In this document: one piece after another, positions 1-44,977 of the stretch
How the letters are laid out: every line of letters begins with the position of its first letter
Numbering within the stretch: the stretch's first letter is position 1
From: Deltaproteobacteria bacterium
GTDB lineage: Bacteria > Lernaellota > Lernaellaia > JACKCT01
Length of the DNA stretch: 44,977 nucleotides
NCBI GenBank assembly: GCA_020845895.1
Contig: JADLEX010000085.1
Coordinates: 1 to 44,977, forward strand
Direction of reading: 5' to 3'
The notes under the pieces: model-generated
Seen by the model: the letters and a program-made list of their open reading frames with translations, nothing else
The model's database searches: none
Told to the model about the DNA's origin: nothing
Translations under genes and position numbers: made by a program

Positions 1-1
1 C

Positions 2-640
2 GACTCGTCGGACGCGAGCGATGCGGACGATGATGCGGATGACGACGTGGAAGACGACGACACCGATGACGATGCCGACGACGAGTTCGACGATGATGCG
101 GACGACGACACGCAAACCGAGTGCGATACATGGACAGATTCGACGTCGGGACTCACGTGGATCGTCGATCCGGCAGTGACGACGCCCTATACCGGTCTCA
201 CATGGGCGGAAGCCGTTGACTTCTGCGAGTCGCTCGCATGCGACGGTTATGACGACTGGCGGCTGCCGACGATTTCGGAGCTGCGGAGCATCGTCGATGG
301 CTGTAACGCCACGAAATACGGTGGCGAGTGCGGTGTGACGGACGAGTGCCTCGACTTCGAATGCGGGTACGGGGGCGAAGAATATCATTGCACAGGATGC
401 GGAGATGGCGCCGGGCCGAGCAATGGTTGTTATATCAAAGACAACCTTGAAGCGACCTGCGATTCCGGCTCGATGCTCCGAACGTTCTGGTCGAATTCTC
501 CGGTCGAGAATGATTCCGAGCTCGAGGTGTGGGACATTGAGTTCCTGAAGGGCGGGATCAAGGATGCGCGTATCACCGACGACGATTTCGCGAACGCCCG
601 CTGCGCGCGGGGCGAGTTCGCGCCGGTCAAGGATAAATAG
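2..640 (+). CDS. Asp-rich DUF1566 (Lcl_C) domain surface protein, 3' part only
   Basis: The frame is open to the left edge of the window, so the start and any signal or lipobox lie outside. The first 37 or so visible residues are a low-complexity linker of Asp runs split by Ala or Ser (DDDADDE, DDDADDDTQ). From about residue 40 a DUF1566/Lcl_C-like domain follows: it opens with an LTWxV strand, carries DDWRLPTISELRSIVD, the classic WRLPT-x-x-EL signature, and continues with SMLRTFWSNSPV, matching the usual YWSST position, and NARCARG near the end. The domain holds many cysteines, consistent with disulfides outside the cytoplasm. DUF1566 proteins are usually exported and of unknown biochemical role; the Asp linker probably spaces the domain from the membrane. 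Naming is at the domain level only. A strong terminator follows at 668-704. Confidence 0.8.
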   Translation, partial: DSSDASDADDDADDDVEDDDTDDDADDEFDDDADDDTQTECDTWTDSTSGLTWIVDPAVTTPYTGLTWAEAVDFCESLACDGYDDWRLPTISELRSIVDGCNATKYGGECGVTDECLDFECGYGGEEYHCTGCGDGAGPSNGCYIKDNLEATCDSGSMLRTFWSNSPVENDSELEVWDIEFLKGGIKDARITDDDFANARCARGEFAPVKDK

Positions 641-667
641 CGATCACGCGGTCTGAGAAATGCGCGA

Positions 668-704
668 GCGCCGGGCGACCCGAACGTCGCCCGGCGCTTT
701 TTTT
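668..704 (+). terminator. Rho-independent terminator
   Basis: A perfect 12-bp stem (668-679 with 686-697) closes a 6-nt loop and is followed directly by seven T residues (698-704). It lies 28 nt after the stop of the DUF1566 gene and reads in the same direction, so it should end that transcript. Confidence 0.93.
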
Positions 705-848
705 GGCTCTGACGCCTGTCCCACGGCGCTGTCGCGCATCCGGATCTGGGTGGATTCGGGAGGGACCGAGCGGGTGCCCGGCACTCTCGCGCGCCGCCAC
801 GCCCCAAGCCATCGGTGCGCTGGTGCACGACGCGCGCTCGTCGCGCCC

Positions 849-877
849 GTGACACCTTCGGAAACGACGGCTAGGAT
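849..877 (+). promoter_or_regulatory. Candidate sigma70-type promoter for the DsbD-like gene
   Basis: GTGACA (849-854, 5/6 to consensus) is separated by 17 bp from TAGGAT (872-877, 4/6). The predicted transcript would begin near 884-885. This leaves room for the AGGA-type ribosome site at 900-904 and supports the ATG at 910 rather than the one at 886 as the main start. Confidence 0.45.
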
Positions 878-909
878 CGCGGCGTATGGTACCGGACATG
901 AGGATGACA

Positions 910-3204
910 ATGCGGATTCGGTCGGTGCGAGTTTTCCTGACGGTGGTGACAGTTCTCGCGATGGCCGTGGCAAGCGCCTTCGCGGCCGAGCCCGGCGCGG
1001 CGCCCGACGACCCCACGAAGCCCCACGTGCGTGCGGAGATGATTGCGGACGTGGATGCGGTCGTGCCGGGCGCGCCGCTGCGCCTCGGCGCGCGATTCGA
1101 CATCGATCCCGAGTGGCACGTCTACTGGCAGAACCCCGGCGACGCGGGAATCCCCACCGAGGCGAAGTTCGTCGCACCGGAGGGGTTCACGCTCGCGCCG
1201 ACGCGGTATCCCGCCCCCGAATTTTTCGGTGCGGGCACGCCGCTCGCCGGTTACGGCTACGAAAAAGAGGTCGTGCTCTTCGTGGATGCCGTCGCGCCCG
1301 CGCAGACCGCCGAGGCGAAGGTCACCTTCAAGGCCGAGACGAGCTGGCTCGTGTGCCGCCACACGTGCATTCCGGGTTCGGCCAACGTCGAACTCACGTT
1401 GCCGGTGAAGGCCGCGGCGGGCGCGTCGAAGCACGTGCCGCTGCTGCAAGCCGCCGCCGCGAGCGTGCCGGTCACGCTCGATACCCTCGCGGGATTCGAC
1501 GTGAAGGGAACCCTGAGCGAAGAGCGGATCGCCGCCGACCGCGATTTTTCGGCGAAGTTCGTCGTCACCGCGCCGCCGGGGGCAACCATCGCCCCGCTCG
1601 CCGCCGCGAACCGCCCCTTCCTGATTCCCGGCCCGATGACCGGTTACGAGGTGACATCGGTCGAGCCCGACGCGAAGCCCGGCGAGGCGAAGAACGCCGT
1701 TGCCGCGACGATCATGGCGAAGACGTTCCCCGGCGAGGGCGCGGACGAACGCATCGGCGGCGTGTTCCAGTTTCGGCTGACCGACGCCGCCGGATCGCGC
1801 GACATCGCGCTCTATCACGACATGCCGCTGCCGCGCGGGACCGCCGCCGCTCCCGCGCCGAGTGCCGCGCCGGTCGCGCCCATTGCCCCCGCCGCGCCCG
1901 CGCCGCTCGCGCGCGTGGCGCTGATGCTGGCGTTCGCCCTGATCGGCGGCGTGATCCTCAACATCATGCCGTGCGTGTTGCCGGTGATCTCGATCAAGAT
2001 CTTCTCGCTCGTCAAACACGCCGACTACACGCGCGCCGAGATCCGTCGCCACGGCCTCGCGTACACCGGCGGTATCGTGCTCAGTTTCGTCGTGCTCGCG
2101 ACCGTGGTAGCCGCGCTCAAGTCGAGCGGCGAGGCGGTGGGATGGGGCTTCCAGTTCCAGTCGCCGCTGTTTGTCGCGTTGCTGGCCGCGTTCGTTTTCG
2201 TCTTCGCGCTTTCGATGCTCGGCGTCTTCGAGATCGTCGGACCGGGCCGAGCCGTGGAAAAGGCCGAGCGCGTCGCCGAACACGCGACGAAGAAGATCGT
2301 CAAGGCAACGCTCCACGCCGAAGCCGACACCTCGGGCGAGGGCGTGGCCGGGTCGTTCCTATCGGGCATCTTCGCCACCGTGCTCGCGACGCCGTGCACC
2401 GCGCCGTTCTTGGGCGCGGCGCTGGGGTTCGCCTTCACGCAGCCTCTGCCGTTCATCTTCGCGACCTTCGTGATGGTCGGCCTCGGCCTCGCGCTGCCGT
2501 TCCTGCTGCTCGCCTTCGTGCCCGCGTGGACGCGCTTTTTGCCGCGCCCGGGCGACTGGATGAACACCTTCAAGGCGATCATGGGCTTTTTGCTCGTCGC
2601 CACGGTGGTCTGGCTGCTCGATGTGCTGGGGCAGCAGGTCGGTCCGTCGGGGTTGACGCGGGTGATCGGCTATCTCGCGCTGCTGTCCGTCTCGGTGTGG
2701 ATCTGGGGTCGCTGGGGCAATCTGATGCGGACTAATTCCGTGCGCCTGCGCGCGGCGGCCATCGCGGCGGCCATCGCCGTGGCGGGGGCGTTTCTGCTGC
2801 ATTTCGAGCCGTTCGCCATGGCCGGCAGCGACGCCTTCGACGGCGACGGAATCGCGTGGCAGAAATTTTCCGAGGAGAAAGTCGACCAGCTCGTGGCATC
2901 GGGGAAACCGGTCTTCATCGACTTCACCGCCGCGTGGTGCTGGACCTGCAAGGTGAACGAAAAGGCCGTGATCGAGACCGACGAGATCCGCGCGGCGCTC
3001 GAAAAACACGGATTCGCGGCGCTCAAGGGCGACTGGACGAACAAGGACCCGGCCATCACCGCATACCTCAAGCGGCATGGCCGCGCCGGGGTGCCGATGT
3101 ACGTGGTCATCTCGCCCAAATCGCCCGACGCGCCGAACGTGCTGCCCGAGGTCATCACCAAGGACATGGTACTGACAGCGCTCGCCGCGGCTGCCGGCGG
3201 CTGA
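910..3204 (+). CDS. dsbD: DsbD/ScsB-type protein-disulfide reductase
   Basis: Membrane thiol-disulfide transporter expected to pass electrons from cytoplasmic thioredoxin to periplasmic proteins. 764 residues from ATG 910, chosen because GAGGA lies 5-6 nt upstream; ATG 886 in the same frame is the alternative and adds 8 residues. A signal peptide covers residues 1 to about 25. An N-terminal DsbC-like domain (about 30-320) has the Cys pair C149/C153 in LVCRHTCIPG and the family stretch IDPEWHVYWQNPGDAG. The membrane core (about 340-620) has the two expected transmembrane cysteines, C355 in NIMPCVLP and C496 in ATPCTAPF. The C-terminal thioredoxin domain carries CWTC at 677-680. All three redox modules keep their cysteines, so the protein looks functional. 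ScsB-like and DsbD-like members are hard to separate by eye; the symbol is approximate. No redox partner gene is adjacent. Confidence 0.9.
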   Translation: MRIRSVRVFLTVVTVLAMAVASAFAAEPGAAPDDPTKPHVRAEMIADVDAVVPGAPLRLGARFDIDPEWHVYWQNPGDAGIPTEAKFVAPEGFTLAPTRYPAPEFFGAGTPLAGYGYEKEVVLFVDAVAPAQTAEAKVTFKAETSWLVCRHTCIPGSANVELTLPVKAAAGASKHVPLLQAAAASVPVTLDTLAGFDVKGTLSEERIAADRDFSAKFVVTAPPGATIAPLAAANRPFLIPGPMTGYEVTSVEPDAKPGEAKNAVAATIMAKTFPGEGADERIGGVFQFRLTDAAGSRDIALYHDMPLPRGTAAAPAPSAAPVAPIAPAAPAPLARVALMLAFALIGGVILNIMPCVLPVISIKIFSLVKHADYTRAEIRRHGLAYTGGIVLSFVVLATVVAALKSSGEAVGWGFQFQSPLFVALLAAFVFVFALSMLGVFEIVGPGRAVEKAERVAEHATKKIVKATLHAEADTSGEGVAGSFLSGIFATVLATPCTAPFLGAALGFAFTQPLPFIFATFVMVGLGLALPFLLLAFVPAWTRFLPRPGDWMNTFKAIMGFLLVATVVWLLDVLGQQVGPSGLTRVIGYLALLSVSVWIWGRWGNLMRTNSVRLRAAAIAAAIAVAGAFLLHFEPFAMAGSDAFDGDGIAWQKFSEEKVDQLVASGKPVFIDFTAAWCWTCKVNEKAVIETDEIRAALEKHGFAALKGDWTNKDPAITAYLKRHGRAGVPMYVVISPKSPDAPNVLPEVITKDMVLTALAAAAGG

Positions 3205-3231
3205 TCCACCAGACACTGATCGAAAGAGAAT

Positions 3232-3256
3232 CGGGGCGGGAAAATTCCCCGCCCCG
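3232..3256. terminator. Weak bidirectional hairpin between convergent genes
   Basis: A 9-bp GC stem (3232-3240 with 3248-3256) with a 7-nt A/T-rich loop sits in the 79-bp gap between the DsbD-like gene and the convergent Kelch gene. There is no long T tract on either side, so this is a terminator by position and shape only. Confidence 0.5.
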
Positions 3257-3283
3257 TCGAGTTTGAAGCTCGGGATCGACGCG

Positions 3284-5566
3284 TCAGCAGCCGCAGCAGC
3301 CTCCATCGTCGTCATCGTCATCGTCGCCGCCATCGTCGTCCATGGGCGTCGTGTCGTCGTCGCCGCCCGCGTCGTCGTCGCCCGTGTCGTCGTCAGCGTC
3401 ATCGTCGGTGTCGTCGTCGGAGGGTTCGGTCACGGTGATGTATTCAACCTTCTCGACCATGCCCTCGCCCCCGAGCGTCTCGACGGTCATGGTCACGGTG
3501 TAGGTTCCCGCCGCCGCGTAGGCATGCACGGCGTCCTCGCCCGCGCCGGTTTCGGTGTCACCGAAGTCCCACGTGATCGAGGTGTAGCTGCACGCGCCGA
3601 CCGGGTTGTCCGACGTAAAGGTCACGTCCACGCCGACCTCGACCTCGGTGGCATCGGCCGAGAAATCGGGAGCCGGATTCTCGCACAGCGGAAGCAGGTA
3701 GACCTCGTCCTGGTCGGTTTCGATGGTGTCGTAGTAACCGCCGATCAGGTATGCGCCCTTGCCCGGCACCACGGCGAATGCGAAGCCGTACTTGTCGATC
3801 GGCAAACGCCCCGGGTAAACCGACCAGCCCGCCTTCGTTGCGGTATCAAACACGTTGACTTCGGGCAACGCGTAGTCGTAGTTCGCATCCCCGCCGCCGA
3901 GCAGGTAGAGCTTTCCGTTGTGGGCGAAGCCGCCGCCATACTCGCGCGCGAAGGACTGCTCGCCTTCGATCGTATCCCAACTGTCATCGGCGATGTCGTA
4001 GACGAATACATCCCCCGTCGGAGCGCCGCCGTCGAAGTCGTTGTCGTATCCGCCGAAGGCGTACAGGAATCCATCCACGGCCTCGAGCTGCATCGAACCG
4101 TTCAGCCCCGACGTGGGCAGGTCGGCGAGTTCGTCCCATGAATCGGCGTCCGGGTCGTACGCAATCAGCTTCTTGTTGTCGCCATCCGCGCAGGCGATGT
4201 AGAGGAGCCCGTCCCAGACCGCGCTGTCGCCGTTGTTCGCATCGGTGAATCCCGTCGGCATGGGGGCCAGGCCCATATCCCAGCTGTCGGATCCGAAGTC
4301 GTATGCCCAGAGGGTCTCGGTGGAATTTTTGCCAGGAACGTAAAGCACGCCGTCGATCACCTCGGCCAGATGTTCGTCCGTCGGCTCCGGCAGCGAGAAA
4401 TCGGCCGTATCCCAAGAATCCGCCTCGGGGTCGTAGACGAGCACATCGTCGGTCTGGTTGGCGCTGTCGATATCGATGCCGCCGATCAGGTAAACCAGGC
4501 CGTTGTGATAGACGGCGGGGGCGTACGCCATTGGATCGGGCAAAGGTTCGACGTCATAAGCGTTTGCCGAAGCACTCGTCGTGAACGTCCGTGTAGCCTT
4601 CGCCGCGCCCGATTTCTGCTCGGTGATGCTGATTTCGAAGGTGTCCGCGTCGCCAAGCTGCGCGTCGGCGGGAATGTCCACCTCCACTTCCACGTCGAAA
4701 TAGCCGCCGGCGGGCACGGTGATCTCGTCGTCCGACAGGTCGGCACCCCAGTCGCCCGCCGTGACCGCCACGTCATAGGTCGCGCTCGTCGCGGTTACGC
4801 CGCCGAATTCCGCCACGCGGAGGACGTGCGTGAACGTCCTGCCCGCCGTGCCGGCGCTTTGCTCGAGGTTCACCGACGTCACGCCCAGGTCCCCGCTCGC
4901 CGTGAACAGCACCGCGTCGCCCTCGTTCACCCACAGGCGGTTGTAGTCCGACGGCGTCAGCCACGATTCGCCCGCCGTGGATTCGATTCCCACGAGGCCG
5001 GGGTAGGGACTGATGTCCATGTTGTCCCACTGGGTCAGGATGTCGTTGCTGGTTTCGTACAGGATGACCTGCGCGTCCATGAGGTTTTCTTCGATGTCGT
5101 AGCTCTGCCACAGGTTCGTGAACTGGACGACCAGCATCCGGTTGGGCGCGGAGCCCACGGTCTTGTACTCGATCAGACCGTTCGTCGGCGCGCCGGCATA
5201 GACGGCCCTGTCGCCGGCGAAGACCGCGATCCAATCGTAGTAGTCCGCCGTCTGGAAGTCGTTGTACGTGACGTGTCCGGACGTCGTGGCGTCGAACGTG
5301 ATGTAGCCGTTCGTCGAAACATAGAACTCCGTGAAGTCCTGTCCGTAAAACGAAAACGTGAATCCGATCGGAAATGGTCCGTACTCTTCGTCGTCCTGGT
5401 TCGCGAGCGTGTCCGTGGCCCCGCTCATGCTCTGCCAGTCGAATGTCGCCTCGTCGTCGGCCCGATAGCCGCCGCCGTCCGGGCCCCAGACCGTCGCGCC
5501 CGCGGGCGACGCAGCCAGCGCCGCGATCGCAAGGAGCGCGGCAAAAACCAAACCTCGCCACTTCAT
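3284..5566 (-). CDS. Secreted Kelch-repeat/PKD protein with Asp-rich tail ending GGCCGC
   Basis: 760 residues from an ATG preceded by GGAGG at a spacing of about 6; an in-frame ATG at 5653 lacks such a site. A signal peptide (MKWRGLVFAALLAIAALA...) covers residues 1-24. Residues 25-240 form an Asn/Gly-rich beta domain (VSTNGYITFD), then a beta-sandwich to about 345. Residues 350-630 hold repeated Kelch-like blades (NGLVYLIGGID, HNGKLYLLGGG, GFLYAFGGYD). A PKD domain follows (WDFGDTETG and the YTVTMTV strand). The last 48 or so residues are Asp triplets ending DDDDGGCCGC. It is probably a surface or secreted carbohydrate- or protein-binding protein; no enzyme motif is seen. The C-terminal GGCCGC recurs in the unrelated secreted protein at 25125-26999. 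It starts 238 bp from the divergent lipoprotein at 5805. Confidence 0.88.
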   Translation of the reverse strand: MKWRGLVFAALLAIAALAASPAGATVWGPDGGGYRADDEATFDWQSMSGATDTLANQDDEEYGPFPIGFTFSFYGQDFTEFYVSTNGYITFDATTSGHVTYNDFQTADYYDWIAVFAGDRAVYAGAPTNGLIEYKTVGSAPNRMLVVQFTNLWQSYDIEENLMDAQVILYETSNDILTQWDNMDISPYPGLVGIESTAGESWLTPSDYNRLWVNEGDAVLFTASGDLGVTSVNLEQSAGTAGRTFTHVLRVAEFGGVTATSATYDVAVTAGDWGADLSDDEITVPAGGYFDVEVEVDIPADAQLGDADTFEISITEQKSGAAKATRTFTTSASANAYDVEPLPDPMAYAPAVYHNGLVYLIGGIDIDSANQTDDVLVYDPEADSWDTADFSLPEPTDEHLAEVIDGVLYVPGKNSTETLWAYDFGSDSWDMGLAPMPTGFTDANNGDSAVWDGLLYIACADGDNKKLIAYDPDADSWDELADLPTSGLNGSMQLEAVDGFLYAFGGYDNDFDGGAPTGDVFVYDIADDSWDTIEGEQSFAREYGGGFAHNGKLYLLGGGDANYDYALPEVNVFDTATKAGWSVYPGRLPIDKYGFAFAVVPGKGAYLIGGYYDTIETDQDEVYLLPLCENPAPDFSADATEVEVGVDVTFTSDNPVGACSYTSITWDFGDTETGAGEDAVHAYAAAGTYTVTMTVETLGGEGMVEKVEYITVTEPSDDDTDDDADDDTGDDDAGGDDDTTPMDDDGGDDDDDDDGGCCGC

Positions 5567-5654
5567 GGTGTGCCTCCGCAATTGAGTTGTCGAATCGAGC
5601 GTGATTCTCGCATTTCGTGTGTCAGATGTCCAATATTTTCTTCGAAGATGCACT

Positions 5655-5671
5655 ATTAACGTTCAGTTAAT
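5655..5671. promoter_or_regulatory. Inverted repeat, possible operator between divergent surface-protein genes
   Basis: ATTAAC-5 nt-GTTAAT forms a perfect 6-bp dyad in an A/T-rich patch of an otherwise GC-rich sequence. It is centred about 97 bp from the Kelch start and 142 bp from the lipoprotein start, the kind of place where a shared regulator could bind. No cognate regulator is adjacent. Confidence 0.3.
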
Positions 5672-5708
5672 TTGTTCATGCCCACGAAATCTCGACGGAA
5701 ATTTCTTG

Positions 5709-5737
5709 TTGACGCGTGGCGGCCTCGGGACTAACTT
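5709..5737 (+). promoter_or_regulatory. Candidate promoter for the Asp-rich lipoprotein
   Basis: TTGACG (5709-5714) and TAACTT (5732-5737) are 17 bp apart and 67 bp upstream of the ATG at 5805. The -35 is good (5/6) and the -10 weak (3/6). Confidence 0.3.
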
Positions 5738-5804
5738 CCCACTCCTGCGTCCCTCGAAACCTGCCGTGGCGGTCACGCAGGGCGGGACGGAACGGGAGTT
5801 GGAA

Positions 5805-6767
5805 ATGTGGTTTCGCATGCCGTTGGCGTGGTGTGTCGCGGTTCTGTTCCTGGTTTCGGGGTCGGTGGGTTGCGGCGGCGACGATGACGACGACTCCGCC
5901 GATGACGACGCGGCGGACGACGATGCCGCGGATGACGACGCAGGTGATGACGATGCCGATGACGATGCCGCCGACGACGACACGGGCGATGACGATGCGG
6001 GCGTCGATATCGAGAATCTCGACGTGGGGACCTGTTCCCCGGAAAAGGCGCCCCCCGATCCGACGGTCGATCCTTTCGACATCGTGGAGATCGACTGGGA
6101 AGGCGGCGTGCTGACCGTGCACCGCTTCGGGGCCATCGTGAACTGCGGCATGGGAAGTCCCGAAAACGAGGACTGGGAAGTGACGGTCGAGGTCGACATC
6201 GACGGCCAGAACCTGACCGTGAACGAGGACTACGGCGGCATGCTGGCCGACTGCGTGTGTGCGGTGGACTTGAGCTACGACATCGTGGGCATTCCCCCGG
6301 GCGAATACGCATTCACGCATGAGGGCATCACCGAAAGCGGCGCAAAGGCCGGTCTCGGCGGCAACATCGCGGCGCTCGACCTGACGCTCGACGACGGCGA
6401 GGACTGGCAGTGGGGAGTGCCGCTGGTCGACACGATCACGGGCAATCAGCTTCAAGGTCCAATCCCAACCGGAGATTCGTTCACGTTCACCGTATCCCCG
6501 TGCTTTTTGGAGGACAAAACCTCGGTGCAGGTGAGCCACCGCGTGGGCTGGACCGAGGCGAGCGAAGACGGCGTGTGGATGATCGTCCATGACCGCCGCG
6601 ACCTCGACACCCCGGGCGACCGCGGTGACGTGTGCATCCTTTTCGACTACACGATCGACGAGGGCCTCGACGCGGGCGAATACACGTTCTTCGCGCCGTC
6701 ATTCGACTTCCGCGAATCGGACGAATTCTACCTCTATGAGCGCTCGAATCCGGTCGTGGTGGAGTAA
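5805..6767 (+). CDS. Asp-rich lipoprotein of unknown function
   Basis: 320 residues from ATG 5805, which has GGGAG about 6 nt upstream; the frame is open further upstream but without a ribosome site. MWFRMPLAWCVAVLFLVSG followed by SVGCGG is a lipoprotein signal; the -1 Gly and Cys fit, the rest of the lipobox is loose. Right after the Cys comes a spacer of about 45 residues built from DDD blocks separated by AA, AG, A or TG. The globular part (about 70-320) has several paired cysteines, for example NCGMG, DCVCAVD and PCFLED, and many beta-like stretches; I recognise no family. The layout suggests an outer-membrane or cell-surface lipoprotein whose domain is held off the membrane by an acidic, possibly Ca-binding, linker. 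Function unknown. Confidence 0.8.
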   Translation: MWFRMPLAWCVAVLFLVSGSVGCGGDDDDDSADDDAADDDAADDDAGDDDADDDAADDDTGDDDAGVDIENLDVGTCSPEKAPPDPTVDPFDIVEIDWEGGVLTVHRFGAIVNCGMGSPENEDWEVTVEVDIDGQNLTVNEDYGGMLADCVCAVDLSYDIVGIPPGEYAFTHEGITESGAKAGLGGNIAALDLTLDDGEDWQWGVPLVDTITGNQLQGPIPTGDSFTFTVSPCFLEDKTSVQVSHRVGWTEASEDGVWMIVHDRRDLDTPGDRGDVCILFDYTIDEGLDAGEYTFFAPSFDFRESDEFYLYERSNPVVVE

Positions 6768-6771
6768 GCGG

Positions 6772-6849
6772 GGTTATTGGTTTTTGGATTCCGGTTTTTG
6801 GTCCGGAGTCCGTGGCCTAAACCTCAAGCCTCAAGCCGCAGGCGCCAAG
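6772..6849. repeat. Two arrays of 7-bp tandem repeats
   Basis: 6772-6806 reads as five consecutive heptamers: GGTTATT, GGTTTTT, GGATTCC, GGTTTTT, GGTCCGG. 6822-6849 reads as four: CCTCAAG, CCTCAAG, CCGCAGG, CGCCAAG. They fill the gap between the lipoprotein and the convergent LEA-type gene. Part of the first array (6786-6794 with 6803-6811) can also fold as a hairpin with one G-T pair. Similar heptamer arrays occur at 14309-14336 and 15930-15957. Confidence 0.65.
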
Positions 6850-6853
6850 CCCT

Positions 6854-7303
6854 TCACCACTTGAGCACGCCGCTGTCGGAGATCGGCAGCGTCATGTCGC
6901 CGATGGGCGTGTCGATCGTCACCTCGCCCTTGAGCGTGTAGTTCACGCGACGATTGAGGGCGGCGGCGAGTCCGGCCGCGGCCAGGTCCGACGGTGTGAT
7001 GCGCGCGGGCAGGTCGACGCGCGTCTTGCTCTTGGCTTTGATCTCGAAGTCCTTCCTGACCTTCTCCTCGATGACCTTCACGCCTTCGGCGAAGACCGTG
7101 TAACGGACCTCGGTGACCTTCGCGCCCACGGAATTGGGATTGTCGATCTCGACCGTGAACGTCGTCTTGATCCGCTCCACGGACGCGCTGTCGATCCGCG
7201 CGTCCACGAGGCGGGTCTGCGGCTCCTGAAACGACGCCGAGCATGCCGCCAGCAACGCCAACATCGCCGAAACCATCACCGATCGCCAACGTGGATTGAG
7301 CAT
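6854..7303 (-). CDS. LEA-type-2 (WHy-like) lipoprotein
   Basis: 149 residues. Start ATG 7303 has an AGGA-type site about 8 nt upstream. MLNPRWRSVMVSAMLALLAACS is a lipoprotein signal with a canonical LAAC lipobox at residue 21. The mature part matches the LEA type 2/LEA14 fold: TTFTVEIDNPNSVGAKV with the NPN core motif, then VRYTVFAEG and a lysine/arginine-rich basic strand, ending in a glycine-poor beta strand (TLKGEVTIDTPIGDM). Bacterial members are small desiccation-associated or envelope proteins of unclear function. It lies head to head with the SGNH gene (48 bp between starts) and convergent with the Asp-rich lipoprotein. Family call is firm, role is not. Confidence 0.85.
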   Translation of the reverse strand: MLNPRWRSVMVSAMLALLAACSASFQEPQTRLVDARIDSASVERIKTTFTVEIDNPNSVGAKVTEVRYTVFAEGVKVIEEKVRKDFEIKAKSKTRVDLPARITPSDLAAAGLAAALNRRVNYTLKGEVTIDTPIGDMTLPISDSGVLKW

Positions 7304-7351
7304 GCGCGCATCCTGACCTAAGATCGGCGTGGGTTCAATCCGCTCACGCTC

Positions 7352-8539
7352 ATGCGCAACGACAACACGGCGAACATCAGCCGCCCCATGGCGGCGCTGG
7401 GTTGGTATCACCGGCAGGTCCGGGCCATGCGGCCTTGGCGCGTGTGCCTCATTGCGTTCGCGCTGCTCTTGATCCTCGATGTGCGCGTTCGCCGAATCGA
7501 ATCCGTCCCCGACCTCGTGTATCGCAACGAGACCCGCCACCAAGCGGCGACGCCGTACATGCTCGCGCGCATGCGCTCGGGCACGCCGTCCATCGCGTTT
7601 CTGGGCGATTCGGTCATGCAGGGGCTCGTGACGACGCCGCCCAATCGGACGGCCGCGGTGCTGATCCAAAACCAGCTTCGGGCGAACGGATTCGACGTGA
7701 CGGGTTTCAACCTTTCGTCGATGGGCGCGCAGATGGGCGACCACTACGCCGTGGGCGTGGGCGCCATGCGCAACGGCGCGGACGCGCTCGTGGTGTCGAT
7801 CCACTACAAACTCTTCAGTTCGCACCCGATGTTCGCCAATCCGCTGCGTTATAAGCAGACGGCGTTTTATCTGCGCGACGAACCGGATCTCGGACCGGCG
7901 CTGGCGAAGCTCGGCGTCTCGCCGAAGGAATGGCTGGCGATCCGCGTGCGCGGCAATCTCGCCAACGTCTGGGGGCTCTACCGTTATCGCGGTCTGCTCT
8001 CCCAGGTTGTCACCGGGTCGTACGACAACCCGCTCGTGCAGATCGAGGACCGCTGGGCGAAGCAACTCGGCGTCGTGATCGAGTCCGATCCCGGGCGCAA
8101 CATCCTGCGCGCGCTCGAAGCCCGCGACCGCGACCGCGAAAACCTGTGGATGGACATGTTGAAAGCCCATCACGACGCCGAGCGCGAGGTCTTCGGCCAG
8201 ATGGCGATCAACCGGTACAACGACCACCTGGCGATGCTCGTGCGTCTCGCGAAGAGAGCGAAGAAGAATCGCGTGCCGATGCTCATGTACTACACGCCGC
8301 AGAACCGGCGGCTGATCGACCGCGAGAATTACTTCAACTGGGAAAATTTCGCGTACTTTCAGCGCAAGCTGGCCGAGGCGGTCGAGGGGACGGATATCCG
8401 CGTCGCCGACATGACCGATGCGGTTCCGGCGGAGCACTTCACCGATTCCGACCACATCACGCGCCGCGGCCACGAGATCCTGGCGGCGGAGATGTACCCG
8501 CACATCGAAGCGATGTGGAAAGAGGCGTCGGACCGATGA
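7352..8539 (+). CDS. SGNH/GDSL-type, DltD/AlgX-like acyltransfer partner protein
   Basis: 395 residues with one N-terminal signal anchor (about 29-45, WRVCLIAFALLLILDV). An SGNH-hydrolase-like exported domain follows: block I is FLGDSVMQG with nucleophile Ser87, and the C-terminal Asp-His block is DSDHITRRGH with D365 and H368. Other family features are FNLSSMGAQ and LMYYTPQN. Its stop overlaps the start of the MBOAT gene by ATGA (8536-8539), so the two are translationally coupled. MBOAT plus SGNH proteins usually work together: the MBOAT moves an acyl group across the membrane and the SGNH protein transfers it to a cell-wall or exopolysaccharide hydroxyl. The true substrate cannot be told from sequence because no polysaccharide locus is adjacent. 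The start lacks a clear ribosome site, so a start slightly downstream is possible. Confidence 0.85.
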   Translation: MRNDNTANISRPMAALGWYHRQVRAMRPWRVCLIAFALLLILDVRVRRIESVPDLVYRNETRHQAATPYMLARMRSGTPSIAFLGDSVMQGLVTTPPNRTAAVLIQNQLRANGFDVTGFNLSSMGAQMGDHYAVGVGAMRNGADALVVSIHYKLFSSHPMFANPLRYKQTAFYLRDEPDLGPALAKLGVSPKEWLAIRVRGNLANVWGLYRYRGLLSQVVTGSYDNPLVQIEDRWAKQLGVVIESDPGRNILRALEARDRDRENLWMDMLKAHHDAEREVFGQMAINRYNDHLAMLVRLAKRAKKNRVPMLMYYTPQNRRLIDRENYFNWENFAYFQRKLAEAVEGTDIRVADMTDAVPAEHFTDSDHITRRGHEILAAEMYPHIEAMWKEASDR

Positions 8540-9810
8540 ACGTCTTCTCGACGAATTTCATCATCGCGGTCTTTGCGCTGCTCGTCGCGTACCGGTTCGC
8601 TCCCTCGCGCCTGCGCGGCGCGCTCGTGTGCGTCGCGTCGGTGTTTTTCGTGCTCACGCAGTCCGGCCCGGTCGCGTTCGCGGGGCTCGCGTATGCCGTC
8701 GTCACGCTGGTCACCGTTGCGGCGGGCTGGTGGCTCGGAGGACGGCTCGCGAAGCGCCAAGGGGCAGACGCCAACGCGTTTCTCGCGGTCTCGGTGATCG
8801 TTGTGATCCTGCCGCTCGTCGCGTTCAAGATCGTCGGCGCGTTTTTTCCGCAGTCGATCGTGAAGATGCTCGCGGCCACGGGCGAGGGGCAGCGCCTCGC
8901 CTATCTCGCGCCGCTCGGAATCAGCTACCTCACCTTCCGCGTGCTGGCGTACCTGGCCGAGATCCGCAAGGGCGCGCTCGCCCCCGCCCGGTGGTGGGAG
9001 TTCGTCGCGTACGTGCTCTTCTGGCCGACCATGAGCGCCGGACCCATCGAGCGCCCCGCGCCGTTTCTGACGCAGCACCGCAACTCTCCGAGCCCGACCA
9101 CCGAGGACCGCGCCGTGGGTCTCGCGCGCATCGCGACGGGGTGCGTAAAAACGCTCGTCATCGGCGCACTGTTCGGCCGTCTCGCCGGGCCGCTGACGGG
9201 ACTCGAGACGCAGTACGGCGCGATCACCTTCCCCAATCTCTCGACGTGGCACGCGTGGTGCTGCGTGTGGGCGTACTCGCTGCACCTGTATCTCGATTTC
9301 TCGGGCGCGAGCGACATCGCGATCGGCCTCGCGCGGCTGTTCGGCTATCGCATCATGGAAAACTTCCGCTGGCCGATCCTCGCGACGAACATCGCCGACT
9401 TCTGGCGCCGCTGGCACATTTCGCTCACCAGCCTCGTCACCGACTACGTTTACATCCCCATGGGCGGCAATCGACTCGGCGCGAAGCTCGCCGCGCGCAA
9501 CACGCTACTCGCCATGGTGCTCGTCGGCCTGTGGCACGGACTCAACTTCCATTTCGTGGTGTGGGGGCTTTACCACGGCGTATTGCTGGTGGCGTATCGC
9601 CAGTGGCGCAAGGTCTGGCGCGAGCGGCTGCGCGTTCCCGATCACGCGTTCGTGCGCGTCGCCGGCGTCCTGCTGACGTTCAACCTTGTCGCGCTGGGAT
9701 GGGCGTTTTTCTTCCTGCCGACCGACGCCGCGATCGACGTGTGGCTCAAGCTGTTCGGGCTGGAAGAGCCGGGTCTGCGCCTGACGGACTACCTGCCGAT
9801 TCTTCCGTGA
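8536..9810 (+). CDS. MBOAT-family O-acyltransferase (AlgI/DltB type)
   Basis: 424 residues, about ten membrane segments. Family signatures: PLGISYLTFRVLAYLAEI near the N-terminal third, FWPTMSAGPIERP, SLHLYLDFSGASDIAIGLA, FWRRWHISLT, and the catalytic-histidine segment GLWHGLNFHFVVWGLYHG with invariant His334. The protein is expected to carry acyl groups (often acetyl or alanyl) across the cytoplasmic membrane for O-acylation of an exported polymer, together with the overlapping SGNH gene upstream. Length and motif order fit AlgI-like proteins, though it is slightly short. No terminator is obvious before the convergent small gene, which ends 18 bp downstream. Confidence 0.93.
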   Translation: MNVFSTNFIIAVFALLVAYRFAPSRLRGALVCVASVFFVLTQSGPVAFAGLAYAVVTLVTVAAGWWLGGRLAKRQGADANAFLAVSVIVVILPLVAFKIVGAFFPQSIVKMLAATGEGQRLAYLAPLGISYLTFRVLAYLAEIRKGALAPARWWEFVAYVLFWPTMSAGPIERPAPFLTQHRNSPSPTTEDRAVGLARIATGCVKTLVIGALFGRLAGPLTGLETQYGAITFPNLSTWHAWCCVWAYSLHLYLDFSGASDIAIGLARLFGYRIMENFRWPILATNIADFWRRWHISLTSLVTDYVYIPMGGNRLGAKLAARNTLLAMVLVGLWHGLNFHFVVWGLYHGVLLVAYRQWRKVWRERLRVPDHAFVRVAGVLLTFNLVALGWAFFFLPTDAAIDVWLKLFGLEEPGLRLTDYLPILP

Positions 9811-9828
9811 CGATCCTTCGCGGTCGGT

Positions 9829-10068
9829 TTATGGCGTGACGAAATCGGCCGTGGGCGACGCGTCGTCGTCCTCGCCGCGCAGCACCCGCGTCGCCTCGTA
9901 GTAGGTGTGCACGATCTCGGGCAGGATTTCCCGGGCGTTCTGGTGGATCGCCTCGGACCACGCGGTGGTGGGGTCGAGTTCCATCTGGCGGCGCGTGGCG
10001 TGCTCGGCCAGGTGATAGGCGAGCGCCGTGATCTGCGCCGCCGTATTCTGCTCAACGGAAAAACTCAT
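9829..10068 (-). CDS. Small hypothetical protein
   Basis: 79 residues; the ATG at 10068 has GGAGG at a spacing of about 7-8, which is strong support for translation. The protein is soluble, helical and acidic (for example TTAWSEAIHQNAREILPEIV), with RRQMELDP in the middle and an acidic end. No membrane segment, cysteine or known motif. It is convergent with the MBOAT gene and 65 bp upstream of the DUF362 gene's end on the opposite side; I see nothing that links it to either. Function unknown. Confidence 0.65.
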   Translation of the reverse strand: MSFSVEQNTAAQITALAYHLAEHATRRQMELDPTTAWSEAIHQNAREILPEIVHTYYEATRVLRGEDDDASPTADFVTP

Positions 10069-10133
10069 TGCGCCACCTCCTCATCGGTCATTTCGAAGCC
10101 CGGAACATAACATCGTCCGGCGCCGCGCACAAA

Positions 10134-11435
10134 TCAGAAAAATCCGATTCGCGCGCGGCTGCCCGACAGAAAGTGCGCGGCGAACAGCCACGCCATGCGC
10201 GGCAGGGGTAGCGGCGCGGACTGGAAGACGCTCACCCCCATCAATTTCAGGAGGCGACCGATGGTCTCATTGAGGTTGTTGTGCCCCGACGAAAAGCGGA
10301 CGCTGCGCCGACCGAGCCGGCGCACCAGCCGGTCGTGCACCTCGTCATGGGCGCAGGGACCGACCACCAGCGCCGGACCCTCGCAGGCCTCCACCTCGGC
10401 GGGATCGTGCCCCTTGCCCATGAAGACGTGGAACCGCCCGCCGCCGCCGTAGTTCGCGGCGATCACCTGAATCGAGCACACGGGATTCGACCAGCAGCCC
10501 TCGACGCAGCACCGATCGCGGCCCTTGTGCACGGTGATGCCGCGCGGGAACTCGGGCAACAGTTCGTCCGTGAAAGGCGTCTTCGGCCCTTCGATCGCGT
10601 CGTGATGAACGACCGGCGGATCCAGCAGATCGGGCGACGCCGCGCACCGCGCGATGTGCGGGATGGCCGCGGGGTCGAGCCCGAGAAAACGCGTGCAGGC
10701 GGCATCCACCGCGACGGCGTTTCGGCCGCCGACGAGTACGCCCGCGTTCCACAGCGTCCGCCCCTCGAACCCCCGCAGCGGAAAATGCCCGTGGTTCGTC
10801 GCGACCAGCCCCTCGACGAGGCACAGATCCGGCACGAAGACGCGGTTCACCTCGGCGATGCTCTGATGCAAAAAGTCGTTGTGCAGCGCGCTGCGGCACG
10901 CGGGGTCCACGAACGCCCACTGGTTCTTCAGGCAGAACGTCACCGTGCTCATCGAGTGCGTCTTCATCTTGGCGAGGTCGATGTAGAAGACGCCGTTCCG
11001 GTTTTCGACGAGCCGTTGGTGCGCGAATCGCGGCACGCGAATGCGTCCGGCGCTCCCCATCTCGATCTCGACCGACGGTCCCTCGTCGAGATACACGCAC
11101 CGCCCGCCCGCGTTTTCGACCGCCCGCGCGATGCCGGTGGCGGCGAAGACGAGCCGCGTGAAGCTGCCGTTGGTGCACGACTCCATCACCGTCACGCGCG
11201 CCGCGCCGTCCTCGCGCAGCACCGCGACCAGCGCGCCGATCATCGCGGGATCGACATAGACGTGCGGCTCGAAGTTCACCGCGTTCGGTTTGACGAGCAC
11301 CTCGCGCGCCGACGCCCACGGTGTCGCGTCGCCGTAAACGGCACGCAGCAAACGGCGGCAATCGGCCCTCAGGTCGCTCCCGGCTTTGATGAAATGGACG
11401 GCCTCCCGCCCGGACATCACGTGCGTCGGGAACAT
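10134..11435 (-). CDS. DUF362-family protein
   Basis: 433 residues. The start ATG shares one base with the stop of the upstream membrane-protein gene (TGATG at 11433-11437), so it is the last gene of a coupled operon. Family features: VLVKPNAVNFEP near residue 50, TVMESCTNGS, an IDLAKMKTHSMSTVTF segment with the KTH motif, and GRNAVAVDAACTRFLG. A later cysteine set DRCCVEGCWSNPVC (C-C-x3-C-x5-C) could bind metal; no classic 4Fe-4S ferredoxin motif is present. DUF362 proteins have no settled biochemical role. The C-terminal 40 residues are basic and hydrophobic. The family call is confident, the function is open. Confidence 0.82.
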   Translation of the reverse strand: MFPTHVMSGREAVHFIKAGSDLRADCRRLLRAVYGDATPWASAREVLVKPNAVNFEPHVYVDPAMIGALVAVLREDGAARVTVMESCTNGSFTRLVFAATGIARAVENAGGRCVYLDEGPSVEIEMGSAGRIRVPRFAHQRLVENRNGVFYIDLAKMKTHSMSTVTFCLKNQWAFVDPACRSALHNDFLHQSIAEVNRVFVPDLCLVEGLVATNHGHFPLRGFEGRTLWNAGVLVGGRNAVAVDAACTRFLGLDPAAIPHIARCAASPDLLDPPVVHHDAIEGPKTPFTDELLPEFPRGITVHKGRDRCCVEGCWSNPVCSIQVIAANYGGGGRFHVFMGKGHDPAEVEACEGPALVVGPCAHDEVHDRLVRRLGRRSVRFSSGHNNLNETIGRLLKLMGVSVFQSAPLPLPRMAWLFAAHFLSGSRARIGFF

Positions 11436-12337
11436 CACGCGGCCTTGTCCGGCGTCAGCCAAATCGGTTTGAGAAGCCGGTGGCCCGGCATGCCGGGACG
11501 CACCCAGCCGAACCACACGATCGCAAGGCCGACCGGCAGCCCGATGAAATACGCGAGCGCGTGCGCGCCGATCGAAGCGGGGCCGTGCAAAATGCGCGTG
11601 ACGTGGTCGGGGACGCCGAGTGCGTACGCGACGCCGCGCGTGGCGAGGGCGCAAACACCTGCCGCCGCGAAGCCGACGCCGAACACACCGAAGAGGTAAC
11701 TCGCCAGCGTCGCGCCGCGCCCCGGTTCCGCGACCCCGGCGAGCCGCGCGCCCTCTCGATGCCAGCGGTCGAACAGCACCGCGAACGGCGGCAGCAGCCA
11801 CAGCCCATCGATGTAGAGCGTGATCGCCACGCTGCTCGTCAGAAACGCCGCGATCGCCGGAATCACGCTCGCCGCCGTGCCCACCCCCGCCGTCCACGCG
11901 GGGCTTCCCGGCAGCATGTCGCGGTCGTAGAGAAAGCGGTCGTAACCGAGCCCGTCCCAACCGTAAAGCAAAATGAAAAACATCCCGAAATAGCCGAAAA
12001 TCCAGTTGAGCTGCGCCGCGTAATAACGCCCGCGCGCCATCAGCCGATGCCCGATCCAAAAACCGAGCAGGCCCTGCGTGACGTTGGTGATGCCGAAGGC
12101 GAGGGTTAGCCAGGCGGGGATGTGCGCAAAGTCGCGTGCGACCTGCATCGTCTCCCAACTCGGATGGCGGATGAGCAGCAGCAGGCCGGTCGGCGCCCAC
12201 GAGAGCGCGAGAAACAGAATCGTGCTCGCGTGGTAGCGCGTCTCGTAGGGCTTGTCCGCCTTGGCGAGCTGCCGGCCCGCCGCGACCGCGAGGCTCGCGC
12301 CCCAGCCGTATCCCCAAAACACATCCACCTGGACCAT
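11435..12337 (-). CDS. Polytopic membrane protein of unknown function
   Basis: 300 residues, about seven hydrophobic segments (for example ASTILFLALSWAPTGLLLLI, FGYFGMFFILLYGWDG, SYLFGVFGVGFAAAGVCAL, ALAYFIGLPVGLAIVWFGW). The ATG has GGAGG about 6 nt upstream. It starts 15 bp after the SDR gene's stop and its own stop overlaps the DUF362 start. I do not recognise a family; aromatic residues and histidines in the loops (RYHAS, DRWHREG) could bind a cofactor or lipid head group, but this is speculation. It is placed between an oxidoreductase-like gene and DUF362, which suggests a redox or lipid-linked pathway, now probably impaired because the SDR is broken. Confidence 0.75.
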   Translation of the reverse strand: MVQVDVFWGYGWGASLAVAAGRQLAKADKPYETRYHASTILFLALSWAPTGLLLLIRHPSWETMQVARDFAHIPAWLTLAFGITNVTQGLLGFWIGHRLMARGRYYAAQLNWIFGYFGMFFILLYGWDGLGYDRFLYDRDMLPGSPAWTAGVGTAASVIPAIAAFLTSSVAITLYIDGLWLLPPFAVLFDRWHREGARLAGVAEPGRGATLASYLFGVFGVGFAAAGVCALATRGVAYALGVPDHVTRILHGPASIGAHALAYFIGLPVGLAIVWFGWVRPGMPGHRLLKPIWLTPDKAA

Positions 12338-12352
12338 GACACCCTCCTCGCG

Positions 12353-13073
12353 CTACTCCAGCGGCGCGGGGCTGAAGGCCGACGTCACCGCCGCGCCCAG
12401 TCTGTTGTATCGGTCGCCGAGCACATAAATAGCCGGGTAGACGAGCCACCGCCGCCCGCGAAGACACGCCGCGACGATCCGCCTCGCCAGCACCACGGGA
12501 TCGCCCGTGGGGATGAGCCGCGCGCCGCGCGTGTCGCGGACCTGCGACCGGGCTCGCTGTTCGAGCGCCGTGCGGACGGGCCCCGGGAACACCGTCACCA
12601 CGTGCACCCCGTGCGGCGCGAGATCGAGCGCGGCGTTTTCCGACGCCAGAGCGAGTCCGGCCTTCGCCGCGCCGTAAAACGCGCACCCCCTCATCGGCAC
12701 CCGTCCGGCCATACTGCTGACATTCACCACGCACCCCGCCCTGCGCGCGGCCATCGCGGGGGCCGCGAGGTGCATCAGGCGCATCGGCGCGATCAGGTCG
12801 ACGCGCAGCAGCCGCTCGCCGAGATCCCACGGCGTCGACCGAAAGTCCCGCAACTCCATGAAGCCGGCGCAGTTGACGAGCACATCCGGATCGCCGTCCT
12901 CGCGCACGAGTTCGGCCCAGCGCTCGGCGAGCGTTTCGTAAGCGGCGAGATCCCATTCGCGCGCGCGCACCGGGCCGGACACGCCGAAACTCCAGCGCGG
13001 TCGCGCCGCCGATTGAGCCCGACGCGCCGGTGACCACGATATGGCGAAACGCGGCGGCGCCAAGCCGAGTCAT
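12353..13073 (-). pseudogene. Short-chain dehydrogenase (SDR), frame-shifted and missing the beta2-alphaC region
   Basis: The gene begins at ATG 13073 (GGAG about 7 nt upstream) with the normal SDR start RHIVVTGASGSIGGATALEF, a Rossmann TGxSxxIG motif. After that stretch, near 12987-12989, the homologous frame moves by one: the rest is read from the frame whose open stretch spans 12353-13063, giving EWDLAAYETLAERWAEL, DVLVNCAGF, VNVSSMAG and the catalytic YGAAK. Between the glycine motif and VNCAG there are only about 40 residues instead of the usual 60-70, so the second strand and helix of the nucleotide fold seem lost. This fits an internal out-of-frame deletion better than a single-base sequencing error. 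All catalytic residues remain, but no single frame codes for the whole protein. It heads the operon with the membrane protein and DUF362. Confidence 0.75.
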
Positions 13074-13165
13074 GGCAAGCTCCCGGGCCGGGGAAGGAAT
13101 TCGCAATCGAGGTTCGATTTTAAGTTGCCGCGCGGGCCCGCGCAATGAGGAGCCAACCTCCTTGC

Positions 13166-13179
13166 CAAGCTGGCCGCGA
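13166..13179 (+). repeat. Imperfect 14-bp direct repeat flanking the RHH/two-TM cassette (left copy)
   Basis: CAAGCTGGCCGCGA here and CAAGTTGGCCGCGA at 13850-13863 differ at one base and bracket exactly the two-gene cassette 13300-13825 and its promoter. This could be a footprint of integration, or coincidence in GC-rich DNA. Confidence 0.35.
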
Positions 13180-13226
13180 GTCGGCTTTTTGCGCGTATTT
13201 GACGTACTTATTGCATTTATTCGCCA

Positions 13227-13255
13227 TTGACATGACGCCGATTTGGCACCATTAT
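13227..13255 (+). promoter_or_regulatory. Strong candidate promoter for the RHH cassette
   Basis: A perfect -35 TTGACA (13227-13232), a 17-bp spacer and CATTAT (13250-13255, 4/6). A start near 13262 would give a leader of about 38 nt that includes the AAGGAGG ribosome site at 13287-13293. This is one of the best promoter-plus-ribosome-site pairs in the window, and it lies in an A/T-richer patch. Confidence 0.6.
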
Positions 13256-13299
13256 TGAGCCTGATGGGTCGGACGCGCGGACCGTCAAGGAGGTGAGCC

Positions 13300-13527
13300 A
13301 TGAGTGAAGACCGAAACACCAAGAAGGAAGAACGACGTATCAGTCTGACTTTGTCGGGCGAAGCCTATGAAACGGTCCACTCGCTGGCGAGCCGGAGGTC
13401 CAAGACCGTGGCCGGCGTCATCCGCGATGCAATCGCCCTCGAAAACTGGGCTCGCGACACCATCGAAAAAGGCGACAAAATCCTGGTTGAACGTGACGGA
13501 AAGCTTCATGAAGTGCTGATTCGCTAA
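13300..13527 (+). CDS. Ribbon-helix-helix (CopG-like) DNA-binding protein
   Basis: 75 residues with a near-perfect Shine-Dalgarno site (AAGGAGG). After a charged head (MSEDRNTKKEERR) a ribbon-helix-helix unit is clear: a beta strand RISLTLSGEAYETVHSLA, a turn, then RRSKTVAGVIRDAIALENWA as the second helix. The last 20 residues (GDKILVERDGKLHEVLIR) form a possible beta hairpin. Such proteins are dimers that bind operators and often autoregulate a short operon, for example as antitoxin or plasmid-copy regulators. Here the only downstream gene is a two-TM protein 13 bp away. The A/T-richer sequence, strong promoter and flanking repeats suggest acquisition. No toxin family is recognisable. Confidence 0.8.
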   Translation: MSEDRNTKKEERRISLTLSGEAYETVHSLASRRSKTVAGVIRDAIALENWARDTIEKGDKILVERDGKLHEVLIR

Positions 13528-13540
13528 GAGGACGAAGCAG

Positions 13541-13825
13541 ATGCCGAACGAGGAAAACGCGCCTGTCAGTGAGGTTGAAGTTTCGGATACAAGAGCTTCA
13601 GCGCCCGCTGAATCGAAATCAGACTACCCTTACGACGACAAAGGCCGTTCGTTCATCACGAAGGCGCTGCTTCTTCTTCTGTTCCTGACGGTTGCCATGG
13701 CCGGAGCTTCGGTTTGCTGCGGTTGCTGGCCGACGATGAAGGAGCTGCTTGAGGTTCTTCTTCCTGTCGAAACCGCTCTCCTCGGCTCGGCGGTCGGATA
13801 CTACTTCGGAACCACCAGACGCTGA
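13541..13825 (+). CDS. Small two-TM membrane protein coupled to the RHH gene
   Basis: 94 residues: a hydrophilic acidic N-terminus (1-38), TM1 at about 40-62 (ALLLLLFLTVAMAGASVCCG) and TM2 at about 72-90, ending LLGSAVGYYFGTTRR. The LLGSxxGYYFG end is seen in several small two-TM proteins that accompany regulatory or effector genes, where the role is unproven. Its start has only a weak GAGGA-like site, so it probably relies on coupling to the RHH gene 13 bp upstream. Could be a holin- or toxin-like effector, or a small signalling membrane protein; the sequence does not decide. Cysteines 59, 60 and 62 form a CCGC cluster at the end of TM1. Confidence 0.7.
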   Translation: MPNEENAPVSEVEVSDTRASAPAESKSDYPYDDKGRSFITKALLLLLFLTVAMAGASVCCGCWPTMKELLEVLLPVETALLGSAVGYYFGTTRR

Positions 13826-13849
13826 TCCTACCGACGCGCAGCCCTCCCG

Positions 13850-13863
13850 CAAGTTGGCCGCGA
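13850..13863 (+). repeat. Imperfect 14-bp direct repeat (right copy)
   Basis: Matches 13166-13179 at 13 of 14 positions; see the left copy. Confidence 0.35.
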
Positions 13864-13937
13864 CCGGTCATTTCAGGTAGAACGTCGTCCGAAGCGCGGA
13901 GATCAATCTTCTCCGGTTACATTTCTCGCGAGGTCCC

Positions 13938-14033
13938 ATGACCGCTCCCCAGAACACGCGCCGATCGACCAAGGGTCAGGCGCGCCGGGAACAGATTCCG
14001 GAAAAAGCGGCGCGCGAGTTTGCCGCGCGGGGT
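13938..14033 (+). pseudogene. 5' remnant of a TetR-family regulator
   Basis: An ATG with GAGG about 5 nt upstream starts 32 codons that look exactly like the N-terminus of TetR regulators: basic TKGQARREQI followed by PEKAAREFAARG, the first helix of the DNA-binding domain. After ARG the homology ends and the frame runs on through the antisense of the YjfB-like gene without any TetR feature. So only the first helix survives; the helix-turn-helix and ligand domain are gone. The break at about 14034 adjoins the 3' end of the YjfB-like gene (14063), consistent with a deletion or insertion junction. Confidence 0.65.
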
Positions 14034-14062
14034 CTACTGAATCTCTTGCGCCATGATTGCGT

Positions 14063-14251
14063 TCAGGCAAACACGTCCACGTTGGCGCCGACATCGGGCG
14101 GGGCCGGCGGCGCGGCGGCCTCGATCAGCTTGATGGCGGCTTCGCCCTGGAGTTCGGCCATGTCGAGTGTCTTTTTCGCGACGGCGACCTGCGCTTCGCT
14201 GCGAAAGCGAGCCGCAGCCGGTTGAGACGTGATGATGGACAGGTCGGTCAC
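14063..14251 (-). CDS. YjfB-like putative motility protein
   Basis: 62 residues from a GTG start (14251) with an AGAGGG site about 7 nt upstream. It fits the YjfB_motility family: a start like TDLSIITSQPAAARFRSEAQ, then VAVAKKTLDMAELQGEAAIKLIEA, a Pro/Ala linker and the conserved ending VGANVDVFA (family members usually end VGxNVDIxV). The family is small, helical and associated by name with motility, but its biochemical role is unknown and there are no flagellar genes in the window. It is transcribed towards the TetR remnant. Confidence 0.72.
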   Translation of the reverse strand: MTDLSIITSQPAAARFRSEAQVAVAKKTLDMAELQGEAAIKLIEAAAPPAPPDVGANVDVFA

Positions 14252-14308
14252 GCGGGAACCCTCTTCAATCGCTTATCGGTTCAATCGGCGAGAAGGATGA
14301 GGGTGGCT

Positions 14309-14336
14309 GGTTGTTGGTTGTTGGTTTTTGGAAAGG
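14309..14336. repeat. Heptamer tandem repeat array
   Basis: Four consecutive 7-bp units: GGTTGTT, GGTTGTT, GGTTTTT, GGAAAGG. Same GGTTTTT unit as at 6779-6799. It fills part of the gap between the YjfB-like and PhoH genes. Confidence 0.6.
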
Positions 14337-14339
14337 CAC

Positions 14340-14367
14340 GCACAGCCCCGCCGTGGCGGGGCTGTGC
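14340..14367. repeat. Long GC-rich inverted repeat
   Basis: A 13-bp perfect inverted repeat (14340-14352 with 14355-14367, pivoting on GT). Neither side has a T tract, so it is more like a REP-type palindrome than a standard terminator, though it lies 3' of the PhoH gene and could help end that transcript. Confidence 0.5.
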
Positions 14368-14400
14368 CACATGACGGATTCCGCTTCAAGCTTCCAGCCA

Positions 14401-15759
14401 CTACAACAGATTCGCCGCCAGTTCCGCAAGCCCCGAGCGCTCGCCCTTGACCAGCGTGACGTGACCCGCGATCGACTCGTTCTTCAGGCGCTCCACCACG
14501 TAGGTCAGGCCGTTGGACGACGCGTCGAGGTAAGGATTGTCGATCTGATACGGGTCGCCGGTGATGACGATCTTGCTGCCCTCGCCGATGCGCGTGATGA
14601 CCGTCTTCATCTCGTGCGGCGTCAGGTTCTGCGCCTCGTCGATGAGCATGAACTGGTTGGGGATCGAGCGCCCGCGGATGTACGTGAGGGCCTCGAGTTC
14701 CAGCGTGCCGTTGTCGATCAGCTCGCGCAGGCGCGTGATGTGCGCCGCCTTGTCTTTTTGGCTTGAGAGCAGAAGGGCGAGGTTGTCGAAGATCGGCTGC
14801 ATCCACGGGTGGAGTTTGGCCTCCAGGTCGCCGGGCAGATAGCCGAGTTCGCGCCCCATGGGATAGATCGGCCGCGAGACGAGCAGGCGCTGATAGGTTT
14901 CTTCCACCAGCACCTTTTGCAGGCCCGCTGCGATGGCGAGCATCGTCTTGCCCGTGCCGGCCTTGCCGACGAGCGTGACGAGCCGGACTTTTTCGTCGAG
15001 CAGCAGGTCGAGGGCGAATCGCTGCTCGCGGTTGCGCGGCGAGATGCCGAAATACGCGCCGCGCTGCTTGGGAATCAGGTGGATCTTGCCGTTGTCGCCG
15101 TTGCGGCACAGCGCCGTGTGCTGCGGGTTGCCGCGATCGACGAGCGTGATGAAGGTGTTGGGGTAGAGCGGCGCGTCGATCGCCGGGCGCGCGACGTGGC
15201 CCTGCTCGTACACCTTCTCGACCGTGGCGTGATCGACCGTGACCTCCAGCGCGCCGCCGTACAGCTCCTCGAAGTTGACCTTCGAGTTCTCGAAGTCCTG
15301 CGCCTCCAGGTTCAGCGCGTCGGCCTTGATGCGAAGGTTCGTGTCCTTGGTGATGAGGATCGTGCGTGAGCCGGGGTGGTCGTCGCGGACCTTGAGCGCC
15401 GTCTCGAGGATGCGGTGATCCATCTTGTCGGTCGTGAAGATCTCGTGGACGCCGTCGTGCTGGTGCGCGCTCGTTTCGATCGTGAGCGTGCCGCCGCCGT
15501 CGAGCTTGACGCCGAGCGAGAGCTTGCCGCGCTCGCGCAGCCGATCGAGCAGGCGGCTCACCATGCGCGCGTTGCGGCCGATCTCGGACTGCTCGCGCTT
15601 GAATTTGTCGATCTCCTCGATCACGGTGATCGGGACGATGATGTGGTTGTCCTCGAACAGGTAGATCGCGTTCGGGTTGTGCAGCAGCACGTTGGTGTCG
15701 AGGATGAAGTACTTGACCTTGGCCGCGGCGGCTTTCGCCGATGGTGCGCGTGGTGTCAT
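14401..15759 (-). CDS. PIN-PhoH fusion protein (PhoH2/YlaK-type RNA-acting ATPase)
   Basis: 452 residues from ATG 15759; upstream in-frame codons to 15837 do not resemble the family, and no clear ribosome site is seen. N-terminal PIN nuclease domain (about 15-160): FILDTNVLLHNP with the first acidic residue, VIEEIDKFK, and SRTILITKDTNLRIKA near the end of the domain. C-terminal PhoH ATPase (about 235-445): Walker A GKAGTGKT at 265-272, the VSRPIYPMGRELGYLPGD motif, Walker B-like MLIDEAQN, then VITGDPYQID. PIN-PhoH proteins act as RNA helicases/ribonucleases. All main motifs are intact. It stands alone on the minus strand; upstream lies a palindromic REP-like element and downstream a heptamer array. 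Confidence 0.92.
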   Translation of the reverse strand: MTPRAPSAKAAAAKVKYFILDTNVLLHNPNAIYLFEDNHIIVPITVIEEIDKFKREQSEIGRNARMVSRLLDRLRERGKLSLGVKLDGGGTLTIETSAHQHDGVHEIFTTDKMDHRILETALKVRDDHPGSRTILITKDTNLRIKADALNLEAQDFENSKVNFEELYGGALEVTVDHATVEKVYEQGHVARPAIDAPLYPNTFITLVDRGNPQHTALCRNGDNGKIHLIPKQRGAYFGISPRNREQRFALDLLLDEKVRLVTLVGKAGTGKTMLAIAAGLQKVLVEETYQRLLVSRPIYPMGRELGYLPGDLEAKLHPWMQPIFDNLALLLSSQKDKAAHITRLRELIDNGTLELEALTYIRGRSIPNQFMLIDEAQNLTPHEMKTVITRIGEGSKIVITGDPYQIDNPYLDASSNGLTYVVERLKNESIAGHVTLVKGERSGLAELAANLL

Positions 15760-15858
15760 GGAAGGGCGTGTCGCTCCGGTCGGGTGATGGCGGTACCGGC
15801 ACACTACATCTAGACGTAAAGGGAACCCTACACGCAACGGGCGGTGGAAGCAAGGCGG

Positions 15859-15927
15859 CCCTCACCCCCGTCCCCTCTCCCGTCATGACGGGAGAGGGGT
15901 GCCGAGCGTAGCGAGGCGGGGTGAGGG
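15859..15927. repeat. REP-like nested palindrome
   Basis: The outer arms CCCTCACCCC (15859-15868) and GGGGTGAGGG (15918-15927) enclose a perfect 28-nt palindrome at 15872-15899. The whole element can form a large cruciform or RNA hairpin. It lies between the convergent-looking end of the radical SAM gene and the start of the PhoH gene, and its size and nested design resemble REP/BIME-type elements. Other genome copies would be expected. Confidence 0.65.
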
Positions 15928-15929
15928 TT

Positions 15930-15957
15930 CACGCCTCACGCCCCACGCCTCACGCCT
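15930..15957. repeat. Heptamer tandem repeat array overlapping a gene end
   Basis: Four units, CACGCCT, CACGCCC, CACGCCT, CACGCCT, directly beside the REP-like element. The last units contain the stop codon and final two codons of the radical SAM gene (stop at 15950-15952), so the array reaches into coding sequence. Confidence 0.7.
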
Positions 15958-17431
15958 GGGCGGCCATCTTCCGGTAACGCTCCATCAGCCAGAGCTCGGG
16001 CATGAAGCGGAAGTTGGTGCGTTCGGCGCGCCAGCGCACGACGGAGCCGTAGAACTTCGTGCCCCACGAGAGGGTCTTCGAATTCGCGAAGTACTCGGGC
16101 ATGGTGCGTCCGTCGAGGAAGTAGGTCGAGAGGCTGATGCGCTCGAGCACCTTGCGGACCTTGGGGTCGATCCACGGCAGATCGCACTGGTGAAAATCGA
16201 CGTCGGACCAGCCTTCGAGCGTATCCGGCGCGTTCCACCCGCCCTTGACCGCGTCGTCGAAAAGCGGCGTGCCGGGGTAGGGCGCATACAGGTGCATCGG
16301 CGTCGTGCGCGCGTAGGGATTGTCGCGCACGAGGTTGGTCATGAGACGCAGCGTGTCCTTGATCGTCTCCCACGTCTCGCCGGGAAACCCCGCCATAAAC
16401 GTGAACTTGGTGGCGATCTTCGCGCGGCCGAGCTTTTCGCTCGCGGTGTAGATGTCGTCCACCTTCAGGTCCTTGAGCAGCAGCGACAGGCCCATGTCGG
16501 TGCCCGACTCCGCGCCCACGGTCATCTCCTGAAATCCGTTGTCGTACAGGTCGCGCAGCAGCTCGTCGCTGTAGCCGTTCGAGATGTAATCGGCCCGGCA
16601 CTCGCCGCGCACCACGACCTTGATGCCGCGCGCGCGGAACCCCTGTGCGATCTGCTCCACGCGCTTTTTGCTGACGTAGAAGTTGTCGTCCTTGATGAGG
16701 ATCGCGTTGATGCCGTACCGACGCACGATGTACTCGACGTGATCGACGACGGCCTCGGGCGGCTGGGCGCGCCAGCGCCGGCTCGCATATGCGACGTTGT
16801 AGCAAAACGAGCAGCGGCTCGGGCAGCCGCGGCTGGTGACGATGGCGAGGTCGCGCTCGCCCAGGGTCTGCGTGGTGAAGTAGTCGTCGACGTTGACGAG
16901 GTCGTAGTCGGGCACGAGGGCTTCGCCGAGGTCGATGAAGGGCAGCTTCGGCCCGTGCACCGGCGCGCCGTGCGCGTCGAGGTAGGTGACGCCGGGGATC
17001 GGCGCGGTGGGTTTGGCCTCGTGATCGAGCGCGTTCATCAGCTCGACCAGCGCGCTCTCGCCCTCGCCCCACACGACGTAATCGACGAGCGGGTGCTCGG
17101 CGGTCTGGATGGGCATGAGCGCGGGGTGGATGCCGCCCCACACGATCGGCACGCCGGGCGCGAGCTTTCGCACCATCGCCGATGCGACAAGCCCTCCGCG
17201 GATCTGCAAGCCCGTCATCGCCGAGATGCCCACCGCGCGCACGTCGCCGCCGGCGAGGTGCGTGCGCAGCGTGTTCTCCCAGTGCGTGTCGATGCGCATG
17301 TCGATGACGACGGGGGTGAAACCCGCCCGGCGCAGGGGCCTGCCCAGCAGCATGACGGACAACGGCAGGAGGATCGTGACGTTTTTCACGTCCCAGCCGG
17401 TCTTGGGATACAGCAGCACCACTTTCTTCAT
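15950..17431 (-). CDS. B12-binding-domain radical SAM protein (class B)
   Basis: 493 residues from ATG 17431. An N-terminal cobalamin-binding-like domain (about 1-150) has WGGIHPALMP and VWGEGESALVELM, typical of B12-radical SAM proteins; no DxHxxG motif is present, so base-off ligation is not shown. The radical SAM core has VTSRGCPSRCSFCYN with the cluster cysteines C203, C207 and C210, then KDDNFYVSKKRVEQI and FMAGFPGETWETIKDTL. Substrates in this family range from lipids and hopanoids to tetrapyrroles and natural products; no neighbour points to one. The gene is single; the heptamer array covers its last codons. Confidence 0.88.
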   Translation of the reverse strand: MKKVVLLYPKTGWDVKNVTILLPLSVMLLGRPLRRAGFTPVVIDMRIDTHWENTLRTHLAGGDVRAVGISAMTGLQIRGGLVASAMVRKLAPGVPIVWGGIHPALMPIQTAEHPLVDYVVWGEGESALVELMNALDHEAKPTAPIPGVTYLDAHGAPVHGPKLPFIDLGEALVPDYDLVNVDDYFTTQTLGERDLAIVTSRGCPSRCSFCYNVAYASRRWRAQPPEAVVDHVEYIVRRYGINAILIKDDNFYVSKKRVEQIAQGFRARGIKVVVRGECRADYISNGYSDELLRDLYDNGFQEMTVGAESGTDMGLSLLLKDLKVDDIYTASEKLGRAKIATKFTFMAGFPGETWETIKDTLRLMTNLVRDNPYARTTPMHLYAPYPGTPLFDDAVKGGWNAPDTLEGWSDVDFHQCDLPWIDPKVRKVLERISLSTYFLDGRTMPEYFANSKTLSWGTKFYGSVVRWRAERTNFRFMPELWLMERYRKMAAQA

Positions 17432-17501
17432 GAAATCAGTGTGTTCTTGGCGGCCGAAAAGGTCAATGCGAAACACGGTTCGCGGCGGGCTCGGACACGG
17501 A

Positions 17502-17526
17502 AAATCGCCCGTTTTGTGGGCGATTT
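17502..17526. other. Hairpin in the 242-bp gap between radical SAM and DEAD-box genes
   Basis: A perfect 9-bp stem (17502-17510 with 17518-17526) with loop GTTTTGT. No gene ends here on either strand, so it is not an ordinary terminator; it could be part of a long leader upstream of the helicase gene. The remaining gap holds nothing else that I recognise. Confidence 0.35.
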
Positions 17527-17673
17527 GGCGAAGCGCCGGCGAGATGGGGCACGAGGAGCGCCCGGAAGGCGCGCGGCGGCGTTTTGGCATCGGGGCGCGA
17601 TTGTGCTAAAAGACCGGCGAAATGCGTGGAACGCAGTTTTGGAATGTGCATTCGTGACTGAACGATCGGGGCT

Positions 17674-19080
17674 ATGACACAGGGACCTCCGCGCGGGCAT
17701 GGCGCCCGCACCCGCGAACGAAGCCGAAAATCGCAGCCGTCCGAGTTCGAGAAACTCGGTCTGCCCGAACCCGTGATGGCGGGCATTCGCGACGCGAACT
17801 TCGTCGAGATGACGAAGATCCAGCGCGAGGCGCTGCCGATTGTCCTGACGGGCCGCGATCTGATCGGCCAGGCGCAGACCGGCACCGGCAAGACGGCGAC
17901 GTTCCTGCTCGCCATGTTCACGCGCATGCTGGCCGCGCCCCGCGCCGAGGACGCCAAGTCGCCGCGCGCACTGGTGCTCGCGCCGACGCGCGAACTCGCG
18001 ATCCAGATCTACAAGGAAGGCCTGCTGCTCGGCCCGCACACGGGGCTGCGGCTTGGGCTCTTCTACGGCGGACAGGATTACCGCAAACAGGAAAAGACGC
18101 TGGACCAGGGCGTGGATATCGCCGTGGGCACGCCCGGGCGCGTGCTCGACTTCATCCGGCGCGGCCGCCTGAAAACCGACGCGATCGAATTTCTCGTCAT
18201 CGACGAGGCCGACCGCCTGCTTGACATGGGCTTCTACGACGAGCTCAAGAACATTCTCGGCCGCCTGCCGCCGGCGCGCGCGCGCCAGTCGTTCCTGTTT
18301 TCGGCCACCATCGACAGCCGTTCGCGGCAGATCGCCTCGACCTTCATGAACCGGCCCGAGCGCGTCGAGATCGAGCCCGAGCACCTGACGGCCGAGGGCA
18401 TCAACGAAAAGCTCTTTCACGTCGAGCGCGAGCAAAAGCTGCCGCTGCTGCTGGGCATTCTCGCACGCGAAGAGATTGGGAAGGGGCTCATCTTCGCCAA
18501 CACGAAGATCGTCGCCGGATTCGTTGCCGAAAAACTCCGGCGCAACGGCTACGACGCGGCGCTGCTGACGGCGGATCTGTCGCAGGGCGCGCGCATGCGC
18601 GTGCTGGAGGAATTCCGCACGGGCAAGGTGAAGATTCTCGTCGCGTCCGACGTGGCGAGCCGCGGCCTGCACATCGATGACGTCACGCACATCATCAATT
18701 ACGACGTGCCGCAGGACCCCGAGGACTACGTGCATCGCATCGGGCGCACGGCGCGCGCGGGCAAGACCGGAACGGCGTACACGCTCGCGTGCGACGAATA
18801 CGTCTTCAACCTGCCCGCGATCGAGACGTATCTGAAGCGCGGCATCCCGTTCGAATACACCGAGGAATCGGATTTCGGCGAGGATCGCGCCGCGGATTTC
18901 AGCATGGGCGAGCACCGACGCAAGTCGCGGCAGTTGCGCCCGGGCACGGATCGCGGCGGACGCCCGCCCCGGCGAGGCGGCCCGCGCGCGGGCTCGCACG
19001 GCGGATCGCGCGGCGGGTCGGGGGGATCGCGCGGTGGATCACGCGGAGGTTCCGGGGGGTCGCGACGCGGCGGGCGCTAG
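17674..19080 (+). CDS. DEAD-box RNA helicase with Arg-Gly-rich tail
   Basis: 468 residues. All core motifs are present in order: FEKLGLPEPVMAGI (Q-motif region), AQTGTGKT (motif I), PTRELAIQ (Ia), TPGRVLDF (Ib), VIDEADRLLDMGF (II, DEAD), FLFSATID (III, SAT), GLIFANTK (IV), ASDVASRGLHI (V) and HRIGRTARAG (VI). After residue about 400 comes a disordered basic tail of PPRRGG and repeated GGSRGGS units, typical of the RhlE/CsdA-like group that binds RNA non-specifically. ATG 17674 follows a GGGG stretch by 3 nt. A hairpin-rich leader precedes it and a hairpin at 19101-19131 ends it. It is likely to act in RNA remodelling or ribosome assembly, perhaps under cold stress. Confidence 0.95.
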   Translation: MTQGPPRGHGARTRERSRKSQPSEFEKLGLPEPVMAGIRDANFVEMTKIQREALPIVLTGRDLIGQAQTGTGKTATFLLAMFTRMLAAPRAEDAKSPRALVLAPTRELAIQIYKEGLLLGPHTGLRLGLFYGGQDYRKQEKTLDQGVDIAVGTPGRVLDFIRRGRLKTDAIEFLVIDEADRLLDMGFYDELKNILGRLPPARARQSFLFSATIDSRSRQIASTFMNRPERVEIEPEHLTAEGINEKLFHVEREQKLPLLLGILAREEIGKGLIFANTKIVAGFVAEKLRRNGYDAALLTADLSQGARMRVLEEFRTGKVKILVASDVASRGLHIDDVTHIINYDVPQDPEDYVHRIGRTARAGKTGTAYTLACDEYVFNLPAIETYLKRGIPFEYTEESDFGEDRAADFSMGEHRRKSRQLRPGTDRGGRPPRRGGPRAGSHGGSRGGSGGSRGGSRGGSGGSRRGGR

Positions 19081-19100
19081 GTCCATCGCTTAAGAAAACG

Positions 19101-19131
19101 AAACGCCCGCCGATCGGTTCGGTGGGCGTTT
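19101..19131. terminator. Bidirectional terminator between helicase and Crp-family genes
   Basis: A 13-bp stem (19101-19113 with 19119-19131) with one G-T wobble and a 5-nt loop. On the minus strand the run after the stem is T-rich (TTTCGTTTTCTT), on the plus strand only three Ts follow; it therefore serves best for the minus-strand regulator gene that ends at 19179. Confidence 0.75.
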
Positions 19132-19178
19132 CTCGCGAAACAGGAAGTCGATTCAGAGCAAAGAGATACGGTTCCCGC

Positions 19179-19859
19179 TCAGTTCAAGGCGTGCAGGCCA
19201 CGCTCGTCCTTGATGATGATCTTGCGTTCGTTGATGTCGATATATCCCTCGCGGCGGAAGTCGCCGAGGGTGAGGCTGACGGTTTCGCGGCTGGAGCCGA
19301 TGAGGTTCGCCAGATCCTGGTGCGTGATCTTGATGCGCAGAAGCTTTCCGCGGCTGTCCTTGATGCCGTAGTCCTCGCCGAGCCGCAGAAGCAGGTTGGC
19401 GAGGCGCTCGCGCACGCCCTTGTACAGGAAGTTTTCCATGGCCTTTTCGGCCTCGCGGCGGCGTTCGCCCACGACCTTGGCGAGTCGGTAGGTGATCGCC
19501 GGACGGCGCTTGATGAGCTGCAGCAGATCGGCCTTCTTGAAGAGCACGACGTTGGTGTCGTCGAGAGCTTCGGCGAAGGAATCGCGCGGGCCGTCCTCGA
19601 GGAACGCCATTTCGCCGAAGATGTCTCCCGGCTTGAGCATGTTCAGGATGATCTCGCGGCCGTCCTCGGTGATCTTGCAGATCTTGACCCGGCCGGATTT
19701 CAGGACGTAGATCGAATCGGACAGATCGCCGGGGCGATAAGCCACTTGGCGCTTCTTGATGAACAGGCTCTGTGCAACGCGATCGAGCTCGCCGGGATCG
19801 CTGTCGAACAGGCCCTTGAACAGCGGGTTATTGTGCACAAATTCCTGGTTCGTTCTCAT
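19179..19859 (-). CDS. Crp/Fnr-family transcription regulator
   Basis: 226 residues, ATG with GGAGG about 9 nt upstream. An N-terminal cyclic-nucleotide-binding fold (about 10-130) holds YRPGDLSDSIYVLKSGRVKI and LKPGDIFGEMAFLEDGPR. A C-terminal Crp-type helix-turn-helix (about 150-215) holds ITHQDLANLIGSSRETVSLTL. The effector is not known: the single cysteine (VKICK) rules out an FNR-like iron-sulfur sensor, while GEMAFLEDGPR resembles the cAMP phosphate-binding cassette but is not identical to E. coli CRP. It is divergent from the DUF4388-TPR gene with a 311-bp intergenic region, a plausible target region of its own. Confidence 0.92.
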   Translation of the reverse strand: MRTNQEFVHNNPLFKGLFDSDPGELDRVAQSLFIKKRQVAYRPGDLSDSIYVLKSGRVKICKITEDGREIILNMLKPGDIFGEMAFLEDGPRDSFAEALDDTNVVLFKKADLLQLIKRRPAITYRLAKVVGERRREAEKAMENFLYKGVRERLANLLLRLGEDYGIKDSRGKLLRIKITHQDLANLIGSSRETVSLTLGDFRREGYIDINERKIIIKDERGLHALN

Positions 19860-20170
19860 CCGGGTGCCTCCTCTCGGCGCTCGGCCCTGTCTGCGCGGGC
19901 TGGTGCGAATCCGAAGGTCACCATACTCCTTTCAATCGCGTAGGCTACATGACGGGAATCATAGATCCCGCTTGATCTCACAAATTCGCCGCGAAGTGCC
20001 CGAATCGGCGGCGAAATGCGATTTCGGGCGGGTTTGGGGCGCGGCGGCTGACCGGGAGTCGGCGTCTAGGCCGTTCGCCGACCTTGACACTCCGGCAAGC
20101 CACGGCTTAAGATTTTTTCGGCTCATAATTCGCGTATTTATCGACAACCTCTCCACCATCGGTGCCCGGC
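19860..20170. other. 311-bp divergent regulatory region
   Basis: Between the starts of the Crp-family gene and the DUF4388-TPR gene. It holds a candidate plus-strand promoter (20084-20113). Near 19953-19970 there is a near-palindrome (CGGGAATC-ATA-GATCCCG) that could be an operator for the divergent pair. No ORF with coding character or RNA gene is seen. Confidence 0.5.
20084..20113 (+). promoter_or_regulatory. Candidate promoter for the DUF4388-TPR gene
   Basis: TTGACA (20084-20089, 6/6), 18-bp spacer, TAAGAT (20108-20113, 4/6). The start would be about 50 nt upstream of the ATG at 20171. Confidence 0.5.
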
Positions 20171-21733
20171 ATGTCGACCGAACCGTCCCGCGAATCCTAC
20201 GTCAAGGGCACGCTCGCCCAGTTGCCGCTTCCCAAGGCTCTGCTCTACGTCCATCAGGCCGAAAAGACGGGCATTCTGGCGGTGACGCGGGGACCGAAGA
20301 AGGTCCATATCCACTTCGACAGGGGCCATCTCGTCCACGTGACCAGCAGTTATTTCCCCGGGCTCGCCCTCGGCGAGTACCTGGTCAAGGAAGGCCGCAT
20401 CACGCAGGACGTCGCGGACGAGTCGTTCGAAAACACGCGCACGGGACGTACGAAGCAGGGCATGTACCTGGTCGAGCACGGTCACCTGTCTCCGCACGAA
20501 CTCTACGAAGCCCTGAACACGCACGTGCTGGTGAAGCTGCAGCGCCTGTTCGAGTGGCCCGACGGCGATATTTTTTTCAAGCAGGGCGAGATCGTCGAAG
20601 CCGAGCACCGCATCCTCAAGACCTCGGTGACGAATCTGGTTTTTACGGGCATCCGCGACTTTTTCCCCATGACCACGCTGCCGCGCGAGTTCAAGGGGCG
20701 CAAGGAAATGGTCATGCACCGCCGCCCCGATTGCCGAATCCGCGTCGAGGATATGGCGTTCGGACCGATGGGCTCGCGCGTGTACAACGTCGTGAACGGC
20801 CAGCGCACGCTCCGTCAAGTCATCGCCGGGTCCAAGATGCCCAAGGGCCAAGCGTACAAGATCCTGTACGCCCTGTTTCTGATGGGTTTCATCGGATTCC
20901 CCGAGAGCCTGCACGAATCCCGGCGACGCGCCGAAAGCTCCAAGACGGCGAAACCCGCGGCCGAACCCGGGCGCGAGGGCTACGAGATTTCGATCGACGA
21001 GGATCTCATCGCGCAAGCCCTCGAGAGCGTCGATCGCATCAAGGAGACGGTGAAGCGCCGCGAGGATCCAACGGGCTGGGTGGACATTCCCATCGCGTCC
21101 GCTCCGGCGGCGGGACGTGCGCAAGCCGAGCCCGTCCATCCGATTGCGCCCGAACCCGCGGACGACCTCGATCTTTCGCTGGGCGACGACTCGCTCGACA
21201 CAACGGATTTCGATGCGGACCTGGGCGATGCGGAACCGCTAGACGCCGCGGATCAGGGCTTCTCGTGGGACGACGACAGCCCCGGTTTCGGCGACGATCA
21301 GTCGCCGGCGGGGTTCGGCGACGCCGACATCACGTCGTACATGGAGACCGGCGACGATCTTTCGAGTTACACGTCGGCGGACGATCTCGTGAAGCAGGCG
21401 GTGTATTTCATCGAGGAAGGCCGTTTCGACGAGGCCGAGCGCTATCTGAACCGCGCGGTCGAGGTCGAGCAGGATTACGCCGAGGCGTATCCCTATCTCG
21501 GGTGGTGCATTTACAACAACTCCTCGGGAACGGACTTCGTCCGGGCCGAGTCGATCGTGAAGAAGGGCATGGCGAAAAAACCGGGCATGTACCAGGCGTT
21601 CCTGTTTCTCGGGAAGATGTACATGCGCGAGAACCAGCGCGACTTCGCCGAGCTGCATTTCGTCAAGGCGCTCGAGCTCAACATCGACTGCGCCGAAGCG
21701 AAGGAAGAGATCAAGAACATTCGAACGCGGTGA
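20171..21733 (+). CDS. DUF4388 (PATAN-like) domain protein with C-terminal TPRs
   Basis: 520 residues from ATG 20171; a GTG three codons upstream (20162) is the alternative, and neither has a good ribosome site. The N-terminal DUF4388 part (about 8-260) includes VKGTLAQLPLPKALLYVHQ, FDRGHLVHVTS, LGEYLVKEGRI and LFEWPDGDIFFKQGE. Residues 265-390 are acidic and disordered (DDLDLSLGDDSLDTTDFDAD). From about 400, TPR-like units (EEGRFDEAERYLNRAVEVE, DYAEAYPYLGWC, RDFAELHFVKALELN) follow. DUF4388 proteins occur in deltaproteobacteria beside signalling genes, so a scaffold or signal-transduction role is likely but unproven. A 24-bp tandem repeat begins in its final codons. Confidence 0.85.
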   Translation: MSTEPSRESYVKGTLAQLPLPKALLYVHQAEKTGILAVTRGPKKVHIHFDRGHLVHVTSSYFPGLALGEYLVKEGRITQDVADESFENTRTGRTKQGMYLVEHGHLSPHELYEALNTHVLVKLQRLFEWPDGDIFFKQGEIVEAEHRILKTSVTNLVFTGIRDFFPMTTLPREFKGRKEMVMHRRPDCRIRVEDMAFGPMGSRVYNVVNGQRTLRQVIAGSKMPKGQAYKILYALFLMGFIGFPESLHESRRRAESSKTAKPAAEPGREGYEISIDEDLIAQALESVDRIKETVKRREDPTGWVDIPIASAPAAGRAQAEPVHPIAPEPADDLDLSLGDDSLDTTDFDADLGDAEPLDAADQGFSWDDDSPGFGDDQSPAGFGDADITSYMETGDDLSSYTSADDLVKQAVYFIEEGRFDEAERYLNRAVEVEQDYAEAYPYLGWCIYNNSSGTDFVRAESIVKKGMAKKPGMYQAFLFLGKMYMRENQRDFAELHFVKALELNIDCAEAKEEIKNIRTR

Positions 21734-21793
21734 CGCCGCGACCACCGAACGCGGTGATGCCGCAAACGCCGAACGCGGTGAAACCGCAACCGC
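21722..21793. repeat. Three 24-bp tandem repeats spanning a stop codon
   Basis: Units at 21722-21745, 21746-21769 and 21770-21793 each begin CGAACGCGGTGA. The first unit supplies the last codons and stop (TGA at 21731-21733) of the DUF4388-TPR gene; units two and three repeat the same coding-plus-stop stretch downstream, with divergence at the end of each unit. This looks like local duplication of the gene's 3' end. Confidence 0.75.
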
Positions 21794-21882
21794 AGACACG
21801 CGCTCACCCTCCGACAATCGCTCGCGAGACATGCCGATGCGTGGCTCGCGTTTTCGTTGGGGGCGTGGACCGAGGCCGGAAG

Positions 21883-23031
21883 ATGCGCAGCCTGTGCCCG
21901 TCGGGCGAAGAATGGGTCGCGACGTATGAGATCCGCGGCGATCATGATCGCGCATCGCGGATCGCGGACGCCATTTGCGTGGAGCAGACGGTCGAGTTTC
22001 CCGAGGACCTGATTGAACGGGACGACATCCGCCGCGAGATCATCGGTCGGCTCGTCGATCTGACGCCGCTCGCCGAGGATCGATTCGCGGCGCACATCGC
22101 CTACGCCGTCGAAGTCGTGGCGGGCGAGGTGACGCAACTGCTCAACGTCGCGTTCGGAAACACCAGCATCCAGCGCGGGGTGAGGCTCGTCGATCTGGAT
22201 GTGCCCACGTCGCTGCGCAACGTGAGCCCCGGGCCGCGGTTCGGAGTTCCGGGGATTCGCGGGCTCGTCGGCATTGCCGACCGCCCTCTCGTCGCCTCGG
22301 CGCTCAAGCCGATGGGAATGAGCGCCCGCGAGTTGGCCGAGCTCGCGGCGGCGATGGTGCGCGGCGGCGTTGATCTCATCAAGGACGATCACGGCCTGAC
22401 CGATCAGCCGTTTTGCCGGTTCCAGGAGCGCGTGCGCGCGGTCGCCGATGCCGTGATGAACGCAGCCGAGCGTCGGGGCCGCCCCTGTCTGTATGCGGCG
22501 AACGTGACGGGCGACGTCGCGACGGTGCTGGAGCGGGCTGCCATCGCGCGGGAAGAGGGCGCGGGCGCGGTGATGATCGCCCCCGGCCTCGCGGGATTCG
22601 CGGCGCTCCACGCGCTCGCCATGGCCGACGAAATCGCGCTGCCGATCCTGTGCCATCCGGCGATGCTCGGCGCGTTCACGTCGAGCGACGACGGCGGCAT
22701 GAGCCACGCCATGACCTACGCGACGCTGCCGCGCCTGTTCGCCGCCGATGCCGTGATCTTCCCCAATCACGGCGGAAGATTTCCGTTCACACCGCTCGAT
22801 TGCGCGGACATCGCCGCCGCGTGCCGCGCGCCGCGCGAGGGCGTGAGCACGTGCTTCCCGGTTCCGGCGGGCGGCATGACCCTCGATCGCGTCGGCGAAC
22901 TCGTCCGGTTCTACGGTCCCGACTCGATCCTGTTGATCGGCGGCGACCTGCGTCGCGGCGGCGACGTGGAGGGCGGTTGCCGCCGGTTCCTTGACGCGGT
23001 TGACGCCACGAAAATCGGAGAGAACGCATGA
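21883..23031 (+). CDS. RuBisCO-like protein (Form IV, large-subunit family)
   Basis: 382 residues from ATG 21883 (GAGG about 8 nt upstream). RuBisCO large-subunit features: SALKPMGMS with the first active-site Lys (K142, equivalent to K175), GGVDLIKDDHGLTDQ with the carbamyl-Lys equivalent K167 and Asp D168/D169, a later catalytic-histidine-like ILCHPAM, and phosphate-loop glycines in LLIGGDLRRGG. In true RuBisCO the KDDE motif has Glu as a metal ligand, but here it is His170, and loop 6 lacks its catalytic lysine. It should therefore not fix CO2 and belongs with the RLP group, members of which act as enolases, isomerases or decarboxylases on sugar phosphates. The stop overlaps the next gene's start (ATGA). 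Its substrate is unknown; no methionine-salvage genes are near. Confidence 0.85.
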   Translation: MRSLCPSGEEWVATYEIRGDHDRASRIADAICVEQTVEFPEDLIERDDIRREIIGRLVDLTPLAEDRFAAHIAYAVEVVAGEVTQLLNVAFGNTSIQRGVRLVDLDVPTSLRNVSPGPRFGVPGIRGLVGIADRPLVASALKPMGMSARELAELAAAMVRGGVDLIKDDHGLTDQPFCRFQERVRAVADAVMNAAERRGRPCLYAANVTGDVATVLERAAIAREEGAGAVMIAPGLAGFAALHALAMADEIALPILCHPAMLGAFTSSDDGGMSHAMTYATLPRLFAADAVIFPNHGGRFPFTPLDCADIAAACRAPREGVSTCFPVPAGGMTLDRVGELVRFYGPDSILLIGGDLRRGGDVEGGCRRFLDAVDATKIGENA

Positions 23032-23648
23032 AGAACCCTCCGAAATCGTTGACGCTCGCCGCGCCGGGCAACGGCGGTCGCCAAGAAGCCGTCATTGCGT
23101 TTGCCGATGCGGCGAGTTTCGCAAGATGGATCGCCGTTCATCATGTCTCGTGCGACGGCGTGTGGCTGCGGATCGCCAAGAAGGCGTCGGGCGTCGCATC
23201 GATCACGTACGCCGAAGCCCTCGACGAGGCGCTCTCGTGGGGATGGATCGACGGAATTCGGAAGGCCTTCGACGAAACGACGTTCGTCCAGCGATTCACG
23301 CCGCGCCGGGCGAAGAGTATCTGGTCGCAGATCAACCGTGAGAAGGTCGCCGCGCTGATCGAGGCGGGGCGCATGCGCGAGCCCGGCCTGCGCGAAGTCG
23401 AACGTGCGAAGGCCGATGGCCGCTGGGAGGCCGCGTATGCGCCGCTGCGGAATCTGGAAGCGCCCGACGATCTGCGCGCGGCGCTGGCGAAAAACCACAA
23501 GGCCGCCAGGTTTTTCGATACGCTGAACGCCGTGAACCGCTACGCCGTGATCCGGCGCGTGTTGATGGCGAAGAAGATGGAAACGCGCGAGCGCAAGATC
23601 CGCGAATTCGTCGCCATGATGGCGAGAGGGGAGAAGATCTATCCGTGA
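23028..23648 (+). CDS. YdeI/OmpD-associated family protein
   Basis: 206 residues; its ATG overlaps the RuBisCO-like gene's stop. Family features: FADAASFARWIAVHH, GVWLRIAKKASG, ITYAEALDEALSWGWIDGI, RFTPRRAKSIWSQINREKV, and EAAYAPLRNLEAPDDLRAAL in the C-terminal half. The family is widespread and soluble with unclear activity (annotated as bacteriocin-protection or OmpD-associated). Coupled translation with the RLP gene may be functional or just dense packing. A stretch of charged residues ends the protein. Confidence 0.85.
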   Translation: MKNPPKSLTLAAPGNGGRQEAVIAFADAASFARWIAVHHVSCDGVWLRIAKKASGVASITYAEALDEALSWGWIDGIRKAFDETTFVQRFTPRRAKSIWSQINREKVAALIEAGRMREPGLREVERAKADGRWEAAYAPLRNLEAPDDLRAALAKNHKAARFFDTLNAVNRYAVIRRVLMAKKMETRERKIREFVAMMARGEKIYP

Positions 23649-23678
23649 GGCGGCGATCGTGATCGCGGGCGATTCGAC

Positions 23679-24383
23679 ATGAAGCGATTCTGGGGCGCGG
23701 GCATCGTCGCGCGGGGATATGACGTCCTGACGAATCAGGTTTTCTGGGGCGACCAGATCGCCCGGATGGCGGATCTCGTGCCGGACCTCCCCGACGCGCC
23801 GCGCGTGCTGGATCTGGGCGCGGGACCCGGGATCTCGGCGTTCGCGCTCGCCCGCCGCCTCGGCGAGAACGAGCGCATCACCGGGCTCGATTTTTCCGAA
23901 AAAATGGTCGCGATCGCGCGGCGGCGTCATCAGAAGCGTTACCCGCACCTGCGCCGGATCGAATTCGTTCAGGGCGACGCCGCGGCCATGCCGTTCGCGG
24001 ATGCCTCGTTCGATGTCGCGTTCGGTCACAGCTTTCTTTATCTGACGACCGATCGGCGCGCGGTGCTGCGCGAGGTGCGGCGCGTGCTCGTCCCCGGCGG
24101 TCGGCTCGTTCTGATGGATCCGGACGCCGCGGGCTCGATTTGGAGGGCGGGAAGAGTCGCGCCGGGTCACGCGCGACGCGCCCTCGCGCGTCCCATCTCA
24201 ACGGTGCGCTTCGCGGCATCGATGTTCGTCTGGCGAGTCGTCGTTTCGCGGCGGAATGCGTTGACGGCGGACGAACTCGGCCTCCTGCTCCGCGAAGAGG
24301 GCTTCACCGACGTTCGCTGCGAACCCACGCTGGGCGGCCTCGGCACGCACGCGGTCGGAACTCGTGACGAGTCGCCCGCTTAA
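23679..24383 (+). CDS. Class I SAM-dependent methyltransferase
   Basis: 234 residues. Motif I is VLDLGAGPGISAFALA, the acidic end of strand 2 is GLDFSEKMVAIAR, motif with Asp is EFVQGDAAAMPFADASFDV, and post-I strand 4 is VAFGHSFLYLTTDR, followed by LVPGGRLVLMDPDA. It matches generic Methyltransf_11 proteins (UbiE-like or small-molecule methyltransferases); the substrate cannot be told. No clear ribosome site precedes the ATG. It sits 30 bp after YdeI, and its stop overlaps the convergent glutathione peroxidase stop by three to four bases. Confidence 0.82.
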   Translation: MKRFWGAGIVARGYDVLTNQVFWGDQIARMADLVPDLPDAPRVLDLGAGPGISAFALARRLGENERITGLDFSEKMVAIARRRHQKRYPHLRRIEFVQGDAAAMPFADASFDVAFGHSFLYLTTDRRAVLREVRRVLVPGGRLVLMDPDAAGSIWRAGRVAPGHARRALARPISTVRFAASMFVWRVVVSRRNALTADELGLLLREEGFTDVRCEPTLGGLGTHAVGTRDESPA

Positions 24384-24958
24384 TTCGCGCCGAGCAGTTT
24401 CTCGATGTCGGCTTTGATCTCTTCGGGCTTGGCATTCGGCGCATAGCGCTTGACGGTCTTGCCGTCCTTGCCGATCAGGAATTTCGTGAAATTCCACTTG
24501 ATGCCCTCGGAGCCCAGAACGCCTTTTTGCGAATTCTTGAGATAGACGTAGAGCGGGTGCGTGCCGTCGCCGTTGACCTCGATTTTTGAAAACATCGGAA
24601 AGGTCACGCCGTAGTTGAGTTTGCAGAACGACGCGATCTGCTCGTCGCTGCCCGGCTCCTGCCCGCCGAACTGGTTGCAGGGAAAACCCAGCACCGCGAA
24701 TCCGCGCGCTTGCAATTCGTCGTGGAGTGTTTGCAGACCCTCGTATTGCGGCGTGAACCCGCACTCGCTCGCGGTGTTGACGATCAGCAGGACCTGGCCT
24801 TTGAAGTCCGCGAGGGACTGATCCGTTCCGTCGAGGCGCTTCGCGGAAAAATCGTATACCGTCATGATGGATTCCTTCGCACTTTCGTTGGAATGGGCAC
24901 GCGGACAGGCGAGGACGCAAATCAGAATCGCAATTGCGATCGCCGCGTTCGGTTTCAT
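24380..24958 (-). CDS. Glutathione/thioredoxin-type peroxidase, possibly exported
   Basis: 192 residues from ATG 24958. The peroxidase core is clear: NTASECGFTPQYEGLQ with peroxidatic Cys66, GFPCNQFGGQEPGSDEQI with Gln, KWNFTKFLIG with the Trp-Asn pair, and VTFPMFSKIEVNG. From 24958 the first 31 residues form a signal peptide (MKPNAAIAIAILICVLACPRA); a second ATG at 24865 has the better AAGGA site and would give a cytoplasmic 161-residue enzyme beginning MTVYDFSAKRLDG. Both products may be made. It reduces peroxides, probably with thioredoxin, because the single-Cys-less tetramer interface is absent in this size class. It converges on the methyltransferase. Confidence 0.88.
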   Translation of the reverse strand: MKPNAAIAIAILICVLACPRAHSNESAKESIMTVYDFSAKRLDGTDQSLADFKGQVLLIVNTASECGFTPQYEGLQTLHDELQARGFAVLGFPCNQFGGQEPGSDEQIASFCKLNYGVTFPMFSKIEVNGDGTHPLYVYLKNSQKGVLGSEGIKWNFTKFLIGKDGKTVKRYAPNAKPEEIKADIEKLLGAN

Positions 24959-25060
24959 GTTGACAGATTCCCTCAACCGCGCGACGCGCGCACGCACACG
25001 CGAAATACGTCTCGCGCAACCATAGACGGAAATCGTCGGTGGGGAAGTGACGCGGATCAG

Positions 25061-25081
25061 CCGCGGGCGCATAGCCCGCGG
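25061..25081. repeat. GC hairpin in the gap after the Cys-rich gene
   Basis: An 8-bp perfect stem (25061-25068 with 25074-25081) with a 5-nt loop, 44 bp 3' of the Cys-rich gene on the minus strand. No T tract; it may be a weak terminator or RNA-stabilising stem. The rest of 24959-25124 shows no gene. Confidence 0.4.
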
Positions 25082-25124
25082 CGTGAATCGCGACGGCGCG
25101 CGCCGATCGGTCGCCCGTGCCCGA

Positions 25125-26999
25125 TCAATCCGTCCCGTTATCTCCGCATCCGCAACAACCGCCGGTCACCTGACCCTCGGGCCAGCCGGCTTCGTCTTCC
25201 TTTTCGCCGGCGGGCGTCGGATCGTCGAGCGGCGTGTCGTCACCCGGCGGGATGCACTCGTCCGTCGGCTCGTCGCAGGTTTCGTCTTCATCGCAGGGAT
25301 TGCCGGAGTGCTGGCAATCGACCTTCGTCGGGTCGCAGAATTCGCCGCCGTTGCAGAACAGTCCGTCGTCGGAGCACGGGTCGCCCGTCTGCGTGCACTG
25401 GTCGGCGTCTTCGTCGCAGACCTCTTCGCCGTTGCACAGGTTGGCGTCGTCGGGGCAGGGGTTACCGGTGTGGCCGCACTCCTGCGTCTCTTCGATGCAC
25501 ACCAGCGTCTCTTCGCCGTCGCAGAACAGGCCATTGTCGACAGGGCAGGGGTTTCCGCTCGACACGCACTCGCGATCGATGCACTGCTCGTTGCCGTTGC
25601 ACCAGACGTCGTCCTCGCAGTCTTCATCGACGACGCACGTGCACCAGATGCGATAGGCCATCGAGCCCGAGCCGTCGTCCACCGGATCGCCCGTGTCGTC
25701 CTCGGCGCCGGTCATGACCACCGTGTTGGTGCCGTCCACCCAGTTCTCGCACGCGTCGGGGGCGGCCTCGAAGGTGATCGTGAACGTGTACGACTCCTCG
25801 AAGGCGAGGTCGTGGCCGATCGCCGGCACCAGGTCGTTCCACGTGATGACGCCATTCACGTCGTCCACGTTGTCGGGCGTGATGCTGGCCGACACGAACG
25901 TGAGCTGCGTGGGGTCGTATTCGTCGGAGAACGGAATGATGTGCAGCGGCCGACTGTTACGGTTTTCGACGTAAATCTCGAAGGTCACCTCTTCGCCGGT
26001 GTCGATGTCGCCGTCGGGGTGCGTCGTCGAGGTCTTCTGAATCGAACTGCCGAAGGCCAGCCACGTGGATTTGCAGTCCGTCGGGGACGCGCCGATATTT
26101 TCGGCGCGCGTGAGCTCCGTCAGGGTTTCCACGTCGTAAACGCGCAGCGTGCCGCCGCCGATGAAGGCCGAACCCACGGCGGCATACACGAGCCCGTCGA
26201 GCTGGTTGACCGCGATGCCGCGCACGTTGCCGCCGCCGAGGTTCACCGTCGAGGTCTGCCCCGACTCCGTATCCACCTTGACCAGAGACGGCGTGCTCGG
26301 CAGGCCGTGCTGGTTGACCGATCCGGTGAAGAGAACCGGGTAGTCGTTTTCGTTGATGTACACGCCCAGTCCGACTGCGGCGGTGACGGACTGGTAGGCA
26401 TTGCCGACTTCCAGGTGCGTGTCGAGGTCGTACCAGCGGATGGTGTTCGTCGCGTCGGTGACGAAGAGCAGGTCCTGTCCGTCGACGTCCTCGACGACTT
26501 CCAGATCGAAAGGTCCCGCGCCCGTGGGCAGCGTCCACTGGGTGATCGGCGCGAAGGTATCGGTGTCGAATTCGTAGATGGTGTTCACCATGCGGTCCAC
26601 CGTGTAGAGAATGCCGTTGCCCTCGTGCACGGAGAGGCCGCACAGGTCGCTCGTGCCCGCGAGCACGATCTGGCCGAGCGGCGTGGCGTCGGTGGCGTCG
26701 AAGACGTCGAGCACGTTGCTGAATTCGTAAGATACGAACATGCGCTCGTTGATCGGGTCCACGCCGAGGCCCACGGGGCCGCCGTCGCGGTCCACCGGGA
26801 ACCACGAGTGCGCGAGGTGGAGCGTGTCGTCGGTGATGTTGAACGCACGCAGCGGGAACGTGCCGAAGCCGCCGTTGATATTGCCGATCACGAAGACCGT
26901 TCGGGTCGGTTCCGAAAGCTGCGCCGACGCGGGCGAAATGGAAAGAAGCGTGAAGCCCGCAACCAGGGCGAGAAGGACAACAACGAGACGATGACGCAT
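25125..26999 (-). CDS. Secreted beta-propeller protein with Cys-rich repeat tail and GGCCGC end
   Basis: 624 residues from ATG 26999 with a G-rich site about 8 nt upstream; signal peptide MRHRLVVVLLALVAGFTLL. Residues 30 to about 330 form a propeller of YncE/NHL style (GVDPINERMFVSY, GNGILYTVDR, RGIAVNQLDGLVYAAV). Residues 345-455 resemble a DUF11-like beta domain (DIDTGEEVTFEIYVENRN). From about 465 to 600 come 4-5 Cys-rich repeats of the type DGLFCNGGEFCD...CQHSGNPCD, with regularly paired cysteines as in many deltaproteobacterial surface proteins. The C-terminus is VTGGCCGCGDNGTD. It should be disulfide-rich and located outside the cytoplasm. A role in adhesion or sensing is only inferred. 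Confidence 0.88.
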   Translation of the reverse strand: MRHRLVVVLLALVAGFTLLSISPASAQLSEPTRTVFVIGNINGGFGTFPLRAFNITDDTLHLAHSWFPVDRDGGPVGLGVDPINERMFVSYEFSNVLDVFDATDATPLGQIVLAGTSDLCGLSVHEGNGILYTVDRMVNTIYEFDTDTFAPITQWTLPTGAGPFDLEVVEDVDGQDLLFVTDATNTIRWYDLDTHLEVGNAYQSVTAAVGLGVYINENDYPVLFTGSVNQHGLPSTPSLVKVDTESGQTSTVNLGGGNVRGIAVNQLDGLVYAAVGSAFIGGGTLRVYDVETLTELTRAENIGASPTDCKSTWLAFGSSIQKTSTTHPDGDIDTGEEVTFEIYVENRNSRPLHIIPFSDEYDPTQLTFVSASITPDNVDDVNGVITWNDLVPAIGHDLAFEESYTFTITFEAAPDACENWVDGTNTVVMTGAEDDTGDPVDDGSGSMAYRIWCTCVVDEDCEDDVWCNGNEQCIDRECVSSGNPCPVDNGLFCDGEETLVCIEETQECGHTGNPCPDDANLCNGEEVCDEDADQCTQTGDPCSDDGLFCNGGEFCDPTKVDCQHSGNPCDEDETCDEPTDECIPPGDDTPLDDPTPAGEKEDEAGWPEGQVTGGCCGCGDNGTD

Positions 27000-27180
27000 G
27001 ATCTGGACCCCCGTCGGCTTCAGGCGGCCGATGGACGAATAACACGGTCGGGACGTAGTCACTCACAATCCCGGCGAAACGACTAACACAGGCTCCGTCC
27101 GGGCGCAACCGTAATCTCACGGAAATACTGGGGTATGTGCACAAAGTCGTTCAAATTCGACGGACCGGCAGGCCGGAGCG

Positions 27181-28875
27181 TCACTCGCCGAGCGAACGCA
27201 GCGCCACGAATGTCGGCATCAGAATCCGGATGGAAGCGACCTGAACGGCGCTGAGGATTCGCGCGGCAACGGAGCGGTTCGCGGCCGGGATCGGTACGGC
27301 GTTCGAGAGGGCGTCGTCGACTTGGATCGCGATCACGCCGGTTGCGCTGCGCAGGGCGAGGGATTGCCCGTCCGCGGAAAGCGTCGTTTGCCGGGGGCGC
27401 GGACCGGTGGCGACTCGCGCGACGATCTCACGTTTTTCGGGTCGCAAGACGACGATTTGGCCGCCGAAATGATCGGAGACGTAGAGAAGCCGCCTCGCCG
27501 CGTCGAAGGTCGCGTTGCGCGGCGTGCCGCCGACGAAGAGGCGATCGCGGATCTCGAGCGTGTCGAGATCGACCGCGACGACCTCGCCCGTATGAAAAGA
27601 CGCGAGGAAAAACCGTCGGCCATCGAGGTCGATATCGCCAAGGAATCCGAACGTGCCGGGCACGCGGACCTCGCGCGAAACGGTCATCGTTTCGGCGGAG
27701 CCGACCAGCAGCGCCGTCCCGGACGGGTCCACGCACACCGCCAGAAACCGGCCCGTCGGCCCGTCATACGCCACGTCGAAGATGCGTCGAAGCGGGCCGA
27801 GGCGTGTCGATTCGCGAACGTCACCCTCGTCGAGCCCGACCCGCGCGACCGATCGGCCATTGTCGCGACTGAGAACGAGACCCCCCGTACCAGCGTCGCG
27901 TACGAAATTGACGAGGCCCCCCGGGACGTCGATGGAACGCACGAGATCGAACGGGTCCTCGCGGATTTCGATCACGCGCCCCGGCGCACCGAGGAACCAG
28001 TGACCGGGTCGTGTGGGATTCGGGACCGCGTTGTCGCCCGTACGCTCGCCGAGGAGGATCGACTCGATCTCCGGCCTTCCCGACGCACCCTTCCGAAGGC
28101 GGCGCAGGCTCTTCTCAGGATCGTGCGGGCCGAGGATCGCGCCGCCGTCGACGGGAATCGCCATCATGACGTCGTCGCCAATGGCCCGGGCGATTCGGTC
28201 GGAATCGGAGAACGCCACGAGCACCCGCACCCCGGGTTGCGCCGCGACGCCGCTCGCCGCGCCGGGATCGACCCCCTGATGAAAAAGGTACGCGGCGGAG
28301 AACACGAGCGCCGTGAACGCGTGGAATCCCCACCAACACCCGCCGACGACGGCGAGAACGCGTGGCCGGAGAGACAAATGCACTATGAACGCGCCGTAGA
28401 TCGCTCCCGCCACAACCATTGCGGCGCCTGAGCCGAAGGATCGGCTCGCAACCGCCCACGTTGCGGCGGCGACCCACGCGAGATGCCACAAACCCGCCGC
28501 GCGAGGTCGCCCACAGAGCGAGAGAATCAGCGCGCCGACCGGCCACACGAGGGCGGCGAACACCCAGCCGCTGGCTTCGGCGACGAAGACGAAGAGCGGC
28601 AGAATGCAAATTGTCGCCAGCAACAGATACGGGGTCGCGGCGAGCCAGGCCCACCATTTTCGCCGAGTCGCCGGCACCAGGAGTCCGGACGCGAGCCCGA
28701 TGGATGCCGCACAAACGATCGGAAACAGCGGGAGGGGTCGCTCGGTGATCAGACGCGGCCAGTCGGGCGCGAACGGCGCTGCCGCGATGGCGACGAGCGT
28801 ACCCGACGCCAGCGCGCGGTCGAAGCGCGACATCGGCTTTCCGCCCGATGCGGACTCGGCGCCTTTCACGCCCAT
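27181..28875 (-). CDS. Membrane protein with C-terminal beta-propeller
   Basis: 564 residues. The first 215 or so residues hold about seven transmembrane segments (LPLFPIVCAASIGLASGLLV, WLAATPYLLLATICILPLFV, VFAALVWPVGALILSLCG, AGAIYGAFIVHLSL and others). Residues 230-540 form beta blades with repeated YncE-type patterns (GGLVLSRDNGRSVARV, GEVVAVDLDTLEIRDRLFVG, RLLYVSDHFGGQIVVLRP). A second in-frame ATG at 28833 (MSRFDRALASG) could be the real start. No enzyme motif is seen. The arrangement suggests an envelope protein whose propeller hangs in the periplasm; a surveillance or transport-linked role is speculation. It precedes the Cys-rich propeller gene on the same strand by 181 bp, so the two propellers could be functionally linked. 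Confidence 0.78.
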   Translation of the reverse strand: MGVKGAESASGGKPMSRFDRALASGTLVAIAAAPFAPDWPRLITERPLPLFPIVCAASIGLASGLLVPATRRKWWAWLAATPYLLLATICILPLFVFVAEASGWVFAALVWPVGALILSLCGRPRAAGLWHLAWVAAATWAVASRSFGSGAAMVVAGAIYGAFIVHLSLRPRVLAVVGGCWWGFHAFTALVFSAAYLFHQGVDPGAASGVAAQPGVRVLVAFSDSDRIARAIGDDVMMAIPVDGGAILGPHDPEKSLRRLRKGASGRPEIESILLGERTGDNAVPNPTRPGHWFLGAPGRVIEIREDPFDLVRSIDVPGGLVNFVRDAGTGGLVLSRDNGRSVARVGLDEGDVRESTRLGPLRRIFDVAYDGPTGRFLAVCVDPSGTALLVGSAETMTVSREVRVPGTFGFLGDIDLDGRRFFLASFHTGEVVAVDLDTLEIRDRLFVGGTPRNATFDAARRLLYVSDHFGGQIVVLRPEKREIVARVATGPRPRQTTLSADGQSLALRSATGVIAIQVDDALSNAVPIPAANRSVAARILSAVQVASIRILMPTFVALRSLGE

Positions 28876-28947
28876 GCGCGCACTTTCGGGATCATGATCG
28901 CGATGTTAGGGGGAATGCCGCGCGGCGACAACGACGGAGCGGGCGGT

Positions 28948-30402
28948 TCAGCAGGTCCGCGCGAGCGCCGGAGCGGGTTCCTTTTTTTCCGGGATCAGCA
29001 CGCCCGCGAGCAGGCCGAGGGCCAGGCGAAATCCGTCGAGCAGCGAGGTGCGCGTGAGGTTGTACCAGATGCGCCGGGGGCGCAGGTACATGCGGAAGAT
29101 CGACTTGCGCTGCAACGATTCCATCTCGCGCGGGCTGATGTCGCCGACGAACATCACCGACGAGCCGTAGCGTCGCATCTCGGCGAGCGCGTCGCGTTCC
29201 ACGCGAAGGTTGCTCGACCCCGACAGGGCGATGTCGCGCAGTCGTGTGCCCGGATACGGCTGGGCGATCGACAGGTAGGGCTGGTCGAGGTTCGGCAAAT
29301 CGCGCAGGAACGTGATCGTGCGGTCGATCGTGTCGCGCGTGTCGCCGGGGTTGCCGATCATCGCCGTGCCGCGCGTGTCCATCCCGGCCTTTTTCGCGAG
29401 GCTCAGGGCCTCGACGACGCGCGGCAGTTCGAGGCGCTTGTTGAGGCCCTTGAGCACATCCACGTCGCCGCTCTCGATGCCGAAGTTGATGCGCCGGCAT
29501 CCCGCGGCGGCCATGTGCGCGAGCAGCTCTTCGTCCACCGCGTCGGCGCGGGTGTCGGCCTCCCACGAAGCCGTCTCGGGCAGGCGCGAGGCGATCAACT
29601 GGTCGCACAGCGTGTGCACGCGTCGCTTGTTGAGCGTCATCACGTCGTCAACGAAAACGAAGTGACGTACGGGCCGCTCGCGGATGGAGCGGGTCATTTC
29701 TTCCGCGACGCGCTCGGCGCTGCGGAAACGCACGCTGCGCCCCGTGAGAAACTCGATCGAGCAGAACACGCACTGATACGGGCAACCGCGGCTGCTCATG
29801 ATCGTCTGCGTCGGCACCTTGGCCCGGCCCTTCACACTCCACAGATAGTTGCGAAAGTTGATGCCGGGATAGACGGGATCGGGGATCGATTCCAGATCCT
29901 TGACGATCGGAGGGTCCGATTCGCCGCCGTCTGTTTCACCGCGCACGAGCAACCCGGGGATTCCGAGAAGATCCCGTCCGTCGCGAAGTCGGTTCAGATA
30001 TTCTACGAAGTTCTCCTCGCCCTCGCCGATCATCACATCGTCGGCGTCGGGAACGTCGTCGAAACACTGATGGCGCACGAGCGTTGCGTGGGGGCCGCCG
30101 ACAATCACGCGGACTTTCGCCTCCCGGGCGAGGTGCGCGAGACGCGCGATCACAGGCACGAGCGGCGAGGTCACGGTCAGACCGACGACATCGGGACGAA
30201 ATTCGTGGAAGAGCGTTCGGATCGGCGCATCGCCGCGCGGCATGAATTCAAGGTCCTGGATCAGAACCTCGTGGCCGTGCGCGTTCGCGCAGGCGGTCAG
30301 CCACGCGAGATTGAGCGGCGGATTCAGGTTGAGCGACCGCGTGAGCGATCGGAACCGGCCATAGACCTCGCCCCAAGGGGGGGCGAGCAGGAGCACTCGC
30401 AT
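28948..30402 (-). CDS. B12-binding-domain radical SAM protein (class B), coupled to a glycosyltransferase
   Basis: 484 residues. The start ATG 30402 shares one base with the stop of the upstream glycosyltransferase gene (TGATG), with GGGAG about 6 nt upstream. The B12-binding domain (about 1-150) has LLLAPPWGEVYGR, VVGLTVTSPLV, VRVIVGGPHATLV and MIGEGEENFVEYLN. The radical SAM core has MSSRGCPYQCVFCS with cluster cysteines C207, C211 and C214, HFVFVDDVMTLNKRRV, GCRRINFGIESGDVDVL and TAMIGNPGDTRDTID. A C-terminal region of about 90 residues follows (SIAQPYPGTRLRD). The substrate may be a glycolipid or polyprenyl-linked sugar, given the coupled glycosyltransferase. Confidence 0.9.
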   Translation of the reverse strand: MRVLLLAPPWGEVYGRFRSLTRSLNLNPPLNLAWLTACANAHGHEVLIQDLEFMPRGDAPIRTLFHEFRPDVVGLTVTSPLVPVIARLAHLAREAKVRVIVGGPHATLVRHQCFDDVPDADDVMIGEGEENFVEYLNRLRDGRDLLGIPGLLVRGETDGGESDPPIVKDLESIPDPVYPGINFRNYLWSVKGRAKVPTQTIMSSRGCPYQCVFCSIEFLTGRSVRFRSAERVAEEMTRSIRERPVRHFVFVDDVMTLNKRRVHTLCDQLIASRLPETASWEADTRADAVDEELLAHMAAAGCRRINFGIESGDVDVLKGLNKRLELPRVVEALSLAKKAGMDTRGTAMIGNPGDTRDTIDRTITFLRDLPNLDQPYLSIAQPYPGTRLRDIALSGSSNLRVERDALAEMRRYGSSVMFVGDISPREMESLQRKSIFRMYLRPRRIWYNLTRTSLLDGFRLALGLLAGVLIPEKKEPAPALARTC

Positions 30403-31124
30403 CACGACTCCCCGATCCGGCCGCGCGACCGGGCCAGCATCAAAACGTACAGCCGAGCGTACTTCCAGCCCATGCGGAAGATCTTGAAGTGGCTGTCTCC
30501 ATGGTGACGATAGCTGTAAACGGTCGGGATTTCCGTAATGCGTGCCCCGATTCGCCGAGCCTTGATGGCGAGTTCCGGCGAAATTGCGAAATCGCGGCTG
30601 GTCAGCCCCGCGGCGAGCGGCAGCGTTCGAACCATGCCGCGAAACGCGTTGGTGATGTCGCGTGCGGGGATATCGAAGATCCGCCGCGTGACCCACGAAT
30701 AGGCGTTCGACAGCCGCGCCTTGACCTGCCCCAGTTTCCCATAGCTGCCGCCCGGCATTGCCCGCGAGGCGATGACGAGGTCGTAGCCCTCGATCAATTT
30801 GCGGTAGATCACGGGAATATCGGCAAGCCGGTCCGACAGATCCGCCATCATCCAAACGCACCGCTCGCCGCGCGCCTCGCGGGTGCCGTCCATCAGGGCC
30901 GCGCCCATGCCGCCGTTGTGCGCTCGTCGCACGATCCGCAACGCGGGGAAGCCCGGGACGGCGTCGGTCAGGATTTGCGGCGACTCGTCGGAGCTGCCGT
31001 CGTCCACGGCGACCACTTCGTACGCGAAGTCCCAACGGGCGCACTCCTCCCGCAGCCCGGCCAAGAGTCGGGGGAGGTTGGCCCGCTCGTTGTGAATGGG
31101 AATCACAACGGACAAGTCGATCAC
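30402..31124 (-). CDS. GT2-family glycosyltransferase (DPM1/dolichol-phosphate mannosyltransferase-like)
   Basis: 240 residues. Starts LSVVIPIHNERANLPRLL with the nucleotide-binding DDGSSDES at 41-48 and the acidic metal-binding motif MMADLSDRLAD (D95 to D98), as in DPM1-like enzymes; HNGGMGAALMDGTREARG follows the GT2 pattern. There is no C-terminal membrane anchor, so it is soluble or peripherally bound. It should transfer a sugar from a nucleotide donor to a lipid carrier or lipid. Its stop overlaps the radical SAM start, implying the two act on one pathway. Confidence 0.88.
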   Translation of the reverse strand: MIDLSVVIPIHNERANLPRLLAGLREECARWDFAYEVVAVDDGSSDESPQILTDAVPGFPALRIVRRAHNGGMGAALMDGTREARGERCVWMMADLSDRLADIPVIYRKLIEGYDLVIASRAMPGGSYGKLGQVKARLSNAYSWVTRRIFDIPARDITNAFRGMVRTLPLAAGLTSRDFAISPELAIKARRIGARITEIPTVYSYRHHGDSHFKIFRMGWKYARLYVLMLARSRGRIGES

Positions 31125-31312
31125 GGCGAAGCCCGATGGAAGGTCACGGGTCGATGGTAGGTGCGGCGGACGAGCCGCGTCAAGAACGCGGGCAGGTTCG
31201 GCGGTGTTCCGAGGTGCGGAAAACGACTCATGCTTTTGGTGCGGACCGCCGATGATTTCTTTCGGACGCCATGTCAGGCGAATGACGAATATTCCTGTTT
31301 GGGAGTGCTTTC

Positions 31313-31840
31313 ATGAAAATCGCATCCTTGGCGACGTTGCTCCTGGTCTGCTCCGGACTGCTCATCTTCGCGTCGTGCAGCGAGGAAAACTGCGATTGCG
31401 ACGACGATACGGCGGATGACGACGCGCCCGACGATGACGACGTCGACGCGGACGATGACGGCGACGACGACGCGGGCGCCGATGACGATTCGGCTGACGA
31501 CGACACGTTCGGAACGGGTCCCGGTGCCGAGGAGTGTCTCGACGCCCTGAAGCCGCCGTTCGACGAATGCAAGGTCGGCTGTGACGAACGCGAGGAGTTC
31601 TGCGACGATTTCCACTGCCTGATCGGCTGTTTCGTGGACCTGTTCGACGGCGCCGTGGATTGCTCCGAAATCTACCCGGAACTGGCGGAGCAGGCAGTCT
31701 ACTGGCAGTGCATGGCCGAATGCGATTCGGCGTTCGTCACGTGCCTGGAGCCGCTGGAAGACTGCGACCTCGACAAGGGATTCCTTTGCATGGACGTCAT
31801 GCAGACCTGTGAATCGGGGTGCTCCCAGGCGCCGCTCTGA
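31313..31840 (+). CDS. Asp-rich, Cys-rich lipoprotein of unknown function
   Basis: 175 residues; GGGAG about 7 nt upstream of ATG. MKIASLATLLLVCSGLLIFASC ends in a lipobox-like FASC. The next 40 residues are Asp triplets with A, G, P and V (CDCDDDTADDDAPDDDDV). The second half is helical and Cys-rich, with paired cysteines at regular spacing (DECKVGCDEREEFC, CLIGCFVDLF, CMAECDSAFVTCLEPLEDC), ending ESGCSQAPL. It is the same design as the lipoprotein at 5805. The domain is not recognisable; it may be a disulfide-stabilised helical hairpin. It runs alone, 146 bp before purD. Confidence 0.8.
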   Translation: MKIASLATLLLVCSGLLIFASCSEENCDCDDDTADDDAPDDDDVDADDDGDDDAGADDDSADDDTFGTGPGAEECLDALKPPFDECKVGCDEREEFCDDFHCLIGCFVDLFDGAVDCSEIYPELAEQAVYWQCMAECDSAFVTCLEPLEDCDLDKGFLCMDVMQTCESGCSQAPL

Positions 31841-31914
31841 GACCGGCGCGAAGCAACCTTGATCGCCGGCGCACCGCCCGATCCGTTTTCACCGCCCGGT
31901 GAGCGCCTTCGCCC

Positions 31915-31944
31915 TCGACACGCCGCGTCACGGTCGTTTATGAT
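31915..31944 (+). promoter_or_regulatory. Candidate promoter for purDE
   Basis: TCGACA (31915-31920, 5/6), an 18-bp spacer and TATGAT (31939-31944, 5/6). About 42 nt separate the -10 from the purD ATG at 31987. No PurR-type operator is clear. Confidence 0.55.
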
Positions 31945-31986
31945 GTAACCCTTCCGAATCGCCGCAGGTGTGGAGCGGGTCGCATC

Positions 31987-33267
31987 ATGAAAATCCTTGT
32001 CGTTGGTTCGGGCGGGCGCGAGCACGCCCTGTGCTGGAAGATCCTTCAGTCTCCCGAGGTCACGCAGCTCTTCTGCGTGCCGGGAAACGCCGGCACGGCG
32101 AAAATCGCCCAGAATGTGGCCATCGACGCCGATGACGTGCGCAAGCTCGTCGCCTTCGCCGAATACGAGGAGCTCGATCTCGTGGTCGTCGGCCCCGAAG
32201 CGCCGCTCGTGGCGGGGCTGGTCGACGAGTTGTCCGACCGCGACATCCCCGCGTTCGGACCCACCGCGGCGGCCGCGCGCATCGAGGGCAGCAAGGCCTT
32301 CACCAAGTCGCTGCTCGAACGTGCGAACGTGCCCACGGCGCGGGCAAGAAGCTTCGCCGACTACGATCTGGCCCTCGACTTCGCCGGGCGGCTCGGCTCG
32401 CCGGTGGTGCTCAAGGCCGACGGGCTCGCCGCGGGCACGGGCGTGCTCATCTGCGAAACGCATGCGGATGTCGAGGCCGGGCTTCGCGAAATCCTCGTGC
32501 AGCGCAAGTTCGGCGATGCGGGCCGGCGCGTGCTCGTCGAAGAGTTTCTGGACGGTGAAGAGGCGAGTTTTCTGGCACTCACCGACGGAAAAACCATCCT
32601 GCCGCTCGCCACGAGTCAGGATCACAAACGCGTGAACGACGGCGACCGGGGACCGAACACGGGCGGCATGGGGGCGTACTCCCCGGCGCCGGTGGTGGAC
32701 GACGCGGTGTTTGCCCACGTGGTGCGCGACATTCTGGAACCCACCGTGCGCGCGCTGGCCGAGGATGGCACGCCCTATCGCGGCGTGCTCTACGCCGGGC
32801 TCATGATCAAGGACGGCCGCGCGAAGGTGCTGGAGTACAACGCGCGACTCGGCGACCCCGAAACACAGCCGCTGCTCGCGCGCATGAAAAGCGATCTGGT
32901 CCCGCTGATGAAGGCGTGCGTGAACGGCACGTTGGCGGGGCACGCCATCGAGTGGGACCCCCGGCCGGCGGTGTGCGTGGTCATGACGGCGGGCGGCTAT
33001 CCCGGCGCTTACAAGAAGGGAAAAACGATCACGGGCCACGATGAGGACTTCGGTCCCGACACCGTGGTCTTTCACGCGGGAACCGATCTGCGCGAGGGGC
33101 GTGTCGTCACCAGCGGCGGCCGGGTACTCGGCGTCACGGCGCTCGGAGACGATATCGCGCGGGCGATCGAAAACGCCTACGCCGCGGCCGACCGCATCCG
33201 GTTCGAAGGCGCGCACTTCCGGCGCGACATCGGCGCGCGGGCCATTCGAAGGCTTACGGGGGAATGA
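31987..33267 (+). CDS. purD: Phosphoribosylamine-glycine ligase
   Basis: 426 residues. ATP-grasp enzyme that joins glycine to phosphoribosylamine, step two of de novo purine synthesis. Motifs: [18 protein letters not shown] at the N-terminus, [60 protein letters not shown] (ATP lid), [30 protein letters not shown] and [14 protein letters not shown], where many relatives have FGDPETQ. Length and order are typical. Start ATG 31987 follows a GGAGCGGG stretch. The downstream purE ATG overlaps its stop. Confidence 0.97.
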
Positions 33268-33770
33268 TGAAAACCGTCGCCGTTCTCATGGGGTCCGATT
33301 CGGATTTCGGCGTGATGCAAAAATGCGTCGAACAGCTTCGCGCGTTCGGGATCGCCGTCGAAGTGCGCGTGCTCTCGGCGCATCGCAGCCCCGACGACAC
33401 GGCCCGGTTCGTCAAGGGCGCGGCGAAGCGCAACGTGGGTGTCTTCATCGCGGCGGCGGGCGGCGCGGCGCACTTGGCGGGAGCGGTCGCGGCCCACACG
33501 TCGCTGCCCGTGATCGGCGTGCCGATCGCGGCGACGCCGCTGGGCGGGCTGGACGCGCTGCTCGCCACGGTGCAGATGCCGCCGGGCGTGCCGGTGGCGA
33601 CCGTGGCGATCGGCGACTACGGCGCGACGAATGCAGCCGTTTTGGCTGCGCAGATTCTGGCGGTTGGAGACGCGGAACTGGCGCGGGCCGTCGCGGCGCA
33701 CAAAGCCGGCCAACGCGAAGGTGTCGCGAAGAAAAACGCCGCGCTCCAGAAGAAACTGAAGTCGATCTGA
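33264..33770 (+). CDS. purE: 5-(carboxyamino)imidazole ribonucleotide mutase
   Basis: 168 residues. The start overlaps the purD stop (ATGATGA), so purD and purE are translationally coupled; the second ATG (33267) is equally possible. Class I PurE motifs: [49 protein letters not shown] and [17 protein letters not shown]. It converts N5-CAIR to CAIR in purine synthesis. The usual partner purK is not in the window. The C-terminal Lys-rich helix extends a little past the core. Confidence 0.96.
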
Positions 33771-33809
33771 TTGTTTCGGCGCTTGCCGACTTTGTGAAAT
33801 GGGAGGACC

Positions 33810-35225
33810 GTGAGGCGAATCGCCATCGATCGCGAACGTCCGGACGCGTCGGCGCTCCGGACCGCCGCCGACATCCTCAATGACGGCGGCGTCATCGTGT
33901 TTCCGACCGATACGCTCTACGGCATGATCTGCCGGCTCGACCGGCCCGCCGCGGTGGAGCGAATCAAGCAGATCAAGCAGCATGACGACTACAAGGCGAT
34001 GCCGTGCCTGGCGCCGGATGTTCCCACCGCGCTCGCCGCGTACTTTCCGCATCCGCCCCGTCTCAACGTCGTCGCAGACCACCTCTGGCCGGGGCCGATT
34101 ACGCTGATCGGTTCGGCGATGCCGCACCTCATCGGCGCGGCCACGGGCGACGGGCCGTACATCGGCATCCGCGTTCCCGATTTGCCCGCGCTCACCCGGC
34201 TCGGGCGCCTTTGCGAGGGTGCGCTGCTCGTGGCGACGAGCGCCAATCCCCACGGCAAACTCGCGGCGACCAACACATCCATGATGCGAGAGTACTTCGG
34301 CGACGTCGAAGACCTGACGTTCTTCGACGCGGGAGTGCTCGATTCGCTGGGCAGCACCGTCGTGGACCTGTCCGTCGAACCGCCGAAACTCATCCGCCGG
34401 GGCGAGATGCCGTTCGAAATCGTCGAGCGCGTGCTCGGCCGTCCGCTCGCCGAGGTCGTGGTGCGCCCGGACGAGCGCCTTCAGGATCTGATGCGCGGTC
34501 CTTTGCGGATCATTCAGAAAAAGTCCGGTTTCCGATACTCGATCGACGCGCTGCTGCTCGCCGCTTTCACCGCGTTCGAGGCCGACGACCGGATCGCGGA
34601 CATCGGATGCGGCAGCGGCGTGATCCCGCTGCTCCTCGCGGGACGCGGCGCGCGAAAGGTCGTGGGCATCGAGCACCAGGAGGAGATCGCAGACATGGCC
34701 GCGCGGTCGATCCGCGCCAATGGGCTCAATCACCGCGCGTCGGTCGTGTCCGGCGATGCGCGCCGTATCGACGACCTGTTTCCGGCCGGGTCCTTCGACG
34801 TCGTTTGCGCAAACCCCCCCTATTATCCCGCGGACAGCGGGCATCACAGCCCCGACGAAGCCAAGGCCGCCAGCCGCCACGAACTCACGATGACACTGGC
34901 CGACGCCGTGCGCGCGGCGGCGTGGCTGGCGCGCGAGGGCGGCCGGTTTTTCCTGATTCATCTGCACGCGCGGGAAGACGAGGTGATCGCCCAATTCCAC
35001 GCCAATCGGATCGCGCCCGGGCGGCTCCGGCGAGTCGTCACCAAGCCGGGCCAGGAGCCGAGATTCATCCTCGTCGAGGGCCAAAAAGTCGCCCGCGAGG
35101 ATCAGGCGCGCGGCTTCCCCGACGTGCTTCCCGATCTCGCGCTGCACGATGCCGAAGGGCATTTCACGAAGGACGCCGACGCGTTCCTCACGCCGATTCA
35201 GAACCCTTCGATCTCGCTCGGCTGA
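33810..35225 (+). CDS. Fusion: YrdC/YciO-type domain with TrmN6-type tRNA methyltransferase
   Basis: 471 residues from GTG 33810, with GGGAGG just 3 nt upstream; no other start fits the first domain. Residues 5-205 are YrdC/Sua5-like: GGVIVFPTDTLYGMIC, a lysine segment VERIKQIKQHDDYKAMP in the ATP/threonine-binding place, LWPGPITLIGSAM, IGIRVPDLP, LLVATSANPHGK and VVDLSVEPPKLIRRGE. The KxR part is degenerate, more like YciO than TsaC. Residues 220-471 are TrmN6/YfiC-like: FRYSIDALLLAAF, ADIGCGSGVIPLLLA (motif I) and ANPPYYP with N335-P-P-Y338 as motif IV. In this family the NPPY motif methylates an adenine N6 (A37 of tRNA-Val1 in E. coli). YrdC enzymes start t6A37 synthesis. So one protein may join two A37 modifications; this is inferred. 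It lies beside rlmN (m2A37/m2A2503), convergent by 9 bp. Confidence 0.85.
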   Translation: MRRIAIDRERPDASALRTAADILNDGGVIVFPTDTLYGMICRLDRPAAVERIKQIKQHDDYKAMPCLAPDVPTALAAYFPHPPRLNVVADHLWPGPITLIGSAMPHLIGAATGDGPYIGIRVPDLPALTRLGRLCEGALLVATSANPHGKLAATNTSMMREYFGDVEDLTFFDAGVLDSLGSTVVDLSVEPPKLIRRGEMPFEIVERVLGRPLAEVVVRPDERLQDLMRGPLRIIQKKSGFRYSIDALLLAAFTAFEADDRIADIGCGSGVIPLLLAGRGARKVVGIEHQEEIADMAARSIRANGLNHRASVVSGDARRIDDLFPAGSFDVVCANPPYYPADSGHHSPDEAKAASRHELTMTLADAVRAAAWLAREGGRFFLIHLHAREDEVIAQFHANRIAPGRLRRVVTKPGQEPRFILVEGQKVAREDQARGFPDVLPDLALHDAEGHFTKDADAFLTPIQNPSISLG

Positions 35226-35234
35226 CCGGTCGCA

Positions 35235-36314
35235 TCACGCGGGCGGTGAGGCGGCGTCGAGGCTGCGAAGCTGACCGCACGCGGCGAGAATGTCCTGCCC
35301 CCGGCTGCGGCGAACGACGCAGTTGATGCGCGCGTTCAGCAAAATCCGCTGGAATGCGCGCACGCGCGGCTCGGGCGTCGCCGCGTATGGGCTGCCCGGC
35401 CACGGGTTGAAGCAGATCAGATTCACGTGCGCCTTGAGCGGCGCCATCAGGCGAATCAGGCGGCGCGCGTCCTCGTCGCGATCGTTCACTCCGTCGAGCA
35501 GCGTGTATTCATAGGTGATGCGCCGGCGGTTGCTGAGCGGGTAGTCGCGGCACGCGGCGAGCAACTCCCCGATCGGGTGCTTCTTGTTGATCGGCATGAG
35601 GCGGGAGCGCGTGTCGTCGTCCGTGGCGTGCAGCGAGATCGCGAGCGATACGTCAGTGTCCTGTCCGAGTTGCCGGATCGCCGGGACGATACCCGCCGTC
35701 GAGATCGTCACGCGCCGGTTCGAGAAGTTCATTCCGAGGTCGTCGGTCAAGATACGCGCCGCAGCCACGGTCGCGTCGTAATTGAGCAGAGGCTCGCCCA
35801 TCCCCATGAACACGACGTTGGTGATGTCGCGGTCCGCAACCTCGCGCCGCGCGGCCCGGATCTGCTCGACGATTTCCCATGCCGCGAGCTGTCGCTCGAG
35901 ACGCATCGTGCCCGTCCGGCAGAATCGACAGTTCAGGCTGCAACCCACCTGCGTGCTCACGCAGATCGTCAGGCGCCCCGGCTCGGGGATCAGCACCGAT
36001 TCGACCTTCGCGCCGTCGGGCAAACGAAGCAGGAACTTCTGGGTCCCGTCCGCCGCGGTGCTCACATTTTCGACGCCGCCCGCGTCGATCCGGTACAGAC
36101 CGGCGAGCTCGGCGCGCAGGTCCTTCCGGATATTCGTCATGGCGTCAAACGAGTCCGCGCCGCGCGCGTAAATCCATTGGAAGATCTGGTCGGCGCGGTA
36201 AGCGCTCTGGCCGATCCGGCGCATCTCCTCGCGCAAATCCTCCCGGGTCAGTCCCGTGAGGGGTTTGCGCGCGTCCATTCCCGGTTCCGTCGATTTCACG
36301 CTCTGTCCGGTCAT
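35235..36314 (-). CDS. rlmN: Dual-specificity 23S rRNA A2503/tRNA A37 C2-methyltransferase RlmN
   Basis: 359 residues from ATG 36314 (GAGG about 6 nt upstream); ATG 36335 in frame has no ribosome site. RlmN signatures: LTREDLREEMRRIG, AYRADQIFQWIY, ICVSTQVGCSLNCRFCRTG with C118 and cluster cysteines C125, C129, C132, NVVFMGMGEPLLNYD, TISTAGIVPAIRQLG, SLAISLHATDDDTR and AACGQL with the methyl-carrying C346. It is a radical SAM enzyme that adds methyl to C2 of A2503 in 23S rRNA and A37 of some tRNAs. All catalytic cysteines are conserved. It converges on the YrdC-TrmN6 fusion. Confidence 0.96.
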   Translation of the reverse strand: MTGQSVKSTEPGMDARKPLTGLTREDLREEMRRIGQSAYRADQIFQWIYARGADSFDAMTNIRKDLRAELAGLYRIDAGGVENVSTAADGTQKFLLRLPDGAKVESVLIPEPGRLTICVSTQVGCSLNCRFCRTGTMRLERQLAAWEIVEQIRAARREVADRDITNVVFMGMGEPLLNYDATVAAARILTDDLGMNFSNRRVTISTAGIVPAIRQLGQDTDVSLAISLHATDDDTRSRLMPINKKHPIGELLAACRDYPLSNRRRITYEYTLLDGVNDRDEDARRLIRLMAPLKAHVNLICFNPWPGSPYAATPEPRVRAFQRILLNARINCVVRRSRGQDILAACGQLRSLDAASPPA

Positions 36315-36455
36315 CTGGCCTCGCCCGCCGCCCATTTTTCGGTTCGGCGGTCCCGCTTCTCGTGCACCGCGAGAGATTCGTCCATGACGGCCATCACAAG
36401 GGCCGCCGTCCCCGCGTCATTTACACGCCGGGCGTGCGTGTGGCATGAGGTTACG

Positions 36456-37703
36456 ATGGAACCCGGAGCCGAACAACGTCCTCGGTTCCGCCGGTGGCGG
36501 CGAACGGCCCTCGCGTGTGTGGCGCTCGCCGTCGCCGCCGGTTGCTCTCCCTCGCCCGGCCCGGTATTGCCCGCACAGGATTTCGGCGACGAGCCGATCG
36601 GATTCGCGATCACGGCCGCGGAAAGGAAACTTGGCGAAACGATCGAACGGCTCGGCGAACGCCGCGCCGGAGCGCCGGACCGCGAAAACGTGCTGTGCGC
36701 GGTCTCCCGCAACCTCGCGCACGAAGTCGTCGCGAACGGCGTCGATCGGATCGACGAACTGACGACCGAGCGCATCAGTGAAAAAATGCGCGAGATGGGC
36801 AGCGTGGACAATGCGTTTCGCTCTTACGTTTTCAACGAACTCACCCTCGGCCGCGCGGCCGCCCAGCTCGAAGAACTGATCGACGAGGAACTGCGGGAAA
36901 AGCACCACACGCACTACGGCGTGGGCGCGGTGCGCACGTGGTGGCCGCCGGGGTACATGGTCGGTGTGTTGCTGGTGCGCAAGAGTGTGCGGATCGAGCC
37001 CGTCAAACGCCGGATGAAGGTCGGGGAGGACCTGTTTGTCCAGGGACAACTCCTGAACGGATCCGAACCGGTGACACTCTGGGTGCAGGGTCCCGTCGAG
37101 ACGCAGACCATGGACCTGACGTTCAACTTCGAAGGCAGGTTTTCGCGGATGATCCGCCTGCGCGACAACGGGCGATATCACGTCGAGATCATGACCACCA
37201 CGCAGAACGGACCCGAGGTGGCCGCGCTCTTCGAGGTCGTGGCCGGTCTGGAGTCGGCCGCGACCGTTTCGGCCCGTCCGCGACCGACGCCGCTCGCGGA
37301 ACCTCTTGTGACGCCGGAAGGCATGCGCGCGCGGATGATCGAACTGGTGAACGACGAACGCGACCGAGAGGACCTGTTGCCGGTCGGCGAGGACTCCATT
37401 CTCAATACCGTCGCCCAGCGTTACGCCGAGGAGATGTTGCGAAACCGCCGGGTCGTCCACGTCTCGCCCGACTCGGGCGATTTGGTCGACCGCGCGAAGG
37501 CGGTGGGCATCGACTTCGTGAAGATTTCCGAGAACATCGCGGTCAATCAGAACGTCGACGTCGTTCACGACGACCTGATGCGGTCCCCGTCGCATCGGCG
37601 CAACATTCTGGATGGACAGGTGGACAGGATCGGCGTTGGGATCGCGATCGACCCGGACGGAGGGCATGTATACGTGGTCCAGAACTTCGCCCGGCTGCGC
37701 TGA
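36456..37703 (+). CDS. Lipoprotein with C-terminal CAP (SCP/PR1) domain and a degenerate second copy
   Basis: 415 residues; GAGG about 6 nt upstream of ATG. The signal RWRRTALACVALAVAAGC gives a lipobox with Cys at about residue 27. The C-terminal 125 residues are a clear CAP domain: MIELVNDERDREDLLPV, LNTVAQRYAEEMLRNRRVVH, KISENIAVNQNVDVVHDDL, SPSHRRNIL and DRIGVGIAID. The N-terminal half (about 55-190) resembles a degraded CAP domain (RENVLCAVSRNLAHEVV, FNELTLGRAA, HYGVGAVRTWW). A beta domain of about 90 residues lies between. CAP lipoproteins are often lipid- or peptidoglycan-associated; metal-ligand histidines are only partly kept here. Promoter not obvious; it is followed by the signalling genes on the same strand. 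Confidence 0.85.
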   Translation: MEPGAEQRPRFRRWRRTALACVALAVAAGCSPSPGPVLPAQDFGDEPIGFAITAAERKLGETIERLGERRAGAPDRENVLCAVSRNLAHEVVANGVDRIDELTTERISEKMREMGSVDNAFRSYVFNELTLGRAAAQLEELIDEELREKHHTHYGVGAVRTWWPPGYMVGVLLVRKSVRIEPVKRRMKVGEDLFVQGQLLNGSEPVTLWVQGPVETQTMDLTFNFEGRFSRMIRLRDNGRYHVEIMTTTQNGPEVAALFEVVAGLESAATVSARPRPTPLAEPLVTPEGMRARMIELVNDERDREDLLPVGEDSILNTVAQRYAEEMLRNRRVVHVSPDSGDLVDRAKAVGIDFVKISENIAVNQNVDVVHDDLMRSPSHRRNILDGQVDRIGVGIAIDPDGGHVYVVQNFARLR

Positions 37704-37790
37704 AGACCCGCGTCGGGGCTCATCTGGAAAAAATCCAAGAGATCGCGTAAAATCAAGCGCTAATAGGCACAGATCCGGGCTCGGGAGTCC

Positions 37791-38954
37791 ATGACAGCGG
37801 AACCGACCACGCAATTTTCGCCGGAAAGCGAAAGCGTCGTTCACCACATTCTCATTGTGGACGACGAGCCGGAGAACCTCGACCTGCTGGCGTCGACGCT
37901 GCGCCGCGGGAATCGGATCTTCAAGGCGCACAGCGGCGACGAGGCCCTGGCGCTCCTCGAAACCGAGGACATCCACATGGTCATCACCGACCAGAGGATG
38001 CCGGGCATCTCGGGCACGCAGATCCTTCAGGTCCTGCGCGAAAAATACGAGCACATCATCCGGATTCTGATCACCGGCTACGCCGACATGAAGGTCGCGG
38101 TGGACGCGATCAACAAGGGGCAGGTGCAGCGCTACATCACCAAGCCCTGGGACCCCGGCGACCTGAAGTCCGCGGTCGCTTATGAACTGAAGCGCTTCGA
38201 CCTTCAGGAGTCGAACAAGCGCCTGACGCGGGAGCTGCTGCGCAAGAACGAAGAGCTCGAGGCGATGAATGCCGAGCTCCAGCGCCAGAAGGACGAAATC
38301 GAGCGACTGGCGATGGAGTACAAGGAGCAGAAGGAAATCGCGATCGAGATGAGCGACAAGCTCGCCCGGTCGAACCTGGATCTGCTCAAGGCGCAGGAAG
38401 AGATCAAGCTCAAGAACGTCAAGCTCGAAGCGGCGAACAAGAAGCTGGAACGCCTCTCGATCACCGACCCGCTGACGGGCTTTTTCAACAAACGCCACCT
38501 GTTCCAGATCCTGGAAGGCGAAATCGGCCGCGCGAAGCGATATGATCTGAATCTTTCCATTCTCATGATCGATATGGATAACTTCAAGTCGGTGAACGAC
38601 ACTTGGGGCCACCCCTTCGGGGATCTGGTCATCAAACGGGTGACGGAGAAGATCCGACGCAATATCCGCGAAACAGACTACCCCACGCGCTACGGCGGCG
38701 ACGAGTTCATCGTCATCCTGCCGCACACGGGAATCGAGCGCGCGATGTACATGGCGAAGCGCATGCACTCCGACATCCGGGTGTCGCACCTGACGAGCCC
38801 CGACGGCGCGCTCGTCACGCCGCAGGTTTCGATCGGCGTCGCCTACTACCCGCACCCGAAAATTTCGAACAAGGAGCAGATGATCGCCATCGCCGACGAG
38901 GCGCTGTACAAGGCCAAGGAACAGGGCCGCAACTGCATCATCGTCGCCGAGTGA
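37791..38954 (+). CDS. Response regulator with GGDEF output (diguanylate cyclase)
   Basis: 387 residues. REC domain (about 18-140): ILIVDDEPENLDLLA, phosphoacceptor D67 in VITDQRMPG, ILITGYADM and YITKPWDP. A charged coiled coil (about 145-225, EELEAMNAELQRQKDEIERL) joins it to the GGDEF domain (about 225-385): LTGFFNKRHLF, MDNFKSVNDTWGHPFGD, RYGGDEF with GGDEF at 302-306 and an inhibitory RETD (RxxD) site five residues upstream, so product inhibition by c-di-GMP is likely. VSIGVAYYP and EALYKAKEQGRN finish it. It starts 20 bp before the histidine-kinase gene, so the pair likely forms a two-component system making c-di-GMP. A TAAAAT-like -10 lies at 37748-37753. Confidence 0.94.
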   Translation: MTAEPTTQFSPESESVVHHILIVDDEPENLDLLASTLRRGNRIFKAHSGDEALALLETEDIHMVITDQRMPGISGTQILQVLREKYEHIIRILITGYADMKVAVDAINKGQVQRYITKPWDPGDLKSAVAYELKRFDLQESNKRLTRELLRKNEELEAMNAELQRQKDEIERLAMEYKEQKEIAIEMSDKLARSNLDLLKAQEEIKLKNVKLEAANKKLERLSITDPLTGFFNKRHLFQILEGEIGRAKRYDLNLSILMIDMDNFKSVNDTWGHPFGDLVIKRVTEKIRRNIRETDYPTRYGGDEFIVILPHTGIERAMYMAKRMHSDIRVSHLTSPDGALVTPQVSIGVAYYPHPKISNKEQMIAIADEALYKAKEQGRNCIIVAE

Positions 38955-38973
38955 CGGCGATCGTCCCATCGCC

Positions 38974-40692
38974 ATGTTGAACCGGATCGTCGCCTGGCTC
39001 AGCGAACGTGGAGCCATTGGACTCGCCATGGCGGTCGCCGCGCCGGCCACGGTACTCGCGGCGTTCGCGCTGGTGTCGGTGGCGACGGTCGGAGAGGCGG
39101 GCCCGACGCCGCGCGAATATGCGCTCATCTTCGGCGTGTGGGCCCTGATCGCGGCGGGCGGCGGCGGCATCGCGTGGTTGATCGGACAGCGGCAGGTCCG
39201 CGCCCTTCGCGACCTCGATGCCGCGGCGGATGCGGTGGAGCGCGGCGAGATCCGTCTGCCGCCGCGCAACGCGCCCGGGGGGCGGTTCGCGGAGCTCGAA
39301 AGCAAGATCGTGCGCATCGGCAAGGCGCTCGACGAACGCTCGCAGCTCACGGCGCGCACCCAGCCCAGCGAAAAACTCCAGGATGAACTGTCCGAGGAGA
39401 AGCGGCGTTTCGAGGCGTTCCTTCGCGGCATCGGCGACCCCGTCACGATCGTCGACAAGGAATTCCGCATCATCTACGTCAACGACACGGTGAAGAAGAT
39501 CTTCGGCGACCACACCGGCGATCACTGCTTCAAGGTCTACGAGCACAAGACCGACGTGTGCGGCGGATGCCCCGTGCGCCGGTCGATGGACACGGGTAAC
39601 GTCGAGCACTCGCTGCGCCGCGTTTACACCCGCGACGACAAGCTGCTCTACATGGAAGCGACGGGCAGCCCGATCCGCGACGACAAGGGCAACATCATCG
39701 CGGGCATCGAACTGGCCCGCGACGTCACGCAGCGCATCAAGCTCGAGCGCAGCGTCGAGATTCGCTCGCGCGAGCTGGCCGTCGCCAACGAGGAACTGCG
39801 CATCGCCAACGAGCAGCTCCAGCAAGCATACGAAGAGCTCAAAGCGGCCCAGTCGGCCCTCTTCCAGTCCGAAAAAATGGCGTCGCTGGGTGTGCTCGTC
39901 GCCGGCGTCGCGCACGAGATCAACAACCCGGTCAACTTCGTCTACGGCTCGATGCCGCTGCTCGACGAGAACATCCGGGCGCTGCTCACGCTCGTCGAAC
40001 AGATCGAGACGATGGACATCGCCGAGGACCAGAAGGACGTCATCCGCAAGATCAAGCAGGAAATCGATTACGAGTACGTGCAGGAAGACCTGGGGCGCAT
40101 CGTCAAGAACGTCGCGACGGGCGCCCAGCGCATCAAGGAAATCGTGCAGAACCTGCGCACATTCTCGCGCGTGGATTCGGGCGAAAACGTCGACATGGAC
40201 CTGCACCAGGGCATCGACAGCACGCTCGAAATTCTGCGCCACGAGTACAAGAACCGGGTCGAAATCAAAAAGGAATACAGCGAGATTCCGGTTCTGATCG
40301 GCAACCCGGGCAAGATGAATCAGGTTTTCATGAACATCCTCCACAACGCGATCCAGGCGATCGAGACCGAGGGAAAGATCTCGATCCGCACCTTCGTCGA
40401 GGGACCAAACGTCGTGGTGGAGATCGAGGACTCGGGCAGGGGGATCGCGCCGGAAAACCTCGGCAAAATCTTCGACCCGTTTTTCACGACCAAAAAGGTG
40501 GGCGAGGGGACGGGATTGGGACTTTCCATCAGTTACAGTATCGTACAGGATCACAACGGTCGCCTGACCTGTCGAAGCCAGGTCGGCCAGGGAACCACGT
40601 TCCGCATCGAGCTTCCCATGCGGGAGCAGGACATGGAGACACGGGAGCAGACGACGACCTATGGCCTTAAGACCCATCCTTTGGCATCCTGA
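38974..40692 (+). CDS. PAS-domain sensor histidine kinase
   Basis: 572 residues. Two TM segments (about 14-38 and 50-72) and a HAMP-like linker (ALRDLDAAADAVERGEI) precede a PAS domain (about 143-255: FLRGIGDPVTIVDKEFRI, IYVNDTVKKIFG). The PAS carries C185, C196 and C199 (C-x10-C-x2-C, ending CGGCPV), a possible redox or metal site. Then a coiled coil, the HisKA phosphorylation motif LVAGVAHEINNP with His314, and the HATPase core: LHNAIQAIE (N box), IEDSGRGI (G1), FDPFFTTKKVGEGTGLGLSI (F and G2). It probably phosphorylates the response regulator upstream. Its 3' end overlaps the start of def by 32 nt, suggesting a single transcript with def-fmt-rsmB. Confidence 0.93.
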   Translation: MLNRIVAWLSERGAIGLAMAVAAPATVLAAFALVSVATVGEAGPTPREYALIFGVWALIAAGGGGIAWLIGQRQVRALRDLDAAADAVERGEIRLPPRNAPGGRFAELESKIVRIGKALDERSQLTARTQPSEKLQDELSEEKRRFEAFLRGIGDPVTIVDKEFRIIYVNDTVKKIFGDHTGDHCFKVYEHKTDVCGGCPVRRSMDTGNVEHSLRRVYTRDDKLLYMEATGSPIRDDKGNIIAGIELARDVTQRIKLERSVEIRSRELAVANEELRIANEQLQQAYEELKAAQSALFQSEKMASLGVLVAGVAHEINNPVNFVYGSMPLLDENIRALLTLVEQIETMDIAEDQKDVIRKIKQEIDYEYVQEDLGRIVKNVATGAQRIKEIVQNLRTFSRVDSGENVDMDLHQGIDSTLEILRHEYKNRVEIKKEYSEIPVLIGNPGKMNQVFMNILHNAIQAIETEGKISIRTFVEGPNVVVEIEDSGRGIAPENLGKIFDPFFTTKKVGEGTGLGLSISYSIVQDHNGRLTCRSQVGQGTTFRIELPMREQDMETREQTTTYGLKTHPLAS

Positions 40693-41200
40693 CCCGGTTC
40701 TGAAAGAAAAGTGCGAACCCGTCGAGGTTTTCGACGAGTCCATCCGCGCCCTCGTCCGCGACATGGCGGAGACGATGTACGCCGCGCCCGGCGTTGGCTT
40801 GGCCGCTCCGCAGATCGGCGTCACGCGCCGCATCTTCGTCATCGACGTGCGCGATCAGGACCCTTCCGGCGGCCCGAAGCTGCGTGCCTTCATCAACCCG
40901 AAGATCGTCGAGAAGAAGGGCGAGATCGTCTGGGAAGAAGGGTGCCTGTCGATTCCCGGCGTCAACGAGGACATCCTGCGCGCCGAGCGCGTACGCGTCG
41001 CCGCGATGGATGAAACCGGCGCGCCGTTCGAACTCGAGGCCGAAGGCCTGCTTGCCGTCGCCATCCAGCACGAAAACGACCATCTCGACGGCATCCTGAT
41101 GTTCGACCGCCTCTCGCCCCTGCGCCGCAAGTTCTCCCTGCGCAAATACAAACGCGAACTCGCGAAGCGCATGGAAGAGTCCAAGGCCGCCCAGGGCTGA
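40661..41200 (+). CDS. def: Peptide deformylase
   Basis: 179 residues. The start ATG lies inside the kinase gene's last codons (32-nt overlap); the family's usual MALRPILWHPDPVL begins exactly there. Motifs GVGLAAPQ, EEGCLSIPGV and QHENDHLDGILM supply the metal-binding Cys and two His with the catalytic Glu. It removes the formyl group from new polypeptides. Its overlap with a sensor kinase is unusual. The C-terminal helix is basic (LRRKFSLRKYKRELAKRM). Confidence 0.97.
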   Translation: MALRPILWHPDPVLKEKCEPVEVFDESIRALVRDMAETMYAAPGVGLAAPQIGVTRRIFVIDVRDQDPSGGPKLRAFINPKIVEKKGEIVWEEGCLSIPGVNEDILRAERVRVAAMDETGAPFELEAEGLLAVAIQHENDHLDGILMFDRLSPLRRKFSLRKYKRELAKRMEESKAAQG

Positions 41201-41234
41201 GAAACGCCCGGCATCCGCCTCCGCAATGTTCGGC

Positions 41235-41264
41235 TTGTGGCTCGGGCGACCCGGCGGGCATAAT
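41235..41264 (+). promoter_or_regulatory. Candidate promoter giving a leaderless fmt transcript
   Basis: TTGTGG (41235-41240), 18 bp, CATAAT (41259-41264, 5/6). The -10 ends 6 nt before the fmt ATG at 41271, where transcription should start, so this promoter would make an mRNA with no leader. No Shine-Dalgarno site is seen before that ATG, in agreement with this. Confidence 0.5.
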
Positions 41265-41270
41265 GCCGCC

Positions 41271-42197
41271 ATGCGCATTGTCTTCATGGGAACCCCCTCG
41301 ATCGCCGCGACCGTCCTGAGCGCCCTCGTGCTCGCCGGCCGCGCGCCGACGCTCGTGGTCTCCCAGCCCGACCGCCCGCGGGGGCGGGGACTCGGACTCG
41401 TTCCGACCCCGGTTCACGAGGCCGCGGATCAGCTCGGCCTGCCGATTCTTCAACCCGAAAAGATCGACGACGCGGCCTTCGAGCGATTGCGCGACGTGCG
41501 TCCCGACCTGATCGTGGTCGTCGCCTACGGAAAAATCCTTCGCAAGCGGGTACTCGACCTGCCCCCTCTTGGGTGCATCAACGCGCACGCCTCGATCCTG
41601 CCGAAGTACCGCGGCGCAGCGCCAATCAATTGGGCGATCATCCGCGGCGAAACCGTGACCGGCGTGTCGATCATGAAGCTCGACGAGGGCATGGACACGG
41701 GTCCCGTCGGGCTCGTCCGGCAGGTACCCATCGCGCCCGACGACACCGCCGCGACGCTCACCGAAAAGCTTGCGAAACTCGCCGCCGTCGCAATGACCGA
41801 CGCGATCGATCGCATCGAGGCGGGCGAACTGACGTGGATTCCCCAGGACCACGACCTCGCCGACTACGCTCCGATGATGGAAAAGGACGACGGCCTGATC
41901 GACTGGACGCGCCCGTGCGTCGAGATCGATCGGCTTATCCGTGGCGTGACTCCATGGCCGGGAGCGCAGACCACGCTCGGCCCAAAGCGGCTCAAGATCC
42001 TGTCGGCCTCGCCCGAACGGGGCGTGGACGGCGAGCCGCACGTGGTGGTCGAAGCCGGATCGGGCGGAATCGTCGTGGCATGCGGCGAAGGCGCTCTTCG
42101 AATCGGGCGACTTCAACTCGAAGGCAAGAAGGCGATGGACGCGCGCGACTTCGTGAGCGGCGCCCGACTTGCCCCCGGCGATCGGATCGGCCGATGA
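41271..42197 (+). CDS. fmt: Methionyl-tRNA formyltransferase
   Basis: 308 residues. ATG 41271 is chosen because the protein there begins MRIVFMGTPSIA, as in the family; an in-frame ATG at 41226 adds 15 non-conserved residues. Motifs: VVSQPDRPRGRG, PDLIVVVAYGKIL, CINAHASILPKYRGAAPIN (formyl donor site), TVTGVSIMKLDEGMDTGPV and a C-terminal OB-like part (ARLAPGDRIG). It formylates initiator Met-tRNA; def undoes the formyl group, so neighbours are matched. Its stop overlaps the rsmB start (ATGA). Confidence 0.96.
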   Translation: MRIVFMGTPSIAATVLSALVLAGRAPTLVVSQPDRPRGRGLGLVPTPVHEAADQLGLPILQPEKIDDAAFERLRDVRPDLIVVVAYGKILRKRVLDLPPLGCINAHASILPKYRGAAPINWAIIRGETVTGVSIMKLDEGMDTGPVGLVRQVPIAPDDTAATLTEKLAKLAAVAMTDAIDRIEAGELTWIPQDHDLADYAPMMEKDDGLIDWTRPCVEIDRLIRGVTPWPGAQTTLGPKRLKILSASPERGVDGEPHVVVEAGSGGIVVACGEGALRIGRLQLEGKKAMDARDFVSGARLAPGDRIGR

Positions 42198-43552
42198 TCG
42201 CGGACGAAGCCGCCCGATCCGCGGCCTCGCCCGCGCGGCGCGCGGCGCTCGACGCCCTCACCGAAGTGCGTCGCCGGGATGCGTACGCCAATCTCGTGCT
42301 CGGTGCGATGTTCGAGCGGCGCGCCCTGTCGTCCCCCGATCGCCGACTCGCCATCGCGCTCGTCAATGGCGTTTTGCGCGCGCGGCGCACGCTCGACTGG
42401 CGGATCGACCGCGTCTCGCGCATTCCGACGAAAAAGCTGGAGCCGGCGGTGCTCGACGCGCTGCGCATGGCCGTATTTCAGATGACCGCGCTGGACCGGG
42501 TGCCCGATCACGCCGCCGTCGCCGAAACGCTGCTGCTCGTTCCCGATCGTGCCCGGGGATTCTGCAAGGCCGTGCTCGAACAGATCCGCCGGGAGGGCGC
42601 CGGAGCGGTCGATCCGCCAGGCGGCAACGGAGTGGCGTCGGTGGCTCTGCGCGCGTCGCTGCCCGACTGGGTCGTGCGGCAATGGGTGCAGGACTTCGGC
42701 GACGAAGCCGCCGCCCGGTACGCACACGCCCTGGCGCATGAACCGCCGGGAATGTTGCGGGCGTGCGGGATCTCGCCGGGCGATCTGATCGCGCAGCTTC
42801 GCGACGAGGGCATCGACGCGACCCCGGCGCCATTCGCGCCGCTCGGCGTAAGGGTTGCCCATCTCGATGCGGCGATCGCCTCGCGTGCGTTCGCGCAGGG
42901 ACACGCCATCGTGCAGGGCGAGGCGAGTCAGATCGCGGTGGAATTGGTCGGCGCGAAGCCGGGCGAGTTGGTGCTCGACGCCTGCGCCGCGCCGGGCGGC
43001 AAAGCGACGCGACTGGCCGAGCAGGTCGGGCCGCAGGGCCGCGTCGTCGCCGCCGACGTCCACGCGGGCCGAGCCGAACTGATCGCCGAAAACGCCCGGC
43101 GGCTGGGTTTGGCGAATATCGAAGTGCGCGCGTTGGATGTCGCCGAAACACGGGAACTCGCGGACGCGTCGTTCGACCGCGTCCTGGTCGATGCCCCGTG
43201 CACCGCGCTGGGGCAGGCGGCGCGGCACCCCGAGTTGCGCTGGCGGCTTGCCCCGGAGGACCCGGAACGCATGTCGGTGCTTCAACTCGCGCTCCTTCGC
43301 GCCGTTTCGAAATCGGTGAAACCCGGGGGACGGCTCGTGTACGCCGTCTGCACGCTCACCGCCGCCGAGACGCGGGATGTGGCGCACGCGTTCTGGGCGC
43401 AGGCGCGTCACGAGGGCTTCCGTTTGGCCGACGCCGCCCGGATTCTGGAGGGTCCATGCCGAACGCACGCCCGCGACGGATTCTATCTCTTCGAACCGAC
43501 GTCCGAATCGCCCGAAGGATTCTTTGCGGCCGTCTTCGAGCGTGCGCCATGA
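42194..43552 (+). CDS. rsmB: 16S rRNA (cytosine967-C5)-methyltransferase
   Basis: 452 residues. An N-terminal NusB-like RNA-binding domain (about 10-150: RRAALDALTEVRRRDAYANLV, VLDALRMAVFQMTALDRVPD, AVAETLLL) is followed by a methyltransferase domain: VQGEASQIAVELVGAKPGE, LDACAAPGGKATRLAEQ (motif I), VLVDAPCTALGQAARHPELRW (motif IV with Cys) and LVYAVCTLTAAET (motif VI, catalytic Cys). It methylates C967 of 16S rRNA. Both ends overlap neighbours by ATGA, fitting a tight def-fmt-rsmB operon. Sequence is complete. Confidence 0.95.
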   Translation: MIADEAARSAASPARRAALDALTEVRRRDAYANLVLGAMFERRALSSPDRRLAIALVNGVLRARRTLDWRIDRVSRIPTKKLEPAVLDALRMAVFQMTALDRVPDHAAVAETLLLVPDRARGFCKAVLEQIRREGAGAVDPPGGNGVASVALRASLPDWVVRQWVQDFGDEAAARYAHALAHEPPGMLRACGISPGDLIAQLRDEGIDATPAPFAPLGVRVAHLDAAIASRAFAQGHAIVQGEASQIAVELVGAKPGELVLDACAAPGGKATRLAEQVGPQGRVVAADVHAGRAELIAENARRLGLANIEVRALDVAETRELADASFDRVLVDAPCTALGQAARHPELRWRLAPEDPERMSVLQLALLRAVSKSVKPGGRLVYAVCTLTAAETRDVAHAFWAQARHEGFRLADAARILEGPCRTHARDGFYLFEPTSESPEGFFAAVFERAP

Positions 43553-44595
43553 CAGCGCGTGTGCGTGCGGCGGCCTTCGCTTTACTGGTGCTGCTCGCAA
43601 CGGCGGGTTGCGAACCGAGTCTCGCACCCACCATCCGGCCGTCTTCGGGCGATTCGTATCGCGTCGGCATCGCCATCGTCCAGAAACTCTACCTGCGGTT
43701 TCGGGATGCCGAGCGAATGGAAACGGTTAACATCAACATCGACGGGGACTGGCGATTCACGACCGTGGCGAAGGGGCACTCCGCGGATCTCGTGTTCACA
43801 CTGTCGTCGCTCTCCATGCGCAAGGCATCGCCCGGCGGCGTCGTCGAGTACGCCGTACGCACTCCTCCCGGCGACTCCGCGACGGTGCCTTCCGGCTACA
43901 CGCGCGCGTTCGCGCAATTCCCGCTGTCCGTTCGTTTGAACGGGGCGGGGGGGCTGGAGATGGTCGAAGGCTCGCGGGCGTTGCTGACGGCGCTGCGCGC
44001 CGAACCGGATCTGGCGAATCGTACGGACGACGGCGAGTTGGAGAAGGAACTGTCCAATATCGTGTCGGATCGTGCGCTGGCCGACACGCTCGGCACGCTG
44101 TTCGGCATCCTTCCGTCGAAAAAGGCGCGGGCTGGCGACGAATGGGATGTGACCCGCGAGATTTTCTTCGACCTCATCCCCGTCACGACAAAGATCCGCC
44201 TGAAACTGCGTGCAATCCAGACGGGTCAAGCCCGCGTGGAGATAAAGACCGAATACTCGGGCGAATCGCCTGGCGGCGAATTCGGATCGTCGAATCTGCG
44301 TTTCGGGAATAACGGCATCAGGGGACAGGGCGGCGGCTCGGCAGTGATTTCGCTGGAATCGGGCATCGCCACGCGCGTCGACGCGAATGCCGAGTTTCGC
44401 GGCGAGGTGTCGGTCTACGGGAACCCCCATCTCGACCCGACCGAATTCTACCCCTTTCGCATGGAACGCACGGTGGCGATTCACGCGATTCCGACCGCCA
44501 CCCTCGCCCCCGCTTCCGCCCCTGCGACGAAACGCGAACCTCGCCGCCCCGGCGAGGGACCGGATTTTTCCGCGCCGGTGCCCAGCGAGAACTGA
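43549..44595 (+). CDS. Lipoprotein of unknown function, coupled to rsmB
   Basis: 348 residues. ATG 43549 overlaps the rsmB stop (ATGA). The signal RVRAAAFALLVLLATAGC ends in a TAGC lipobox at about residue 21. The mature protein is mostly beta: VNINIDGDWRFTTVAKG, DLVFTLSSLSMRKASPG, LSVRLNGAGGLEMVEGS, ADTLGTLFGILPSKKARAGDEW, ISLESGIATRVDANAEF and FYPFRMERTVAIHAI; the last 40 residues are a Pro/Ala/Arg tail. The general pattern fits uncharacterised DUF6263-like lipoproteins, but I cannot confirm the family. It is the last gene of the coupled operon and ends before the repeat-bearing gap. Confidence 0.75.
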   Translation: MTARVRAAAFALLVLLATAGCEPSLAPTIRPSSGDSYRVGIAIVQKLYLRFRDAERMETVNINIDGDWRFTTVAKGHSADLVFTLSSLSMRKASPGGVVEYAVRTPPGDSATVPSGYTRAFAQFPLSVRLNGAGGLEMVEGSRALLTALRAEPDLANRTDDGELEKELSNIVSDRALADTLGTLFGILPSKKARAGDEWDVTREIFFDLIPVTTKIRLKLRAIQTGQARVEIKTEYSGESPGGEFGSSNLRFGNNGIRGQGGGSAVISLESGIATRVDANAEFRGEVSVYGNPHLDPTEFYPFRMERTVAIHAIPTATLAPASAPATKREPRRPGEGPDFSAPVPSEN

Positions 44596-44696
44596 GGAAA
44601 GCGGCCCGCCGGGGGCAAAGCAACGCGAAGCGGAGTGGGGCGGCCGCGCAGGCGGGTATGCGGATGCCGCTGCACGGTTGATTTGTGGGGTCCGGA

Positions 44697-44714
44697 ACCG
44701 CAAGATCTTGCGGT
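44697..44714. repeat. Perfect 18-bp palindrome
   Basis: ACCGCAAGATCTTGCGGT is its own reverse complement, and two further pairs extend it after one mismatch. Could be an operator or the stem of an RNA hairpin with no loop (more likely a DNA site). Confidence 0.5.
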
Positions 44715-44877
44715 CCCAGCGCGCGCGAAGTCCACATGTGGTTGGATTCGCGCCATCATACCAGCAACATCGCCCAAACGCCCGGGAAACGGCGGAGGCC
44801 GACGAGTGTTGCGACGTTGAAACAGTTCCGCGCCAATTGAATTTTTATTTCGAGAGCCGATCGGTGCCGCACCACCG

Positions 44878-44977
44878 GTCATTCCGAGTGCTCGCGCTCT
44901 GTCATCCTGAGCGCTCTCCGGCTGTCATTCTAAGTGCTCTCCCGCTGTCATAGAGTGCCTTTTAGCTGTCATCCTGA
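44878..44977. repeat. 23-bp tandem repeat array, continuing beyond the window
   Basis: Units at 44878-44900, 44901-44923 and 44924-44946 are 23 bp each and all begin GTCAT; the next is 21 bp (44947-44967) and a fifth starts at 44968 and is cut by the window edge. Units carry a GTCATNCTGAG-type core. Spacers between units are absent, so it is not a CRISPR array. Confidence 0.75.

Follow-up and report, generated by a model that had tools for sequence, protein, structure and literature searches.

A predicted TsaC-type domain fused to a TrmM/YabB-type methyltransferase, derived from a conserved operon partnership

Can two enzymes for position 37 of tRNA be carried by one polypeptide, and would its halves then serve the same tRNAs? 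The question is raised by a single open frame of 471 codons (33810-35225, plus strand) in the window, the whole 44,977-nucleotide stretch of DNA that was analysed. As the original prediction had stated, and as the frame, Pfam matches and PDB relatives bear out, this frame joins a YrdC domain to a methyltransferase of the TrmN6/YabB/TrmM type. It begins with a GTG start codon, has GGGAGG upstream and starts 39 bp downstream of the end of purE. The features of the locus are these:

31987-33267, plus strand: purD, conserved upstream neighbour (TIGR00877, 525 bits; synteny)
33264-33770, plus strand: purE, conserved upstream neighbour (TIGR01162, 186 bits; synteny)
33810-34430, plus strand: N-terminal TsaC-type (YrdC) domain, residues 1-207, predicted threonylcarbamoyl-AMP (TC-AMP) synthase (PF01300, phmmer, residues)
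34431-34470, plus strand: short interdomain junction, about residues 208-220 (gapless alignment to the sibling fusion; secondary structure of the model)
34471-35225, plus strand: C-terminal TrmM/YabB/TrmN6-type (COG4123-like) predicted N6-adenine methyltransferase (3lpm, TrmM, Foldseek, profiles)
35235-36335, minus strand: rlmN, convergent with the fusion (TIGR00048, 405 bits, cut-off 290)

Further along, the window encodes a CAP-domain protein and, after it, a response regulator-GGDEF protein (36417-38954), and then a PAS histidine kinase (38974-40692).

The phylum of the window organism is represented here by seven genomes: the window genome itself (G000), two of the same family, a small one of uncultured bacteria (G001 and G002), and four class relatives (G003-G006). 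In G001, a second species of the family, the halves lie in one frame, with 44-45% identity continuing through an aligned junction. In G002, a third species, the fusion is split by one frameshift into two overlapping frames. The extra base, either a sequencing error or a recent frameshift, lies inside the YrdC domain (L035:7980-8160), and the C-terminus of that domain is read in the methyltransferase frame, which marks the locus as a frameshifted fusion and not as two genes. Because G001 carries the same fusion in one frame and G002 carries it with one frameshift, the window gene is not an assembly artefact; the original prediction had allowed for separate frames in close relatives, and the same-family relatives are instead fused. 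A two-domain AlphaFold2 model, for which only window and locus sequences served as input, was of high confidence (mean pLDDT 92.8, pTM 0.77). In a Foldseek search with this model, SAH-bound TrmM was the best match (TMt 0.90-0.92), followed by 3lpm and then Sua5/TsaC2. The matching junction in a second genome and the model together rule out an assembly or chance fusion.

In the four class relatives, yrdC and the methyltransferase gene are separate and always follow purD-purE, in the operon order purD-purE-yrdC-(DUF1015)-methyltransferase. A DUF1015 gene stands between the two in G003-G005 (L037:8545-9978, L039:7587-8900), and in G006 yrdC directly adjoins the methyltransferase gene. The simplest path to the fusion is loss of DUF1015 followed by gene fusion. 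Elsewhere, in G176 (L073), a DUF1015-like gene is also found beside the methyltransferase gene. Every class relative keeps the upstream purE, and so does another phylum, unrelated to the first, where family f95 and its relatives hold a tight purE-yrdC-methyltransferase group. In one genus of this second phylum, yrdC and the methyltransferase gene share a frame with a single stop between them. This intergenic stop is TGA, TAG or TAA depending on the species; recoding of an in-frame stop was rejected, since the occurrence of all three marks them as real stops. The fusion is real and vertically maintained and, given that the halves share an operon in the class and form a tight pair in a second phylum, derived from a conserved operon partnership.

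The partnership is selective rather than universal, since several other genomes in a 386-genome sample that hold both halves have the genes far apart. As to how widespread the fusion is, it recurs in G001 and G002, and neither the 386-genome sample nor the second phylum, from which 28 genomes were examined, yielded a further one-frame fusion; overall, only about 500 genomes were sampled for fusions and pairs. Narrow sequence patterns run against viral contigs and genome contigs matched no relatives, these patterns being too narrow to imply absence. A search of the open-access literature found no description of a TsaC-methyltransferase fusion or link, and as far as searched there the domain combination is new, its component kinds of enzyme being known.

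On the downstream side, rlmN is convergent with the fusion, and 9 bases separate the stop ends of the two genes, a distance that the original prediction gave correctly. Its range of 33810-36335 also took in rlmN, as a third member of an A37 module, and this part of the claim is not borne out. G001-G005 each have an rlmN match that passes the cut-off, and in all five it is on another contig than the fusion or pair; the G006 match is a fragment that falls short of the cut-off and is likewise on another contig. No rlmN was found in the stretches searched around the relatives' fusion or pair. Since every confident match in these five genomes is on a contig apart from the fusion or pair, the proximity of rlmN is most likely incidental, and by synteny it is no part of the fusion. 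A three-enzyme A37 module including rlmN, to which the close convergent arrangement in the window genome would lend some colour, is thus scarcely credible.

The N-terminal half could be of the TsaC or of the YciO type. PF01300 covers residues 22-198 at 120 bits (cut-off 25.1). With residues 1-207, the best relatives found by phmmer in the PDB were MTH1692 and TsaC2/Sua5, and Foldseek likewise matched the YrdC half to TsaC2/Sua5. The window genome, which is 99.5% complete, holds only three PF01300 proteins: the fusion, C102 and C121. The last of these is HypF, with hypC downstream. As a candidate for a separate canonical TsaC, C102 (L043:6526-7269) was rejected as YciO-type: with its orthologues it forms a clade with E. 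coli YciO (support 100/99), its SxN motif is broken (STSAY, with the Asn missing) and KxK stands in place of KxR. A YciO-type copy is retained in all these genomes. The fused half lies outside the YciO clade, on a TsaC side whose branching order the tree does not settle. It carries T143, the TsaC-type Thr before SxN at the Pro/Thr signature site, and its PTDT, WPGP, TSAN, GSTVVD and RRG motifs are intact. Because the other two PF01300 proteins are YciO-type and HypF, the fused half would, by elimination, be the only TsaC-type enzyme of the window genome. This genome also encodes TsaD, a TsaB-like protein and TsaE, and judging from its gene content the cell appears to depend on the fused protein alone for the first step of the essential t6A modification.

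Profile scores do not separate the fused half from YciO: it reaches 59 bits on the TsaC model and 104 bits on TIGR00057 (cut-off 123), on which E. coli YciO reaches 265 bits, C102 198 and E. coli TsaC 117. E. coli YciO was the top TIGR00057 scorer among the seven proteins tested. The curated TIGR00057 model gives C102 the name L-threonylcarbamoyladenylate synthase, which is likely misleading. Because the two YciO-type proteins outscore E. coli TsaC and the fused half on this model, automatic naming would pick the wrong gene, an annotation trap in which the YciO-type paralogue would be named as TC-AMP synthase and the fused one missed.

A degenerate KxR motif in the YrdC half, another point of the original prediction, is confirmed, and it is confined to the window species. 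In Pa-Sua5 numbering, the key residues are K56xR58/S143xN145 together with the threonine-binding T33, S181 and R195, and the residues of the KxR/SxN tetrad are reported to be all required in yeast Sua5 (PMC10321239). Six of these seven residues are present in the fused half (T33, K56, S144, N146, S182 and R196), and the seventh, R58, is replaced by His. The tetrad of the window protein is therefore incomplete, with S144-A-N146 kept and KxR reading K56-Q57-H58; it is complete in G001 and G002. Both sibling fusions and the class relatives have KGR, so that KxH is private to the window species. In the second phylum (L134-L153), no species read has Arg at the R58 equivalent, which is instead I, T, S, M, L or similar, and SxN is intact; two of the species were checked for further PF01300 proteins, and each has only a YciO-type one besides. 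Because the TsaC-type protein of that phylum also does without the arginine, loss of R58 alone does not prove a dead enzyme, and the necessity of the KxR arginine becomes testable there.

The YrdC half of the window species might still have lost TC-AMP synthesis through H58 and become an RNA- or nucleotide-binding module, with TC-AMP made by the YciO-type protein or by an unassembled gene. Besides the missing arginine, the retained YciO-type copies and the weak in vitro TC-AMP activity of E. coli YciO (PMC12506659) are consistent with such a loss. However, E. coli YciO fails to stand in for TsaC in vivo (PMC12506659), the YciO-type copy of the window genome is worse off in its own motifs, and the remaining motifs of the fused half are intact. 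With KGR in the sibling fusions and a whole other phylum lacking the arginine as well, this loss is rather unlikely for the window species. The original suggestion that the domain binds rather than makes TC-AMP may apply to the window species, but is unlikely as a trait of the fusion type, the fused half being the sole TsaC-type protein.

SAM-methyltransferase profiles cover about residues 242-400 of the C-terminal half. Its PDB relatives are the YabB-like 3lpm (1.8e-39, 139 bits) and Mycoplasma capricolum TrmM, 7wm6 (1.2e-27, 100 bits). Scored against individual enzymes, it reaches 137.7 bits with YabB, 98.5 with TrmM, 37 with E. coli TrmN6 and at most 20.3 with RsmC, PrmB, PrmC and RlmG. The grouping with non-tRNA NPPY enzymes for which the original prediction had allowed was thus not seen in the scores (YabB 138 and TrmM 98 versus 20 bits or less), a comparison of scores and not of tree positions. 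The nearness to YabB and TrmM is defined by pairwise and profile scores and by the fold; the tree did not place this half relative to PrmC and PrmB. The motifs claimed for the protein, GCGSG motif I and NPPY along with K56-Q57-H58 for KxR, are correctly read: motif I is DIGCGSG, and the second motif is NPPYYP. An RHE motif (R356-H357-E358), common to most of the YabB/TrmM group, is also present. The NCBIfam TrmN model is the best methyltransferase model, yet its equivalog cut-off was not reached (57 versus 350 bits). Because of this miss and the unsettled tree placement, a tRNA target is a putative one, carried over by analogy from TrmM, YabB and TrmN6.

In the window genome, tRNA-Val(UAC) has C36-A37 and is a candidate m6A37 substrate; the U36-A37 tRNAs are those for Lys, Arg, Met, Thr and Asn. 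The expected targets of the two halves therefore differ, U36-A37 tRNAs for t6A and tRNA-Val(UAC) for m6A, which makes the competition for A37 that had been suggested a weak proposition. Alternatively, both halves could be active and the methyltransferase could modify another tRNA or another RNA rather than A37 of tRNA-Val. The large sequence distance to E. coli TrmN6 would fit such a shift, and in B. subtilis, which carries YabB, methylated A37 was mapped to elongator tRNA-Met (PMC7408541), so that targets may differ among members of the group. The nearest solved fold, however, is that of TrmM, a tRNA A37 enzyme, and A37 is kept in tRNA-Val(UAC); a different target is, on balance, rather improbable.

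A further alternative is that both halves work one after the other on a single set of tRNAs, with t6A turned into m6t6A by the methyltransferase in place of TrmO. TrmO (PF01980), the m6t6A enzyme, was not found in the three fusion genomes (G000, G001 and G002) or in G006, where the genes are adjacent, and is present in G003-G005, where DUF1015 separates them. However, these are few genomes related by descent, two of the four that lack TrmO are incomplete (77% and 84%), and G098 lacks TrmO without having the fusion. TrmO has, moreover, an unrelated beta-barrel fold, and we know of no Rossmann-type m6t6A enzyme. Because the sample is small, related and in part incomplete, the TrmO pattern is a lead only, and replacement of TrmO by the fusion is very improbable. 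Nearly as doubtful is a wider proposal, in which the fusion would couple t6A synthesis to m6A37 activity on t6A tRNAs, giving m6t6A without TrmO, or would sense TC-AMP or threonine to balance the t6A and m6A37 pools.

The reading we consider probable is that of a bifunctional tRNA-A37 enzyme, formed from fused neighbouring operon genes, with predicted TC-AMP synthase and m6A37 methyltransferase activities. The N-terminal half would supply TC-AMP for t6A37 of ANN-decoding tRNAs, and the C-terminal half would carry out SAM-dependent N6 methylation of a different tRNA at A37, with tRNA-Val(UAC) the likeliest substrate. Such an enzyme would not have to channel anything from one site to the other. 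The probable gain would lie in co-expressing two A37 enzymes at a fixed stoichiometry, and the methyltransferase half may add tRNA affinity. What we infer from these comparisons is that both halves are catalytically active, which tRNA the methyltransferase modifies and why the genes fused. H58 in place of the KxR arginine, the TIGR00057 score below its cut-off and the low TrmN6 score count against the bifunctional reading. Of the combined A37 module first proposed, the real fusion stands, as does the gene link kept in other families and another phylum; rlmN membership is not borne out, and competition is a weak proposition. The conversion of a conserved gene pair into a single protein is a good sign that TsaC works together with a TrmM/YabB-type methyltransferase, and it provides a natural fusion for testing the coordination of t6A and m6A37 formation.

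Among known systems, the N-terminal half resembles TsaC/TsaC2 (Sua5) in fold, in the Thr before SxN, in six of the seven named residues and in being the sole such gene alongside those for TsaD, TsaB and TsaE. Unlike those proteins, which stand alone or carry a SUA5 domain, it is fused to a methyltransferase and has KxH for KxR. YciO belongs to the same Pfam family and has its own representative elsewhere in the genome, but the fused half lies outside its clade and keeps SxN. The C-terminal half resembles TrmM, YabB and TrmN6 (7wm6, 3lpm and E. coli YfiC) in its full-length match, in NPPY and RHE and in a fold close to that of SAH-bound TrmM (TMt about 0.9); it differs in carrying an N-terminal TsaC domain, in its distance from the E. 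coli enzyme and in having a putative target. HypF and TobZ, which are YrdC-Kae1 fusions, are likewise proteins in which YrdC is fused with another enzyme (PMC9654439). In their case, however, the YrdC product is used directly by the attached Kae1-like carbamoyl transferase, whereas the methyltransferase of the present fusion is not expected to use TC-AMP.
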